64,000 nucleotides of DNA from Anaerolineales bacterium (GTDB taxonomy: Bacteria; Chloroflexota; Anaerolineae; Anaerolineales; Villigracilaceae). The stretch covers positions 1,178,001-1,242,000 of the forward strand of contig CP129481.1 of assembly GCA_030583905.1 (NCBI GenBank). Direction: 5' to 3'. The notes below the pieces were generated by a model, which was not told the DNA's origin, did not search any database, and was given only the letters and a program-made list of their open reading frames with translations. How positions within the stretch are numbered: the first letter of the stretch is position 1; each line of letters starts with the position of its first letter. A program made the position numbers and the translations under genes. Of the stretch, positions 1 to 64,000 are shown piece after piece.

Positions 1-477
1 GATGCCGATCAACCCGCCGCCGATGCTGACGAGCGAGAACAGCGGAGGCGCGTTCCCCTGAATGGACAAGATGATGGGAAGCAGGAAAATCGTCATGCCC
101 GCGATGCCGTGCGTGACCGCGAGGACGAAAACGGGGAACTTGTTCTGCATGGGGATCGAGCGGGTCAACGCCACGGCGAGGAAACCGACGATGGTGAAGA
201 TCAGGTACGAGGTCCGGAACGAGGCGATATATTGCCAGACGATTCCCAGTGAAAGCGCAAGCGGGATGACGGTCGAGACGATGACCACGATGGGCGAATC
301 CAGCACGTCGAATCCGAGGATGAACATCAACAGGACTGCGACGAGTAAAACGCCGAAACCGACAGTGAAAGCGATGATGGGCAGTGTATCGAGATCGTCA
401 ATGCCGACCGCAACCTGATACGAGGTGAGGATTGTTGTGAGGAGCAGGAGGACGCGGTCAAGGGGGGAGAGTTTCAT
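1..477 (-). CDS. Polytopic membrane protein, 3' end outside window
   Basis: An open frame of 159 codons runs from an ATG at 477 to the window edge with no stop, so the C-terminus is missing. The visible part is strongly hydrophobic, with about five likely transmembrane segments and short charged loops such as residues near RSIPMQNK. Its ATG shares one base with the stop codon of the upstream heme O synthase gene (TGATG), so it is almost certainly the next gene of that operon and translationally coupled. I do not recognise the family. A role in heme or respiratory-complex assembly would be inference from position only. Confidence 0.7.
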   Translation of the reverse strand, partial: MKLSPLDRVLLLLTTILTSYQVAVGIDDLDTLPIIAFTVGFGVLLVAVLLMFILGFDVLDSPIVVIVSTVIPLALSLGIVWQYIASFRTSYLIFTIVGFLAVALTRSIPMQNKFPVFVLAVTHGIAGMTIFLLPIILSIQGNAPPLFSLVSIGGGLIGI

Positions 478-1343
478 CACATCACTTCGATCACAACCAG
501 AATCATCGCGGCAAGCATGTAAATGGACGCGTACTTGAACAAACCGAAGTTGACGCGCTCGGACGGATTGAACGTGACCGTTACCGCCAGCATCAGCAAA
601 CCTGCGGAGAGCACGCCGAGCAATCGCAGGAAGCCCCACGCCATGCCGATGCCATAGCCCGCCGCGACCATCGCCGCGGCCGCCAGCACGGACGAGACCG
701 CGATGGTGATGCGGGTGACCGTCAGCCCGTAGGTGGAGGGGAAGGTCGGCACGCAGGCGTCGGCGTAGTCTTTGGCGAATTTCATGCTGAAGGTGAGCGT
801 ATGGGTGGGAATCCAGAACAGGATGCCGAGCGCGAGCGTGACACCGATCCAATCGATCGCGCCGAGACCGAGCGCGCGCCCCGCGAGAATGGGCATCGCG
901 CCCGAGATGCCGCCCCAAACGATGCTCCACGCGGTGCGGCGTTTGAGCCACATGCTGTACACGACCACGTCGAAGAACAGACCTGCGAAGACGATGAGAC
1001 CGTACAACGCGTCCATCGCCACCGCCCAGCCGACGCCGATGACCGAAAGGATCAAACCGACGCGCAGGACTTCGTTTTCCTCCACCAGCCCCTTCGATGT
1101 GGCGCGCTTTTGCGTGCGTCCCATCTTGGCATCAATGTCACGGTCCCACCACATGTTGAGGACGGTACTTCCCGCGATCGCAAGGAAGAGACTACCCGCC
1201 AATGCAAGGATCGTGCCAATATTGAACACAGGACAACGCGCGCTCATATAGCCTGCCAGACCCGTTGCAAGCAGCAAACCCGATTGCGACGGTTTGGTCA
1301 ATGCCCAATAGTGGGCGATTTTCGATTGAGCGGCGTTGGTCAT
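477..1343 (-). CDS. ctaB: Protoheme IX farnesyltransferase (heme O synthase)
   Basis: UbiA-superfamily integral membrane prenyltransferase of 288 aa, the usual length for CtaB/CyoE. It transfers a farnesyl group to protoheme IX to make heme O, the cofactor (or heme A precursor) of heme-copper oxidases. The Mg/polyprenyl-diphosphate motif NMWWDRDIDAKMGRT is intact, and the family-typical second cytoplasmic loop reads YSMWLKRRTAWSIVWGG followed by SGAMP. The start is supported by AGGAG five bases upstream. It follows the SUMF1-type lipoprotein gene after about 77 bases and overlaps the next membrane gene, giving an operon of at least four genes. The presence of heme O synthase argues for oxidase-type respiration. 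Confidence 0.9.
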   Translation of the reverse strand: MTNAAQSKIAHYWALTKPSQSGLLLATGLAGYMSARCPVFNIGTILALAGSLFLAIAGSTVLNMWWDRDIDAKMGRTQKRATSKGLVEENEVLRVGLILSVIGVGWAVAMDALYGLIVFAGLFFDVVVYSMWLKRRTAWSIVWGGISGAMPILAGRALGLGAIDWIGVTLALGILFWIPTHTLTFSMKFAKDYADACVPTFPSTYGLTVTRITIAVSSVLAAAAMVAAGYGIGMAWGFLRLLGVLSAGLLMLAVTVTFNPSERVNFGLFKYASIYMLAAMILVVIEVM

Positions 1344-1365
1344 GATAACTCCTAAGGCGATGTTT

Positions 1366-1406
1366 GATATTCGTTATTCAGTGAGCAGACATTTTAACCG
1401 AATATC
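1366..1406. repeat. Inverted repeat in SUMF1-ctaB gap
   Basis: The arms GATATTCG (1366-1373) and CGAATATC (1399-1406) are perfect 8-base inverted copies around a 25-base loop. The wording (CGATATT-like units) matches the heptad array upstream of dnaX at 47295-47384, so this is probably a decayed member of the same family. It sits in the transcribed spacer of the operon and could fold as a weak mRNA hairpin. Confidence 0.5.
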
Positions 1407-1420
1407 GAATCTCGGCAAAT

Positions 1421-2446
1421 TTACCGCGCACAGCGGAACCCGACCTGCGGGCTGTAATGCTGGGGTCCCGCGCTGTTGAATTTCCACACGCGCAGGTCCA
1501 CTTCGTACGAGTAGAAGCTTCCGCCGCGCATGTGACGGTAGTGCTGTTTGGGATAGTCATCGCCTGTCCACTGCCAGACGTTGCCCGCCATGTCGTACAG
1601 TCCATAAGGCGAAGCGGAATCCAGCGTGGTGTAACTTCCTTCTGGGAGCGTGTATGTGTTTCCGTTGTAAAAACCGACCGGTGTGGTATTGCCCAGTTTG
1701 CCGAACATCTTCACGAACAGGTCGAACGACGAATAATAGTTGGCATTGTTGCGCTCGATGTGCGTGCCCCACGGGAAGGGCAGTCCGTGCCCATCCACCA
1801 GCTCCGTGCCGCGCGCGGCTTTCTCCCATTCGATCTCGCTCGGCAGTCGCCAGCCGTAGAATTCACAGTACGCGTTCGCGCCGAACCACGTCATCATCGT
1901 AACGGGATGGTTGCTGTATTCATGGATCGCGCGGAAGGTCTGACCATCGAACGTGATGCGCACGCCGTCCGCTTCGGTGGGGAAGAAGAGTTTGTCGCCG
2001 GGCTTGATCTCCTCCTCGTGCTTGTACCCATCGTAGGGATCGCCTGGATAAAAACCGTGCGCTCCAAACTCCGCCCAAACCTGCTCGCCAGTCTCAACCT
2101 CCACCTCGCCGACAGTGATCGCGCCTGCCGCGGACGCTTCGTTCAGGAAGCGTGCGTACTGCTCGTTGGTGACAGTTGTGACCATCATCTCGTAATCGTA
2201 ATCCACGTCTGTGATGAGGTCGTGCTGTCCATAGGGAAAACTTCCAGCGGGGATCAATGCCCAGGATTCGGGATCAATTCCCGTGTCAATGTAGGGAGGC
2301 GTGATGGCGGCGACGCTCGGCGCGGAGGCGCAGGATGAAATCAGAATCAATGTCATTGCGAGGGCGATAATCCGAAGCAAACTCCTGTTAGAGGAAGGGG
2401 GCTGCTTCGCAAAAAACGCTCGCAGCGACATGAGTTTGTTTTTCAT
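1421..2446 (-). CDS. SUMF1/formylglycine-enzyme-fold lipoprotein
   Basis: A 341-aa protein with an N-terminal signal ending in the lipobox LISSC (cleavage before Cys39), so the mature protein is probably lipid-anchored outside the cytoplasmic membrane. The rest is a SUMF1/FGE-sulfatase domain, shown by RLPSEIEWEKAARG, YGLYDMAGNVWQWTGDD, HMRGGSFYS and the terminal GFRCAR. The cysteine pair that makes formylglycine in true FGE follows the GGSxY motif; here that segment reads SYEVDLRV without cysteine, so oxidase activity is unlikely and a binding or structural role is more probable. AAGGAGGTGG lies four bases before the ATG, which overlaps the upstream stop (ATGA). Residues about 6-32 are encoded by a genomic palindromic repeat. 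Confidence 0.8.
   Translation of the reverse strand: MKNKLMSLRAFFAKQPPSSNRSLLRIIALAMTLILISSCASAPSVAAITPPYIDTGIDPESWALIPAGSFPYGQHDLITDVDYDYEMMVTTVTNEQYARFLNEASAAGAITVGEVEVETGEQVWAEFGAHGFYPGDPYDGYKHEEEIKPGDKLFFPTEADGVRITFDGQTFRAIHEYSNHPVTMMTWFGANAYCEFYGWRLPSEIEWEKAARGTELVDGHGLPFPWGTHIERNNANYYSSFDLFVKMFGKLGNTTPVGFYNGNTYTLPEGSYTTLDSASPYGLYDMAGNVWQWTGDDYPKQHYRHMRGGSFYSYEVDLRVWKFNSAGPQHYSPQVGFRCAR
2351..2432. repeat. TCATTGCGAG-type palindromic repeat inside a CDS
   Basis: A copy of the element also present at 18117-18206 and 44858-44944. On the minus strand it shares AGGAGxTTGCTTCGG and the exact 15-mer GCCCTCGCAATGACA with the 44858 copy, and the left end has decayed to ATGTCGCTGCGAG. It lies wholly within the 5' coding region of the SUMF1-fold lipoprotein gene and encodes much of its n- and h-region. 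See findings. Confidence 0.8.
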
Positions 2447-3978
2447 TTCTCCACCTCCTTGAGAGTCTCCTCGAGTTCTTTGAGTTTGCGTTTCTGCTCC
2501 TGAATTTCGGTTTCCGCTGACTTCTTGAGTTCCGATTTATATTCCTGTGTCCACCAGCCTTTTGCCTTGAACAGGTCTATCAGACGCCAGACCATGAAAA
2601 TCGCCAGCACGACCAACACTGTCGCAAGACCGATATCGGTCAACAGCATTGTCCAGTTGACGATGTTCTGCTGTTCGGCTTCGGTCGCGAACAGACGCTT
2701 CATCGAGAAGATCGTGACGGAGGCAAAGGCGAGGTTGGACATGATGATGATCGTCCAGCCGAACCATTTGCGGGCTTTACCCTTCAGCCCCGAAAGATCG
2801 GCAAAGTAGAACAGTATAATGGTGGCGATCAGGCTGGCGAGGATGTGCCAGTGTCCCGTCAGGATGATGCGTTCCTCACGATGAGGCCAGACGCGGAAGA
2901 TCTCGGTCAGTTTGACCGCCATGAAGATGCCCACGCCGCTGACGGTGAAATTCATGAATACCATCTGCCAGCCCGGACCGAACTTGATCGGGTCGCGGAG
3001 CAACGCTTTGATCTTCTGCCCGAAGGTCGGCTTTTCGATGCCCGCCGTGCCTTCGCGGATGAGCATCCCCCATGAGTAGATGACGAAGAACAACGCCGCC
3101 AGCATGACGAAGACCGAGCCGACGTAGATGATGGTGTGCGCCGCCTCCACCCATACCACCGAGAGCGCACCTGCTGTGATGATGACTGTTCCCAAGATCA
3201 TCAATGGCATGGCGATGCGGTGCAAGGTGCCTTGGAACTTCAGCCAACGCCCTACGATGAGCGTGATGGCAATGGCGATCAGGGTCAACATGATGTGCAG
3301 GTGACCGATGATGGCTTTTTGCAGATAGGTCTTGAACGGGTTGCGGATCAGGTCTTCCGCGAGGAAGGTCTCGTGACCGTTGCTCCAGTACGAGCCGGAG
3401 ACCGCCCCGAAGGCGGCGGAAAGCAGTGTGGATACTGCCATCACGAAGAAAGCGACGCGCTCAAGGTCGAGTCCGCTTTTGGTGCGGGCGAAGGGCGAGT
3501 CTGTAGGCAGGCGGTATTCCTTCTTCCACGGAGCGAGCGCGACCGCAAGTAGGATGCCCGCGAAAAACACCAGCGACTGTCCGAGCAGGAATAAGCCGTG
3601 AAAGGCGAAATTGCGTCCCCAGTAGGCGAACGCCATGCCAAAGATGACCGAGATCAGATAGCCGACAGTGATCGTGCCATTGATCATCGTCTGCTCGTGG
3701 CGCTTCATTGGGACGAGTTCGGTGATGAAATATACCTCGATGGCGACGATGGTCATGGCGATGGTGTGGTACAGCATGATGATGCGGCCTTCGCGCGCCG
3801 CCGGGACCAGTTCCATTTTCAGCAGGCGCACGACCACATCGCGGATGCCCCATTCCACCATCGGACCGGAAAGCGTGCCGAAGATGGCAGTGATGAGCGA
3901 AACCACCGCGATGGCGACCAGCGTCAGCCCGCGCGTGGAGCGGAAGAGATAATCAAAACGGTCTTTGAGAAACTGCAT
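2443..3978 (-). CDS. 12-TM histidine-bearing membrane protein, possibly heme-copper-oxidase-like
   Basis: A 511-aa integral membrane protein with twelve clear hydrophobic helices and a C-terminal charged coiled-coil tail (about 478-511). Histidines lie in or at helix 2 (H71), helix 6 (H226, H228), helix 8 (H281) and helix 10 (H376, H378). Helices 1-2 and 5-6 are visibly related: FGTLSG and FGAVSG each precede a helix-centred His by exactly 37 residues, and helix 10 (TGHWHIL) resembles helix 6 (IGHLHIM). I chose the ATG at 3978 because GGAGGA ends six bases before it. The frame is open to 4062, but that stretch is heptad-repeat DNA. The heme O synthase in the operon and the 3 x 4-helix layout suggest a divergent relative of heme-copper oxidase or NO reductase subunit I. 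That is inference; canonical helix-7 histidines are not seen. Confidence 0.7.
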   Translation of the reverse strand: MQFLKDRFDYLFRSTRGLTLVAIAVVSLITAIFGTLSGPMVEWGIRDVVVRLLKMELVPAAREGRIIMLYHTIAMTIVAIEVYFITELVPMKRHEQTMINGTITVGYLISVIFGMAFAYWGRNFAFHGLFLLGQSLVFFAGILLAVALAPWKKEYRLPTDSPFARTKSGLDLERVAFFVMAVSTLLSAAFGAVSGSYWSNGHETFLAEDLIRNPFKTYLQKAIIGHLHIMLTLIAIAITLIVGRWLKFQGTLHRIAMPLMILGTVIITAGALSVVWVEAAHTIIYVGSVFVMLAALFFVIYSWGMLIREGTAGIEKPTFGQKIKALLRDPIKFGPGWQMVFMNFTVSGVGIFMAVKLTEIFRVWPHREERIILTGHWHILASLIATIILFYFADLSGLKGKARKWFGWTIIIMSNLAFASVTIFSMKRLFATEAEQQNIVNWTMLLTDIGLATVLVVLAIFMVWRLIDLFKAKGWWTQEYKSELKKSAETEIQEQKRKLKELEETLKEVEK

Positions 3979-4000
3979 ATCCATTCCTCCAAAATCAACC

Positions 4001-4049
4001 GCCGACCCCTGACCGCTGACAGAGCCTGTCAACCGTCCGCGGTCGGCGG
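4001..4049. repeat. Degenerate heptad array with hairpin
   Basis: Seven units of 7 bp can be read in register: GCCGACC, CCTGACC, GCTGACA, GAGCCTG, TCAACCG, TCCGCGG, TCGGCGG. The first three and last two units are related to each other, and the centre is a short palindrome (CTGACAG AGC CTGTCA). It lies in the leader of the minus-strand respiratory operon, just upstream of its ribosome binding site, and keeps the reading frame open by chance. Confidence 0.55.
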
Positions 4050-4085
4050 TAAGTATTAACACCTTGTACTATTTTCAGGAGGGTG

Positions 4086-4111
4086 CATCCTGTCGGCAAA
4101 GGAGCAGGATG
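4086..4111 (-). other. Leader hairpin of the respiratory operon
   Basis: CATCCTG (4086-4092) and CAGGATG (4105-4111) are perfect 7-base inverted arms around 12 bases. The element lies between the predicted transcription start (about 4136) and the first gene, so it would be in the mRNA leader. No U-run follows. The function is unknown. Confidence 0.35.
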
Positions 4112-4142
4112 TCAGAATTATCGATACCCCTCCTGTTCGTGA

Positions 4143-4186
4143 ATTATCGCATAGGTTATGTAATAAATATTGTGACTTAAGTCACA
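4143..4186 (-). promoter_or_regulatory. CRP/FNR-family operator and -10 box
   Basis: The perfect 16-bp palindrome TGTGACTTAAGTCACA (4171-4186) is the textbook CRP half-site pair TGTGA-N6-TCACA. On the minus strand a -10-like GATAAT lies at 4148-4143. This puts the start near 4136 and the operator centre about 42 bases upstream of it, the class II activator position. The site faces the 2443-3978 gene and its operon. Which CRP/FNR-family protein binds is not known. Coordinates include the -10 box. Confidence 0.65.
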
Positions 4187-4232
4187 CATATTTATCGCAG
4201 TTTGTTCTCTTTGAAGAGCAAGCTTGCTGGAG

Positions 4233-5528
4233 TTAAAGGTTCTCGTCCCGCCGTAATAAATCCTCGGCTGTTTCCCTGCGTTGGATCAGGTTGACATTCC
4301 CCTCTTCTACCATCAAAACCGCCGGTCTGCGCGCACCGTTGTAATTGGATGACATGCTCAAGTGATATGCCCCCGACACAGGGATCGCGATCAATTCCCT
4401 TTCTTTGACGTTCGGCATGGATAGATCTTCAATGACGATATCCCCCGACTCACAAAACGGACCCGCAATGGAGACGATTTCGCTTCTTTCCCTCCCGACG
4501 CCTGACACCGGCAAACAGGAATATCTCGCCCCGTACATCGCGTAGCGTGGATTGTCCGCCATGCCGCCGTCAACGAGCAACCAGGTCTTGTTCCCGCGCC
4601 TCTTCACCGCACCGACGCGATAGATCGCTACTCCTGCCCGCGCGATGAGACTTCTTCCCGGCTCGAGATGCAGATGGGGCAGGTCAAGTCCGCGTGACTG
4701 ACAGCCTTCGATCACCGCTTCCGCGATTCCGCGCACATAGGTTTCAATGGACGGATTTGGCAATTCATCCTCGTGATAAGCCACACCCCAACCTCCGCCG
4801 GGACAAAAATGCCATTCGCCTGTAAAACCGATTTCCTTTATAAGATCCAATGCCGTTTCGATGGCGGGGATGAGCGGCTCCGGGTCGCGGAAATTCGAGC
4901 CTTGATGGAAATGAATGCCATTCAATGGCAAATCATGTTCCCTACAATACTTTGCGGCTTCGATTATTTCATCGCGCGTCATACCGAATTTGCTGTTGTG
5001 TTGACCGGTCTGTGTGTGGGCGTGGTGAGTTGAAACAGCAATGCCGGGCAGGAGTCGCAGCCAGATGTTTATGTCACTCTGAGCGGAGCGAAGAATGACA
5101 TGAAGCCGATTAAGTTCCGTCAAATTATCGACAACGATTGTCCCCGCATATTCAATTGCGGATTTCAGGTCGTCGAGCGATTTATTTACCCCATGAACCA
5201 GAATATTTTCGCGCGGCACACCGCCAGCGACGGCAATTGCGATCTCGCCTTCACCAGTACAATCCACTATCAACTTGTGGGTTTTCGTCCATTCGGCGAT
5301 GGCTTTGCACAGGAAAGCTTTGCCTGCGTAGGTGATACGCGAAGATGCAGGGTAGTGGGCGGATAACGCGTCCGTGTAGGATTTGGTGGAGAAGTCCAGG
5401 GTGGAGCGGTCATATAAATATAACGGAGTCAGGTACCGGTCCGCGAGAGAGGCGAGATCATGTCCCGCAATGGTCAGAGAATCGTTTTCGATTTTCGTCG
5501 AAATGGGGAAGATGTCAATTCGGTCCAT
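4233..5528 (-). CDS. lysA: Diaminopimelate decarboxylase
   Basis: PLP-dependent fold-III (alanine-racemase-like) enzyme making L-lysine from meso-diaminopimelate, 431 aa from the chosen ATG. Visible family motifs are the Schiff-base lysine in ITYAGKAF (K70), HTQTGQHNSKFGM, the glycine-rich CPGGGWGVAY, LEPGRSLIARAG, LLVDGGMADNPRYAMYGAR and GPFCESGDIV. The frame is open upstream to 5849, but only as a shadow of the cyclase gene; the ATG at 5528 gives a normal N-terminus and overlaps that gene's stop by 14 bases, suggesting coupling. The stretch HVILRSAQSDIN after NLTELNRL is not family-like and coincides with a repeat in the DNA. The fold should tolerate it, being a loop insertion. Confidence 0.9.
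   Translation of the reverse strand: MDRIDIFPISTKIENDSLTIAGHDLASLADRYLTPLYLYDRSTLDFSTKSYTDALSAHYPASSRITYAGKAFLCKAIAEWTKTHKLIVDCTGEGEIAIAVAGGVPRENILVHGVNKSLDDLKSAIEYAGTIVVDNLTELNRLHVILRSAQSDINIWLRLLPGIAVSTHHAHTQTGQHNSKFGMTRDEIIEAAKYCREHDLPLNGIHFHQGSNFRDPEPLIPAIETALDLIKEIGFTGEWHFCPGGGWGVAYHEDELPNPSIETYVRGIAEAVIEGCQSRGLDLPHLHLEPGRSLIARAGVAIYRVGAVKRRGNKTWLLVDGGMADNPRYAMYGARYSCLPVSGVGRERSEIVSIAGPFCESGDIVIEDLSMPNVKERELIAIPVSGAYHLSMSSNYNGARRPAVLMVEEGNVNLIQRRETAEDLLRRDENL
5072..5100. repeat. TGTCA...TGACA palindromic element inside lysA
   Basis: A 29-base element with terminal inverted TGTCA/TGACA and core CTCTGAGCGGAGCGAAGAA. It resembles a widespread bacterial intergenic repeat whose translation gives the tell-tale peptide LRSAQSD, seen here in frame within lysA. 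No second copy was noticed in the window. Confidence 0.6.
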
Positions 5529-8058
5529 TTTCAAGATCGCCGGCAAGTTGAATTCGATTCTTTCCGAGGTGTTTTGATCGAAGCGCGGCGTTATCGGCGG
5601 CGACAAGAAGCTGCTGCTGGTTGGACGCATCCTGTGGGAAGGTGGCGATGCCCATGCTGAGCGTGTAGCCCGGCACGCCGGTTCCGGATGGTGATGGCGG
5701 AGCGCCCGCTTGTGCCGCCTGATATAAACGTTCTGCGAACGCCTGCGCATTTTTTGAGTCGGTATTGGAAAGGATGACGGCAAACTCGTCGCCTCCGTAG
5801 CGTGCGGCGACATCGTATTTGCGCAGGTTCTTTTGCACGATCTCTCCAACCGCTTTCAGGCGCGAGTCGCCGGCGGGATGTCCCCACGTATCGTTGTATT
5901 CCTTAAAGGAATCGATGTCGAAAATGATGAGGGAGAGGTTGCCGCCTGTTCGCTGGGCGCGTTCGATCTCGGATGCAAGGGATTGTTCGAATACGTGGCG
6001 GTTTGCCAGACCCGTCACGGCATCGGTGGTTGCCAGTTTTTTGATCTGAGCATGCAGTCTGGCATTATCGATTGCGAGTGCAATTGGACCGGCGATGGTT
6101 GCAAGCAGATTGACGTCTGTTTCGGTTAATGGACGGGAAGAGTTGGCTTCCACGTTCAATGTTCCAAGAACGGTGTTCTCTTTCATGAGCGGGATGCAGA
6201 TCTCACTGGTGATGCTCTCGTCCGATTTCAGGAAGATGGTTTCCTTCGTCGTATCCTCGATGAACTGGATCGTTTTTGTTCGGACGGCTTTCCCGTTAAC
6301 TCCCTGACTGACGTGGATCTTTGATATGGTGTTTTCGGTGGGATACCCGACCTCGGCAACAAGCTGCAGGTATTCTGTCTCCAGCAGATAGATGCTGATG
6401 TGGGTGTAGCCGAATGCATCCCTTAATCCGCTCATGACCAGATTTGCAACAGTTTCCATATCCAGCGAGGATGCAATGCTTTTGGAGATATCCTGTATGA
6501 CGGAAAGAATGTGCAAATTTTCCTGTGCTTCAGCGTGCAGGGATGCCCGCTGAAGGGATTCGGATATCTGACTGGATAGTGTCTCCATGGTTTTGATATC
6601 GAGCACATCGAACGCATGCGGTTCGAGGCTTTCCACATAAAGAACACCGAAGAGTTTTTCCTGTTTCCAGATCGGCGTGCAGATGGCGGCGCCAAAATGC
6701 TGTTCATTGGAGAAGTAGTAAGGGTCATTTGCCACGTTTTCGGCGATGTAGGTTTTTTGTATCATGGCGGTATGACCGATGATGCCTTCCCCCAATTTCT
6801 GGCGGTATCCCGGCTGGTATCCAAAATCCTCCGTCCCTGCAATGACAGCGACTTCGAGCATATCATCCGGAGTCAGAACCGAAATGGCTGCTTCGGGATA
6901 GCGAAAGCGCTGGATGATCGCATCCACTGCGCGCTGAAGGATTTCTTTTTCGTCGAAACTGTTGGCTACGATCCTGCCGGTTTCCTCGAGCAGGGTCAAT
7001 TGCTCGGAGCGGCGTTTTTCCGCCCTAAGCAGGGCTTGTTCGGTGGTGACATCATGGAAGATGATCACGCGACCGATGAGTTCCCTGTTGTGTTTCGTAA
7101 GCGGTATGATCCTGGCTTCATACCATGTAATGCCTTCGTCCTGAGGCAGTTCCAGAATTAGATTGGCGTTGTTCTCGTTCCAGACTTCTCTGAAACGTTC
7201 CTGCTGCGGTAGGAGCGAGAAGATATCCATATCGTCCGTGATGATTTCGATGCCCAGCAGTTTTTTTGCAGCCAGATTTGCATCCGTGATGCGATCCTCG
7301 GTGCCGACAATGATGATGGCATCGCGGAGTCCGTCCATGACCATGTTCGATGCAAGTGGGAGCAGGCTGGAAACGCCGTATCGAAAGAATCCAAACGCGA
7401 GCAGGGGGGCGGAAATTACGAATGATAAGGGGGTGGGGTCAAGCGCGGGCGTGCTGTCTTCGATCAGGAAAAAAATGTTGACGAGCGTTGTGATCAACGC
7501 GCCGACGAGAATTACGCCGGTCTTCACGCGGAACGCTTTCTCGCTTTGAAAATAAACGAACGTATAAACCACCAGTCCGATCCCGATCAGGATGTAGGCA
7601 ATAAAGGCAAAGATCCAGAAACCAGGTTCGAGGTCCAGAAGGAGCGCACCGGGCTGCGAAGCCGGCAGCCGCATCGAGCTCCAGATCAGCGAATGCCAGT
7701 CATTGGTTGTTCCCAGTAAAAATGCGATAAAGCCCGGAATCGTCAACAGAAGGACGTGTCCGCGCTTCGACCACCAGGCGCTGATGCCTGTGTACCGCAA
7801 AGCAAACCCCAGCCACAGCGGAGGCGAGAGCATCATCCCAAGGTACAGCATTTTTCTGGCGGTGATCTTTACAGACAGCTCGGGATGCAGGATCTCCAGC
7901 ATGTAAAATCCTGCCCAGATCGACATGCAGAGCATCAGGAAACCCAGCGTGCGCGCGCCGGGTCTTTGCCAATTAAGGAATGCCTGAGCGGCAATGCCGA
8001 TGGTCAATACGACCATCGACCCAAGACAGATCAGGTAGACCGGCAGGCTGAGTTCCAT
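5515..8058 (-). CDS. Membrane GAF-GAF diguanylate cyclase
   Basis: An 847-aa signalling protein. The N-terminus has about seven transmembrane helices (about 1-220) of the histidine-kinase-associated 7TM type, followed by a PAS-like domain (about 225-345), two GAF domains (about 355-500 and 515-660) and a C-terminal GGDEF domain. The active motif RYGGDEFAVIL is intact (GGDEF at 755-759), and an inhibitory-site RKYD precedes it by the standard five residues, so it should make c-di-GMP with product inhibition. No EAL domain is present. TAAAAT lies nine bases before the ATG and there is no good ribosome binding site, so its mRNA may have almost no leader. lysA overlaps its 3' end. Confidence 0.9.
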   Translation of the reverse strand: MELSLPVYLICLGSMVVLTIGIAAQAFLNWQRPGARTLGFLMLCMSIWAGFYMLEILHPELSVKITARKMLYLGMMLSPPLWLGFALRYTGISAWWSKRGHVLLLTIPGFIAFLLGTTNDWHSLIWSSMRLPASQPGALLLDLEPGFWIFAFIAYILIGIGLVVYTFVYFQSEKAFRVKTGVILVGALITTLVNIFFLIEDSTPALDPTPLSFVISAPLLAFGFFRYGVSSLLPLASNMVMDGLRDAIIIVGTEDRITDANLAAKKLLGIEIITDDMDIFSLLPQQERFREVWNENNANLILELPQDEGITWYEARIIPLTKHNRELIGRVIIFHDVTTEQALLRAEKRRSEQLTLLEETGRIVANSFDEKEILQRAVDAIIQRFRYPEAAISVLTPDDMLEVAVIAGTEDFGYQPGYRQKLGEGIIGHTAMIQKTYIAENVANDPYYFSNEQHFGAAICTPIWKQEKLFGVLYVESLEPHAFDVLDIKTMETLSSQISESLQRASLHAEAQENLHILSVIQDISKSIASSLDMETVANLVMSGLRDAFGYTHISIYLLETEYLQLVAEVGYPTENTISKIHVSQGVNGKAVRTKTIQFIEDTTKETIFLKSDESITSEICIPLMKENTVLGTLNVEANSSRPLTETDVNLLATIAGPIALAIDNARLHAQIKKLATTDAVTGLANRHVFEQSLASEIERAQRTGGNLSLIIFDIDSFKEYNDTWGHPAGDSRLKAVGEIVQKNLRKYDVAARYGGDEFAVILSNTDSKNAQAFAERLYQAAQAGAPPSPSGTGVPGYTLSMGIATFPQDASNQQQLLVAADNAALRSKHLGKNRIQLAGDLENGPN

Positions 8059-8076
8059 GGGATGTAGATTTTATTC

Positions 8077-8454
8077 TTATTCGTCGAAGAACAGTGTCCA
8101 CCATATTTCCCAGTTTTGCAGCGGGGTTGGTATTGGCGCCGGGGTGTTGACGATCACCGGTTCACTGCCCGGCACGCCGAGCGGAATGACAGGTTGATCG
8201 CCTTCCTGGAGCAAATGTCCCTCCGTACGCGCCCATTCCTCCACCGCTTCCGTCGACTCTGCGTATGCCACCTGGGTTTGCAGAGCGTTTTGGGTTTGCA
8301 TGGCTTGTGTGGCAAGCGCCTGCACCTGATTGCGCTGGTCGCTCAAACGGTTCAACTCCTCCAGCCGGGAGTTGAACTCAACGATGAACAGGATCAAAAT
8401 GAAGATCCCGGCAAATATAGCCACGCGTCGGAATTGGATGGGAATCTGAAACAT
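8077..8454 (-). CDS. FtsB/DivIC-like septum formation initiator protein
   Basis: A 125-aa bitopic protein with a short cytoplasmic N-terminus, one transmembrane helix (about 11-27) and a coiled coil (about 28-75, SRLEELNRLSDQRNQVQ). A Pro-rich extracytoplasmic tail follows. This is the FtsB/DivIC layout of the divisome FtsQLB-type complex, although Chloroflexota versions are divergent. The segment VEEWARTEGHLLQEGD matches the conserved end of the domain. TAAGAT sits six bases before the ATG with no Shine-Dalgarno, consistent with a leaderless mRNA. It is divergent from rplI and upstream of the diguanylate cyclase. Confidence 0.75.
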   Translation of the reverse strand: MFQIPIQFRRVAIFAGIFILILFIVEFNSRLEELNRLSDQRNQVQALATQAMQTQNALQTQVAYAESTEAVEEWARTEGHLLQEGDQPVIPLGVPGSEPVIVNTPAPIPTPLQNWEIWWTLFFDE

Positions 8455-8460
8455 GGCTTT

Positions 8461-8466
8461 ATCTTA
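8461..8466 (-). promoter_or_regulatory. Putative -10 box, leaderless ftsB-like gene
   Basis: TAAGAT on the minus strand with exactly six bases before the ATG at 8454. A start seven bases after the box would be the A of the ATG. It matches the consensus at four of six positions, so it is one of the weaker members of this set. Confidence 0.3.
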
Positions 8467-8499
8467 ATCCCATTCGCCCGTGTTGGCAAACCCTTTTGT

Positions 8500-8530
8500 G
8501 GTACAATCCTGCCCCGCAGGGCGTTGTACC
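8500..8530. promoter_or_regulatory. Palindrome overlapping rplI promoter
   Basis: GGTACAA (8500-8506) and TTGTACC (8524-8530) are perfect inverted arms enclosing a nested CTGC/GCAG pair. The left arm contains TACAAT (8501-8506), a plausible -10 for rplI, and the right arm gives the same hexamer core on the opposite strand. It may be an operator or a back-to-back promoter between the ftsB-like gene and rplI. Confidence 0.4.
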
Positions 8531-8570
8531 CTTCGTCCTGACATCTCATGCCAGAAAGGGCTTAAAGAAA

Positions 8571-9122
8571 ATGAAAGTTTTGCTTGTTAAGGATGTGTAC
8601 AAACTCGGACGTGCTGGGGATATCAAAAAGGTCGCCGACGGATATGGCCGCAACTTCCTCATTCCGCAAGGGCTTGCCGTGCTCGCCACCGAAGGCGCCA
8701 TGAAGCAGATTGAACGCATCAAGTCACAGGCGGAGATCCGCCGCAATGCCCAGAATCAGGAACTCAAGGGCATCGCCGATCAGATCAGCGAAGTGACCCT
8801 CACGTTTCCCTCCAAAGCCGGTGAAACCGGAAAACTCTACGGTTCCATCACCCCGCAGGATATTGCCACCGCGCTCACCGAAAAGATCCGCTTTGAGATC
8901 AAACGCCAGCAGGTGGATACCCAACCCATCCGCAACCTCGGCGAATTCACGGCGCACGTGCGCCTCACAATGGACCTCGTCCCTGAGATCAAGGTCATCG
9001 TGTACCGAGAAGGTGAAAGCCCTGAGAGCGTACTGCAGGCAGCTGAAACGCCGAAGCCGGAACCCGTTTCAGAACAACAGGAAGAACCCACTGCAGAAGC
9101 GCCAGCCGAAACAGCCGAATAA
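8571..9122 (+). CDS. rplI: 50S ribosomal protein L9 (bL9)
   Basis: The N-terminus MKVLLVKDVYKLGRAGD and the glycine-rich GYGRNFLIPQGLA are diagnostic of bL9, whose N-domain binds 23S rRNA and is joined by a long helix to a C-terminal domain. The protein is 183 aa, longer than the usual ~150, because of an acidic Pro/Glu/Ala-rich tail from about residue 150. The frame is open upstream to 8496, but MKVLLVKD is the conserved start. It is followed by a strong hairpin at 9134-9157, so it may be transcribed alone. Confidence 0.95.
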   Translation: MKVLLVKDVYKLGRAGDIKKVADGYGRNFLIPQGLAVLATEGAMKQIERIKSQAEIRRNAQNQELKGIADQISEVTLTFPSKAGETGKLYGSITPQDIATALTEKIRFEIKRQQVDTQPIRNLGEFTAHVRLTMDLVPEIKVIVYREGESPESVLQAAETPKPEPVSEQQEEPTAEAPAETAE

Positions 9123-9133
9123 AATTGTAAACT

Positions 9134-9160
9134 CATCACCGGCTCAAGCCGGTGATGTTT
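9134..9160 (+). terminator. Terminator after rplI
   Basis: CATCACCGGC, loop TCAA, GCCGGTGATG form a perfect 10-bp stem (9134-9157) followed by TTTG. The T-run is short but the stem is strong. It separates rplI from the RodZ-like gene. Confidence 0.65.
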
Positions 9161-9164
9161 GTAA

Positions 9165-9170
9165 TACAAT
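9165..9170 (+). promoter_or_regulatory. Putative -10 box, leaderless rodZ-like gene
   Basis: TACAAT with exactly six bases (ACAATC) before the ATG at 9177. There is no room for a ribosome binding site, because the hairpin of the rplI terminator ends just upstream. Confidence 0.55.
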
Positions 9171-9176
9171 ACAATC

Positions 9177-10865
9177 ATGCCCGAAACCATAGGTCAGCGC
9201 CTCAAAAAGGCGCGCGAGGCGCGCTATCTTACCATTGAAAAAGCATCGGCAGATACGCGCATTCGCACAATATTTTTACAGGCATTGGAGGCGGACGATC
9301 ACACGGTCATGCCCTCCGCCGCACAGGGGCGTGGTTTTTTGCGCAATTATGCCGAATATCTCGATCTCAACATCGACGAGATCATCTCGGAAATGCAGAG
9401 GATTGGACCGGAACCCGTTGAGATCAGCGGACCGCTTCCACAAGTCAACCTCGTTGAGACGGAACTTCCTCCCTTAACCGAATCAAAGGAAGAAGAACCT
9501 GCGCGTCCTTTCTGGACCCGTTGGTTTGCCCGGCGGACCAAAGCCGAATCTACCCCGCTGCCGATCCCGGAGCCTGTTGCCGAAGAAATCACGGAGCAGC
9601 CATCCGCGCTTGGTCATGAAATGGCAGCGGAGTTGCCGGAAAAAAAGCCGAAGCCGCGCGGACGCAAGAAAAAGAAAATAGAAGAAGAACCACCTCAGCC
9701 ACAGGTTGAGGCGGATGCGGAGGAGATAAAGCCTCCAGTGGAGACTCTGCCGGAAGAGATAGAGCAGGTTCTCGTTCAGAATGAAGCGAAGCCGGGTCTG
9801 TTCGCGAGGATCTCTTCGCTGTTTCGTCCCAAAGCCAAACAGGTGGAACCTGAACCCGCTGTCGAGGTGGAAGAGACCGCGCCTGATCCGGTTGAAGAGA
9901 AAAACGTCGTTCCATCCCTGCCTGCGGACGTGATTCTGGCAGAGATCGGGGCGCAGCTGCGTGAGCGACGCGAGTTGATCAGCCTGACGATCGATGAGGT
10001 GGAACGGCATATCAAGTTGCGCGCGGTATTTGTGAAAGCGTTGGAAGACGGCGCGTTCGACAAATTGCCATCGCCGGTGCAAACGCGCGGAATGCTGACA
10101 AATTATGCCACTTTCCTTGACTTGGATGTGGATATGATCCTGTTGCGTTTTGCCGATGCGTTGCAGGCAAGGCGGCGGGAGAAGTATGCCGAAACGCCGC
10201 GCGAAAAGATCCAGACACAGGTGCAAACCTCCATGCCGTTCCTGCGGGCGTTCATTGCAGGTGATTTGATCTTCGGTGTGGTGATAATCGCCGCACTCGT
10301 GGTGCTGGCAGTCTGGGGCGGCGGACGTGTGATCCGCTTGCAGAGTGAGCGTGAGCAGATTCAGGCGACCGCACCGTCGATTGTCGATGTGCTTGGCGAC
10401 CTGCCTTTGCCGACGGTTTCTCTGGCTGCGACGTTTGCTTTTGAAGGCGAGGGGACTCCGCCTGCGGACGAGGAAATCCCCGAAATATTGGATGAGCCGA
10501 CACTCGGCACTTCAGCCAATGTGGTGGTGTCCGTCCTTGCGGTGGAACGCACGTTTGTGCGCATCTCTGTGGATGGGGAAGTGGCGTTCGAAGGCAGGAT
10601 GGCTCCGGGCGAGACCAAAGTATTCGAAGCGGATGATCAGGTGGTTGTACTAACTGGTAATGGCTCTGCGCTGAGAATTACGTATAATGGACGTGATCTG
10701 GGCTTGATGGGCGGCGCAGGCGAAGTGGTTAGCCGCGTCTATCTGATCTCCGGGGTGGCGACGCCGACAGCCACCGTCCCGCCCACACCGACCAACACGC
10801 CTCCGGTCACGCCGACGTTTACACCCACATCCACACCGACCGTGACGCCGCCGGCAAGTCAGTAA
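9177..10865 (+). CDS. RodZ-like cytoskeletal anchor with two HTH domains
   Basis: A 562-aa membrane protein related to RodZ, which links the MreB cytoskeleton to the wall-elongation machinery. It contains two copies of the HTH_25 domain: residues about 5-70 (TIGQRLKKAREARYLTIEKA) and about 254-325 (EIGAQLRERRELISLTIDEV). They are separated by a long charged, Pro/Lys-rich cytoplasmic linker. A single transmembrane helix at about 362-382 is followed by an extracytoplasmic beta domain (DUF4115-like, about 440-525) and a Thr/Pro tail. Known RodZ proteins normally have one HTH, so the duplication is unusual. A -10 box six bases upstream suggests a leaderless transcript. rimO follows. Confidence 0.8.
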   Translation: MPETIGQRLKKAREARYLTIEKASADTRIRTIFLQALEADDHTVMPSAAQGRGFLRNYAEYLDLNIDEIISEMQRIGPEPVEISGPLPQVNLVETELPPLTESKEEEPARPFWTRWFARRTKAESTPLPIPEPVAEEITEQPSALGHEMAAELPEKKPKPRGRKKKKIEEEPPQPQVEADAEEIKPPVETLPEEIEQVLVQNEAKPGLFARISSLFRPKAKQVEPEPAVEVEETAPDPVEEKNVVPSLPADVILAEIGAQLRERRELISLTIDEVERHIKLRAVFVKALEDGAFDKLPSPVQTRGMLTNYATFLDLDVDMILLRFADALQARRREKYAETPREKIQTQVQTSMPFLRAFIAGDLIFGVVIIAALVVLAVWGGGRVIRLQSEREQIQATAPSIVDVLGDLPLPTVSLAATFAFEGEGTPPADEEIPEILDEPTLGTSANVVVSVLAVERTFVRISVDGEVAFEGRMAPGETKVFEADDQVVVLTGNGSALRITYNGRDLGLMGGAGEVVSRVYLISGVATPTATVPPTPTNTPPVTPTFTPTSTPTVTPPASQ

Positions 10866-10888
10866 CGCTTACATACAATAGAGGTTTT

Positions 10889-12241
10889 GTGTCAAAAAAT
10901 ACATTTCATTTAGTTTCCATGGGCTGTTCGAAAAATACGGTCGACTCCGATTCGATGGCGCAGTTGCTGCAACGGGACGGGTATCTTCCTGTTGATAATC
11001 CCGCCAAGGCTTCGGTATTGATCGTCAATACTTGCGGATTTATCGGTCCTGCAAAGGAAGAATCGTACAAGGTCTTGGGGGAGTTGGCAAGCTCCAAGAA
11101 AAAGAATCAGGTCTTGATCGCGGCGGGATGCCTGACCCAGCGTTACGGTGTGGAAGTGGCTCAGAAAGTCCCCGGTATTGACGGCATCCTCGGCACGCGC
11201 CGCTGGATGGATATTGTCCAAGTCGTGAGCGAATTACGCAAGAGCAAACACCCCCAACCGATCTATCATCTGCCCGAAGCGCCCACCGTCGGCTCGGATG
11301 AACATGAAGCGTTGCGTGTCAGTGTGGCGGGAACAAGTGCATATATCAAAATAGCCGATGGCTGCCGCCGCCCGTGCGCGTTCTGCGCGATCCCGCTCAT
11401 CAAGGGCACGGCGGTTTCGCGTCCGATTGAATCTATCATCAATGAAGCGCGCCTACTGCGTGACAACGGCGTGCGCGAACTTATCCTCATTGCCCAGGAT
11501 ACGACCGATTATGGTCATGACCTTGGTATAAAAGATGGTCTCGCGGTTTTGCTGGAGCAGTTGACCGATGCTGTCCCCGATGTGGATTGGATCCGCATCA
11601 TGTATGCCTATCCTGGTTACGTCACCGACCGCCTGATCGAAGCGATGGCGACGCGCAAGCAGGTGCTTCCGTATCTCGACATGCCGCTCCAGCACGCGCA
11701 CCCCAAAACGCTCTACCGCATGAAGCGCCCGTCCAACATGGATTGGGTGCACAGGACGCTCGGAAAAATGCGCGCTGCCATGCCGAACATCGCCATGCGC
11801 ACCACTTTCATCGTCGGCTACCCCGGCGAGACGGACGAGGAATTCCAGGCGTTGTATGATTTTATCGATGAGATTCGATTCGACCGAGCCGGAGGCTTTC
11901 AATTCTCCTTCGAGCCGGGGACGACATCCGCGCCTCTGGGCGACCCCGTGCCTGCTTCCGTCAAAGAGGAACGATACAACCGCCTGATGGAACTCCAGCA
12001 AACGATCTCGCTGCAGGTGAATCAGTCCTATGTCGGCAAAACGCTGGATGTGCTGGTGGAGGGCTACAACGACAATATTTCAATCGGACGCTCTTATCGA
12101 GATGCGCCTGAAATTGACGGGCTGGTCCTGATCGAAGGGAAAGCCGAGGTCGGTGATATTGTCCCTGTGCGGATCACCGGCGCATTGGCATACGACTTGA
12201 CGGGCGTGCCGGCGGAAGAGAAAACGTTGATCCAATTGTAG
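10889..12241 (+). CDS. rimO: Ribosomal protein S12 methylthiotransferase
   Basis: A radical-SAM enzyme that methylthiolates Asp89 (E. coli numbering) of ribosomal protein S12; 450 aa. The order is an N-terminal MTTase domain with cluster-binding cysteines in MGCSKNTVDSD, NTCGFI and AAGCLTQRY, a radical-SAM domain with C159-x3-C163-x2-C166 (GCRRPCAFC), and a C-terminal TRAM RNA-binding domain ending in TGVPAEE. The GCSKNTVDS form is typical of RimO rather than MiaB. The start codon is GTG, four bases after a GAGG-T4 tract. It is co-directional with the RodZ-like gene, 23 bases downstream. Confidence 0.95.
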   Translation: MSKNTFHLVSMGCSKNTVDSDSMAQLLQRDGYLPVDNPAKASVLIVNTCGFIGPAKEESYKVLGELASSKKKNQVLIAAGCLTQRYGVEVAQKVPGIDGILGTRRWMDIVQVVSELRKSKHPQPIYHLPEAPTVGSDEHEALRVSVAGTSAYIKIADGCRRPCAFCAIPLIKGTAVSRPIESIINEARLLRDNGVRELILIAQDTTDYGHDLGIKDGLAVLLEQLTDAVPDVDWIRIMYAYPGYVTDRLIEAMATRKQVLPYLDMPLQHAHPKTLYRMKRPSNMDWVHRTLGKMRAAMPNIAMRTTFIVGYPGETDEEFQALYDFIDEIRFDRAGGFQFSFEPGTTSAPLGDPVPASVKEERYNRLMELQQTISLQVNQSYVGKTLDVLVEGYNDNISIGRSYRDAPEIDGLVLIEGKAEVGDIVPVRITGALAYDLTGVPAEEKTLIQL

Positions 12242-12257
12242 GTTTGTACAATTCATA

Positions 12258-12290
12258 AAAAGACCGCTGCTTTTTGGGCAGCGGTCTTTT
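12258..12290. terminator. Bidirectional terminator between rimO and copD-like gene
   Basis: AAAAGACCGCTGC, a 7-base loop, and GCAGCGGTCTTTT form a perfect 13-bp stem with A-run and T-run on opposite sides. It therefore works for both convergent transcription units. Confidence 0.9.
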
Positions 12291-12292
12291 GG

Positions 12293-12799
12293 TTAAGATA
12301 CTCTTGCCAGCGCAGTCGCTCCAAGGATCAGGGCGGAAAGCGCGAGATTGATCCGCAGGAGGAGCAATTCCTTTTTCTGCAATTTGGCGAGTTCGGTTTC
12401 CTCCGCTTTTTCCTTTTTCATCAGTGTGCGGTGGATGGCGGGGAGTACTTCCCAGGTTTGGATGGCACTGACCACGACCATGAGGACGGCAAATCCATGC
12501 TTGACGAGGATGGCGAACGACCATTGCGTGCTGAGCGAGAGAAAACCGTCATAGTGCGGGCTGGTACTGAGTTGGAAGAGTCCCGTTACCAGCAGGATGC
12601 CCATGCAGAACCATGCGAGCGGTTCGAGGCGTTTTTGCAGGGCGGAGATCAGGCTGAGTTGATCGCCCAGGTTCAAGGTCCGGTGGGAGGCGGGCAGGAC
12701 GAGGATGTTGATGGCGGCGAGACTGCCGATCCAGACTACAGTTGCCAGCATGTGCAGCCAGTAAATGACTGCCAATGTCCAAGTGGAAGGTGCTTCCAT
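12293..12799 (-). CDS. CopD-family-like membrane protein
   Basis: A 168-aa protein with four likely transmembrane helices. The first helix HMLATVVWIGSL and the histidines in HRTLN, VKHGF and AIHRTL resemble the CopD/HemJ-like family (PF05425-type), which is linked to copper uptake or heme chemistry. The assignment is by pattern only. The ATG follows three bases after the stop of the upstream TPR gene and lacks its own ribosome binding site, so it is probably coupled to it. Confidence 0.6.
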   Translation of the reverse strand: MEAPSTWTLAVIYWLHMLATVVWIGSLAAINILVLPASHRTLNLGDQLSLISALQKRLEPLAWFCMGILLVTGLFQLSTSPHYDGFLSLSTQWSFAILVKHGFAVLMVVVSAIQTWEVLPAIHRTLMKKEKAEETELAKLQKKELLLLRINLALSALILGATALARVS

Positions 12800-12802
12800 A
12801 TG

Positions 12803-13858
12803 TTATGGAGTCGGGGTTTCGGTTGGTTCCGGGGTGGGACCTTCCGTGGGCGATCCATCCACCGTAGGCGTCGGCGTGATGATGAGTTCCGGCGTGGCTG
12901 TGGGCGGGAAGCAGATCAACAGTGCTTCTCTATAGTTTGCATCGGCGGCGGCGTCCAGTCCGCCGATGGCGGCGGCATTGTTGTATTGATCCACTGCGCC
13001 GCAGTAATCGCCCCGCAGGTAAAGCTCATCGCCATAGCGCATGAGCGCGAAGTAGTAGCGCTGTGATGCAGTCATGGTGCCGTCCCAAAGGGAGGGCCAG
13101 CCTGCGCCAACCTGTGAAAAGTACACGACGGCTTGTTCCCAGTTCAGCTCCCAGAAGCTTGCGCCGGTGATGTAGGCGCGTGCGCCTTCGCGAAGCCCGA
13201 TGGATGAGTTGTCGAGAGGACCGAAGCGCTCGGCAAGGGTCAGGTAGTAGATCCCGCCTTCGAGATTCCCCTGCTGTGTGATCAGGCTGTATCCGTAATT
13301 GCGGAGGACGAAGTAGTACATACCGTCCACTTTGGCGGTGTTATAGGTTGGGTCAAGTTTGCGGATGGTGTCCAGCGCTTCCAGTGCGCCCGCCCAATCC
13401 TGCGCGCGGATGAGTTCCTGTGCGCGCCCGAAGGCGCTTTCCGCACCGCTGAAATCGGGCGTGGGTGTGATGGTGGCGGTGGGTGCCGGGGTTGGGACGG
13501 AACTCAGGACAAGCACTTCCGTTAATTTATCCCGTGCGCCGGGGTAGGACGGGTCCTTGTCAATGATGAATTCAAGGCGCTGGCGGGCGTTTTCGTAGCG
13601 TCCAAATTCGATGTCCACCAGTGCGAAGGAGAACTGTTCGGTGAGTTGTTCGGCAAGAATGGATCTTTCCGCTGTCCTGCGCGCTCCGATCCCGGAAGAA
13701 TAGCCGCCCAATCCACCGAGTCCAATGAGCAGGAGGAACCCCAGAACGCTGATAAGGATGGGGCGCCAGTGTGGGGTTTTCTTCACTGCCTTGATCGGTT
13801 GGGTATCTTCTTCCTGATAGGGTTGATTGGGTTGTGTATTTCCAAGTTGTTCTGACAT
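12803..13858 (-). CDS. Membrane-anchored TPR-like protein
   Basis: A 351-aa protein with a short cytoplasmic N-terminus, one transmembrane helix (about 33-55, ending GGYSSGIGARR) and an extracytoplasmic helical region. TPR-like pairs are visible, for example ENARQRLEFIIDKDPSYPGA, ALEALDTIRKLDPTYNTA and GAVDQYNNAAAIGGLDAAA. Two Thr/Pro stretches (about 118-132 and the C-terminus) look like wall-spanning linkers. No enzyme motif is present. It is probably an envelope scaffold; its place between murJ and the CopD-like gene suggests, but does not prove, a cell-wall role. TATAAT lies seven bases before the ATG. Confidence 0.6.
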   Translation of the reverse strand: MSEQLGNTQPNQPYQEEDTQPIKAVKKTPHWRPILISVLGFLLLIGLGGLGGYSSGIGARRTAERSILAEQLTEQFSFALVDIEFGRYENARQRLEFIIDKDPSYPGARDKLTEVLVLSSVPTPAPTATITPTPDFSGAESAFGRAQELIRAQDWAGALEALDTIRKLDPTYNTAKVDGMYYFVLRNYGYSLITQQGNLEGGIYYLTLAERFGPLDNSSIGLREGARAYITGASFWELNWEQAVVYFSQVGAGWPSLWDGTMTASQRYYFALMRYGDELYLRGDYCGAVDQYNNAAAIGGLDAAADANYREALLICFPPTATPELIITPTPTVDGSPTEGPTPEPTETPTP

Positions 13859-13865
13859 GAGGATG

Positions 13866-13871
13866 ATTATA
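13866..13871 (-). promoter_or_regulatory. -10 box, leaderless TPR gene
   Basis: A perfect TATAAT on the minus strand, seven bases before the ATG at 13858. No ribosome binding site fits in between. Confidence 0.6.
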
Positions 13872-13918
13872 CATTCCTTTGAAAAATTGCGATTTTTTCT
13901 TAGATTGGTTTTATTCAG

Positions 13919-15424
13919 CTACATTCTGAACAAGAGCTTCACTTCGGACCAGATAATTGCCAGCGCGATGCTGCCGCCAATGACCATGCCGATCAGTGCG
14001 GTGACGATGGCGCCGCCGGGCAGATAGACTGCGATGAGGTAGGCGATTACTCCGCCCACGACCGCTGCCAGCAAGCCTTTGAATACGGCGCTGTTCGTTT
14101 TCAGGGGTTCATGCGTCCGTTTGGAGAGCCAGACGAGCAGGATGATGGCTTCGATCAACAGGGCGATCTCGGCAAACGCGATGATCGGCGCGCCGATATC
14201 GGCAAACAGGAAAACACCGACGATGCTGATCGCCAGAAACATGGCAAGCCGCAGGAGGACGGCATACAGCGGGACCATCGGTTCCTTGCGGGCGTAGAAT
14301 GCGCGGACTGCCACTTCGTGAATGACATAGCCCGTCAACGTGGCAAGGTAGGCGCGCGTGGTCCAAGTGATGAGTACGGAGGTGGCTTCATCGAAGCCGA
14401 AGACGGCGCGCACCAGCGGATGAAGTCCCGCCGACATGACCGCCGCGACGGGCAGGGTAAGTGCGATCAAGACTCGCAGGGCGCGTTCGACCGTAGCGCC
14501 GAACTCCTTCCAGTCACGTTTTGAAGCGAGTTCTGAAAGGGTCGGCAAAAGCGCAGTGGCAATGGCAGTCCCAAGGATGGTTTCAGGGACTTGCATGATC
14601 ATCCAGCCGAAGGTCAGGGACGTGACCGCGCCAACCTGATCCAAGCGTGATGCGAGATTATCGCGCGCGATGAAGATGAGTTGGATGCCTGCCATCGTAA
14701 AGAGGCGCGGAGCCATCAATTTGACCGCTTCGATCAAACCTGTATGGCGGAGATCCAGCGACGGCGTCCAGCGGAATCCGAATTTGAAGAGCATGGGAAC
14801 CTGCACCAGCAAATGCATTGCCGCGCCGATGATCACGCCATAGACCAGACCATAGATCCCAAAATGCGGTACAAGGAAGATCGCGCCGAAGATCTGACCG
14901 ATGTTGTACATGCTCGGCGCAATGGCAGGCATGACGAAATGCTGGTTCGCCTGCAGTGACGCCATCACCAAACCGCTGATGGAAAAGATGAGCGTGCCAA
15001 TTAAATTCAGCCGCATCAACTCTGCCAGCAGGGTGCGCTGTTCCACGCCGAATCCCGGCGCGATGCCGATCTCCGCATCCACGATCTGCTGCGCGAAAAT
15101 GGCAATGATGAGCGCGGCAACACCTGTTGCAATAAACCCAAAATTTGCCACGCGCGAGAACAGATCCCACGCGGCGGCACGGTCTTTGGTCGTGAGATAT
15201 TCCGTCAACAGCGGGATGAATGCCATTGCCAATGCGCCGCCGGAGATCAACGCGAACAACATATCGGGCAGATTGTTTGCGGCGTTGAACGTATCCAGCA
15301 GATGCACTTCGTCCGTGTAAATGCGTGAGACGATGGCGGTGTGCACAAAAGCGAATATTTTATTGATCAGAAAGAAGAACGCAACGATCAGCGAGTTGCG
15401 CGCCAGACGCGAAAGTTTATTCAT
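13919..15424 (-). CDS. murJ: Lipid II flippase MurJ
   Basis: A 501-aa MOP-superfamily membrane protein with about 13-14 transmembrane helices that moves lipid II across the cytoplasmic membrane for peptidoglycan synthesis. The MurJ/MviN N-terminus is clear (NSLIVAFFFLINKIFAFV, FNAANNLPDMLFALISGGAL, AFIPLLTEYL), as is GWMIMQVPETILGTAIATAL in the middle. The length is normal. AGGA lies five bases before the ATG. It is 15 bases downstream of the zinc-ribbon gene, in a minus-strand cluster. Confidence 0.93.
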   Translation of the reverse strand: MNKLSRLARNSLIVAFFFLINKIFAFVHTAIVSRIYTDEVHLLDTFNAANNLPDMLFALISGGALAMAFIPLLTEYLTTKDRAAAWDLFSRVANFGFIATGVAALIIAIFAQQIVDAEIGIAPGFGVEQRTLLAELMRLNLIGTLIFSISGLVMASLQANQHFVMPAIAPSMYNIGQIFGAIFLVPHFGIYGLVYGVIIGAAMHLLVQVPMLFKFGFRWTPSLDLRHTGLIEAVKLMAPRLFTMAGIQLIFIARDNLASRLDQVGAVTSLTFGWMIMQVPETILGTAIATALLPTLSELASKRDWKEFGATVERALRVLIALTLPVAAVMSAGLHPLVRAVFGFDEATSVLITWTTRAYLATLTGYVIHEVAVRAFYARKEPMVPLYAVLLRLAMFLAISIVGVFLFADIGAPIIAFAEIALLIEAIILLVWLSKRTHEPLKTNSAVFKGLLAAVVGGVIAYLIAVYLPGGAIVTALIGMVIGGSIALAIIWSEVKLLFRM

Positions 15425-15439
15425 TCAATTCCTGTAACG

Positions 15440-15631
15440 CTATTTTGTCTCAGGTGAATCCAACTCGATACCCGGTAATTTTTCAGCCAGCAAATGCGTT
15501 TTGTGGATCAGCACCGGCAGGCATTGCGGGCAGATGTAATTGGTTTCATTTTTAAATGTCATGTGCAGCAAAGGCACTTGTTCTTCATTGCGTCCGCAGT
15601 TCAGGCAGTTTTTTTCAATTTGTGTGTTCAT
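15440..15631 (-). CDS. Small zinc-ribbon protein
   Basis: A 63-aa protein with two CxxC pairs (NCLNCGRN and ICPQCLP) about 25 residues apart, the signature of a structural zinc ribbon. AGGAG lies four bases before the ATG. It sits between the divergent SDR (7-base gap) and murJ (15-base gap), so it is clearly part of a transcription unit. The function is unknown; such small ribbons often bind RNA or protein partners. Confidence 0.65.
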   Translation of the reverse strand: MNTQIEKNCLNCGRNEEQVPLLHMTFKNETNYICPQCLPVLIHKTHLLAEKLPGIELDSPETK

Positions 15632-15638
15632 GGTTCTC

Positions 15639-16430
15639 CTAAAATGTTCCCTTGATCATGCCGCCGTCCACGCTCAACATCACACCGGTGACATAGGATG
15701 CGGCAGGGCTGACGAGGAATACCGCGGCATTTGCGAACTCCTCGGGCGTTGCCATCCTCCCGAACGGACTCTCCGCCGCCTGCCGCTTCGCCTCTTCCTC
15801 GACCGTGGTGCTGTTCGCTTCCGCCCGGACCTCCAGCAACTCTGTGACCCGTTCCGTCTCCGTCCAGCCCGGTATGATCGAATTGACGCGGATGCCTTCC
15901 TTGCCCAGATCCAGCGCAAGGGATTTGGTCAAGCCGATGGTCGCCAGACGGATGCTGTTCGAAAGGATCAGGTTGGGAATCGGTTGTTTCACCGACAGCG
16001 AGGTGATCGTCAGAATGCTCGGCGAATCCGATTTCCGCAAATACGGAAGCGTCGATTGTATCAGACGTACATGAGCCATCAGGCACAGGTCAATGCCTTT
16101 TTGCCAGTCGGCTTCATTCAGTGACTCGAGAGCGCCGGGCTTCGGTCCACCCGTGTTGGTGATGAGAATATCCAGCCCGCCGAGCGATTCTGCGGCTTGC
16201 TTCACCAGGTTTTCCGGCACATCCGGCAAACTGAGGTCTCCAGCCAGCCCAATGACCTGTGAGCCTGTCTCTTTTTGCAGTTTCTCTGCTTTGGCTTTGA
16301 TCTTTGCCTCATCTCGCCCATTGATGGCCACCTTACAGCCTTCTTTTGCCAATCCCAGCGCGGCGGCATAACCCAACCCCTGTGACGAGCCAGTAACGAG
16401 CGCGCGTTTGTTTTTGAGTCTTAAGTCCAT
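15639..16430 (-). CDS. Divergent SDR oxidoreductase lacking YxxxK
   Basis: A 263-aa Rossmann-fold short-chain dehydrogenase. The cofactor motif TGSSQGLGYAAA, the NTGG motif (ITNTGGPKPG) and the C-terminal VTGVMLSVDGGM are typical. The classical catalytic Tyr-x3-Lys is absent: the region after ITSLS reads IPNLILSNSIRLATIGLTK, with SN and R where Y and K are expected. A subgroup of SDRs shares this feature and its chemistry is not established. The ATG at 16430 has GGAGA seven bases upstream. The frame extends to 16598, but only through a GC-rich repeat. Confidence 0.85.
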   Translation of the reverse strand: MDLRLKNKRALVTGSSQGLGYAAALGLAKEGCKVAINGRDEAKIKAKAEKLQKETGSQVIGLAGDLSLPDVPENLVKQAAESLGGLDILITNTGGPKPGALESLNEADWQKGIDLCLMAHVRLIQSTLPYLRKSDSPSILTITSLSVKQPIPNLILSNSIRLATIGLTKSLALDLGKEGIRVNSIIPGWTETERVTELLEVRAEANSTTVEEEAKRQAAESPFGRMATPEEFANAAVFLVSPAASYVTGVMLSVDGGMIKGTF

Positions 16431-16442
16431 GATATTTTCTCC

Positions 16443-16495
16443 GTAGGGCAGGGAAACCCTGCCCTTGTGATGGGGCGAGATGACCTCGCCCCTAC
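16443..16495. repeat. GC-rich double-hairpin repeat
   Basis: Two adjacent hairpins, GGGCAGGG/CCCTGCCC and GGGGCGAG/CTCGCCCC, bounded by GTAG and CTAC. Related elements lie at 39537-39583 and 50629-50656. This copy fills the gap between the SDR and DUF503 genes and contains the DUF503 stop codon. Confidence 0.75.
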
Positions 16496-16776
16496 ATAAC
16501 CATCTCGATCTTCGTATCCCAGACATCCCCATCCGTCCAGTTCGATTCCACCCATTTTGCCACATTTTGCAAAGCGGATTGCAGAAAAGAATGGTCATTC
16601 CCCACCATCGCGCAGACGATGACCGCTTCGTCCCATTTATCGTGCAAATCCATCTCCGCCACAGAGACGTTGAACTCGCGCCGCAAACGCGACATAAGCG
16701 GCTTGATCCGCCCGCGCTTGTCTTTCAGCGAGGCACAGAGGGGGATTCGGAGATGGATGGTGAGTGTGGCGAGCAT
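16492..16776 (-). CDS. DUF503 (YlxP-like) protein
   Basis: A 94-aa DUF503 family protein, similar to YlxP of Firmicutes, which is associated with ribosome or translation loci but has no settled function. The N-terminus LTIHLRIPLCASLKDKRG and the RREFNVSVAEMD block are family hallmarks. The last codons and the TAG stop overlap the edge of the GC-rich repeat. It is divergent from folC, with a heptad array between them. Confidence 0.8.
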   Translation of the reverse strand: MLATLTIHLRIPLCASLKDKRGRIKPLMSRLRREFNVSVAEMDLHDKWDEAVIVCAMVGNDHSFLQSALQNVAKWVESNWTDGDVWDTKIEMVM

Positions 16777-16780
16777 GTTG

Positions 16781-16815
16781 ATTTTCGACTTGCGGATTAT
16801 GATTTTCGATTTACA
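16781..16815. repeat. Heptad array in folC promoter
   Basis: Five consecutive 7-bp units: ATTTTCG, ACTTGCG, GATTATG, ATTTTCG, ATTTACA. Two are identical and a third shares the ATTT start. The last unit runs into TACAAT, the putative -10 box of folC. Confidence 0.6.
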
Positions 16816-16817
16816 AT
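16812..16817 (+). promoter_or_regulatory. -10 box of folC, near-leaderless
   Basis: TACAAT, seven bases before the ATG at 16825. It overlaps the last unit of the heptad array. Confidence 0.5.
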
Positions 16818-16824
16818 CTCATTT

Positions 16825-18138
16825 ATGGACATCGAAACCCGATACAACCAAGCGCTTGATTACCTGTATTCCTTCGTGGATTATAGCCTCAAACATTCGT
16901 CCGAACTTGCCAAGGCGGATTTCAACCTCGACCGCATGTTCGCGTTGATGGAGTCGCTGGGTGAGCCGCAAAAGAAATATCCCATCATCCACGTGGCAGG
17001 GACGAAAGGGAAGGGGTCGGTTTCGGCGTTGTGCGCGTCCGCGCTGCGTGCGGCGGGATACAAGGTCGGTTTGTACACATCGCCGCATTTGGAAGATTAC
17101 ACTGAGCGGATTCGCGTCAACGGCGAGCCGATCTCGCATGAGCAATTGATCGAGTTGGTGGAAGAGATCAAACCGCACGTGGCGAAGATTCCCAAACTGA
17201 CCACTTTCGAGATCACCACCGCGTTGGGCTTCATGGCGTTTGCCAAATTCGGCGTGGATGCGGCGGTTCTGGAGGTCGGTTTGGGCGGGCGGCTGGATGC
17301 GACCAATGTTGTCACGCCGAAAGTTTCGGTCATCACCTCGTTGTCGTACGATCACATGGCAGTGCTCGGCAACACGCTTGCGCTCATTGCGGGGGAGAAG
17401 GCGGGCATCGTCAAAGATGGCGTGCCTGTCGTCTCCGCCCCGCAAAAGGATGAAGCGCTCGAAGTTCTTCTGCGCGTAGCCAAGTCAAAAAATTGCGAGT
17501 TTACGCTGGTTGGGAAGGATGTACCCTTTGAGTTTGTCAAGGCGTCTTTGGATGGACAAAAACTCAGAATTCAGAATTCACGCGAAACGTTCAGAATTCC
17601 GTTGCTCGGCTCGCATCAGATCGAAAACGCCGCCACCGCCTACACCGCGTTGAAAGCTAGCGGAATTGCCATTACGGATGAAGACATCCAAAAGGGATTT
17701 TCTCAGGTACAATGGCGCGCGCGCTTCGAGATCGCCCGCCTCGACCCGCCGCTGATATTTGATTCTGCCCATAATCAGGATTCGTTCGAGAAGCTGTTTG
17801 AAACGCTCGAAACCTATTTCCCCGGCAAAATGGTTTATCTCATTTTCGGCGCGTCGGAGGATAAGAACATTCCCGGCATGTTTGCGGCGATGAAACCGAA
17901 GATTCAAAAATTGATCATCACGCGCGCCGATCATCCAAGAGCCTTGAGCGTGGAGCATGTTCAGGGTCTCGCCGAACAGGCTGGGGTGGAGTCGGAGGCG
18001 GTGGTTCCCGTCCGGGAGGCGTTGAAGCGCGCTCTTGAATTGTCGTCAAACGATGGTAGCATTGTGTTATCCGCCGGGTCGATGTTCGTGACCGCGGAAG
18101 TAATGAGAGAGTATTCGTCATTGCGAGGAAGGCGTTAG
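16825..18138 (+). CDS. folC: Folylpolyglutamate/dihydrofolate synthase
   Basis: A Mur-ligase-family enzyme of 437 aa adding glutamate to (dihydro)folate. The ATP loop HVAGTKGKGS (residues 56-65) and SPHLEDYTERIRVNGEPIS are diagnostic, with GLGGRLDATNVV and SYDHMAVLGNTL following. The C-terminal domain carries LIFDSAHNQDSF. The ATG at 16825 gives the standard N-terminus; the frame is open from 16480 only through repeat DNA. The last residues (SLRGRR) and the TAG stop come from a TCATTGCGAG-type repeat that begins at 18117, so the native C-terminus was replaced or trimmed. Confidence 0.92.
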   Translation: MDIETRYNQALDYLYSFVDYSLKHSSELAKADFNLDRMFALMESLGEPQKKYPIIHVAGTKGKGSVSALCASALRAAGYKVGLYTSPHLEDYTERIRVNGEPISHEQLIELVEEIKPHVAKIPKLTTFEITTALGFMAFAKFGVDAAVLEVGLGGRLDATNVVTPKVSVITSLSYDHMAVLGNTLALIAGEKAGIVKDGVPVVSAPQKDEALEVLLRVAKSKNCEFTLVGKDVPFEFVKASLDGQKLRIQNSRETFRIPLLGSHQIENAATAYTALKASGIAITDEDIQKGFSQVQWRARFEIARLDPPLIFDSAHNQDSFEKLFETLETYFPGKMVYLIFGASEDKNIPGMFAAMKPKIQKLIITRADHPRALSVEHVQGLAEQAGVESEAVVPVREALKRALELSSNDGSIVLSAGSMFVTAEVMREYSSLRGRR

Positions 18139-18206
18139 CCCGACGAAGCAATCTCCAACATTGTATATGAGATTGCTTCGTGGCGCAGGGTGCCACTCGC
18201 AATGAC
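18117..18206. repeat. TCATTGCGAG-type palindromic repeat
   Basis: A 90-base element with inverted ends GTCATTGCGAG / CTCGCAATGAC and an inner stem GAAGCAATCTC / GAGATTGCTTC. It begins within folC, provides that gene's stop codon, and ends immediately before the AGAGGA ribosome binding site of lon. It is non-autonomous, with no coding capacity. Confidence 0.85.
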
Positions 18207-18218
18207 AGAGGATTTTGA

Positions 18219-20687
18219 ATGACCCAACCCAACTGGACTGAAGAAGATAATTTTGACCTGACGCTCTCACAGCGGACGGAGGAGTTGTACCGCATCCCCA
18301 ACCTCGAGCCGAGAGCGGACGGGTTGATCGAGGCGGTTGTCCTGCCGTTGCGCGACATGGTCATTTTCCCGCGCATGGTCTCGCCGATCTTCGTCGGGCG
18401 CGAGGCGTCGCTGATGGCGGTGCATGAAGCGCAGACGAAGGAGCAGACGGTTATCGGTTTAACCCAGCGCGATCCCGAGGTAAATGATCCTGGCGCGGAG
18501 GATTTCCTGCCCATCGGTGTGGAGATGGCGGTGGGACGCTTGCTGAACATGCCCGACGGTTCGCGTTCGGCGCTGGTGCAGGGACGCAGGCGCGTGGAGA
18601 TCGTCGAGTTCATCCGTTTGAAGCCGTATATCAAGGTGCGCGCGCGGGTGATCAACGAACCTGTGACCGCCGACCGGCAGACGCAGGCATTGATGCGCTC
18701 GGTATTGAGTCTGTTCGAGCGCTGTATCCAGTTGGATCGTTCGATCCCCGAAGAGGCGCATTTGTTCGCGTTGAATATTTCCGAACCCGGCTGGCTGGCG
18801 GACATGGTTGCCACGTCGCTGGCGTTGACCTATGAAGCGAAACTGCGCCTGCTGCTGATTCTCGACCCGAAAGCGCGGCTGGGACAGTTAAACAACCTGC
18901 TGGCGCAGGAAGTGGATGTGCTCGAACTCGAAGATGAGATCCACTCGCGCGTGCAGAACGAAGTGGATAAAAGCCAGCGCGAGTTCTACTTGCGCGAGCA
19001 GATGAAGCAGATCCAGACCGAATTGGGCGAAGGCGATATCTTCACGCGCGATGCGGCGGAATTGAAAAAGAAACTCGAGTCGGCGAGCCTGCCCGAAGAG
19101 GCGAAGAAAGTTGCATTCAAGGAATTGGAACGCCTCAACCAGATGCCGCCCATGGCGCCCGAAGTCGGCATCATCCGCACATATATTGACTGGATCCTCG
19201 ACCTGCCGTGGAGCAATTCCACGCCGGATAACCTCGATGTAAAGAACGCCGCCAAAACGCTCGAGCGCGATCACTACGGTTTGAAGAAAGCCAAAGACCG
19301 CATCCTTGAATACATCGCGGTGCGCTCGCTCAAACCCAAAAAGGAACGCCAGCCGATCCTGTGTTTCGTCGGTCCGCCCGGGGTGGGGAAGACCTCGCTT
19401 GGGCGTTCGATCGCCGATGCGCTGGGACGCAAGTTCGTGCGCGTTTCGTTGGGCGGCGTGCGCGATGAAGCAGAGATCCGTGGACACCGCCGCACCTACA
19501 TCGGCGCGCTGCCCGGGCGCATCATCCAGACGATGAAACGGGCTGGCACCTCCAATCCGCTGTTCATGCTGGATGAGATCGACAAACTATATTCGGACTT
19601 CCGCGGCGATCCTGCTTCGGCGATGCTTGAAGTGCTGGACCCGGAACAGAACTACGCCTTTAGCGATCACTACCTCGAAATGCCGTTCGACCTGTCCAAA
19701 GTGATGTTCGTGACGACGGCGAATTCGCTGGGAAGCATCCCGTCCCCTCTGCTCGACCGCATGGAAGTGATCGAATTTCCCGGTTACATCGAAGAGGAAA
19801 AGATCGAGATTGCCAACCGCTATCTCATTCCGCGCCAGATCGAAGAGAACGGCATCGAAGATATGGAGATCAAGTTCGAGATTCCCGCCTTACAGAGAAT
19901 CATCCGCGAGTACACGTATGAGGCGGGCGTCCGCAACCTCGAGCGCGAGATCGGACGCGTGTGCCGCAAGATCGCGCGTCTCAAAGCGGAGGGGAAGAAA
20001 TATCCGACCTCCATCGCGCCCGAAATGATCGAAAAACTGCTCGGACCACAACAAGTCATCCCGCCCGAAGCCGAACGCACGGACGAGGTCGGCGTCGCTA
20101 CCAGCCTGGCATGGACGGAGAACGGCGGCGAGATCATGGCGGTGGAGGTTGCAATTCTTGAAGGCAAGGGCGGCGTGCAGATGACCGGTCAGATGGGCGA
20201 AGTGATGCAGGAGTCCGCGCACGCTGCGTTGACGTACATCAAATCGCGCGCCGAAACCTTGAAAATTGACATGGAAGTCTTCGAGCGCATGGACATCCAC
20301 ATCCACATGCCCGAAGGCGGCATCCCGAAGGATGGACCTTCGGCAGGCATCACGATGGCGACGGCGATCATCTCTGCGCTGACGGGACGTCCCACCTTCC
20401 GCCACGTTGGCATGACGGGCGAGATCACCCTGCGCGGACGTGTGCTTCCCATCGGCGGCGTGCGCGAGAAAGTCCTTGCCGCGCATCGCGCCGGGCTGAA
20501 AACTGTTCTATTGCCCGAAAAGAATCTCAAGGATTTGGTGGACCTGCCCAAGACGGCGAAGTCCGAACTGAAGATCATCCCCGTCAAATACATGGATGAG
20601 ATTTTGGAGATCGCGCTCGGCAAACAGGCGGTGGTCAAGCCGCCGAAGCCGAAGAAGGTAGCACGTGAGGATAATCAGGAAGAGTAG
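18219..20687 (+). CDS. lon: ATP-dependent Lon protease
   Basis: An 822-aa LonA-type protease, full length. It has an N-terminal substrate-binding domain (about 40-240), an AAA+ domain with Walker A GPPGVGKT at 385-392 and Walker B LFMLDEIDK, and a C-terminal serine protease domain. The catalytic dyad is S708 (in PKDGPSAGITMATA) and K751 (in GGVREKVLAAHRAG). It degrades misfolded and regulatory proteins in the cytoplasm. AGAGGA is six bases before the ATG. No CIRCE or other heat-shock operator is seen upstream; the gap to folC is occupied by a repeat. Confidence 0.97.
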   Translation: MTQPNWTEEDNFDLTLSQRTEELYRIPNLEPRADGLIEAVVLPLRDMVIFPRMVSPIFVGREASLMAVHEAQTKEQTVIGLTQRDPEVNDPGAEDFLPIGVEMAVGRLLNMPDGSRSALVQGRRRVEIVEFIRLKPYIKVRARVINEPVTADRQTQALMRSVLSLFERCIQLDRSIPEEAHLFALNISEPGWLADMVATSLALTYEAKLRLLLILDPKARLGQLNNLLAQEVDVLELEDEIHSRVQNEVDKSQREFYLREQMKQIQTELGEGDIFTRDAAELKKKLESASLPEEAKKVAFKELERLNQMPPMAPEVGIIRTYIDWILDLPWSNSTPDNLDVKNAAKTLERDHYGLKKAKDRILEYIAVRSLKPKKERQPILCFVGPPGVGKTSLGRSIADALGRKFVRVSLGGVRDEAEIRGHRRTYIGALPGRIIQTMKRAGTSNPLFMLDEIDKLYSDFRGDPASAMLEVLDPEQNYAFSDHYLEMPFDLSKVMFVTTANSLGSIPSPLLDRMEVIEFPGYIEEEKIEIANRYLIPRQIEENGIEDMEIKFEIPALQRIIREYTYEAGVRNLEREIGRVCRKIARLKAEGKKYPTSIAPEMIEKLLGPQQVIPPEAERTDEVGVATSLAWTENGGEIMAVEVAILEGKGGVQMTGQMGEVMQESAHAALTYIKSRAETLKIDMEVFERMDIHIHMPEGGIPKDGPSAGITMATAIISALTGRPTFRHVGMTGEITLRGRVLPIGGVREKVLAAHRAGLKTVLLPEKNLKDLVDLPKTAKSELKIIPVKYMDEILEIALGKQAVVKPPKPKKVAREDNQEE

Positions 20688-20717
20688 TGTTAAATAGGCT
20701 ATTGTGATGATGGTTCT

Positions 20718-20753
20718 TACTCGTCCGTCCTGATGGTCTTTAAGAGACGAGTA
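20718..20753 (+). terminator. Possible terminator hairpin after lon
   Basis: TACTCGTC (20718-20725) and GACGAGTA (20746-20753) form a perfect 8-bp stem around a 20-base loop. The nearest T-rich stretch begins about 8 bases later (CCGTTTTTAATTTTT). This is a weak fit to an intrinsic terminator. Confidence 0.4.
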
Positions 20754-20764
20754 CTATCCCGTTT

Positions 20765-20962
20765 TTAATTTTTAAGAATAATAACAACGAGGACAGTCAG
20801 AATCACGGCAAGGATTGCTCCGCCGCTGATTAAGGCAATAACCATATTTTTCGATAAGTGTAATGTAGCGCCAGCAGGCAAAATCCGTTTAAGCAACAAG
20901 CCCGATCCCACTACCCCAAGAAAAAACAAAAGAGAAATTAGAACTGATTGTAATGCTGACAT
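20765..20962 (-). CDS. Small two-helix membrane protein
   Basis: A 65-aa open frame with two hydrophobic segments (about 5-24 and 40-62) joined by a short polar loop (LKRILPAGATLHLSKN). A GGAG lies about 12 bases before the ATG, a little far. It is in an AT-rich stretch with no conserved neighbours and no recognisable family. It could be real or a chance frame; the clean two-helix pattern favours a real gene. Confidence 0.45.
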   Translation of the reverse strand: MSALQSVLISLLFFLGVVGSGLLLKRILPAGATLHLSKNMVIALISGGAILAVILTVLVVIILKN

Positions 20963-21043
20963 GGGATTAAGAGATTCTCCTTAAGAAAAACAATTAGCGA
21001 CACAATTTTGATATTCTCATGGTCGGCAATAATTTACCGATCA

Positions 21044-21093
21044 CGGGCATAAACTGTATGTTTTACTCCTCAAAGAAACACAATTTATGCCCG
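21044..21093. repeat. Ten-base inverted repeat in AT-rich gap
   Basis: CGGGCATAAA (21044-21053) and TTTATGCCCG (21084-21093) are perfect inverted arms 30 bases apart. The surrounding gap 20963-21170 otherwise shows no gene. Confidence 0.4.
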
Positions 21094-21170
21094 CGGAATA
21101 AGATTGTTCCTTCTTTATTTTATTGTTCAGTGTTGCTGGTCTATTCTGAACAAATACAATTAAATTACTT

Positions 21171-21620
21171 TTACCAACAAACATTTACTCCATTAGGGTA
21201 ATATGTAGATGTATACCAAAGCATATACGTGCCTGAGACACCGATCCATAAGCCCTCTGCCTGCAAAATAGCTCCAATTGGAATTCCATAAATCGTACCG
21301 CCTGCAAAAAGACCAAGTGTTACATATCCAGTGCCAACAACTATAGCTGTCCATGCAATTGTATCAAGAATCCACCTGTCAACAAATACACACCCTTCTA
21401 TAGCATTTTGGGTCACACTAGATTCGGAATCTTGAAGTTGGTTTTCCTCTTGGTCGTCTTTGATAATAGTGGGACGCTCCTCTAAAGGGATTTCTTTTAA
21501 GTGAACATTAATTTCCGAAAACTCGTTTTGAACCCATTCTATAGTTTGTTGAGAAACTTTCAAGGAAGCGGGGATTTTCTCTTCGTCCAAGACAAAGAAT
21601 CCATCCGCGCTTATGCTCAT
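21171..21620 (-). CDS. Secreted/membrane small protein with glycine-rich hydrophobic C-terminus
   Basis: A 149-aa frame. The N-terminal half is polar (SQQTIEWVQNEFSEINVHLK). The C-terminal half has two hydrophobic stretches (about 80-102 and 108-132) rich in Gly, ending in Cys-Trp. In the same frame, upstream of the first ATG as far as a TGA at 21708-21710, the DNA reads SSTAFPVQAKPANNPIFTD then IAQLKPY. That looks like the end of a signal peptide plus a mature N-terminus, so the true 5' end seems to be lost or frameshifted. Small secreted Gram-positive proteins, some bacteriocin-like, have this layout. Its ATG overlaps the stop of the preceding gene (ATGA). Confidence 0.5.
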   Translation of the reverse strand: MSISADGFFVLDEEKIPASLKVSQQTIEWVQNEFSEINVHLKEIPLEERPTIIKDDQEENQLQDSESSVTQNAIEGCVFVDRWILDTIAWTAIVVGTGYVTLGLFAGGTIYGIPIGAILQAEGLWIGVSGTYMLWYTSTYYPNGVNVCW

Positions 21621-22039
21621 ATATGGCTTAAGCTGTGCAATATCAGTATCAGTGAAAATTGGATTGTTCGCTGGTTTGGCTTGAACAGGAAAAGCCGTTG
21701 ATGAATTTCATTTGTGCCGTAGATAATGCTTCCGGGCGTTGGGTACCAGTCACCGGCGTCCGGGGTGGGATAACATACGCCAATTTCGACGCCGCTTTCG
21801 ATGATTCGGGCGAATTCGACTCTGACAGTTGTCTCGTTCACTGTAGAGGAAAGCGGATATCCGCTCTGATCACTCGCTACAGGATTCTCGGATATTGGAT
21901 TGCTTTCCTGGAAGACATTGATTGAGTTTCCAGCGCTTGCCTGCCCTTGTGGTCTCGATGCGTACCAGACGATGGATGCGATGGCGATCATCGCAAGGAA
22001 TCCAATAACGGCAATAGAGACTTTGGTTTTTGCGAACAT
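21617..22039 (-). CDS. Membrane-anchored extracytoplasmic protein, possibly truncated
   Basis: 140 aa from the ATG with AAAGGA about eight bases upstream; the frame is open to 22204 but without a better start. It has one N-terminal signal anchor (about 6-27, SIAVIGFLAMIAIASIVWYA), then an extracytoplasmic region with VRVEFARIIESGVEIGVCY and DAGDWYPTPGS. These resemble beta-rich domains of other Chloroflexota surface proteins. The last ~35 residues turn hydrophobic and unpatterned, as if the frame had been joined to foreign sequence. Together with the next gene this looks like a recombination junction. Confidence 0.5.
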   Translation of the reverse strand: MFAKTKVSIAVIGFLAMIAIASIVWYASRPQGQASAGNSINVFQESNPISENPVASDQSGYPLSSTVNETTVRVEFARIIESGVEIGVCYPTPDAGDWYPTPGSIIYGTNEIHQRLFLFKPNQRTIQFSLILILHSLSHI

Positions 22040-22289
22040 TTTTCTTGTCCTTTCTGTTGACCTTAATTCAACTTTTTCCATACTTTTTGTCAAATCGTAA
22101 GGATATTGTGTAGCGAGAGTCTGTATCTGGTTGGGATTATCGTTGAAACTCCCTCGATAACAATAAAATTCTACACCGTTTTGAAGAAATGGATTTACTG
22201 GCATTTGGCGAATTTTTGTAAAATTAAAAAAAAGGAATGCCCAAACATCAAAAACGTAATTGTCATGGAGCGTTTTGCGTTTTTCGTTT

Positions 22290-22295
22290 TACAAT
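22290..22295 (+). promoter_or_regulatory. Putative -10 box, near-leaderless SDR gene
   Basis: TACAAT nine bases before the ATG at 22305, with no ribosome binding site in between. The predicted leader is about three bases. Confidence 0.4.
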
Positions 22296-22304
22296 TGCCG
22301 CGCC

Positions 22305-23126
22305 ATGAACATTTTCCCCATCCCGCTCGAAGATAAAGTCGTTCTCATCACGGGCGCGTCCTCCGGTTTTGGCGAGGACGCCGCCTGGTTTTTCGCCGCC
22401 GAAGGCTGTAAACTGGTGCTTGCCGCCCGCCGTATTGACCGCCTGCAAACGCTCGCCTCCCGTATTCAGGACGAAGGCGGGGAAGCCATCGCTGTCCCGA
22501 TGGACATCGTCAACCCCGACGACATCGATAACATGGTCAAATCCGCGCTGGATTTATACGGGCGCATCGACATCCTCTTCAATAATGCGGGCATCGGCAG
22601 GGTGGCATGGTTCGAGGAACATTCCATCGAACGCGACATCGACATGCTCATCCGCGTCAACCTGATCGGCATGATGCAGGTCACCCGCATGGTGCTTCCG
22701 CACATGATCCAACGCCGCGAGGGGCATATCATCAACATGATTTCGGTGGCAGGGCTGATCTCCCCGACGCTCATCAGTAGTTATTCCGCCAGCAAGTATG
22801 GCGCGCGCGCCTTCACCGATGCGTTGCGCCGCGAGGTTGCTCCGTTCGGCATCAAGGTCAGCGGCATTTATCCCGGTCCCGCCACCACGGAGTTTGGGCG
22901 TCACATCGGGAAGAACAAGGCATACGGTTCTTTCCGCAATAGGATCAACATTCGCATGAGTTCGGAATACGTCGCCAAACGCGTCGTGGATGTTGCCAAA
23001 CGTCCGCGCCGGAGTTTGGTCATCCCGTGGTGGTTTCGCATCATCACGACCTTTGACCTGCTCTTCCCCATCGTCGTGGATTGGATCCTGTATCTTTTTT
23101 CAAAAATCAAGCACAAAGTGAATTAG
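22305..23126 (+). CDS. Classical short-chain dehydrogenase/reductase
   Basis: A 273-aa SDR with all classical parts: cofactor loop TGASSGFGEDAA, NNAGIGR, catalytic Ser in MISVAGL and the Tyr-x3-Lys YSASKYG. A C-terminal hydrophobic stretch (about 240-265, FDLLFPIVVDWILYLF) suggests membrane association. The substrate is unknown. The ATG at 22305 begins just before the Rossmann fold; the upstream extension of the frame has no SDR character. It ends an AT-rich region and is convergent with the next gene. Confidence 0.88.
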   Translation: MNIFPIPLEDKVVLITGASSGFGEDAAWFFAAEGCKLVLAARRIDRLQTLASRIQDEGGEAIAVPMDIVNPDDIDNMVKSALDLYGRIDILFNNAGIGRVAWFEEHSIERDIDMLIRVNLIGMMQVTRMVLPHMIQRREGHIINMISVAGLISPTLISSYSASKYGARAFTDALRREVAPFGIKVSGIYPGPATTEFGRHIGKNKAYGSFRNRINIRMSSEYVAKRVVDVAKRPRRSLVIPWWFRIITTFDLLFPIVVDWILYLFSKIKHKVN

Positions 23127-23174
23127 GAAGATTATGGAGTCAATCCGCTTGCTGGCGTGATTCTTGCCTCGTGT

Positions 23175-25139
23175 TTACGGTTGAATGGAATACAGTCTGA
23201 AACTTCCATCTTCCATTTCCAGTTGCATGAAAGGAACGAGTTGGTTGAATTGACTTGGAAACCCCTCATCCAGCATGGTTGTATAAACAAGAACGTGGGT
23301 GTAGCCCTTGGATATCCAATCTGCATGGATCGTTTCCGCATCCCCATGTAAATAAAAATCATGCGCGAGGTTGCTGTTGATCGCATCCGGCTGGACCTTG
23401 CGCGGCATGTTGTAACTGCGCGGCTCGAAAATGAAATATACGAACGAATCGGGCGGTGTTGACTCCACCAACGTCAATGCGGATGCATAGCGCGGCTGCC
23501 AGCGTTGGAAGTGTGATTGGCGTGATTCCATGCCGAAGGCGTATTGAAAAGGTCGGCGGGCGATCAGGCTGAGGGAATTGTCGAAGAGCGTCAACGCGAT
23601 GACGAGTCCCAGAATCACAGCGGAGATGAAACTCACTCGAAGTTGAGGCAAGTCCAAGTCGGGAAGAAGCGCGATTCCCAATCCGATCAGGATGGTGAAT
23701 GGAACGAGTCCCGGTAGCAACAGGCGGGACTGCCACAAGTGACTCGTCTGAATCACGCCGAAAGTCCATACGATGGCGTTGAGCAGGGCAAAGCCGAACA
23801 GGATGAACAGCATCTTGCCTTGCAGGTCGCGGCGTTTTCGCCAGAGCGCCCAAAGCGCGAACGGCAGAAACAGGAGGAAAAGCGGACCGATGCGCCCGTC
23901 GAAATAATTCTGGTCGCGGTGACCGAGCATGGTGTTGAGTGGAAGCAGGAGCAGTTCAATTACGTCCCAGCCGATGCCTGTACCGCTGCCCGAATACCAT
24001 TCCGCGAGGAAGGCGTCCCAGCCGTGCCCGCCAAACACGAACGGATAGAACGGATTGCCCATGACGAGCCAGTTGCGGAAGTACCATGGCGATGCGATGA
24101 CGATGGCGGTCAGGGAGAAATAGAGGATGGCGGTGATGCGTGCGCGGAAGTTTTTTCCAAACAGGAAGATCAAGATGACGCAAAAAACAGGCAGGATGAA
24201 ACTGGTGTATTTGATGCCCATCGCCATGCCCGCGAACGCGCCGCCGATGAAAAGCCATGCATCCGTGCCATCCCATTTCCAAATGGCGTACAGCGCCGCC
24301 AGCCCGTAAAAGACGAGCGCGAAATCGTTGTATGCCCAGGATGCAAGCCACGGCAGGGACGGCATGGAGACAAGAACCGCCAGCGACCACCACGCGGGTT
24401 TGCTTCCCAATGTGGTGCGCGACCATTCCCAAACCAGTGCAAGCGTGAGAATTGAAAACGACCAATGGATCAATTGCGCGGTACGTTCGCTTCCCAAGCC
24501 GAGCGCCCAGACGAAATTTCCTTCCATCAAACTTGGGAACCAAAACTGCGGAATGATATATGGAAGAATCTGTTTATCCGCCAACAGATGTTCAGGCAAT
24601 GTGAGATGATAGAACAAACCGTCGAACCCTTCGGCGGGCGGCAGGAGCGCGAAGAAAAATCCCAGCAGGGCGGCGATGACGACGGCTGGCGGAAGCCATG
24701 CGGGAATTCCATCTCTGTCATCCTCAAATGAACGGATGAGGGAACGCAGGTCTCCCAAAATCTGCAGGAATGTTTTTGAAACAAAGAGCCAGATCAAGAA
24801 CATAAATAAAATCGCAAGCAGGATTAACGCATCTGCAACCCCGAACGCCGCCAGCCCGTATCCCATCAGCCCCAGCACACCCAAGCCAAGACCTGCTCCC
24901 AATATCAACCGCTCGCGCGCATTGGCGTCCACGCGCCTGCGTTTGAGAATAAAAGAGCCAATTCCCATTGCATTGAGAAGCAGGATCATCGTCAGTGCAA
25001 TTGCCCAAAATGTCGCGAGCATTCCCTCGATCACTTGCAGGAAAAGCGGTCGCTGTGTGATGTAAAATGCCGAAAGGATGACGGCGCTCCATATCAGGAA
25101 CGCCCCCGCCGCCAGTGATTTTTTATATCCATCGCTCAT
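23175..25139 (-). CDS. Polytopic membrane glycosyltransferase-like protein
   Basis: A 654-aa integral membrane protein with about 12-14 helices and a C-terminal soluble part (about 560-654). The layout (many helices, a large loop with HLTLPEHLL and an aromatic-rich RDQNYFDGRIGPLF) resembles GT-C-fold dolichyl/polyprenyl-phosphate-sugar transferases (RgtA/B/C/D-like, PMT/ArnT superfamily). No single motif is decisive. The frame is open to 25343, but TATAAT lies exactly six bases before the ATG at 25139, so the shorter start is preferred. It is divergent from the M24 peptidase gene. Confidence 0.65.
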   Translation of the reverse strand: MSDGYKKSLAAGAFLIWSAVILSAFYITQRPLFLQVIEGMLATFWAIALTMILLLNAMGIGSFILKRRRVDANARERLILGAGLGLGVLGLMGYGLAAFGVADALILLAILFMFLIWLFVSKTFLQILGDLRSLIRSFEDDRDGIPAWLPPAVVIAALLGFFFALLPPAEGFDGLFYHLTLPEHLLADKQILPYIIPQFWFPSLMEGNFVWALGLGSERTAQLIHWSFSILTLALVWEWSRTTLGSKPAWWSLAVLVSMPSLPWLASWAYNDFALVFYGLAALYAIWKWDGTDAWLFIGGAFAGMAMGIKYTSFILPVFCVILIFLFGKNFRARITAILYFSLTAIVIASPWYFRNWLVMGNPFYPFVFGGHGWDAFLAEWYSGSGTGIGWDVIELLLLPLNTMLGHRDQNYFDGRIGPLFLLFLPFALWALWRKRRDLQGKMLFILFGFALLNAIVWTFGVIQTSHLWQSRLLLPGLVPFTILIGLGIALLPDLDLPQLRVSFISAVILGLVIALTLFDNSLSLIARRPFQYAFGMESRQSHFQRWQPRYASALTLVESTPPDSFVYFIFEPRSYNMPRKVQPDAINSNLAHDFYLHGDAETIHADWISKGYTHVLVYTTMLDEGFPSQFNQLVPFMQLEMEDGSFRLYSIQP

Positions 25140-25145
25140 GCAGAC

Positions 25146-25151
25146 ATTATA
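25146..25151 (-). promoter_or_regulatory. -10 box, leaderless membrane glycosyltransferase gene
   Basis: A perfect TATAAT on the minus strand with six bases before the ATG at 25139. The predicted first transcribed base is the A of the start codon. This is the clearest leaderless case in the window. Confidence 0.65.
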
Positions 25152-25197
25152 AAAGATGTCCGAAATCTGATAGACTCGGAATTCAAGGAGACGATCC

Positions 25198-26313
25198 ATG
25201 ACCCAAACACGACTCGAAAAACTCACCGCTTCACTTCGGACCTCGGACCTGGATGCTGTTATTCTCAATCCGGGTCCCACGCTGAAATATCTCAGCGGAT
25301 TGAACTTCCATTTGATGGAACGCCCCGTTGTGTTGTTCGTCACGGCGGATCAAGACCCCGTGCTGGTTCTGCCCGAACTCGAAAGACCCAAAGTGGATCT
25401 GTTCCCTTACAAGGTGCAGGCGATCCCCTATGGAGAGAATCCGTCAGAGTGGGATGATGCCTTTCGCAAGGCGGCGCAGGCGCTCGGTCTGGATGGGAAG
25501 CGAATCGGCGTCGAGCCTCGTCAATTGCGGCTGTTGGAATTCCGTTATGTCAAGGCGGGCGTCCCCGAAGCGGACTTCCCTGATGCGAGTGATGTTTTGT
25601 CGGAGTTGCGTTTGAAAAAGGATCAAGCCGAAGTGGAAGCGATGCGCAGGGCGGTGAAGATCGCACAGGATGCGCTGGAAGCGGTCATCCCGCAGATTCA
25701 AATCGGCATGACCGAGCATGAATTGTCTTCCGAGTTGGTCATGCAATTGTTGAAGCATGGCTCTGAGCCGGAAATCCCTTTTGCGCCGATCGTCTCTGCC
25801 GGACCGAATTCAGCAAATCCGCATGCCTCTCCGACTGAGCGAAAATTGCAGGCGGGCGATTTATTGGTTGTGGATTGGGGCGCGGCGTACGATGGATATA
25901 TCTCTGACCTGACGCGCACCTTCGCCGTGGGCGAAGTGGATGAGGAATATAAAAAGATCCATCAGATCGTGCAGGAAGCAAACGCCGCAGGACGCGCCGC
26001 TGCCAAGCCCGGCGTTCCCTGCGCGGATGTGGATAAAGCTGCGCGTGATGTGATCGAGAAGGCGGGCTATGGCAAGTATTTCACGCATCGCACTGGTCAC
26101 GGCATTGGCATGGAAGGGCACGAAGCGCCATACATGCGCGGCGATAATATGCAATTGCTCGAGCCCGGCATGGCGTTTACCGTGGAGCCTGGCATTTATC
26201 TGACGGGTCGCAACGGCGTGCGCATCGAAGATAATATGGTGATAACGGAAAATGGCGTCGAGAGTCTCTCTGATATGCCGAGAGAGATTCGAGTAGTCGG
26301 ACAAGCGAAGTAA
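25198..26313 (+). CDS. M24B Xaa-Pro aminopeptidase family protein
   Basis: A 371-aa pita-bread metallopeptidase, cytoplasmic, probably removing residues before proline. It has an N-terminal creatinase-like domain (about 1-130) and a catalytic domain with the dinuclear metal ligands: Asp pair in VVDWGAAYDGYISDLTRTF, His in HRTGHGIGMEGHE, Glu in FTVEPGIYL and Glu in GVRIEDNMV. AAGGAGA is six bases before the ATG. It could also be a proline dipeptidase (PepQ); length and motifs do not separate the two. Confidence 0.9.
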   Translation: MTQTRLEKLTASLRTSDLDAVILNPGPTLKYLSGLNFHLMERPVVLFVTADQDPVLVLPELERPKVDLFPYKVQAIPYGENPSEWDDAFRKAAQALGLDGKRIGVEPRQLRLLEFRYVKAGVPEADFPDASDVLSELRLKKDQAEVEAMRRAVKIAQDALEAVIPQIQIGMTEHELSSELVMQLLKHGSEPEIPFAPIVSAGPNSANPHASPTERKLQAGDLLVVDWGAAYDGYISDLTRTFAVGEVDEEYKKIHQIVQEANAAGRAAAKPGVPCADVDKAARDVIEKAGYGKYFTHRTGHGIGMEGHEAPYMRGDNMQLLEPGMAFTVEPGIYLTGRNGVRIEDNMVITENGVESLSDMPREIRVVGQAK

Positions 26314-26335
26314 AGTGGATTTCAAATAACAGGCA

Positions 26336-27436
26336 ATGAAAACATCTTCGACATTCGAAACGCCGGTTCTTCCCAAATATATACCTCAGTTGGATGGTCT
26401 CAGGGCTGTTGCTATCCTGAGCGTGATGTTTTTCCATCAGCAGATTCCCGGATTTAATATGGGCTGGGCTGGGGTTCAGCTTTTTTTTGTAATATCAGGT
26501 TTCCTGATTACGGGAATCTTGCTGGATACAAAGACAAGTTCTCATTATTTCCGCAATTTTTACGCCCGGCGTTTTATCAGGATATTCCCGGTCTATTACC
26601 TCGGGCTGGGGGCTGTCATCGTGATCGCCCTTATTTTTCGCTGGGGCATCGGAGATGTTTGGTACTATGTTCTTTACATTCAGAATCATCTTCTGGCGGT
26701 TAATAATTGGAGGGTGCAATTCCCTGCGTTGTTCAATCACAGTTGGTCGCTTGCCGTTGAGGAGCAGTTTTACATTCTTTGGCCCCTGATCATCTATGCG
26801 TTGGATGTAAAAAAACTAAAGATTGCGACAATCTTTTTGTTCTTTTTCGCCCTTCTGTCACGGACATTCCTGCTGTTTTTAACGCAGAATCCGAACCTGC
26901 AATTCATGATTTTGCCCACGCAGGTCGATGCGCTGGCTGCAGGCTCTTTTCTTGCGATAATTCTTCGCGAGGGAAATGCCCAAACTCTGCGCCGATTGTC
27001 CACTTGGAGCACCGGGCTTCTTCTACTCTCAGGAATGGGTATCGTTGCCCTGGCGTTGCGGACCGGATATGATGCCTATTGGGTTCCGGCTGGATGGGGA
27101 AACTCCCGGTCTAATCTGATACTGTTCTCTTTGATGTCCATTTTCTTTGCCAGTTTGCTATATGTCTCGATTTTTTCTAAGTCTGCGCTAAAATCCGTAT
27201 TGGAACATCCATGGCTTAGGCATATTGGCAAGATCAGCTACGGTTTATATCTTTACCATTATCCCATTTTCGTCTCTGCCGACTTGATAGCGCTGGAAAC
27301 CGTGGGCGGAGAGCCTGATACCCTCTATTACATCACTGAAGTCATCCTTACGTTTGGTCTCTCGTACCTGCTGGCAACCCTTTCATGGAAATGGTTTGAA
27401 ACCCCGATTTTGAAACTCAAAGACCGTTACAGTTAG
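26336..27436 (+). CDS. Acyltransferase 3 family membrane protein
   Basis: A 366-aa polytopic O-acyltransferase (OafA/YrhL type) of about ten helices, transferring acyl groups to surface polysaccharide or other envelope molecules. Family marks are YIPQLDGLRAVAILSVMFFH at the N-terminus, FYARRFIRIFPVYYL, and NHSWSLAVEEQFYILWPL. No C-terminal SGNH domain is present. It is a little AT-richer than its neighbours. It lies 23 bases after the M24 peptidase gene without a strong ribosome binding site. Confidence 0.87.
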   Translation: MKTSSTFETPVLPKYIPQLDGLRAVAILSVMFFHQQIPGFNMGWAGVQLFFVISGFLITGILLDTKTSSHYFRNFYARRFIRIFPVYYLGLGAVIVIALIFRWGIGDVWYYVLYIQNHLLAVNNWRVQFPALFNHSWSLAVEEQFYILWPLIIYALDVKKLKIATIFLFFFALLSRTFLLFLTQNPNLQFMILPTQVDALAAGSFLAIILREGNAQTLRRLSTWSTGLLLLSGMGIVALALRTGYDAYWVPAGWGNSRSNLILFSLMSIFFASLLYVSIFSKSALKSVLEHPWLRHIGKISYGLYLYHYPIFVSADLIALETVGGEPDTLYYITEVILTFGLSYLLATLSWKWFETPILKLKDRYS

Positions 27437-27437
27437 A

Positions 27438-27545
27438 ATGAACACAATGGATGTCCTTATCGCTTCCGCATTGCCTGAGCATGCCAGCGCGTTGACCGGG
27501 ATTGCCGTTGCCGCGAAACGCCATTGGAATTATCCCGAACGTTGA
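27438..27545 (+). pseudogene. N-terminal fragment of a GNAT acetyltransferase
   Basis: A 35-codon frame with MDVLIASALPEHASAL and VAAKRHWNYPER, then TGA. ALT..A..AKRHW.YPE is the usual first helix region of GCN5-related N-acetyltransferases, but the rest of the domain is missing: the next bases lead directly into the tag gene. It is probably the remnant of a gene deleted between the acyltransferase and tag. The fragment is short, so confidence is moderate. Confidence 0.4.
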
Positions 27546-27579
27546 TGGAGTTTTAACTTCCCATATTGGAGATCACCCT

Positions 27580-28125
27580 GTGACCACGTATTGTGACTAT
27601 TGTAATTCTCATCCCGAAGATACTTATAATAAAAATTACCACGATACCCAGTACGGTTTCCCACTCCGGAACGACGATGAACTTTTTGAGCGTCTCGCCC
27701 TGGAGATCAATCAGGCGGGTCTTTCATGGATCACGATCTTGAAGAAAGCCGATAATTTTCACAAGGCATATGACAAGTTCAAGATCGAAAAGGTTGCCGC
27801 ATATACTGAAAAGGATCGCGCTCGTCTGCTGGCAGATGCGGGTATCATCCGTAATAAGTTGAAGGTCAATGCGGCGATTGTCAACGCACAAAAGATCGTC
27901 GAACTTCGAAAGGAATACGGCTCCTTCAAAGGCTGGTTGGATGCGCATCATCCGCTGACAAAAGATGAGTGGACAAAACTCTTCAAGAAGACATTTATCT
28001 TCACCGGCGGCGAGATCGTGAACGAATTTCTCATGTCCACAGGGTATCTGCCCGGCGCGCACCAAAAAGATTGCCCCATTTTCAAGAAAGTCGCCGCAAA
28101 GAAGCCGGCGTGGATGAAAAGATAA
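27580..28125 (+). CDS. tag: DNA-3-methyladenine glycosylase I
   Basis: A 181-aa Tag-family base-excision enzyme removing 3-methyladenine from alkylated DNA. The zinc-snap residues are visible at both ends (CDYCNSHPED and GAHQKDCPIF). ALEINQAGLSWITILKK and the helix FIFTGGEIVNEFLMSTGYLPGAH are family signatures. The best start is GTG at 27580, preceded by GGAGA about seven bases upstream; the frame opens at 27502 but those residues are not Tag-like. No Ada box was recognised. Confidence 0.92.
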   Translation: MTTYCDYCNSHPEDTYNKNYHDTQYGFPLRNDDELFERLALEINQAGLSWITILKKADNFHKAYDKFKIEKVAAYTEKDRARLLADAGIIRNKLKVNAAIVNAQKIVELRKEYGSFKGWLDAHHPLTKDEWTKLFKKTFIFTGGEIVNEFLMSTGYLPGAHQKDCPIFKKVAAKKPAWMKR

Positions 28126-28132
28126 TTTAAGA

Positions 28133-28158
28133 GACGGTCACTTTCATTAGTGACCGTC
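28133..28158 (+). terminator. Hairpin after tag
   Basis: GACGGTCACT and AGTGACCGTC form a perfect 10-bp stem with a six-base loop, but only CGCC follows instead of a T-run. It may be an inefficient terminator or an operator for the PfkB gene, whose -10 box starts six bases later. Confidence 0.5.
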
Positions 28159-28164
28159 GCCTTG

Positions 28165-28170
28165 TATACT
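28165..28170 (+). promoter_or_regulatory. -10 box, leaderless PfkB gene
   Basis: TATACT, seven bases before the ATG at 28178. No ribosome binding site fits. Confidence 0.55.
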
Positions 28171-28177
28171 TGAGACA

Positions 28178-29188
28178 ATGATGCCAACTTTCGCCATCGC
28201 CGGAAAACTTACCCGCGAATATCTTCTCCCGCCAACCGGAAACCCGCGCCTCGATGCCCTTGGCGGCAGTCTGTTATATGCAGCGGGTGGACTCGCTGTA
28301 TGGGATTCATCCATTGGGTTGATTGCCCGCGTGGATAACGAATATCCGAGCGAATGGCTGAACGACCTTGAAAAACACGGTTTTGATATTCGTGGAATTC
28401 GCATCCACCCTGACCTGAAACATACCGACCTGCGAAGTTTCATCGCCTATACCGATAAGAACGAACGCAGGCATTCCAGCCCTGTCTCACACTTTGCGCG
28501 CCGGCAACTGACCTTCCCCAAGTCCCTGCTGAATTACCAGCATCCCGACGATGCAAACAAAACACTGCGCGACCTCGATCCGCTTTCTCCTGCGGCATTG
28601 GATGTGCCGAAAGACTTTCGCGGAATTCGCTGGGCGCATATTTGTCCCTTTGATTTTACAAGCCAGAGCCAGATGGTGACCTTGTTCAAAGGCAGCTCAA
28701 ATCAGACCGTATGCCTGGACCCGGACCCCGTCTACATGAAGCCCCGCTTCTGGCGTGACCTGCGGGTTGTTCTGCAAGGGCTGACGGCATTCCTACCCTC
28801 GGAAGAAGAACTGCGCTCGTTGTTCTGGGGCGAAACCAACGACCTGTGGGAAATGGCGCGCCGCATCAGCGATTATGGACCGCACATTATCGTCATCAAA
28901 CGCGGGGCACTGGGGCAATACATTTATAAAGCGGACACGAACCAACGCTTTGAGATTCCCGCGTATTCATCGCGCGTTGCAGACCCAACAGGAGCGGGGG
29001 ATGCCTTCTGTGGCGGTTTTCTTGCAGGCATGCAAAGGACGAACGACCCGTTGATGGCAGCCATGTACGGAAATGTCTCCGCCTCCCTTAAAATAGAAGG
29101 CACAGGTCCCTTTTATCCGTTGGATGTTATGCCGGGGCTCGCGGAAGCGCGATTGCAAGCATTAAAAGAAATGGCAAGGGAGATCTAA
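28178..29188 (+). CDS. PfkB-family carbohydrate kinase
   Basis: A 336-aa ribokinase-like sugar kinase. The anion hole and catalytic base motif DPTGAGDAFCGGFLAG is intact, and VIKRGALGQYIY is the usual preceding strand. The N-terminal substrate lid is atypical (no clear GGAxxN; LDALGGSLLYAAGGLAVW instead), so the sugar cannot be named. It is followed after three bases by an M20 peptidase, implying an operon. Confidence 0.83.
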   Translation: MMPTFAIAGKLTREYLLPPTGNPRLDALGGSLLYAAGGLAVWDSSIGLIARVDNEYPSEWLNDLEKHGFDIRGIRIHPDLKHTDLRSFIAYTDKNERRHSSPVSHFARRQLTFPKSLLNYQHPDDANKTLRDLDPLSPAALDVPKDFRGIRWAHICPFDFTSQSQMVTLFKGSSNQTVCLDPDPVYMKPRFWRDLRVVLQGLTAFLPSEEELRSLFWGETNDLWEMARRISDYGPHIIVIKRGALGQYIYKADTNQRFEIPAYSSRVADPTGAGDAFCGGFLAGMQRTNDPLMAAMYGNVSASLKIEGTGPFYPLDVMPGLAEARLQALKEMAREI

Positions 29189-29191
29189 CAG

Positions 29192-30295
29192 ATGACCATC
29201 ATACCCCGTCTCATTGACCTGACCATGCAGATCCAGCAGATTCCCGCGCCGACCTTTCACGAAGGTCCGCGTGGGGAGTTCGTGCGCGGACTGTTCGTGA
29301 ATGAAAAGCTAACGGATGTTTCGATGGATTCGCTGGGGAACGTTTTTGCAAGATTGCCGGGGAAACAGAAAAAGGCAAAGGCGTTGATCGTATCCGCCCA
29401 CTTGGACACTGTGTTTCCGGCGAGTATCAACCTGCAGATTAGGAATGAAGCGCAGCGCATCTTTGGTCCGGGTATCGGGGATAATTCCCTCGGCGTCGCG
29501 TCGCTGTTTGCGATCATCTGGTCGCTGCGCGAGAGAAACGTCGAGTTGGCACACGATGTTTGGTTTGCGGCGAATGTGGGCGAAGAGGGACTGGGCGACC
29601 TGCGTGGGATGCGCGGCGTAGTGGAGCGCTTCGGCGCGGATGTGATGGGCTATCTGGTTTTGGAAGGGCTGGCATACGGGCATGTCTATCATCGCGCGAT
29701 CGGGGTGAAGCGCTATCGCATCACGGCAAAAACGGCGGGCGGACATTCCTGGTCGGATTATGGGCAGCCATCGGCAGTGCATGAACTGGCGTCACTGGTG
29801 ACACAGTTGACTTCGATCCACCTGCCGCGCGAGCCGCGTACCACGATGAATGTCGGGACAATCCACGGCGGGACGGGCATCAATGTGGTCGCGGCGGAAG
29901 CGAAATGCGAGTTGGACTTGCGTTCAGAGGATCCGCTCATGCTGGCTGAATTGATCCAACAAGTGGAGGACATCCTGATCCATGCCGGACGCGAAGGGGT
30001 GAAGATCACGGCGGAGGTGATTGGCGAACGACCTGCAGGCGAGATTCCCGCCGACCATGCGCTCGTCAAACTGGCGGTGGATTGCATGGCGGGGCAGGGA
30101 ACGAGCGCTGCGCTCACAACTGGGTCAACCGATGCGAATATTCCATTAAGTCAAAACATCCCTGCTGTGGTGATGGGGATTTCCACGGGCGGAGGGGCGC
30201 ATACTCTGGAAGAATATTTTAATCTTGAACCAATTTCAAGGGGATTGCATGCAGTGGTCGAGTTTGTGGAACGTGTGGGGGAGACGATCAAATAA
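29192..30295 (+). CDS. M20-family metallopeptidase
   Basis: A 367-aa dizinc peptidase or deacylase. The metal ligands and base are visible: His and Asp in VSAHLDTVFP, bridging Asp in GPGIGDNSLGVASL, the Glu pair in NVGEEGLGDLRG, and the C-terminal His in STGGGAHTLEEY. A dimerisation lid (about 175-285) is inserted in the standard place. Relatives act on di- or tripeptides or N-acyl amino acids; which is not evident. It is the second gene of the PfkB operon, ended by a strong terminator. Confidence 0.87.
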   Translation: MTIIPRLIDLTMQIQQIPAPTFHEGPRGEFVRGLFVNEKLTDVSMDSLGNVFARLPGKQKKAKALIVSAHLDTVFPASINLQIRNEAQRIFGPGIGDNSLGVASLFAIIWSLRERNVELAHDVWFAANVGEEGLGDLRGMRGVVERFGADVMGYLVLEGLAYGHVYHRAIGVKRYRITAKTAGGHSWSDYGQPSAVHELASLVTQLTSIHLPREPRTTMNVGTIHGGTGINVVAAEAKCELDLRSEDPLMLAELIQQVEDILIHAGREGVKITAEVIGERPAGEIPADHALVKLAVDCMAGQGTSAALTTGSTDANIPLSQNIPAVVMGISTGGGAHTLEEYFNLEPISRGLHAVVEFVERVGETIK

Positions 30296-30326
30296 AAAGC
30301 TCTCATCTTTTGAGAGCTTTTTATTC
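30294..30326. terminator. Bidirectional terminator after M20 peptidase
   Basis: AAAAAGCTCTCA, a 5-base loop, and TGAGAGCTTTTT form a perfect 12-bp stem with A- and T-runs. It serves the M20 gene and the convergent adenylate cyclase gene. Confidence 0.9.
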
Positions 30327-30336
30327 ATTTTCAAAT

Positions 30337-32052
30337 TTACTTTAATAATCCCAACACTTCATATACATCGATGGGCTGGGTCTTGCCCTTCATATTCATG
30401 TTCGCGTGCGGCTTGACTTCCACATGCTTTTTGACGCGTTCGTAGGCATCCTTGCTGATCAAGATCTGGTTCTTCGCGGAATTTTCCTGAATGCGTTTGG
30501 CGGTGTTGACGCTGTCGCTGATGGCGGTATATTCCAGCCGTTTTTCCGTGCCAATCAAGCCGAGCACAGCGTCGCCGTAATGGATGCCCACGCCGAAGGC
30601 AAGCTGCGCCTCCTCGGGCATTTCCTTGTATAAATTCTCAACTGATTCGCGGATGGCTAGCGCGGTCTTCACGGCACGCAGGGTGTGGTCTTTTTGCGGT
30701 ACGGGCGCGTTGAACCATGCCATGATGGCATCGCCCATGAACTTGTCGATGGTGCCTTCCTGCGCCAGCACGGCTTCCGCCATGGCGGCGAGATAACGGT
30801 TTAACACGCTGACCAGTTGTTCCGGCGGCAGGTTTTCGCTGTATGTAGTGAAGCCGCGGATGTCCGCGAACAACACGGTGATGTCCACGCGCTTGCCGCC
30901 GAGCTGCAGGCTGTTCGGGTCGAGCTGTTCGATGACGGCAGGCGAGACCATCAACTCGAACAGACGGCGCTGCGCTTCCAACTTCTTTCGTTCTGTGAGG
31001 TCGTCCAGAACGATCGCCACGCCTTGGGTTTTTTGCCCGGCATCTTTTAGCGGAGAGAGATTCAAACGCCAGTTCACCAATCCGCGCTGGGGCAGGGTGT
31101 GGCTGAGTTCCAGTCCCACCACGGGCTTGTCGGTTTTGCGGATTTCCGTCAGATGCGGCTCCAGTTCACTGGAAACAGAAGCAAGCGCCTCGTTAAGACG
31201 ATGACCGATGATGTCTTGTGTGGATGCGCCGAGGATGCTTTCTGCGGCTCGGTTCGCAAGTGTGATCTGGTCCTGCACATCCGCGGTGATGACCCCGCTG
31301 ACAATAGATTCGAAGACGTTGTCCATCAGGTTCTTGAGCGCGGTCACTTCCTCGAGTGTGTTTTTTAGCGAGGAGAACAGGCGCGCATTCTCGATGGCGA
31401 CTGCCGCCTGATTTGCAAATGCGGCAAGCAGGTCCCTTTCACTTTCGGCGAAGATGCCGGCGCGGATGCGGTTGTCGGCATAGATCACGCCGATAAGTTC
31501 GTTTTTTACTTTGAGCGGCACGCACAGGATGGAGCGCAGGTTGAACGCCACGATGCTTTCCTGACCGACGAAGCGCTGGTCTTCCTGTGCGTTGGTGGTG
31601 ACGATGGCTTCGCCTGTCTCGATCACGCGCTGGACGATGGTGCGGCTGACGTTGTTTTCGGTCGATTCAATGGATGCCATTTCCCAGTTGCGTCCCATGC
31701 GGATGACCATTTCGCCCGTTTCATCGCGCAGCATCAGGAATCCGCGTTCCGCCTTGGTGAGGCGCACAATGTTGTCCATCACGATACGGAGCACCTCGTC
31801 CAGTTCAAGCGAGGAGTTGATGACCTGTCCCACGTCGGCGAGGGCGAGCATGTTGCTGTGTTCTTTTTGGAAGATCTCGATCCGTTCACCGACCTGCATT
31901 AGCGCGGTTTGCAGGCTGTTGAGGTCTTCGGCTGTATTCTTGGGAAGTTTTATCTTGCCCGCATCCAACTCAGTGCGAATCTTTCCCGCCTGGGCGCTGA
32001 GAGCAAGTAATTGATCATGTATGGTGGTGGGGCGCGTTCGTTCAGAAGTCAT
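30337..32052 (-). CDS. GAF-PAS class III adenylate cyclase
   Basis: A 571-aa cytoplasmic sensor-cyclase. An N-terminal helical region (about 1-60) is followed by a GAF domain (about 70-225), a PAS domain (about 240-355) and a class III cyclase domain (about 385-560). The two metal Asp residues are D397 (VLFADIRGFT) and D441 (DKFMGDAIMAWF), with the standard 44-residue spacing. The Lys in IDKFMGD favours ATP, so the product should be cAMP. The CRP-type palindrome at 4171-4186 shows that cAMP-receptor-like regulation is plausible in this genome. It has no transmembrane segment. Confidence 0.9.
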   Translation of the reverse strand: MTSERTRPTTIHDQLLALSAQAGKIRTELDAGKIKLPKNTAEDLNSLQTALMQVGERIEIFQKEHSNMLALADVGQVINSSLELDEVLRIVMDNIVRLTKAERGFLMLRDETGEMVIRMGRNWEMASIESTENNVSRTIVQRVIETGEAIVTTNAQEDQRFVGQESIVAFNLRSILCVPLKVKNELIGVIYADNRIRAGIFAESERDLLAAFANQAAVAIENARLFSSLKNTLEEVTALKNLMDNVFESIVSGVITADVQDQITLANRAAESILGASTQDIIGHRLNEALASVSSELEPHLTEIRKTDKPVVGLELSHTLPQRGLVNWRLNLSPLKDAGQKTQGVAIVLDDLTERKKLEAQRRLFELMVSPAVIEQLDPNSLQLGGKRVDITVLFADIRGFTTYSENLPPEQLVSVLNRYLAAMAEAVLAQEGTIDKFMGDAIMAWFNAPVPQKDHTLRAVKTALAIRESVENLYKEMPEEAQLAFGVGIHYGDAVLGLIGTEKRLEYTAISDSVNTAKRIQENSAKNQILISKDAYERVKKHVEVKPHANMNMKGKTQPIDVYEVLGLLK

Positions 32053-32077
32053 ATTGGGTGTACCAGTGAAACTGCCT

Positions 32078-34411
32078 CTAAGTTTCCTTATTGTATCCCA
32101 ATATGCCGATTTTTATACGGTTGGCTAACGTTTGGTTAATGATGTGTCGTGATGCGCGCCGGGTAAGGACCTCATCACCTCCGCGCGGACTGAACAGGCT
32201 GGATTGATGCTCGTGCAAAAGGATTCTGATGGATTCAGCGGCGGACGGGAGAAGCGTTTGCAGAAGCGCGGCGCGTTCGGCGGCGGTTATATGGACGGGT
32301 TGGGGCTTGCCCATCCAGCGCAGGCTGAGATTGATGCTTTGGAAATGACGTTCGATGGGCGGCGCGGTGCTCCATGAAAGCCAGTTGGTCAGCCAGACAG
32401 GGACGTTCCAGCCGTTACGTTCGATCGCGGTTTTCAGCGCCGTTGTCGCCTTAAAGGTGGGGGCGTAGCGCTTTTTAAGGAAGAACGCAAGTGCAACAAG
32501 CAGGATCACTCCAATCGGGATGCCGATTTGCAGGATCAGGCTGCGGGTTTGAGCGGTTATCTGGTTGGTATCATCTGTATCGGTAAAAGCTGATTCGAGT
32601 TCTTCATCCAGAAGCCCGGGGATATTTGATTCTGCCAACGGAGTTGGCGTGAGAACGACTCGGTCTGCGCGTATCTGCTGACGTTCGATTGGCTCCTGGT
32701 TTCCTGTCGGCTCGAACTCGACCCATCCGTAGTCGGGGAAGTACACTTCGGGCCAGGCGTGATAATCGCGCTCGCGCACGGTGTAGAGCGTGTTTTGCAG
32801 ATCGAGCTCTCCCTGGGAAAATCCCACTGCCAGCCGGGCGGGGATGCCGATGGAACGCAGCATCAGCACTTCGGCGCTGGCGTAGTAGTTGCAGAATCCC
32901 TGTTTGCTTTCGAACAGGAAGTATTCCAGCACATCCACGGTTTCCTGCGGGAAAGACATGACGGGCGTATATTCGATCTCGCTCCGCAGCCATTCGGTAA
33001 TCGCAGCTGCCTTGTCGTATGGAGTTTCATGCTCGCTGGTGATCTCAAGCGCAAGTTCACGGATGCGGGGCGAAAAATCATCGGGCAATTGAAGATATCG
33101 TTCCAGTACCCAGTCGGGATACTCCTCTCCAGCCTCCTGTAATTCGGCAATGGCTGGGTCAGCCAGCAGGGAGGTCACACGGTAGACATCTCCCGGTAAC
33201 AGGGCGGGAGTTGCCTGCAATGCCATAATGTCAACCAATTCATCATCTTCGATGGAGATGGCATGATATAAGATGTTGGCAGTGTAATTGGTCCATAAGG
33301 GTTGCGATGGTGTGTAAATGACACGCTGCCCTTTTTCATACATGTCGAATGTGAAAGTCAGGCTTCTACGCTGCGACCACCTTGGGAGATCGAATTCTCC
33401 GTCCTGCGGCACGAAGGAGACACGGTCTGTTTCGGAGATCTGCCAACGCCCGTCCTCAAAGACATCATAGACATAACCACGCCAGTACATGCGCGGGACA
33501 GTCCGCGAGGCGGCTGGTGCGTATACCAGAAATTCCACCAGCGTGCCCTGCGATGCCTCGGTGCCAAGCGTCAGTTCGGTTTGCAGCAGATTGGTCGGCG
33601 CGGCAGGAACCGGCTCGCGGTTCAGGAAAGTGAAGACCTCATCCGCTTGCTGTCTTTCGCCGAACCATTCCCGCCAGGCTTCCCGCGCCTGCGCAGTGAG
33701 AGGCAGACTGAGCGGTATCATCCATGCCGCTACGATCACCACGGCGGCAACGATCATGGTTGTATTGTTGATGTCCAGGCTGCTTTCACTGGAAACCAGT
33801 ACGCGTTCCTGCTGCCATCTCGATCTATCGAGCAAAAACTTCTGCCGGCTCATCAGGATCAACGCCATGAACACATAGATGGCGAACAGCCAGGTATAGT
33901 CCGTTTGGGTGTAATGATTCAGATGGATGATGAGCATCAAAATGCCGCTTGGCAGGATGGAGATCAACGTTTTGGCGTGGCGGACCAGCTGGTAACCGCT
34001 GAATATCCCGACAAACCAGTAGGGGATGCTCAACATGGCGATGAACAGAAGCGGATCGGACACAGGGATGCCTGTTACATAATCCCTCAAACTGACCCAA
34101 AGCCTGCCGGACAGGATCAACAACTGGTCGCCCAGATAGGCTTGATCGCGGGGGAAATCGATGAACGCCAGCAATTGCCAGATGAAAAAAACGACCATGT
34201 AGCCAATGGCAAGCAAAATGACGGTGCGCCTCTGGAACAAGCTTTTCCCCAGTGCCAACCCGGTCAGCAAACCAAGAACTGCCACAGTGCGGACGTGGTT
34301 CAACCCGTCCACCCAGTTGGTGGCTTCCAGTCTCCAGGATGCGAGCAGGACCAGAGCGAAAAGGAAAAACGCGGAGGGGATGTCCCACCAGCGTGAAGGT
34401 GATTTTTCCAT
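32078..34411 (-). CDS. TgpA-like membrane transglutaminase-domain protein
   Basis: A 777-aa protein with about six N-terminal helices, an extracytoplasmic transglutaminase-like domain, another helix at about 635-655 and a cytoplasmic tail. The catalytic Cys is C507 (KQGFCNYYASAEVLMLRS) and the His is H551 (RDYHAWPEVYF). The third position in WVEFEPT is Glu where many relatives have Asp. The architecture matches the TgpA/DUF3488 group, often found next to MoxR ATPases; none is nearby here. The ATG at 34411 has TACACT exactly six bases upstream, so it is preferred over the frame's earlier start at 34438. Confidence 0.85.
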   Translation of the reverse strand: MEKSPSRWWDIPSAFFLFALVLLASWRLEATNWVDGLNHVRTVAVLGLLTGLALGKSLFQRRTVILLAIGYMVVFFIWQLLAFIDFPRDQAYLGDQLLILSGRLWVSLRDYVTGIPVSDPLLFIAMLSIPYWFVGIFSGYQLVRHAKTLISILPSGILMLIIHLNHYTQTDYTWLFAIYVFMALILMSRQKFLLDRSRWQQERVLVSSESSLDINNTTMIVAAVVIVAAWMIPLSLPLTAQAREAWREWFGERQQADEVFTFLNREPVPAAPTNLLQTELTLGTEASQGTLVEFLVYAPAASRTVPRMYWRGYVYDVFEDGRWQISETDRVSFVPQDGEFDLPRWSQRRSLTFTFDMYEKGQRVIYTPSQPLWTNYTANILYHAISIEDDELVDIMALQATPALLPGDVYRVTSLLADPAIAELQEAGEEYPDWVLERYLQLPDDFSPRIRELALEITSEHETPYDKAAAITEWLRSEIEYTPVMSFPQETVDVLEYFLFESKQGFCNYYASAEVLMLRSIGIPARLAVGFSQGELDLQNTLYTVRERDYHAWPEVYFPDYGWVEFEPTGNQEPIERQQIRADRVVLTPTPLAESNIPGLLDEELESAFTDTDDTNQITAQTRSLILQIGIPIGVILLVALAFFLKKRYAPTFKATTALKTAIERNGWNVPVWLTNWLSWSTAPPIERHFQSINLSLRWMGKPQPVHITAAERAALLQTLLPSAAESIRILLHEHQSSLFSPRGGDEVLTRRASRHIINQTLANRIKIGILGYNKET

Positions 34412-34417
34412 TCTTTG

Positions 34418-34423
34418 AGTGTA
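34418..34423 (-). promoter_or_regulatory. -10 box, leaderless transglutaminase gene
   Basis: TACACT on the minus strand, six bases before the ATG at 34411, the same geometry as at 25139 and 9177. Confidence 0.5.
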
Positions 34424-34480
34424 CAATGATGAGAACAAACCGTCAATTGAAATCGTAAAAAAATCCTACTGGAGGACTAT

Positions 34481-35479
34481 ATGCAACCCATAATTGACAG
34501 TGGTATCGCACTTATCATCGCATTGCAGGGCATTGGGGAATGGCTGGTCGCCCCCATGCAATTCTTTAGCCAACTTGGCACGGAAGACTTCTTTTTCATC
34601 GTTCTGCCGCTCATCTACTGGAGCATCGACGCCGGATTGGGTGTGCGGGTTGGCATGATCCTGGCTGTGGATAATGTCTTCAACTATGTCTTCAAGTTGA
34701 TTTTTGCCGGACCGCGCCCCTATTGGGTGAGTTCTCACGTCCGTGCGTGGTGGCCCGAAACTTCGTTCGGCGCGCCGTCAGGTCACGCACAACATGCCAT
34801 GAGCGTTTGGGGCATCATCGGCGCGTCCAACCGCGAAAAATGGGTGCGCGCGATCTGCATTTTCCTGATCTTCATGATCGGCTTCTCCCGCATTTACCTC
34901 GGCGCGCACTTTCCGCACGATGTAATACTCGGCTGGGTGATCGGCGGTTTGATCCTGTGGGCGTTTATCCGGTATTGGGATTCGGTTTCGGTATGGCTGG
35001 CAGGGAAGACCTTCCGCCAGCAGGTGTTGATGGCGTTCATTGTCTCAATGATCTTCGTGACAGCAGGGTGGGCGGTTACGGCGATGCGAAGTGATTTCCA
35101 AGTCCCCGCTTCATGGCTAGATACCGCGCTTCTTACCGGGACCGATATGCCTGCTCCCGTTGATTTGAACGGAGTCTTCACCTCGGCTGGATCCTTCTTT
35201 GGGCTGGCGTTCGGTCTCGCGTGGATCAACTCGATGGGCGGTCACCAGGTTTCAGGTCCGGTATGGAAGCGTGCTCTCCGTTACGTCATCGGCTTGATCG
35301 GCGTGCTCATCCTGTGGATGGGGCTGGGGGAACTGTTCCCGCGCGGTGACGATCTGCTGGTGTACACCCTGCGCTTCATCCGCTACACCCTGGTGGGCTG
35401 GTGGGTGACCGGCGGCGCGCCGTGGATTTTCCAACATTTCAAATTAAGTACATCTGCATCGGGCGATAGTTCAATCTGA
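34481..35479 (+). CDS. PAP2-family membrane phosphatase
   Basis: A 332-aa polytopic phosphatase. All three PAP2 catalytic motifs are present: KLIFAGPRPYW, PSGHAQHAMSVWG and RIYLGAHFPHDVILGW. The active site would face the outer side of the membrane. Likely substrates are undecaprenyl diphosphate or phosphatidic acid phosphates. The C-terminal third adds further helices beyond the core domain. GGAGG is six bases before the ATG. It is divergent from the transglutaminase gene. Confidence 0.88.
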   Translation: MQPIIDSGIALIIALQGIGEWLVAPMQFFSQLGTEDFFFIVLPLIYWSIDAGLGVRVGMILAVDNVFNYVFKLIFAGPRPYWVSSHVRAWWPETSFGAPSGHAQHAMSVWGIIGASNREKWVRAICIFLIFMIGFSRIYLGAHFPHDVILGWVIGGLILWAFIRYWDSVSVWLAGKTFRQQVLMAFIVSMIFVTAGWAVTAMRSDFQVPASWLDTALLTGTDMPAPVDLNGVFTSAGSFFGLAFGLAWINSMGGHQVSGPVWKRALRYVIGLIGVLILWMGLGELFPRGDDLLVYTLRFIRYTLVGWWVTGGAPWIFQHFKLSTSASGDSSI

Positions 35480-35485
35480 TATAAT
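35480..35485 (+). promoter_or_regulatory. -10 box of Ser/Thr kinase gene
   Basis: A perfect TATAAT immediately after the PAP2 stop codon. The predicted start near 35492 gives a leader of about 75 bases before the kinase ATG at 35568, so this gene is not leaderless. No clear -35 box is seen. Confidence 0.5.
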
Positions 35486-35567
35486 CGCCCTCGTTTGTTA
35501 TTCCAGTGTAATTTCACAAAAAACGGAGTTTGGGCACATCCCCTTTGGGCAGGCTTAGAGTTCATCG

Positions 35568-37766
35568 ATGACGTTGGAAAAAGATACGATACTGCAAAAC
35601 CGCTACCGAATAATTGAGATCCTGGGTCAGGGGGGGATGGGATCGGTGTATCGCGCCATTGACGAGAATCTTGGCGTGCCAGTTGCTCTCAAAGAAAACC
35701 TGTTTACCACGGATGAATATGCGCGTCAGTTTCGCCTGGAGGCGGTCATTCTGGCGAACCTGCGGCATCCGAATTTACCGCGTGTGTCCGACCATCTTGT
35801 GCTCGGCGATCAGGGACAATACCTGATCATGGATTTCATCGAGGGGGAGGATCTGCGCGCCCGCATGGAGCGGGATGGCATGCTCAACGAGGACGATGCC
35901 ATTCATATTGGCGCATCCATTTGTGATGCGTTGATGTATCTGCACACACGCAAGCCTCCGATCTTGCACCGTGACATCAAGCCGGGCAATGTGAAGATCA
36001 CCCCGGACGGTCATATCTTTCTGGTGGACTTTGGTCTGGCAAAAGTCTATCAAAATGCGCATCAGGCAACCACCACCGGCGCGCGTGCCATGACGCCCGG
36101 TTATTCCCCGCCGGAGCAATACGGCACGGCGCGCACGGATCCGCGCACGGATATTTATTCGCTCGGCGCGACCTTGTACGCGGCATTGAGTGGCGTCATC
36201 CCTGAAGATGGGCTGGCGCGTGCCATGGACAATGCGCAGTTGACCCCATTGCGCAAACGCAACCCGAAGGTCTCACGCCGCCTGGCGGCAGCCATCGAAA
36301 AAGCCATGTCGGTGGACCCGAGTGACCGCTTCCAGTTTGCCGACGATTTCAAGCAGGCGCTGCTTGCATCCAAATCCAAAACGCAACAGCCGCCGGGACA
36401 CTATACCGTCGCACCCCCGCCGCTGGAAGAGCTTGAATCCGAGGAAATAAAAGGCTCCAACGCAAATGCGGAACTGAAGAAGGCTCCGCCTCGCAAGGGA
36501 CCTGTTCCGCCGGAATTTTCCCATGAGGAACAGCCGTTCGTTTCCCCGCTGAAGCGGCAAAAGGAACGAGAACGAAAGAAGCGCATGGCATTGGTGCGCT
36601 TTGGCATCACATCATTTTTCCTGCTTTTGGTTTTGGCGGGCGTATTGTATTTTGTGCCCGGAATCCTGCCTGCCAATGTGCGTGCGATGCTGCCATTGAT
36701 CATGCCGACCAGCACCAGCACATCGACTCCAACCCTCGAGCCGACGCCTATTCCTACTGAGACGTTGACTCCTGAACCCACAGCCACCATCACGCTGACG
36801 CCATCCCCGCTCCCAACCTTTACGCCGACAGTGACGCCGATCTCGCTTAATAGCACACCGACGATTCCCGCGCCTGTCGCGTCTTTTCTTGGCGGAGGTT
36901 CCGGTCAGATGGCATTTGCCTCCACTCGTTTTGGTCTCCCGCAGATATTTCTTGCCGACTTGAATGGGGATGAAGCGATCCAGATCACAGAAATGCCCAA
37001 TGGAGCCTGCCAACCCTCATGGTCGCCGGATGGACAACGAATGGTATTCGTTGCCCCCTGTAGAAGCTTGGATGACCTTGCTGGATATCGAAACGCCAGC
37101 CTGTATGTTGTCAATGCGGATGGTAGCGGCTTGGTCGCTTTGGATGCTTCCCCCGGCGGGAACTTCGACCCAGCCTGGTCGCCGGATGGATCGAAGATCG
37201 CTTTCACTTCCCTGCGCACCGGTCAGATGGAGATCTTCACGGTCGAGGTCAGCGACCTCACAACCGTCACGCAGATTACCAGAGGTGCTTCATTGGTCGA
37301 GTCCCGCATGCCAGCCTGGTCGCCGGATAGTTCCCGGTTCGTTTATGTTGTCAAGCGGTTTGGCGTGCACCAGATCTGGATGATTAATGCAGATGGTACA
37401 GAGCCGCAACAGATCGTCCGCAGCGGACCCTCCTACCATGACTATCTTCCCTCATGGTCACCCAAAGGCGACCTGATCCTGTTCACCCAGCGCTGCGCCA
37501 CGACCTTCTGCAATCCCTACTTAATGAGCATCTCCGCCACGGATCGTTCCTCCGAGCAGGCGTTACGCGTACGGTTGAACATTGGACTCATTCAAAACAT
37601 AGATTACTCGCCCGATGGATTTTACGTCAGTTATGAAGGTGTGGCGGATGCGGGCAATCTCGATATCTTCTACATGACCGTCTCCGGCGGTGACCGCGTG
37701 CGGCTCACTACGGACAGGGCGCAGGATTTCCACGCTGCATGGCGACCCGTTGTCAGAGAACCATAA
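35568..37766 (+). CDS. Ser/Thr protein kinase with TolB-like propeller
   Basis: A 732-aa PknB-type receptor kinase. The cytoplasmic kinase domain (about 12-270) has the ATP loop LGQGGMGSVY, the Lys in VALKEN, the catalytic loop HRDIKPGN (D136) and DFG, so it should be active. A basic juxtamembrane region leads to one helix at about 345-365, a Thr/Pro linker and an extracytoplasmic WD40/TolB-like beta-propeller. The propeller repeats carry the recurring motif SWSPDG or AWSPDG (for example PAWSPDGSKIAF). The propeller may sense a wall component. A strong terminator follows. Confidence 0.93.
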   Translation: MTLEKDTILQNRYRIIEILGQGGMGSVYRAIDENLGVPVALKENLFTTDEYARQFRLEAVILANLRHPNLPRVSDHLVLGDQGQYLIMDFIEGEDLRARMERDGMLNEDDAIHIGASICDALMYLHTRKPPILHRDIKPGNVKITPDGHIFLVDFGLAKVYQNAHQATTTGARAMTPGYSPPEQYGTARTDPRTDIYSLGATLYAALSGVIPEDGLARAMDNAQLTPLRKRNPKVSRRLAAAIEKAMSVDPSDRFQFADDFKQALLASKSKTQQPPGHYTVAPPPLEELESEEIKGSNANAELKKAPPRKGPVPPEFSHEEQPFVSPLKRQKERERKKRMALVRFGITSFFLLLVLAGVLYFVPGILPANVRAMLPLIMPTSTSTSTPTLEPTPIPTETLTPEPTATITLTPSPLPTFTPTVTPISLNSTPTIPAPVASFLGGGSGQMAFASTRFGLPQIFLADLNGDEAIQITEMPNGACQPSWSPDGQRMVFVAPCRSLDDLAGYRNASLYVVNADGSGLVALDASPGGNFDPAWSPDGSKIAFTSLRTGQMEIFTVEVSDLTTVTQITRGASLVESRMPAWSPDSSRFVYVVKRFGVHQIWMINADGTEPQQIVRSGPSYHDYLPSWSPKGDLILFTQRCATTFCNPYLMSISATDRSSEQALRVRLNIGLIQNIDYSPDGFYVSYEGVADAGNLDIFYMTVSGGDRVRLTTDRAQDFHAAWRPVVREP

Positions 37767-37771
37767 CAATT

Positions 37772-37796
37772 ACTCCCGCGCAAGCGGGAGTTTTCT
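37772..37796 (+). terminator. Terminator after Ser/Thr kinase
   Basis: ACTCCCGC, tetraloop GCAA, GCGGGAGT then TTTCTT: a short strong hairpin with a T-rich tail. Confidence 0.85.
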
Positions 37797-37809
37797 TACA
37801 CTCTTCTTA

Positions 37810-37838
37810 TTGACTTCCCTTTTTGCGGCTGTTATCAT
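37810..37838 (+). promoter_or_regulatory. Housekeeping promoter of hrcA operon
   Basis: TTGACT (37810-37815), a 17-base spacer and TATCAT (37833-37838) match a sigma-70/sigma-A promoter. The start near 37845 lies just before the CIRCE operator. Confidence 0.75.
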
Positions 37839-37851
37839 TATTCTTGCGATC

Positions 37852-37878
37852 TTGGCACTCTCTTAACGGGAGTGCTAA
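37852..37878 (+). promoter_or_regulatory. CIRCE operator
   Basis: TTGGCACTC, nine spacer bases, GAGTGCTAA: the CIRCE inverted repeat with a single deviation from consensus (G for A in the left arm). It lies between the promoter and hrcA, so HrcA should repress its own chaperone operon, with release on heat shock. Confidence 0.95.
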
Positions 37879-37887
37879 ATTCTGAAT

Positions 37888-38925
37888 ATGACCAACCTTA
37901 CTGAACGTCAGAAGACCCTGCTTCTTCTTATTATCCGTGACTACATCGACTCTGCCCAGCCCGTCGGCTCTAAGCGGCTGGCGGAGCATTATCATTTAAA
38001 TCTTTCATCCGCCACTGTCCGCAATGAGATGGCGGCGTTGACCGAAATGGGATACCTGCGCCAGCCGCACACCTCGGCGGGACGCGTCCCAACCGAGGAA
38101 GGCTATCGCTACTTTGTCAGCCAGATGGTGCACAGCGCGCAACTCCCTGAAAGCGTCCAACATACCATCTCGCACCAGTTCTATCAATCTCGCCCCGAGC
38201 TTGACCAGTGGATGACCCTCGCGGCATCCATTCTCGCGCATCAGTCGCAGGGCTTGTCCGTGGTAACCGCTCCGCATGTGGCGCAGGCAAAGTTCAAGCA
38301 CGTCGAACTCATTTCCACGCAAGGGCGGCAGGTCTTGATGGTCTTGGTCATGGTGGGAGGGGAAGTCTCCCAGCAGATCCTGACTCTGGCGGAACCTGTC
38401 CCGCAGGAACGACTCAGCCAGGCGGCGGCGCGTCTCAACGGACTTTTGGCTGGTCTGACCACCCAAGCCATTTCTTCGCTGACAGCCCGCCCCGACCCGC
38501 TCGATCAGGATATTCTCCTGCTCATTCTGCAGGAAATGCGCCGCATCTCGGATAAATCTGCGGGCGAGGTCTACACCGACGGCTTGACCAACGTGCTCTC
38601 TGAGCCTGAATTCGCCGAGTCGGATGATGTCCGGCGCGCGTTACGCATCTTTGACGAACCCGCCGCGTTACAGGATATCCTTGCCCGCACCACGTTGAAC
38701 AGCAATATCGGCGGGTTACAGGTGTTGATCGGCGGTGAAGGCGAATGGGAAGACCTGCGTCAGTGTTCGATGGTGATCGCGCGTTATGGCGTGCCCGGCA
38801 TGGCGACCGGCGCGCTCGGCGTGCTGGGTCCCATGCGCATGGCATACGGGCGGACCATTCCCACCGTGCGTTACGTAGCCGGTTTGTTGAGCGACCTGGT
38901 CAACGACACGATTTCGGAAGAATAA
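37888..38925 (+). CDS. hrcA: Heat-inducible transcription repressor HrcA
   Basis: A 345-aa repressor that binds CIRCE. The N-terminal winged helix is clear (RQKTLLLLIIRDYIDSAQPV, LSSATVRNEMAALTEMGYL, QPHTSAGRVPTEEGYRYFV). It is followed by the GAF-like domain and the C-terminal GVLGPMRMAYGRTIPTVRYV. It is the first gene of hrcA-grpE-dnaK-dnaJ. No good Shine-Dalgarno precedes the ATG. Confidence 0.96.
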   Translation: MTNLTERQKTLLLLIIRDYIDSAQPVGSKRLAEHYHLNLSSATVRNEMAALTEMGYLRQPHTSAGRVPTEEGYRYFVSQMVHSAQLPESVQHTISHQFYQSRPELDQWMTLAASILAHQSQGLSVVTAPHVAQAKFKHVELISTQGRQVLMVLVMVGGEVSQQILTLAEPVPQERLSQAAARLNGLLAGLTTQAISSLTARPDPLDQDILLLILQEMRRISDKSAGEVYTDGLTNVLSEPEFAESDDVRRALRIFDEPAALQDILARTTLNSNIGGLQVLIGGEGEWEDLRQCSMVIARYGVPGMATGALGVLGPMRMAYGRTIPTVRYVAGLLSDLVNDTISEE

Positions 38926-38931
38926 AATCCT

Positions 38932-38962
38932 ATGTCATTGCGGGCGTCGCTTGCAATGACAT
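38932..38962. repeat. Short TCATTGCG palindrome
   Basis: ATGTCATTGC and GCAATGACAT are perfect 10-base inverted ends around an 11-base core. This is a minimal or internally deleted copy of the TCATTGCGAG element. It lies between hrcA and grpE. Confidence 0.75.
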
Positions 38963-38980
38963 GATAACGAGAGTGAGAAT

Positions 38981-39532
38981 ATGACCGAGAAGAAGCATAA
39001 GAAATCCGAGGAAGAATTAAGCGAGACTCAAGCCGCAGAGGTAGGAATGCCTGAGATGACCGAACAGGTGTCGGCGGATGTGGAAGCGTTGAACCGTCAA
39101 CTTGAGGAGGCGCAGGCACAGGTGTCCGAGTTCAAGGACAGTTGGATGCGGTCTCAGGCGGAGTTCCAGAATTACCGCAGGCGCGTGGAGCGTGACAATG
39201 ACTTGATGAAATCCACGATGAAGGGCGACATTATCAAAAAGGTGCTGCCCGTGCTGGATGATATGGAACGTGCTCTGCAAAACCGCCCCGCGGACGATGC
39301 GTGGGCGAGCGGCATCGAGTTGGTGGCGCGCAAGTTCCAGAATATTTTAGAGATGGAAGGCGTGAAGAAGATCGAAGCTGCTGGGGCGGAGTTCGACCCG
39401 AACTTCCATGAGGCGATCTCGCATGAACCTTCTGAAGATGTCGAAAGCGGACATGTGATCGAAGTCGTCCAAAATGGATATATGCTCGGCGAACGTGTGA
39501 TCCGTCCAGCGATGGTGCGGGTGGCGCAGTAA
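38981..39532 (+). CDS. grpE: Nucleotide exchange factor GrpE
   Basis: A 183-aa DnaK co-chaperone that releases ADP. It has an acidic disordered N-terminus, a long coiled coil (about 28-80, with DSWMRSQAEFQNYRRRVERD) and the C-terminal beta domain with GVKKIEAAGAEFDPNFHEAI and NGYMLGERVIRPAMVRVAQ. The length is typical. It is the second gene of the HrcA-regulated operon. Confidence 0.96.
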   Translation: MTEKKHKKSEEELSETQAAEVGMPEMTEQVSADVEALNRQLEEAQAQVSEFKDSWMRSQAEFQNYRRRVERDNDLMKSTMKGDIIKKVLPVLDDMERALQNRPADDAWASGIELVARKFQNILEMEGVKKIEAAGAEFDPNFHEAISHEPSEDVESGHVIEVVQNGYMLGERVIRPAMVRVAQ

Positions 39533-39536
39533 ATTT

Positions 39537-39583
39537 GTAGGGGCGGCGTTTTGCCGCCCCGGGCGAGAAGACCTCGCCCCTTC
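39537..39583. repeat. GC-rich double-hairpin repeat
   Basis: GGGGCGGC/GCCGCCCC followed by GGGCGAG/CTCGCCC, the same two-hairpin plan as 16443-16495. It lies between grpE and dnaK, upstream of the AAAGGAG ribosome binding site of dnaK. Confidence 0.75.
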
Positions 39584-39603
39584 ATCAAAGGAGAACTTAT
39601 ATT

Positions 39604-41484
39604 ATGGCAAAAATCATTGGCATTGATCTTGGCACGACCAACTCCGTCGCGGCAGTGATGCAGGGCGGGGAACCGATCGTCATTCCATCGGCGGAGGGCG
39701 AGCGTCTCGTCCCTTCGGTGGTGGCGATGAACAAGAACGGTGAGCGTTTGGTGGGGCGCGTGGCGCGCAATCAGGCGATCACGAATCCACAGAATACCAT
39801 CTTTTCAGTGAAGCGTTTCATGGGGCGCAAGTCCGATGACCCTGAAGTGGAGCGTACCCGCAAGCGCGTCCCGTATGCGGTGAAGGCGGCGGATAACGGC
39901 GATGTGCGCGTGGAACTGGGCGGCAAGGATTATTCTGCGCCGGAGGTTTCGGCGATGATCCTTGCGAAGATCAAAGCGGATGCGGAAGCGTATCTCGGTG
40001 AGACCATCACGCAGGCGGTCATCACCGTGCCCGCATATTTCAACGATGCGCAGCGCAACGCGACGAAAGATGCCGGCAAGATCGCAGGCTTGGAAGTGCT
40101 GCGCATCATCAACGAGCCGACGGCTTCGTCGCTGGCGTATGGCTTGGACAAGAAGAAGAATGAAATTATCTGCGTGTACGACCTCGGCGGCGGCACGTTC
40201 GATGTTTCGATCCTGGATGTCGGCGACGGCGTGTTCCAGGTCCGCGCCACGAGCGGCGATACCTTCCTCGGCGGTGACGACTTCGACCTGCGCATCATGG
40301 ATCATTTGATCGCGGAGTTCAAAAAGGACAATGGCATCGACCTGAACAACGACCGTCAGGCGTTGCAGCGTTTGAAGGAAGCCGCAGAAAAAGCGAAGAT
40401 CGAACTCTCCACTGTGATGCAGACCGAGATCAACCTGCCGTATTTGACGGCGGATGCGAGCGGTCCGAAGCACCTTGTCATGACATTGACCCGCGCCAAA
40501 CTGGAGCAGATCACCGCGGATCTTGTCGACCGGACAATTGCTCCTGTCAAACAGGCATTGTCCGACGCCGGATTGAATGCGGGCGATATTCACGAGATCG
40601 TTTTGGTCGGCGGCATGACCCGCATGCCCGCCATCCAGGACCGCGTACGCGCGTTCTTCGGCAAGGATCCGCACAAGGGTGTCAACCCTGATGAGGTTGT
40701 TGCAATCGGCGCGGCGATCCAGGCGGGTGTGCTGGGCGGCGAAGTGAAGGACATCCTTCTGCTCGACGTCACGCCTTTGACGCTGGCAATTGAAACGCTC
40801 GGCGGCGTTGCTACGGCGCAGATCGAACGCAATACGACCATCCCAACCCGCCGTTCGCAGGTTTTCTCCACTGCGGCGGATAATCAGACGCAGGTCGAAA
40901 TCCATGTTTTGCAGGGTGAACGCCCGATGGCGGCGGATAATAAATCTTTAGGCAAGTTCATCCTAGACGGTATTCCGCCCGCGCCGCGCGGCGTTCCGCA
41001 GATCGAAGTAACCTTCGATGTGGATGCGAACGGCATTTTGAAGGTCAGTGCGCAGGATAAGGCGACGGGGCGCTCCCAGCATATTACGATCACAGCCTCC
41101 TCCGGCTTGAGCGAAGCGGAAGTGGAGAAGATGCGCAAGGATGCCGAATCCCATGCGGAGGAGGATCGCAAGCGCAAGGATCTGATCGAAGCGCGCAATA
41201 ACGCAGATAACACGGCATATGCCGCTGAAAAGGCGCTGCGCGAATTCGGTGATAAGGTCCCTGCGGAGGTGAGAAGCGAGATCGAAGCCAAGGTGGCTGA
41301 GGTCAAGTCCGCGGCGCAGGGCGAGGACGTGGAAGGGATCAAATCCGTCACTGATGCATTGGGGCAGGCGATCCAGAAGATCGGCGCCAGCGTCTATGAG
41401 CAGGGGCAGGCTGCGGGTGGGGGCGAAGCGGGTTCGTCGTCTGGCGAAAATCCCGATGTTGTTGATGGTGAAGTTAAAGAATAG
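39604..41484 (+). CDS. dnaK: Chaperone DnaK (Hsp70)
   Basis: A 626-aa Hsp70, full length. The ATPase domain starts [16 protein letters not shown], with [19 protein letters not shown] and [16 protein letters not shown]. The linker [16 protein letters not shown] and the substrate-binding domain ([20 protein letters not shown]) follow. The C-terminal lid ends in a Gly-rich tail and an acidic terminus. GGAG lies close upstream of the ATG. It is the third gene of the operon. Confidence 0.98.
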
Positions 41485-41534
41485 AAAGTGGAAAGTGGCG
41501 GGTAACCACTTTCTACTTTCCACTTTCTGGAAAC
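41484..41534. repeat. Heptad repeat hairpin between dnaK and dnaJ
   Basis: Two direct GAAAGTG units (41484-41497), nine bases, then CACTTTC, TACTTTC, CACTTTC (41507-41527) and TGGAAAC. The second block is the reverse complement of the first, so the array can fold into a long stem in the operon mRNA. It starts on the last base of the dnaK stop and ends one base before the dnaJ ATG. Confidence 0.75.
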
Positions 41535-41535
41535 T

Positions 41536-42651
41536 ATGAGCAGCGATTATTACGAAATTCTGGGCGTGGGACGGAACGCGAGCGACGATGAGATCAAAGC
41601 CGCGTTCCGCAAACTCGCGCGCCAGTATCATCCCGATGTGAACAAGGAGCCTCACGCTGAGGAGAAGTTCAAGGAGATCAACGAGGCGTACGGCGTGCTT
41701 TCCGACAAGGAGAAGCGTGCGCGCTATGACCGTTTCGGCAAGGCGGGGCTGGGCGGCATGGGCGGCGGTTATCACGATTACACCGTCGATTTCAACGACA
41801 TCTTTGAAGACCTGTTCAGCGGATTTGGATTCTCCACGGGACGACGCTCGCGCAACGCTCCGCGCCGGGGGCGGGATCTGCAAATGCAGGTTTCGCTTAC
41901 CTTTGAGGAGGCGGTCTTCGGTGTGGAGAAGGAGATCGAGTTCTCGCGCGATGAGGCTTGTTCCACCTGTAACGGCAATGGTGCGGAGCCCGGCACAACC
42001 CCAGTGAAATGTGGGACGTGCGGCGGACAGGGCGAGGTGCGTCAGGTGCGCCAAACTTTTCTCGGTCAGATGGTGCAGACGGCAACCTGCCCCGCCTGTA
42101 ACGGTCGCGGCGAGACGATTTCGTCGCCGTGCCATACCTGCCGCGGCAGCGGACTTGAGCGTAAGCGAGTAAAGAAGAAGGTTTCCATCCCTGCCGGTGT
42201 GGACATGGGCACGCAGATCCGTTTGGCGGGAGAGGGTGCGCCCGGTGAGAACGGTGGACCGAGCGGAAGCCTGTTCCTTGTGCTGGATGTGAAGCCGCAT
42301 CAATTTTTCAAACGGCGCGAGAATGACATTTTGCTCAACCTTGACATTAACGTAGCGCAAGCCGTGCTTGGCGCGGAGATCGATGTCCCGACGCTGGATG
42401 GCGATGAGAAACTGAAAATCCCTGCGGGGACACAGCCGGGCAAGGTCTTTACTCTCAGAAATAAAGGCGTGCCGTACCTGCGCCGCAAGGATCGTGGCAA
42501 TCAGTTGGTGATCGTCAATGTGGCGGTTCCCACCAAGTTGACGAAGGAACAGCGCGAATTGTTCGAGAAATTGGCGGAGAGCCTCGGCACGACGGTCAAG
42601 CCGCAGGAGAAGGGCTTTCTGGATTGGTTGAACGAGGCGCTGGGCGGGTAG
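41536..42651 (+). CDS. dnaJ: Chaperone DnaJ (Hsp40)
   Basis: A 371-aa type I J-protein. The J domain carries HPD ([20 protein letters not shown]), then a Gly/Phe-rich linker and four zinc-finger repeats ([44 protein letters not shown]), followed by the C-terminal peptide-binding domains. No own ribosome binding site is visible because a heptad array ends next to the start codon. Translation may depend on coupling or on structure in the array. Confidence 0.97.
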
Positions 42652-42679
42652 GTCAGAAGGCAGAAAGCGGAATGCAGTG

Positions 42680-42708
42680 ACGAGCGGATGAGAGTCCGCT
42701 CGTTTTTT
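42680..42708 (+). terminator. Terminator of hrcA operon
   Basis: ACGAGCGGA, a six-base loop, TCCGCTCGT then TTTTT: a 9-bp stem with a T-run, right after dnaJ. Confidence 0.88.
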
Positions 42709-42729
42709 GTTTCATCGTTGTCCGTCGTT

Positions 42730-42735
42730 TATAAT
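42730..42735 (+). promoter_or_regulatory. -10 box of Nudix-crcB operon
   Basis: A perfect TATAAT, nine bases before the ATG at 42745. The leader is predicted at about three bases. Confidence 0.55.
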
Positions 42736-42744
42736 CCCTTGACC

Positions 42745-43197
42745 ATGCTCAAACCTTTGTTACGTCTTTGGCGTCTTTTGCCCATGTGGGTGCATGTCCT
42801 TGCCACAAGGCTGACCCAACCAAAATTCAACGCGGGTGTCTCGGCGTTGGTCTTCGATGAACAGGGAAGAGTGCTTCTTTTCAAACACACATATCGGAAG
42901 TTCGAGTGGGGCATCCCCGGCGGTGGGCTTGAGTACAAAGAACAACCCACAGATGCAATGGTGCGCGAGTTCTATGAAGAAACAGGGATGAAGATCGAGA
43001 TTGAGAAATTGCTGAGAGTCTCCAGCGCGAGGGAATTTCCCCATCTCGGTATTGTATATCTGTGTAAAATTACAGGCGGTGAGTTCAAACCTTCGCATGA
43101 GATTTCGGAGATGAAATATTTCGACCCAGACGACCTGCCTGTCATGCTCTTCGCGGAGAAGGATCTGATCCGCTGGGCGGCGAAGGAAATTAAATGA
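42745..43197 (+). CDS. Nudix hydrolase
   Basis: A 150-aa Nudix protein. The Nudix box is complete in GGGLEYKEQPTDAMVREFYE followed by ETGM, matching Gx5Ex7REUxEExGU. It hydrolyses nucleoside diphosphate derivatives; the substrate is not predictable. The frame is open from 42688, but the ATG at 42745 follows the promoter box. Its stop overlaps the crcB ATG (ATGA), making it the first gene of a coupled operon. Confidence 0.9.
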   Translation: MLKPLLRLWRLLPMWVHVLATRLTQPKFNAGVSALVFDEQGRVLLFKHTYRKFEWGIPGGGLEYKEQPTDAMVREFYEETGMKIEIEKLLRVSSAREFPHLGIVYLCKITGGEFKPSHEISEMKYFDPDDLPVMLFAEKDLIRWAAKEIK

Positions 43198-43577
43198 CGA
43201 ATATTCTTCTCGTTGGCATCGGCGGCTTTATCGGTTCAGTCTTGCGCTACCTGCTTAGTGGATACGTACAGCAGACTGCGAAAAGCGTCGGTTTTCCGTT
43301 TGGAACGCTGGCGGTCAATATCATCGGGTGTTTTGTGATCGGTTTTCTCGCCCAACTGGTTGAAGCGCGCGGCGCGTTCACAGGCGAAACCCGCACATTT
43401 ATCTTCTTTGGCATCCTTGGCGGGTTCACCACGTTCTCGACGTTCGGAAACGAGACCTTCAATCTGGTGCGTGACAGTCAGATGCTGAATGCGTTTGCGA
43501 ACATCGGCGCGAATGTGATCCTTGGGCTCGTTGCCGTGTGGCTGGGGCGCACGGTTTCATATATGATCTGGAGGTAA
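43194..43577 (+). CDS. crcB: Fluoride channel CrcB (Fluc)
   Basis: A 127-aa four-helix membrane protein of the Fluc family, exporting fluoride as a dual-topology dimer. The marks are GGFIGSVLRYLLSGYVQ, PFGTLAVNIIGCFVIGFL and GILGGFTTFSTFGNET. One copy only is present. It is followed immediately by a DUF190 gene, a common fluoride-locus partner. No fluoride riboswitch was recognised upstream. Confidence 0.94.
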   Translation: MTNILLVGIGGFIGSVLRYLLSGYVQQTAKSVGFPFGTLAVNIIGCFVIGFLAQLVEARGAFTGETRTFIFFGILGGFTTFSTFGNETFNLVRDSQMLNAFANIGANVILGLVAVWLGRTVSYMIWR

Positions 43578-43578
43578 T

Positions 43579-43938
43579 ATGCGGCTCCCTGAAGAAGGTT
43601 ACCTGCTGCGCATTTTCATCGGCGAATCCGATAGGCACGAACGCACGCCGCTTTACGAATGGATCGTCATTCAGGCTCGCGATCAGGGACTGGCGGGTGC
43701 AACTGTCCTGCGCGGTTTAATGGGGTTTGGCGCCAATACCCGCGCGATCCAGACGTTTAAAATCGAACGCCTTTCCACAGACCTGCCAATGGTGGTGGAA
43801 GTGATCGATACGAAGGAAAAACTTGAAGCCTTCCTCGAAATCATCGATCCGCACATCAAAGCGGGACTGGTCACGTTGGAAAGCGCAGAGATCAAGTTTT
43901 ACCGCGCCGAGAAAAACAAAAATGGAGATGGTGCATGA
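43579..43938 (+). CDS. DUF190 protein
   Basis: A 119-aa DUF190 family protein with a ferredoxin-like/PII-like fold, found next to crcB in many bacteria. The N-terminus LRIFIGESDRHERTPLYEWI and AGATVLRGLMGFG are typical. The role in fluoride response is presumed from neighbourhood. A GGAGG lies just before the ATG, and its stop overlaps the prmA start (ATGA). Confidence 0.88.
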   Translation: MRLPEEGYLLRIFIGESDRHERTPLYEWIVIQARDQGLAGATVLRGLMGFGANTRAIQTFKIERLSTDLPMVVEVIDTKEKLEAFLEIIDPHIKAGLVTLESAEIKFYRAEKNKNGDGA

Positions 43939-44855
43939 ACTGGCTCGAAGTTTCACTTACCGTGGACGGCGAACTCGCCGAATCCGTTGCGGATGTGCTG
44001 GCGCGTTTTGCCCCCAACGGCGTGATGACCGAGCAGGGTGTGCGCTTTGTCAACGACGAGGACGAAGGCACGGCGGCGGGTCCCATCACCGTCCGCGCGT
44101 ATTTGGAAGTGAACGAACAACTCGAAGAGACGCGGCAAAAACTCGAAGAGTCGCTTTACTATTTGGGAATGATCACGCCCGTGCCGACTCCAATCTACAA
44201 GCAGATCGCGGATCAAAACTGGATGGAAGCCTGGAAACAACACTACAAGCCGATCCTCGTCGGGGAACGCCTCCTCATTCTCCCCGCTTGGCTGGAGAAC
44301 CTCGATCCAAACCGTATCCCCATCAAGATCGACCCCGGCATGGCGTTCGGCACAGGGACACACCCGACGACGCAGTTGTGTTTGGAACTCATGGAAATCT
44401 CTTTCGTATGGACGACGCATGCCTCGCCCCTGCATGTCATCGACGTCGGTTGCGGCTCAGGCATTCTCTCCATCGCCGCGCTCAAACTTGGCGCAGCCTC
44501 CGTCCTCGGTGTGGACATTGACATGGAGTCCGTCAAAAATTCGCGCGAGAATGCGGATGTTAATGATGTGGGGGATGAGCTTGTTCTTGGTCAAGGCTCT
44601 GTGAGCGAAGTGCTGGCGGGGCAGTTTGCGTTCAAGTCCGCGCCGCTGGTTGTGGCGAACATCCTCGCGCCGGTGCTCATCCGTCTCTTCGACGCGGGGC
44701 TGGCGGATTTGATAGAGCCGGATGGGGAGATCATCTTAAGCGGGATTCTGGATCATCAGGCGGAAAATGTCATAGAGGCAGGGCAGGCTCGAGGTCTGAA
44801 ACGAGGCGAGATCCGTCAAATGAAGGATTGGGTGGCGATTTCCATGAAAAAATAG
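43935..44855 (+). CDS. prmA: Ribosomal protein L11 methyltransferase
   Basis: A 306-aa SAM-dependent enzyme trimethylating ribosomal protein L11. It has an N-terminal substrate domain (about 1-90) and a Rossmann methyltransferase domain with DVGCGSGILSIAALKLGA as motif I. FGTGTHPTTQLCLELME and VVANILAPVLIRL are PrmA-specific blocks. It is the last gene of the Nudix-crcB-DUF190-prmA operon; a palindromic repeat begins three bases after its stop. Confidence 0.94.
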   Translation: MNWLEVSLTVDGELAESVADVLARFAPNGVMTEQGVRFVNDEDEGTAAGPITVRAYLEVNEQLEETRQKLEESLYYLGMITPVPTPIYKQIADQNWMEAWKQHYKPILVGERLLILPAWLENLDPNRIPIKIDPGMAFGTGTHPTTQLCLELMEISFVWTTHASPLHVIDVGCGSGILSIAALKLGAASVLGVDIDMESVKNSRENADVNDVGDELVLGQGSVSEVLAGQFAFKSAPLVVANILAPVLIRLFDAGLADLIEPDGEIILSGILDHQAENVIEAGQARGLKRGEIRQMKDWVAISMKK

Positions 44856-44857
44856 TT

Positions 44858-44944
44858 ATGTCATTGCGAGTCCGATAGGGCGAAGCAATCTACCCATTGC
44901 CAGGAGATTGCTTCGGGTGGAAGAACACTGCCCTCGCAATGACA
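44858..44944. repeat. TCATTGCGAG-type palindromic repeat
   Basis: An 87-base copy with ends ATGTCATTGCGAG / CTCGCAATGACA and inner stem GAAGCAATCT / AGATTGCTTC. It lies directly after prmA and may act as its terminator-like hairpin. Confidence 0.85.
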
Positions 44945-44960
44945 ATTCGCAATTCTGTGC

Positions 44961-44966
44961 TATGAT
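44961..44966 (+). promoter_or_regulatory. Putative -10 box, near-leaderless lamin-tail gene
   Basis: TATGAT, nine bases before the ATG at 44976, with no ribosome binding site. Confidence 0.4.
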
Positions 44967-44975
44967 TCGTGCATC

Positions 44976-45452
44976 ATGGATCGCCGTAAACTCATCCAAT
45001 ACCTGTTGTTGAACGTTTTCGTCTCGGCGAGTGTGACCGGGGGAATCCTATTCTGGTATGACCGCAACTATCGCGCTGTCAACCAGCCCGCCGTCGTACA
45101 GCCGACCATTGGTGATGCTGCCAGCGTCGAACTCCGATCCGACATCCCTGTGAAGATCAGCAGTGTTATTGGCGCGGGCACGCTCGAAACGGAAGTGGTG
45201 GTCATCAAGTTCGAAGGTGACGGGCAACTGAATTTGACCTCATGGCAATTGAAAGATGAGAACGGCAACACGTTCATCTTTCCGCAACTCACGCTTTACC
45301 GGGATGGCGCGGTGCAGGTGCGTACCAGTTCAGGAGCTGACTCTATGATTGATTTGTACTGGGGCATCGGCGAGTCCGTCTGGAATTCGGGTGAGATTGC
45401 CAGGCTGTTCGACTCACAAGGCAATTTGAGGGCAGAATATCGGGTACCATAG
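44976..45452 (+). CDS. Membrane-anchored lamin-tail-like domain protein
   Basis: A 158-aa protein with one N-terminal signal anchor (about 6-27) and a compact extracytoplasmic beta domain. The pattern VVIKFEGDGQLNLTSWQLKD, NGNTFIFPQL, then VRTSSGAD and DLYWGIGESVWNSGEIARLF closely matches the lamin tail domain (LTD), an Ig-like fold used in bacterial surface and extracellular proteins. It has no enzyme motif. It lies 51 bases before a Ser/Thr kinase gene that has its own ribosome binding site. Confidence 0.78.
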   Translation: MDRRKLIQYLLLNVFVSASVTGGILFWYDRNYRAVNQPAVVQPTIGDAASVELRSDIPVKISSVIGAGTLETEVVVIKFEGDGQLNLTSWQLKDENGNTFIFPQLTLYRDGAVQVRTSSGADSMIDLYWGIGESVWNSGEIARLFDSQGNLRAEYRVP

Positions 45453-45503
45453 AAAACCATGGAATAATGGGGAAGCATCAACTACGATTTAGAGGAGAGA
45501 GGA

Positions 45504-47252
45504 ATGAACAAACTTCAACCGGGACAAATGCTGGGACCATACCGTATTATTAACGAAGTTGGTTCAGGGGGGATGGCGACTGTTTATAAAGCGTACCAGG
45601 CTTCGATGGACCGCAACGTGGCGATCAAGGTTCTGCCCGGTCAACTTGCGGAGAGTGAAGAATTCGTTAAGCGCTTTCAACAGGAAGCACGCATCATTGC
45701 CAGACTTGAACATCCATATATCCTGCCTGTCTTTGACTACGGCGAAGAAGACGGCGTCGCTTATTTTGTCATGCGCTATCTCGAAGCGGGGACGTTGAAG
45801 GATAAAATGAAAGCGCGTCCGCTTTCATTGGAGGAGATCGACCGCATCTTTACGCAACTGACCGATGCGCTTGGGTACGCTCATGCACAGGGAGTCATCC
45901 ACCGCGACCTGAAACCTGCCAACGCGTTGATCGATTCGAGCGGGAATCTGTTCCTCACCGATTTTGGGATTGCCAAATTACTCGAAAGCGCATCCCCGCG
46001 TCTTACCCAGACCGACGCCATCCTCGGCACACCCGCCTATATCAGTCCCGAACAGGCGGCGGCACTGACCGTTGACCAACGCTCCGATATTTATTCGCTT
46101 GGCATCATCCTTTATGAAATGGTCACAGGACGCGTCCCCTTCGTTGCAGATACACCGCTTGCCGTCATTCTTAAGCATCTGGGTGATCCCCTGCCTCCGC
46201 CATCGTCGCTCAAGCCGGATATCCCGCCTGGGATAGAGCAGGTGGTTCTTAAATCCCTTGCCAAGAAACCGGAGGACCGCTTTGCCAATACGGCTGAGTT
46301 TTTATCCGCCTGGAAGCAAGCCCTTGCGGGAATGGACACGATCTCCTCTATGAACACCATGGTGGACTCGGTCTCCTCCATGCAGACCGTTGTTGATCAA
46401 ATGCCCATCGATGCAACAATGACCGATCGGCTGCCCAAAGTTGATTCTTCCCAATCTTCGTCCCAATACCAACCTCCCGCAACAAGCCAACCCGTATCCA
46501 AAAAAGCGCTCACGGGACTGGCAGTGGGATGTGTTGCTCTTTTCTGTATCGTGCTCTCTGGTTTTGGAATATTCCGTTTTGCATCCAATATGTTTGCCCC
46601 GGCGCCTTCGGTCCCTGTTGTGGAAAGCTCCGCTCCAATGGAGGTATCTACCTCTGAACCTGAAGTTCCCGCCGTTCCAGCAGCGACGATTTTATTGCAG
46701 GATGATTTCTCACAGACTGCCACTACCTGGGGAACGGGAACCGATTCGAACGGTTCAATTCAATATGATACGAACACCTTGCGCTTCATTGTCTCCACCG
46801 ACGATTGGTTCACATGGAGCATCCCGAATAATCAAACCTACTCGAACGTCCGCATGGAAGTGAACGCCATCAACAACGGCACCGACCAATTCACCGCGTT
46901 TGGTATGATGTGCAACCTGCAAGCGGACGGACGTTCCTTCTATTACTTTGCGATAACGCCCGCCGGGCAGTATGTGATCGCTAAGACCTCTGCAAATCAA
47001 TCGGATGCCTTCCTCACCAACAACGGTCAGTGGGGAGACTCGGGCGTGATCTCCCGTAACGCCTCGTCCTACCGCCTCGGCGCAGACTGTGGAAACGGAA
47101 CATTGACCCTGTATGTGAATGGTGTTCAGATCGCATCAGTCGCGGACACAACCTACACAGCAGGCGGAGTCGGACTCTTCGTCTGGAGCGCCGCCCAAGC
47201 CTCCCGCACCGACGTCTCCTTCGACGATTTCCTGTTGACGGACATCCCATAA
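45504..47252 (+). CDS. Ser/Thr protein kinase with LamG-like sensor domain
   Basis: A 582-aa PknB-type receptor kinase. The kinase domain (about 12-270) has GSGGMATVYKAY, the Lys in VAIKVL, HRDLKPAN (D135) and DFGIAKL, all intact. A Ser/Met/Thr-rich linker precedes one helix at about 336-358. The extracytoplasmic part (about 395-580) is a jelly-roll domain of the concanavalin/LamG or DUF1080 type (DDFSQTATTWGTG, YFAITPAGQYVIAK, TLYVNGVQIASVAD), suggesting carbohydrate sensing. AGAGGAGAG precedes the ATG. Confidence 0.92.
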   Translation: MNKLQPGQMLGPYRIINEVGSGGMATVYKAYQASMDRNVAIKVLPGQLAESEEFVKRFQQEARIIARLEHPYILPVFDYGEEDGVAYFVMRYLEAGTLKDKMKARPLSLEEIDRIFTQLTDALGYAHAQGVIHRDLKPANALIDSSGNLFLTDFGIAKLLESASPRLTQTDAILGTPAYISPEQAAALTVDQRSDIYSLGIILYEMVTGRVPFVADTPLAVILKHLGDPLPPPSSLKPDIPPGIEQVVLKSLAKKPEDRFANTAEFLSAWKQALAGMDTISSMNTMVDSVSSMQTVVDQMPIDATMTDRLPKVDSSQSSSQYQPPATSQPVSKKALTGLAVGCVALFCIVLSGFGIFRFASNMFAPAPSVPVVESSAPMEVSTSEPEVPAVPAATILLQDDFSQTATTWGTGTDSNGSIQYDTNTLRFIVSTDDWFTWSIPNNQTYSNVRMEVNAINNGTDQFTAFGMMCNLQADGRSFYYFAITPAGQYVIAKTSANQSDAFLTNNGQWGDSGVISRNASSYRLGADCGNGTLTLYVNGVQIASVADTTYTAGGVGLFVWSAAQASRTDVSFDDFLLTDIP

Positions 47253-47294
47253 TGGCGCTTCATCTCCGGCTTTCTGTGCTATGATTCAAAAAAC

Positions 47295-47384
47295 CGATAT
47301 TCGATAGCCGATACTCGACTTTCGAATATCGAATATTGCCGACCTTCAACCTTCAACTTGTAACTTGTAACCTGTAACCCAAAC
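47295..47384. repeat. Twelve-unit heptad array before dnaX
   Basis: Consecutive 7-bp units in perfect register: CGATATT, CGATAGC, CGATACT, CGACTTT, CGAATAT, CGAATAT, TGCCGAC, CTTCAAC, CTTCAAC, TTGTAAC, TTGTAAC, CTGTAAC, then CCAAAC and the dnaX ATG. Two sub-families are visible (CGA-starting and AAC-ending). It occupies the second half of the kinase-dnaX gap. Confidence 0.85.
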
Positions 47385-48941
47385 ATGACCCAAGCCCTCT
47401 ACCGCAAGTACCGTCCCAAACAATGGGATACCGTGATCGGACAAGACCACGTTATCCAAACCCTGACCAACTCCATCAAGGCAGATCGGGTCGGTCATGC
47501 CTATCTCTTCGCGGGACCACGCGGAACGGGCAAGACCACCGTCGCGCGTTTGCTGGCGAAGGCGGTCAACTGTCTCAACGAAGACCCAACTCAGCGCCCC
47601 GACAATACTTGCGACCATTGCAAAGCGGTCAATGAAAATCGCTTCCTTGACTTGATCGAAATCGACGCCGCGTCAAACACATCCGTGGATGATGTCCGCG
47701 ATCTGCGCGACAAGATCAACTTCGCGCCCACGCAAGGCAAGTATAAAATCTACATCATCGACGAAGTCCACATGCTTTCCACGGCGGCGTTCAATGCCCT
47801 GCTCAAAACGCTCGAAGAGCCGCCGCCGCATGCCATTTTCGTTTTAGCCACCACCGAAATTCACAAAATTCCCGCCACGGTGCTTTCGCGCTGTCAACGT
47901 CACGAGTTTCGCCGCGTCCCCATTGATGAGATCGTCAAAAATCTTAAGACCATCACCGCCTCCGAAAACATCCAAGCGGATGACGAGGCGCTCACGCTGA
48001 TTGCCCGTCAGTCGGCGGGGGGCATGCGCGACGCGCAATCACTGCTCGATCAACTTGCGTCCACGGGTACAAAGATCACACTCGCCCTCGCGCAACAAGT
48101 GCTTGGCACGGCAACCAGCCAAACCGTTCTCGATGTCATCACTTCGATCCTCGATCATCAACCGGCACGCGGACTTGAAACCATTCATCACGCGCTCGAC
48201 TCGGGCGCCGATCCGCGTTCGCTGGCACGTCAACTCGTGGAGTACACGCGCGGGCTGATGCTTATTCAAATGGGCAACGCCGAGCAAGTCGAAGCCACGC
48301 GCGAAGTCAAAACCCAAATGGAAGCGCACGCCAACGCCTTCAACACCTCCGATGTTTTGCGCATGATGAAAATTTTCAACAATGCGGCGACGGATCTGCG
48401 CGGCGGCTGGCAGCCATCTTTGAGTCTGGAACTCGCCCTCGCGGAAGTGATCGACGCTCCAGCAGAAGTTGCCCAAGTCGCCGTATCATCCCCGCAGGGG
48501 GCGACGCCTCGGATCAAGCCTCAGCCTGTATCTGCTCCCGCAGCAGAATCCAAGCCCGAGGTTAAGAGCGAAGCGCCGAGTCCCGAAGAGGAGTCAGCGG
48601 TCAGTTCAGGTGACATCGTCAAGGCATGGAAGTCGCTCATCAATACGCTTCCCAAAGCGCAGGCGAATCTCGGTGCGTTGATGAATTCGGTCAAGATGAT
48701 CGACGTGCAAGGCAAGACGCTTATTCTCGGCATGGCAAGTGACGTGCTCGTGGAAAAACTCAACAAGCCCGACCAGATCGAGACCATCCAGCGACTCATC
48801 AAAGACCACTTCCACGTGGATCTGTCCGTGCGCTGTGTGGTCACAAACGCCAAAGGCAAACTCCCCGCACATGTTTCGCAAGACGGCATGGTCGCCGCTG
48901 CGATTCAACACGGCGGGGAGATCGTGGATATGGATGAATAA
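47385..48941 (+). CDS. dnaX: DNA polymerase III subunit gamma/tau
   Basis: A 518-aa clamp-loader ATPase. The N-terminus YRKYRPKQWDTVIGQDHVIQ, Walker A GPRGTGKTTVARLLA, Walker B IIDEVHML and sensor SRCQRHEFRR are intact. The zinc module shows three cysteines (VNCLNED, NTCDHCK) where most family members have four. The C-terminal domain (about 400-518) follows an Ala/Pro/Glu linker. No Shine-Dalgarno precedes the ATG; the space is a heptad array. In most bacteria ybaB and recR follow directly, but here another gene intervenes. Confidence 0.95.
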   Translation: MTQALYRKYRPKQWDTVIGQDHVIQTLTNSIKADRVGHAYLFAGPRGTGKTTVARLLAKAVNCLNEDPTQRPDNTCDHCKAVNENRFLDLIEIDAASNTSVDDVRDLRDKINFAPTQGKYKIYIIDEVHMLSTAAFNALLKTLEEPPPHAIFVLATTEIHKIPATVLSRCQRHEFRRVPIDEIVKNLKTITASENIQADDEALTLIARQSAGGMRDAQSLLDQLASTGTKITLALAQQVLGTATSQTVLDVITSILDHQPARGLETIHHALDSGADPRSLARQLVEYTRGLMLIQMGNAEQVEATREVKTQMEAHANAFNTSDVLRMMKIFNNAATDLRGGWQPSLSLELALAEVIDAPAEVAQVAVSSPQGATPRIKPQPVSAPAAESKPEVKSEAPSPEEESAVSSGDIVKAWKSLINTLPKAQANLGALMNSVKMIDVQGKTLILGMASDVLVEKLNKPDQIETIQRLIKDHFHVDLSVRCVVTNAKGKLPAHVSQDGMVAAAIQHGGEIVDMDE

Positions 48942-48943
48942 GT

Positions 48944-49600
48944 ATGGGTATGGAATATCTAAATTGCAGACATTGCTCTGCGCCAGTTGGTATGAATGAT
49001 ATCAAGATTGAGGAACTTGTGAGATATACGAATGGTTTGTCAATCACGCAGTATACTTATGAGTGTGAATTTTGCACTGACCTAACTGTTTTTTGGCAAA
49101 TTTATGGTAGTAAATATCTTGGATTGCCTTTTGAGATTTCTATTTGGCCTTTTCTGAATGAGCGACCAAAATGTCCGTCTGAAGTGCCTGTTAATATTGC
49201 TAAAGATTATCAGGAAGCATGCTTAGTTTTGCCTATTAGCCCTAAAGCATCCGCCGCGTTAAGCCGTCGATGTTTACAAAGCCTTCTTCGTGAGTCCGCA
49301 AAGGTCAGACATAGTGATTTATCTAATGAAATACAAGAAGTTATAGATAGCGGGAAGTTAACTTCCCAATTAGTTGACTCTTTGGATGCGGTTAGGAATA
49401 TCGGGAATTTTGCCGCTCACCCAATAAAAAGTAAAAATACAGGGGAAATATTTGATATTGAGCCTGGGGAAGCCTCTTGGAGTTTAGATGTACTTGAGCA
49501 GTTATTTGATTTTTACTATGTTCAACCTGCAAAAATTTCTAAAAAACGAGAAGCATTAAATACAAAATTAAAAGAGGCTGGAAAGCCTCCTATGAAATGA
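48944..49600 (+). CDS. DUF4145-like zinc-ribbon protein inserted in dnaX-recR operon
   Basis: A 218-aa protein with an N-terminal zinc ribbon (CRHC at about 8-11 and CEFC at about 40-43). A C-terminal helical DUF4145-like region follows, with SPKASAALSRRCLQSLLRES and LDAVRNIGNFAAHPI, the conserved R..GN.aaHp element. Such proteins often accompany restriction or other defence genes, but the molecular role is unknown. Codon usage is conspicuously AT-rich compared with dnaX before it and ybaB after it. It begins two bases after the dnaX stop and ends 21 bases before ybaB, whose AGGAG site is intact. It is probably a recent acquisition. Confidence 0.8.
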   Translation: MGMEYLNCRHCSAPVGMNDIKIEELVRYTNGLSITQYTYECEFCTDLTVFWQIYGSKYLGLPFEISIWPFLNERPKCPSEVPVNIAKDYQEACLVLPISPKASAALSRRCLQSLLRESAKVRHSDLSNEIQEVIDSGKLTSQLVDSLDAVRNIGNFAAHPIKSKNTGEIFDIEPGEASWSLDVLEQLFDFYYVQPAKISKKREALNTKLKEAGKPPMK

Positions 49601-49621
49601 AATTGTTTTAGGAGAAAACAA

Positions 49622-49951
49622 ATGGCAAAAGGATTTAACAAAGGACCCGCCATGGGCGGGCAGGGTGGAATGATGCAGCAGTTGCAAAAACTGCAACAAC
49701 AAATGGAAGAAGCGCAGGCGAAACTCGCCGAAGAGACAGTCACCGTCACAACGGGCGGCGGCGCGATCAAAGTCGTCATGACCGGCGACCAGAAATGCAA
49801 ATCCGTCGAAATCTCCCCCGATTTCCTCAAAGATGCGGATGCCGAAATGCTGCAAGACATGGTCTTGTCCGCCGTCAACATGGCGCTCGACCAATCGCGT
49901 GAACTCCAGCAAAAGTTGATGGGTCCGCTGGCGGGTGGGCTTCCATTTTAA
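49622..49951 (+). CDS. ybaB: YbaB/EbfC family nucleoid-associated protein
   Basis: A 109-aa small DNA-binding protein that dimerises as a tweezer-like structure. The Met/Gln-rich coiled coil GMMQQLQKLQQQMEEAQAKL and ISPDFLKDADAEMLQDMVLS are typical. It is normally encoded between dnaX and recR, as here apart from the inserted gene. AGGAG lies seven bases before the ATG. Confidence 0.93.
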   Translation: MAKGFNKGPAMGGQGGMMQQLQKLQQQMEEAQAKLAEETVTVTTGGGAIKVVMTGDQKCKSVEISPDFLKDADAEMLQDMVLSAVNMALDQSRELQQKLMGPLAGGLPF

Positions 49952-50018
49952 GTTTCAGGTTCCAAGTATCAGGTGTCAAGTTTTGCACCTGACACCTGAC
50001 ACCTGACACCTGACACCT
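49951..50018. repeat. Nine-unit heptad array between ybaB and recR
   Basis: In perfect register from the last base of the ybaB stop to the recR ATG: AGTTTCA, GGTTCCA, AGTATCA, GGTGTCA, AGTTTTG, four identical CACCTGA units (49986-50013), then CACCT. The first block is rich in units that are near reverse complements of the second, so a hairpin is possible. Confidence 0.88.
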
Positions 50019-50624
50019 ATGCTTCTCCCCGAATCCATTCAATCCCTCGTCACCGCCCTCGAACGCCTGCCCGGCATCGGACCAAAGTCCGCTTCGCGGC
50101 TGGCGTTCTATCTTCTTCGCGCGTCTGAAGATGTCGCGCAAGATTTATCTACAGCGTTGGCGAATCTCAAAGCCAATACCGCCTTCTGCTCCGAATGCTT
50201 CAACATCACCGACGCAGGACGCGAACGCTGTGAGATCTGCGAATCCCAAAAGCGCGATTCGTCTCTCATCTGTGTCGTCGAAGAAGCCCTGGACGTCCTC
50301 GCGCTCGAACGCACAGGCGGCTTTCAAGGCAAGTATCACGTCTTGCAGGGAGTTTTATCTCCCATCGAAGGCATTGGTCCCGACGACTTGAAGATCAAGC
50401 AGCTCGCCGAACGCATAGCGCGTGGGGGGGTGGGGGAGGTCATCATCGCCACCAATCCCAGCATGGAAGGCGACGCGACGGCGCTTTATCTTCGTCAGCA
50501 ACTTGAGCCGATGGGCGTCAAAGTCACCCGTCTCGCGCGCGGTCTGCCCGTGGGAGGTGATCTGGAATATGCCGATCAAAACACATTACTGCGTGCGCTG
50601 GCTGGCAGGCACGAAATGAACTAA
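50019..50624 (+). CDS. recR: Recombination protein RecR
   Basis: A 201-aa RecFOR-pathway protein that helps load RecA on gapped DNA. Helix-hairpin-helix LPGIGPKSASRLAFYLL, the C4 zinc finger (CSECFNITDAGRERCEIC) and the Toprim domain (ICVVEEALDVLALERTGGF, IIATNPSMEGDATALYL) are complete. No Shine-Dalgarno: the heptad array runs right up to the ATG. Confidence 0.96.
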   Translation: MLLPESIQSLVTALERLPGIGPKSASRLAFYLLRASEDVAQDLSTALANLKANTAFCSECFNITDAGRERCEICESQKRDSSLICVVEEALDVLALERTGGFQGKYHVLQGVLSPIEGIGPDDLKIKQLAERIARGGVGEVIIATNPSMEGDATALYLRQQLEPMGVKVTRLARGLPVGGDLEYADQNTLLRALAGRHEMN

Positions 50625-50628
50625 TCCC

Positions 50629-50656
50629 TAATGGGGCGCGAAAACCGCGCCCCTAC
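50629..50656. repeat. GC-rich single-hairpin repeat
   Basis: GGGGCGCG, AAAAC, CGCGCCCC then TAC: a one-hairpin relative of the elements at 16443 and 39537. It lies between recR and the glycosyltransferase gene and explains the spurious upstream extension of that frame. Confidence 0.65.
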
Positions 50657-50666
50657 GATTTTAAAA

Positions 50667-51920
50667 ATGAACATCACCATCCTCACCTTCGGTTCGCGCG
50701 GCGACGTCCAACCGTTTCTTCCTTTATCCCTCGGCTTGATGTCCCGCGGACATAACGTCACTCTCGCTGCGCCAGCGCGATTCAAAGATCTTATTGGAGA
50801 ACACGGCATCACATTTTTTCCACTTCCCGGCGATCCCGAAGAACTCAGCCGCCGTCTCAACGATGCGGGCTACAACTTCATCAGGCAGGTAAAAGAACTC
50901 ATGTCCCATGCGGTGGACATCGGCGTGGAGATGCTCCATCAAACCGAAGAAGCCTGCCGCGACGCCGACCTCATCATCCACACCTTCGCTCATGCCGTCG
51001 GCGCGCACACCCTCGCCCGCGAGAAGAACATCCCCGATATTCACATCCAAACCTTCCCCATGTTCGCGCCCACAGGCGATTATCCCAACGTCACCATGCC
51101 GAATCTGGGAAGCCGTTTTTTGAATCGCCTAACGCACACGCTCTCGATACAAGTCACCATGCTGACATCGACGATAGGATTTGAACAAGTCCGCCGCCGC
51201 GCGGGATTACCCAAGCGAAAACTGTATCACCCCTTCAAGGATGATCCGCCTCGCCTCCGGACCCCGATCCTGTGTGCCTGGTCCACAAGCCTTCTCCCAC
51301 CCTCAAGCGATTGGAATCCGCGCGTGCATGTCACTGGATATTATTTTCTCCCCGAAAACAAATCCTATTCTCCTCCGCCCGAATTGGATGAATTCCTGAA
51401 ATCGGGAAAACCTCCAGTTTGTGTATCATTCGGAAGCATGGTCAATAAGAATGCCGAGAAGATTGACGCCATCATTCGCGATGTGCTGAAGCAAACAGGT
51501 AATCGTGGCATCATCCTGTCAGGGTGGGGGAGCGCGCATCGTGAATCGACGAGCAAATTGCTGTATCTTGAGTCTGCTCCGCATGATTGGTTGCTACCGA
51601 AATGCAAGATGCTTATCCATCACGGCGGCGCTGGCACAACGTCCGCTGGCTTACGCGCAGGCGTTCCACAGGTGGTTGTGCCCTTCATGGCAGATCAACC
51701 GTTTTGGGGGGATCGAGTCTATACAGTTGGTGTTGGTCCCAAACCGATTCGCGTGAATCAACTTTCGGTGGAGAAGATGGTGAGCGTCATGGCTGAGGCG
51801 GAGACGAATTTAATTCTTGAGCGTGCGCAGGTCACAGGTCAACGCATACGAAGCGAAGAAGGAGTTGATACTGCGGTCAAGTTGATCGAGTCTTATGTGG
51901 TAGAATTCGGGCGCTTGTAA
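50667..51920 (+). CDS. UGT/MGT-type glycosyltransferase
   Basis: A 417-aa GT-B-fold glycosyltransferase related to sterol, lipid and macrolide glucosyltransferases (GT1). The N-terminus ITILTFGSRGDVQPFLPLSL is the typical acceptor-domain start. The C-terminal nucleotide-sugar domain has VSFGSMVNKNAEKIDAI and the signature CKMLIHHGGAGTTSAGLRAG, with QVVVPFMADQPFWGDRV. The acceptor is probably a hydrophobic or lipid molecule. The start at 50667 was chosen because the preceding 12 codons are repeat DNA. Confidence 0.9.
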   Translation: MNITILTFGSRGDVQPFLPLSLGLMSRGHNVTLAAPARFKDLIGEHGITFFPLPGDPEELSRRLNDAGYNFIRQVKELMSHAVDIGVEMLHQTEEACRDADLIIHTFAHAVGAHTLAREKNIPDIHIQTFPMFAPTGDYPNVTMPNLGSRFLNRLTHTLSIQVTMLTSTIGFEQVRRRAGLPKRKLYHPFKDDPPRLRTPILCAWSTSLLPPSSDWNPRVHVTGYYFLPENKSYSPPPELDEFLKSGKPPVCVSFGSMVNKNAEKIDAIIRDVLKQTGNRGIILSGWGSAHRESTSKLLYLESAPHDWLLPKCKMLIHHGGAGTTSAGLRAGVPQVVVPFMADQPFWGDRVYTVGVGPKPIRVNQLSVEKMVSVMAEAETNLILERAQVTGQRIRSEEGVDTAVKLIESYVVEFGRL

Positions 51921-51974
51921 ATTTCCATCCCAAAAACTGACGCGATTTTTTAAGGTTTAAATGTCAAATAACCA

Positions 51975-52002
51975 TTGACAAAGGAATGGAAATGCATATA
52001 AT
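51975..52002 (+). promoter_or_regulatory. rRNA promoter P1
   Basis: A perfect TTGACA (51975-51980), 16-base spacer and perfect TATAAT (51997-52002). It lies about 300 bases before 16S. The stretch 51921-52300 has no gene and holds the rRNA promoters and leader. Confidence 0.85.
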
Positions 52003-52158
52003 CAACATTCGCCAGTACAAAACAAAAGATTTCGTCTCCCAGACAGATCATTGACAACTGAGTAACCGTCTTCCATCAGAGACACAAAGCAATGGGTTTT
52101 GCAGCCTGATGAGCCGATGCGAAAGAAAATGCATCGGTATTTTAGTCTGTAAAAAACC

Positions 52159-52187
52159 TTGACGACGGTTGACGCAGCGAGTAGAAT
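52159..52187 (+). promoter_or_regulatory. rRNA promoter P2
   Basis: TTGACG (52159-52164), 17-base spacer, TAGAAT (52182-52187). A second, slightly weaker promoter closer to 16S. Confidence 0.65.
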
Positions 52188-52207
52188 ACCGCTCGCTCAA
52201 TTGGCAA

Positions 52208-52219
52208 GCACCTTAACAA
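52208..52219 (+). promoter_or_regulatory. boxA-like antitermination site
   Basis: GCACCTTAACAA closely resembles the rRNA boxA core (GCTCTTTAACAA), which recruits Nus factors. A small hairpin CACTC-GCAA-GAGTG with a T-run follows at 52281-52300, immediately before 16S, so antitermination would make sense here. Confidence 0.6.
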
Positions 52220-52238
52220 TTGAAAAGTGATAGGAAAC
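52217..52238 (+). other. 16S precursor processing stem, 5' arm
   Basis: These 22 bases pair with 53894-53915 after 16S over their full length, with two G-U pairs. They enclose the 16S RNA as in RNase III processing stems. Confidence 0.75.
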
Positions 52239-52300
52239 AACATTTTTGTTGAACCAGTAAATTCCGTAAAGTAGAAACCACACTCGCAAGAGTGAGATTT

Positions 52301-53813
<1,513 letters not shown>

Positions 53814-53929
53814 TAGAGTAAGTGAGCGCTTCTCAAGGGAAGTTGCTCTACAATTGCCCACACGGTGAACATGGGCGCTGGTCTGCAGAATGAGTTTCCT
53901 GTCACTTTTCAGTTGTTGAGGCAGTACTG

Positions 53930-54003
<74 letters not shown>

Positions 54004-54020
54004 CTAACCAGGCAAGTCCT

Positions 54021-54092
54021 GGGGATGTAGCTCAGCGGGAGAGCAGCGCCTTTGCAAGGCGAAGGTCGCGGGTTCAAATCCCGCCATCTCCA
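54021..54092 (+). tRNA. tRNA-Ala (UGC)
   Basis: A 72-base cloverleaf with acceptor GGGGATG/CATCTCC, anticodon loop TTTGCAA (TGC) and T-loop TTCAAAT. CCA is not encoded. One mismatch closes the anticodon stem. Confidence 0.96.
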
Positions 54093-54394
54093 CTGAGTTT
54101 GTATCCAGAGTTTCATGGAGAGTAATAAGAGTTTGTTAAATAAGAAGCAGACATAAGTTCGAGAAAAGCACCGCGTTGATTGGGTTTTCAATGACCCGGC
54201 GGTGAGCGCTGGGTCGTTTTGTGTCTGTAAACCGAATAGTTGAAGGGTGACCGATGCCCTTGAGTTGATCGAGAGTATCGGTCACCGGTCAAACGGTGAG
54301 TGAACCTTAAAAACTGAATAGCAATTGATGTAGGCCGACAAAGCAATTTGTCATAAGTTAAAGAAAGAAAAGTATCAATTTCTCCGCATCACGT
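54093..54394 (+). other. tRNA-Ala to 23S spacer with hairpins
   Basis: No gene. It contains a 9-bp hairpin (54193-54215, ending in GTTTTG) and a perfect 10-base inverted repeat GGTGACCGAT / ATCGGTCACC (54246-54255 and 54277-54286). The 5' arm of the 23S processing stem (about 54379-54392) pairs with 57349-57361. Confidence 0.7.
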
Positions 54395-57347
<2,953 letters not shown>

Positions 57348-57423
57348 TGTGGTGCGGAGAACTTGGTACTTTTCTAACCATACATCATATAATTGCTGTT
57401 CAGTAACAACTTTGTGAAATTGT

Positions 57424-57543
57424 CCCTTGGTGATTTGAGCGACGTGGGTACACCCGGTCCCATCCCGAACCCGGAAGTTAAGCACGTCAGCGCCGATGGT
57501 ACTTGGAGGGCGACCTCCCGGGAGAGTAGGTCATTGCCAAGGG
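57424..57543 (+). rRNA. rrf: 5S ribosomal RNA
   Basis: A 120-base molecule with terminal stem CCCTTGG / CCAAGGG and the conserved core CCCATCCCGAACCCGGAAGT. A T-rich run (57547-57565) follows and probably ends the rRNA operon. Confidence 0.95.
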
Positions 57544-57599
57544 GCTTTTCTTTTAATTTTTTTTCTGCTGAGAATCTTCTCATCTGCAGATTAATCGTG

Positions 57600-57605
57600 T
57601 ATAAT
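57600..57605 (+). promoter_or_regulatory. -10 box of rpsU-infA
   Basis: A perfect TATAAT with the predicted start near 57612, giving a leader of about 167 bases before rpsU. No clear -35 box is seen. Confidence 0.55.
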
Positions 57606-57682
57606 CTTCAAAGCAGATTCGGCTGCGGATGTTCATTCCGCTGGTTAAAATCAAAGGAGTGTGAAGCGTAATTTTTGACGTA

Positions 57683-57749
57683 CGGTCATGGAGTTCGTTT
57701 CAGGTTTGATGGATGCCCTCGGCTGAGTCTGTGTGACCGCCGATTTTTT
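57683..57749 (+). promoter_or_regulatory. Possible attenuator in rpsU leader
   Basis: TCGGC (57719-57723) and GCCGA (57739-57743) form a hairpin followed directly by six T, a terminator-like element inside the leader, 30 bases before rpsU. An upstream CGGTCA (57683-57688) can instead pair with TGACCG (57734-57739), overlapping the 3' arm. That is the layout of an antiterminator. Translational or protein feedback on rpsU is possible. Confidence 0.4.
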
Positions 57750-57778
57750 ATTTCCATAACGGAAAGGAGGTGAATACA

Positions 57779-57976
57779 GTGGCAATTGTAAATTTACGAA
57801 ATGGCGAGTCCCAGGACTCCCTGCTCAAACGCTTTCGCAAGAAGGTCGTGAAGAGCGGTGTTTTAAGCACTGTTCGCCGCAAACGCTGGTTCGTTTCCAA
57901 GAGCGAAACCCGCCGTATGGAAAAGAAGAAGGCGATCCGCCGCATCAAACGGCGCTCCTTCAAGGATAATGAATAG
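57779..57976 (+). CDS. rpsU: 30S ribosomal protein S21 (bS21)
   Basis: A 65-aa basic protein of the small subunit, near the anti-Shine-Dalgarno. [20 protein letters not shown] and [20 protein letters not shown] are typical. The start is GTG at 57779 with AAGGAGGTG eight bases upstream; an in-frame GTG at 57770 lies inside that site and is rejected. It is followed by infA after 35 bases. Confidence 0.93.
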
Positions 57977-58011
57977 TACCAAACCCATTGGTGCAAGATC
58001 GAGAGGCATGT

Positions 58012-58260
58012 ATGGCTAAAGAAGAAGGAAAAATCAAGGTGGATGGTCTGGTGATCGAAGCATTGCCGGGCACCCAGTTCCGCGTGAGGCTGGATAACGG
58101 TCACGAGGTGCTGGCATATCTCTCCGGCAAGATGCGCAAGCACTACATCCGCATTCTGCTTGGTGACCGCGTTTCGCTTGAAATGTCGCCCTACGACATG
58201 AGCCGCGGACGCATCACCTTCCGCCAGCGCAAACAAGCCCCTGTGGCTCCTGTTGAATAA
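58012..58260 (+). CDS. infA: Translation initiation factor IF-1
   Basis: An 82-aa OB-fold protein binding the ribosomal A site during initiation. [40 protein letters not shown] and [20 protein letters not shown] are diagnostic. It is slightly longer than the usual 72 aa because of a C-terminal tail ([11 protein letters not shown]-like). The ATG at 58012 has GAGAGG close upstream. Here it is paired with rpsU rather than lying in the rpmJ/rpsM cluster. Confidence 0.94.
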
Positions 58261-58288
58261 CAGCCTCTCCGCTAAAGTATCCACACAA

Positions 58289-58317
58289 AAAAGACTCCCG
58301 CAAAACGGGAGTCTTTT
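58289..58317. terminator. Bidirectional terminator after infA
   Basis: AAAAGACTCCCG, loop CAAAA, CGGGAGTCTTTT: a 12-bp stem with A- and T-runs, between convergent infA and the DHOD-like gene. Confidence 0.9.
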
Positions 58318-58338
58318 GTACTTATGATCTGGTTGGAT

Positions 58339-59340
58339 TTATGGCAGTTCACGCCATGAGCCAAGCACCTTCATATAGTTCGCGCGCTCGAAGGCGGCAG
58401 GCTCGCGGACATTCTTCTGCGCCATGCTGCCCTGCATTTGTTCGATGGACTCATACTCGCGTTCCTTCATCCATGCTTCAACGCCTCCGAGGATCCCGCC
58501 CACAGCCTGCTCGCCGTGATTGAGCAGGGTCGAGGCTGTCATCGTGACCTTCGCCCCTGCCATCATCGCCTTGATGACGTCGGTGGCGGTATGCACGCCG
58601 CTGGTAAGCGCAAAATCGGCATTGACCTTGCCGTACAATATCGAGATCCAGCGCAGAGGCAGGCGCATATCAGCCGATGTGCTCAGGTCGAGGTTGTGGA
58701 TGATGTCCAGTTCGTCGAGGTCAAAGTCGGGTTGGTAGAAGCGGTTGAAGAGCACGAGCCCGTTCGCGCCTGCGTCCACGAGGCGTTTGGCAAAGTTTGG
58801 CAGGGAGGTGATGTATGGGCTGAGCTTCACCGCCAGCGGAATTTTGATCGCCGAGCGGACATCCGCCACCAGATCCACCTGCGCGGCTTCCAGTTCCTCG
58901 CTTTTCAGGTCGGGGTCGGTGGCGAGGTAATACAGGTTGAGTTCAAGCGCGTCCGCGCCCGCTTCTTCGATGCGTTTGGCATAACTCGTCCAGCCGCCTT
59001 TGGAAACGCCGTTCAAACTGCCGATGACGGGAATGCTCAGGGCTTTCTTCAGCCCAGCCACCATGTTGAGGTATTTCTCGGGGCTGACGCCGTACATGCC
59101 GCCGTCGGGGAGGTAGGACTGGGCTTCGGCAAAAGCGTCGGAACCGCGGGTCAGGAAATGGTCGAGTTCGAGGCTCTCATGGATGATCTGTTCCTCGAAG
59201 AGGGAGTACATCACGATGGCGGAGATGCCCGCTTCCTCCAATTTCTTCGCCCTGTCGATCCGTTTGGAGAGGGGCGAGGCGGAGGCGACGAGCGGGTTCT
59301 TGAGTTTTAGACCAAGATAGGTCGTGGAAAGATTCGTCAT
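58339..59340 (-). CDS. Dihydroorotate-dehydrogenase-like flavoprotein
   Basis: A 333-aa TIM-barrel flavoprotein of the DHOD-like family. The N-terminus [20 protein letters not shown] and [20 protein letters not shown] match the fold, and [20 protein letters not shown] matches the phosphate-binding end. It lacks the usual class 1 catalytic Cys-loop pattern as far as can be seen. Members next to nifJ are probably not pyrimidine enzymes. Its ATG overlaps the nifJ stop (ATGA), so it is translationally coupled to pyruvate:ferredoxin oxidoreductase. Confidence 0.85.
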
Positions 59341-62300
59341 GATTTTTTCTCCTCGGCGTCGTTGCCGTTTCCATTTCCGTAATGCATGGATGCCATCTGC
59401 TGGTAGAGTGTCCAGCGTGCCTTGGCGTCCTGCTGGGCTTCCTTCATCAATTCCTCGGCGCGGGTTTCATCCATCTGGGTGAGCATCTTGTAACGGGTTT
59501 CGTTGTAGGCATATTGCGAGATCGGGATGCTCGGCTCCTTGGATTCGATGACCAGCGGATTTTTGCCCTGTTCGGCGAGACGCGGGTCGTACCGGTACAT
59601 GGGCCAGTGCCCCGATTGCACCGCCAGTTTTGCCTGCTCGATGCTTTTTGACATATCGTAGCCGTGGGCGATGCATGGGCTGTACGCAATGACCAGGGAG
59701 GGTCCGTCGTATGCCTCGGCTTCGAGCAATGCCTTGAGGGTTTGCTGGTCGTTGGCGCCCATGGCGACGCGCGCCACGTACACATAACCGTAGGACATGG
59801 CGATCAGACCGAGGTCCTTCTTGGGCATGCCTTTTCCGCCCATGGCGAATTTTGCGACTGCCGCGCGCGGCGTGGCTTTGCTCGCCTGTCCGCCTGTGTT
59901 GGAATACACTTCGGTGTCGAGCACCAATATGTTCACGTTACGTCCGCTTGCCATGACATGGTCGAGACCGCCGTAGCCGATGTCGTACGCCCAGCCGTCG
60001 CCGCCGATGATCCACACGGATTTCTTGACGAGGCTGTCCGCCACGCTGATGAGATCCTTGGCGCGGTTGTCGTTGGAATTGGCGAGTTTGGCTTTCACAG
60101 TTTCGATGCGTTCGCGCTGTGCCTGAATGCCTTCCTCTTCGCTCTGGTCGGCGTTGACGATGGCATTCACCAGGTCCGCGCCGAGTTCCTTTTCAAAACT
60201 CTTGAGCATTTCGAGCGCGAATTCCTGCTGTTTATCGATGGTGAGGCGCATGCCCAGACCGAATTCCGCGTTGTCTTCAAAGAGCGAGTTCGACCAGGCA
60301 GGTCCGCGCCCGTTGGCATCTACTGACCACGGGGTGGTGGGCAGGTTGCCGCCGTAAATGGAGGAACAGCCGGTCGCGTTCGCGATCACGGCGCGGTCGC
60401 CGAACAACTGCGAGACCAGTTTCACATACGGGGTTTCACCGCATCCCGCGCACGCGCCGCTGAATTCAAAAAGCGGACGCAGTAACTGCGAATTCTTGAT
60501 CGTTGCAGGGTTGAAAAGTTTGCGGTCAAGGTCAGGGATGTTCATGAAGAAATCCCAGTTCTTCACTTCCGCTTCGCGCAGGGGTGGCTGCGGTTCCATG
60601 TTGATGGCGCGGCGGCCCACGGCGCGTTTATCCTTCACAGGACAGACTTCCACGCACAGCGTACAACCCGTGCAGTCCTCGGGGGAAACCTGCAGGGTGT
60701 AGGCGTAGCCGTCCGAAAATTCCTTGAACTTCGATTTGGTGTGCTTGAACGTCTCGGGCGCATCCGCCAGCATTTTTTCATCATAGACTTTGTGCCGGAT
60801 GACCGCATGCGGGCAGATCATCACACATTTGCCGCACTGGATGCACAGGTCGGCATCCCACACGGGGATCTCAAGCGCGAGGTTGCGTTTCTCCCATTGT
60901 GCGGTTCCCGTCGGGAACGTCCCATCCACAGGCATGGCGGAGACGGGAAGATTATCGCCGTTGAAGCTGATCATCTCAGCAAGTACATCCTTGACGAAGG
61001 CAGGCGCCTCATTCGGGACCGGAGCCCGGAGAGCCATCTTTGACGTTACCTTCGCCGGTACGTTGATCTCATGAAGATTCGCAACGGTCGCATCCACGGC
61101 TTCGAAATTCTTCTGGACGACGGCTTCACCGCGCTTGCCGTAGGTCTTTTCGATGGCTTTTTTGATCTCGGCGATCGCCTGCTCACGCGGCAGGACGCCG
61201 GAAATCGCGAAGAAGGCGGTCTGCATGATGGTGTTCATGCGCTGACCCATGCCTGTCTTTTCCGCGACTTCATAGCCATTGATGACATAGAACTTGAGCT
61301 TCTTCTCGATGATCGCGGACTGGACTTCCTGCGGCAGGTGTTCCCAGACTTCGTCCTTGCCGTGCATGCTGTTGAGCAGGAAGGTTGCGCCTTCCTTTGC
61401 ATATTTCAGCATGTCGAAACGTTCCATGAAATTAAACTGGTGGCATGCTACAAAATTTGCCTGATTTGCTTCGATCAGATACGGCGCTTCGATGGGTTTG
61501 GGACCAAAGCGCAGGTGCGAAGTGGTCATCTGCCCCGATTTTTTCGAGTCGTACACGAAATAGCCTTGCGCGTAGTTATCGGTCTCCTCGCCGATGATCT
61601 TGATCGAGTTTTTGTTTGCGCCAACGGTCCCATCCGAGCCGAGACCGAAGAACAAACAGCGCACGGTTTCAGGGTGTTCGATGGAGAAAGATGCATCCAC
61701 ATCGAGACTGGTGTTGGAAACATCGTCATTGATGCCGACGGTGAAGTGGTTCTTGGGTTCGGGCTTGGTCAGTTCATCCAGCGTGGCTTTGACCATTGCG
61801 GGAGTGAATTCCTTCGAGGAAAGTCCGTAGCGTCCGCCGATGACCTTGACGTCCGTTTTGCCGCCCTCGACGAGGGCATTGACCACATCCTGATACAGCG
61901 GTTCGCCGAGCGCGCCGGGTTCCTTGGTGCGGTCAAGCACGACGATGCTCTTCACGGATTTGGGCAGGGCGTTGATGAAATATTCCACCGAGAAGGGGCG
62001 GTACAAGCGTACGCGCAGTACACCGACTTTTTCGCCTTTTTCCGCGAGGAAGTTGGCGGTGGCTTGGGCGGTCTCGCCGCCGGAACCCATGACGATGACC
62101 ACACGTTCCGCTTCGGGGTGACCGGCATAATCGAACAGGCGATATTGCCTGCCCGTGACTTGGGCGAACTTGTCCATCATCTCCTGCACGATGGCGGGGG
62201 TGGTGGCGTAGAACGGGTTGACAGTCTCACGCGCCTGGAAGTACACATCGGGGTTCTGGGCGGTTCCGCGCAGGACGGGGCGGTCCGGGGTGAGGGCACG

Positions 62301-62915
62301 AGCCCGATGGGCACGGATCAGGTCTCCATCAAGAAGGAGGCGGAGTTCGTCATCCGAGAGCGGGGTGATCTTGGCAACTTCGTGCGAGGTCCTGAAGCCG
62401 TCAAAGAAATGAAGGAAGGGGATACGGCTCTTGAGGGTTGCCATCTGTGAGATGGCGGCGAAGTCCTGTGCTTCCTGCACGGAACCCGAACCGAGCAGCG
62501 CCCAACCCGTCTGGCGGACTGCCATCACGTCCTGGTGGTCGCCGAAGATGGAGAGCCCCTGCGCGGCGATGGAGCGCGCGGCGACGTGGAAGACCGTGCT
62601 GGTGAGTTCACCCGCGATCTTATACATGTTGGGGATCATCAACAGCAGACCCTGTGAGGCGGTGAAGGTGGTGGTGAGTGCGCCGGTTTGCAGTGCGCCG
62701 TGGACCGTGCCCGCCGCGCCGCCTTCGGATTGCATTTCGACCACGAGGGGCACCGTGCCCCAGATGTTCTTTTTGTGTTTGGCTGACCATTCATCGGAAA
62801 ATTCGCCCATCGCAGATGAAGGGGTGATCGGGTAAATGGCTATCACTTCATTGATGCGGTGCGCGACGGATGCTGTGGCTTCGTTGCCGTCGAGCGTTAT
62901 GATGTTTTTGTTCAT
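59337..62915 (-). CDS. nifJ: Pyruvate:ferredoxin (flavodoxin) oxidoreductase
   Basis: A 1192-aa single-chain PFOR, full length. It oxidatively decarboxylates pyruvate to acetyl-CoA, reducing ferredoxin; it is oxygen-sensitive and central to anaerobic carbon flow. The order is an N-terminal pyrimidine-binding domain ([20 protein letters not shown]-like, [11 protein letters not shown]), the transketolase-C-like domain, then two 4Fe-4S motifs ([15 protein letters not shown] and [16 protein letters not shown]). The TPP domain has [12 protein letters not shown] and the diphosphate segment [17 protein letters not shown]. The ATG has AGAGGAG close upstream. Confidence 0.97.
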
Positions 62916-62930
62916 GCTGGCTCCTCTAAA

Positions 62931-62947
62931 ACGGGCGCATTGCCCGT
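62931..62947 (-). other. Hairpin in nifJ leader
   Basis: ACGGGC, loop of five, GCCCGT: a 6-bp GC-rich stem that in the nifJ mRNA ends a few bases before the AGAGGAG ribosome binding site. On the plus strand it is followed by T6, but no plus-strand gene precedes it. Confidence 0.45.
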
Positions 62948-63025
62948 GGTTTTTTCCTCAAGGAACAAGTGTATCCCCGTTGTACTTCAGCAGTTAGTTA
63001 TGTTCGGCTTAATTATGCGTGCCTG

Positions 63026-63043
63026 TTGTCATATTTTGGACAA
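63026..63043 (-). promoter_or_regulatory. Rex-like or other palindromic operator upstream of nifJ
   Basis: TTGTC-N8-GACAA, an 18-base inverted repeat about 110 bases before the nifJ ATG. Its length and TTGT/ACAA ends resemble Rex sites (TTGTGA-N6-TCACAA), but the inner C/G differ, so this is tentative. A TACACT at about 62968 could be the -10 box. The rest of 62916-63119 shows nothing. Confidence 0.3.
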
Positions 63044-63119
63044 GTTTGGTGGAAATAATGATACCTCATTTTTATGGGACATTTTGAAGGATTTTGTCTG
63101 TTTGTGTGCAGAGAAAAAA

Positions 63120-64000
63120 TCATTTTGAAATTGGCAGGAACCGCCATAATTGCACGATCAACGTCCCCGATGCGACGAGCGCCAGCCCGGCGACTTGCCT
63201 GCCGCCAAGCGGTTCATCCAGAAAGATCCATGCGAGGATGGCGATCTGCGGGAGCATGGTGCTGTTGATGATGCTGGATTCGACGGCGGTGAGCGTTTGC
63301 AGGGATTTGTTCCACAGCGTGAAGGCAAGCGCGGTGTTGACCAGCGCCAGCCAGCCGATGATGCCCCATTGCTGGATGGTCAACATGCCGACGCCCTGTG
63401 TGAAAAGTCCGATGACCAGCATGAGCACGCCTCCGACTCCCATACTGATGGTGGTGACCGTCAGCGGGTTGATCCTGCCATGTGAGTTGATCCTTCTCCC
63501 AAGGACGGACGCCGCCGAGTTTGCCGTCACACCGACCAATGCGGCAGCGAAGCCGATGATCTGTCCACCGTCCACGGAGAGCGGCAGGAAATAGACCAGC
63601 GCACCCACGATGGAAAGAAAGATCCCGCCCCATTGCAGGAGGGAAGTCCGCTCGTGCAGGCTGAACATGCTGTACACTGCGATAAAGATGGGGGAGAAGT
63701 TCAGGAGCAGGGTCAATGTGGAGGCGGGCAGCAAGGCAAGCCCCACGAATTGTGCGCCTTGTGCCAATGTGTAATACACCACCCCAAGGATGACCAATTC
63801 CGCCCATTGAAATTTGGAAAGTCCGCGGACGGTTTGGACATGTTCCCGGTTAAAGACCACCAGCGGGAACAGGCAGAGAAATGCGAGCGTGTAACGGATG
63901 CCCGCAAATGTGACGGGCGGAAGGTCGGCTTTTAACCCGATCTTGATCAACACCCAGGATGTTGACCAAAGGAAGGTGACAAATAAAGCTTGAAGAACTG
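63120..64000 (-). CDS. EamA-family drug/metabolite transporter, 5' end outside window
   Basis: A DMT-superfamily transporter with nine or more visible helices; the frame is open to the window edge (292 codons). The visible start reads ALFVTFLWSTSWVLIKIGL, which is the normal first EamA helix, so only a few residues are missing. The second EamA repeat begins near IIGFAAALVGVTANSAASVL. The internal TTG at 63953 is not the true start. The substrate is unknown. Confidence 0.88.
   Translation of the reverse strand, partial: VLQALFVTFLWSTSWVLIKIGLKADLPPVTFAGIRYTLAFLCLFPLVVFNREHVQTVRGLSKFQWAELVILGVVYYTLAQGAQFVGLALLPASTLTLLLNFSPIFIAVYSMFSLHERTSLLQWGGIFLSIVGALVYFLPLSVDGGQIIGFAAALVGVTANSAASVLGRRINSHGRINPLTVTTISMGVGGVLMLVIGLFTQGVGMLTIQQWGIIGWLALVNTALAFTLWNKSLQTLTAVESSIINSTMLPQIAILAWIFLDEPLGGRQVAGLALVASGTLIVQLWRFLPISK

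Follow-up and report, generated by a model that had tools for sequence, protein, structure and literature searches.

Few enzymes have been studied as closely as the heme-copper oxidases (HCOs). The window analysed here, the whole stretch of 64,000 nucleotides from an Anaerolineales genome, carries in one operon the gene of a heme O synthase and that of a membrane protein of 511 residues, which a first-pass annotation had proposed to be a divergent HCO relative or a separate heme protein, of a family that it did not recognise. Does this protein belong with the HCOs, which ligands could it offer to hemes and metals, and what might it do?

Results

A twelve-helix protein with seven invariant histidines

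The features of the operon are collected in Table 1. The twelve-helix gene is open on the minus strand only, GGAGG lies 7 bases ahead of its ATG, and its stop codon overlaps the start of the following gene in the sequence ATGA. The protein had no match in Pfam, NCBIfam or the PDB sequences, and a literature search found no description of the family. A scan in which each bacterial and archaeal species was represented by a single genome yielded 298 relatives, the best 80 of which come from Chloroflexota, Neomarinimicrobiota, Bacteroidales, Chlorobiota/Ignavibacteria, Calditrichota, KSB1, Aminicenantes and Spirochaetales bins. In the window's own class the gene is present in 42 of the 199 genomes sampled, and a distant lineage of 35-40% identity is among the 42.

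Table 1. Operon features (window positions) and predicted helices (protein residues)
Feature	Position	Strand	Remarks
Six-helix membrane protein, ~201 aa, HGIAG motif	1..477 (cut by window end)	-	no Pfam family
Heme O synthase CtaB/CyoE	477..1343	-	TIGR01473, 216 bits (cut-off 210.3)
SUMF1/FGE-type lipoprotein (signal ...LISSC)	1421..2446	-	Pfam FGE-sulfatase, E 3e-36
Twelve-helix protein of predicted HCO fold, 511 aa plus stop	2443..3978 (ATG 3978, stop 2443)	-	invariant H71, H127, H226, H228, H281, H376, H378
CRP/FNR-type palindrome TGTGACttaaGTCACA	4171..4186	.	perfect; ~190 bases ahead of the ATG
Helices 1-6 (AlphaFold2)	15-34, 59-88, 93-119, 124-147, 172-200, 218-245
Helices 7-12 (AlphaFold2)	251-272, 280-310, 330-355, 366-395, 400-430, 433-470

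The twelve hydrophobic helices counted in the first-pass annotation reappear as twelve transmembrane helices in the AlphaFold2 model, followed by a C-terminal helix. The motifs it had picked out are also in place: FGTLSG (33-38) and FGAVSG (190-195), each with 37 residues from its glycine to a histidine (G34 to H71, G191 to H228), the GHxH of helices 6 and 10 (GHLH 225-228 with H226/H228, GHWH 375-378 with H376/H378), and the histidine of helix 8, H281, which stands at the helix start. It had overlooked H127, which is as invariant as the other six. All seven are 100% conserved in 111-112 distinct homologues, even in those of only 35% identity, and M230, W377, E208, D329 and E369 are likewise invariant in this set. 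Position 282 is variable (T, K, M, I, N, Y, V or R), and Y285, four residues after H281, is Y in 95 of 112 sequences and N in 16. One copy of the gene (genome G412, L185:7040-7699) is seemingly truncated, with CtaB, NrfH and NrfA coming after it.

The predicted fold is that of the HCOs

Two AlphaFold2 models were obtained, the first with 12 homologues (pLDDT 77.5) and a deeper one with 45 (pLDDT 87.6). For both, all 50 of the 50 matches listed by VIA-align against the PDB were HCO subunit I, NO reductase included, and none was a non-heme transporter. The best match was to cbb3 in each case (first model, 3mk7_D, Z 23.8, 397 residues, 3.7 A; deeper model, 8smr_E, Z 22.8, 405 residues, 4.3 A), and ba3, aa3 and cNOR followed with Z of 19-22 (cNOR 3o0r_B, Z 19.2 and 21.3 in the two models). 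Foldseek placed ba3 first (3s8f_A, E 4e-3, probability 1.0). Thus, with two models from different alignments and HCOs filling the match list, the proposal of a divergent HCO relative was supported at the level of the predicted fold. Since the structural alignments run end-to-end, helix n of the family should match helix n of the HCOs.

Sequence comparison does not make this connection. Aligned with hhalign to HCO profiles (local, global and per-subfamily), the family reached best probabilities of 1-11%, with no reliable residue map, and among the families listed in a profile search COX1 matched none of the 45 members. The controls connected HCO and NnrS at 96.9% and rejected unrelated membrane proteins. 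Judged by these profiles, the protein is too divergent for sequence to prove HCO homology, so its HCO-fold membership is a result of structure prediction and not of sequence; a point against the HCO reading is that AlphaFold2 may lean toward a well-known fold. In the same comparisons the GHxH of helix VI preferred the HxH of HCO helix X, as a consequence of internal symmetry.

The overt internal repeat that had been claimed stands for helices 5-8 against 9-12, which are similar beyond chance (hhalign probability 95.4%, E 2e-8; reversed control 1.3%) in an alignment that pairs H226/H228 with H376/H378. For helices 1-4 against 5-8 the hhalign alignment was collinear and not significant (0.6%). 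The weak pairings in the repeat analysis were H127 with H281 and H71 with H228, and the G34-H71/G191-H228 spacing gives the latter pair as well.

A non-canonical set of putative ligands

In HCOs the low-spin heme is held by the helix II His together with the second histidine of HxH in helix X, the high-spin heme by the first His of this HxH, and CuB or FeB by a helix VI His and the two adjacent His that end helix VII. By the predicted fold, His of helices II, VI and X fall at the places where the HCOs bind their hemes and copper. Those of helices II and X are kept throughout the family: H71, H376 and H378, placed by the model helices, are invariant in the 111-112 sequences. The three-His site for CuB or FeB was not found; there are two His in helix VI, and H281 alone of the helix VII pair. 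H281 lies in AHxxxxVG (AHxIIxVG), with the spacing of the first His in the A-type AHHMFTVG, so the pair, which the first-pass annotation had given as absent, looks halved instead: its second His is indeed lost, at the variable position 282, and its first is kept. The helix VI Tyr of A/B-type O2 reductases (His+4) and the helix VI Glu of cNOR/qNOR (H-x3-E) are both missing, with an invariant M230 at H226+4 and mostly T/A/S at position 232 (H228+4; E in 2 of 112). As the counterpart of the canonical CuB His, the GH motif favours H226, and the residue count to the helix end in HCOs favours H228. Within the profile of canonical HCOs, the His of helix II aligned with the first HxH His, and the registers of both families may therefore differ by two residues.

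From these positions we infer that H71 and H378 would hold a low-spin heme and that H376 would be the proximal ligand of a high-spin heme, with a second metal nearby bound by H281 and either H226 or H228 of helix VI, and not by three His. H127 and the remaining helix VI His would be additional ligands with no canonical HCO counterpart. To our knowledge, the third pore of the HCO fold is empty in known members. Because H127 and H281 look like symmetry mates, the extra His (H127 and one of H226/H228) would fall in this pore, and it is conceivable, as a tentative proposal, that the third pore bears cofactor ligands here: H127, one helix VI His and possibly H71, which by the G34-H71/G191-H228 pairing could face another pore than the HCO helix II His does. 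If so, cofactors would sit at three places in the protein, or else at two heme-metal sites that are nearly identical and correspond to each other through the internal repeat.

A heme O synthase kept beside the gene

The SUMF1-type lipoprotein gene lies directly downstream of the twelve-helix gene in 73 of the 74 relatives with room for it. Following the distribution of the gene together with ctaB, a check proposed at the outset, we found CtaB within at most 3 ORFs in 56 of 64 loci, and in the distant f82 lineage it comes directly after the twelve-helix gene. Of the two full CtaB in the window's genome, one is that of the operon and the other lies beside an A-type COX1 (1.95 Mb). Three genomes (G072, which is 99% complete, G329 and G453) have the twelve-helix gene with an adjacent CtaB, and no COX1 matched in them at E 1e-3. 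CtaB serves HCOs, so in these genomes no heme o user is evident other than the twelve-helix protein, and the keeping of this pair in some genomes without another HCO makes it probably the heme O user. The link to heme, first drawn from the operon, was thereby supported indirectly, and the protein most likely binds heme o, with its operon's CtaB as the supplier.

Neither a CuA nor a cytochrome c subunit was recognised in the operon. The ATG of the six-helix gene, at 477, overlaps the CtaB stop, and members of this family (~205 aa, with a conserved His in HGIAG) lie up- or downstream of the twelve-helix gene in most loci; in many, two divergent copies flank it (e.g. L034:9243-9851 and 13425-14030). 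About ten loci have upstream a NapH-like 4Fe-4S membrane protein (cluster c10, e.g. L034:6520-7359), a possible quinol-linked electron donor.

Neighbours and regulation

NrfH and NrfA serve nitrite/NO reduction. NrfHA lies in or adjoins the cluster in four loci (L064 of KSB1, L066/G136, L185/G412 and L186/G458), and NrfA is present in 19 of the 42 genomes of the class with the twelve-helix gene versus 34 of 157 (Fisher p 0.003, ignoring ancestry), and in 19 of the 30 such genomes of the main clade. A DUF438-hemerythrin gene, named from sequence, adjoins the twelve-helix gene in L112, L113, L116, L117, L121, L123 and L059, a flavodiiron protein lies near it in L113, Rrf2 regulators were seen in L059, L064 and L092, and CRP/FNR regulator genes in 27 loci. 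These neighbours point to NO or nitrite chemistry. Note that most loci have no NO gene beside the twelve-helix gene, and that O2 stress would suit the DUF438, hemerythrin and flavodiiron proteins as well. Cluster c85, considered as Hcp, was rejected and looks like an acyl-CoA dehydrogenase.

The palindrome TGTGACttaaGTCACA has no other exact match within the window. TGACN4GTCA occurs upstream of 12 of 80 relatives versus 3.8 expected for the same loci, with the window's locus counted twice in the 12. An HcpR site has been given as TTGACnnnnGTCAA, and NrfHA, hemerythrins and ferredoxins are in HcpR regulons (Rodionov et al., PMC1274295). A ferredoxin-like protein with two 4Fe-4S clusters, which may be the HcpR-linked ferredoxin FrdX, adjoins the cluster and NrfHA in L064:7068-7919 and L185:5702-6556.

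Next to distant members of the family lies another HCO, with WWGLDMVADGN as its helix VI sequence, in which the usual His-Pro-Glu is missing. This protein (PF00115; L112:11315-12943, L115:8072-9688, L117, L175 and L176) has HH and HxH, misses the CuB His of helix VI and adjoins an NDH-2-like gene and a DUF438 gene. It looks like an unusual NO reductase (NOR); Asp is the mark of gNOR (PMC8756737).

Discussion

The best reading is an unnamed family of predicted HCO fold, whose likely ligands depart from the canonical set and which has a heme O synthase dedicated to it. With subunit I of the cbb3 (CcoN), ba3 and aa3 enzymes it shares the predicted twelve-helix fold (Z 20-24), the His of helices II, VI and X, the helix X HxH and a linked heme O synthase gene. 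Unlike them, it has a single His for the helix VII pair, an extra invariant H127, a second helix VI His and no helix VI Tyr, with no detectable sequence similarity and no CuA/cytochrome c subunit recognised. With cNOR, qNOR, gNOR, eNOR and sNOR it shares the predicted fold (3o0r, Z 19.2/21.3) and the missing active-site Tyr of helix VI, which in NORs is replaced by Glu, Asp, Gln or Asn (PMC8756737); moreover, NO/nitrite genes lie near the twelve-helix gene and a NOR-like HCO adjoins the distant members. However, NORs keep the helix VII His pair, of which the family has one His, and the family carries M230 at H226+4 and T/A/S at H228+4.

Because the three-His metal site was looked for and not found, we would class the protein neither as a terminal oxidase nor as a NOR; it may well work like one of them. 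An HCO-fold family that receives heme o from its own CtaB, with NO binding, reduction or protection as its likeliest job, is the account we hold to be somewhat more probable than all others together. In anaerobic or microaerobic bacteria exposed to nitrite/NO stress, the protein would bind and reduce NO or give protection from it; its electrons would come from the quinone pool or an operon partner. As far as the sequence and its neighbours can tell, NO is favoured over O2 as the substrate.

It is rather unlikely that the protein is instead a non-catalytic heme/metal protein of HCO fold similar to NnrS (PF05940), binding NO or a metal for protection or sensing with no part in respiration. Its metal site is reduced, and NnrS has been described as a hypothetical heme-copper membrane protein of NO regulons (PMC1274295). 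When aligned with HCO profiles by hhalign, Chloroflexota NnrS-type proteins (L148-L167) matched along the greater part of the chain (96.9%, E 1.7e-10), and on this ground NnrS seems to belong to the HCO superfamily. NirV is a SUMF1-domain protein beside nirK, and the SUMF1 lipoprotein of our operon recalls it, with its FGE-sulfatase domain in a nitrogen-oxide setting; unlike NirV, it is an exported lipoprotein tied to the twelve-helix gene and not to nirK. Yet the His motifs differ from those of NnrS, the family has no Pfam match and no profile similarity to NnrS (hhalign 1.5%), it retains in helices II and X the ligands of HCOs that transfer electrons, and a linked heme O synthase would be unusual for NnrS. 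A second family, of a size to suit twelve helices, also occurs near the cluster (~405 aa, motif VRVHFITLG...VHIHANNWGF; L127:1102-2319 and c39 ORFs in L015, L028 and L031); its member at G492:C96 has weak matches to NnrS (E 1.8e-4) and COX1 (3.6e-4), and to NnrS by hhalign (68%).

Improbable too, in our view, is a divergent terminal oxidase, a heme o enzyme of HCO fold with O2 reduction as its job, perhaps to scavenge O2 in anaerobes. The predicted fold and the heme O synthase would suit it, the flavodiiron and hemerythrin neighbours fit O2 as well, and H281 and Y285 have the i,i+4 spacing seen in the His-Tyr cross-link of A-type oxidases; but that Tyr is N in the 16 sequences mentioned above, helix VI has the invariant M230 in place of a Tyr at H+4, the helix VII pair is halved, no CuA or cytochrome c subunit was recognised, and several host genomes are without another HCO, as expected of strict anaerobes. 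A heme-free membrane transporter or scaffold, with the HCO match an AlphaFold artefact and CtaB serving other oxidases, would agree with the absent sequence-level link to HCO, and is very improbable against seven invariant His within helices, the HCO fold in both models from different alignments, and a CtaB retained by the gene in genomes without other HCOs.

The predicted HCO fold thus extends to a family that spans six phyla or more and has no name in Pfam or NCBIfam, which profile-based censuses of respiration and NO reduction would miss. If it turns over NO, anaerobic Chloroflexota and others would have an added source of N2O or sink of NO. A filled third pore, if true, would bear on the origin of the threefold HCO architecture.
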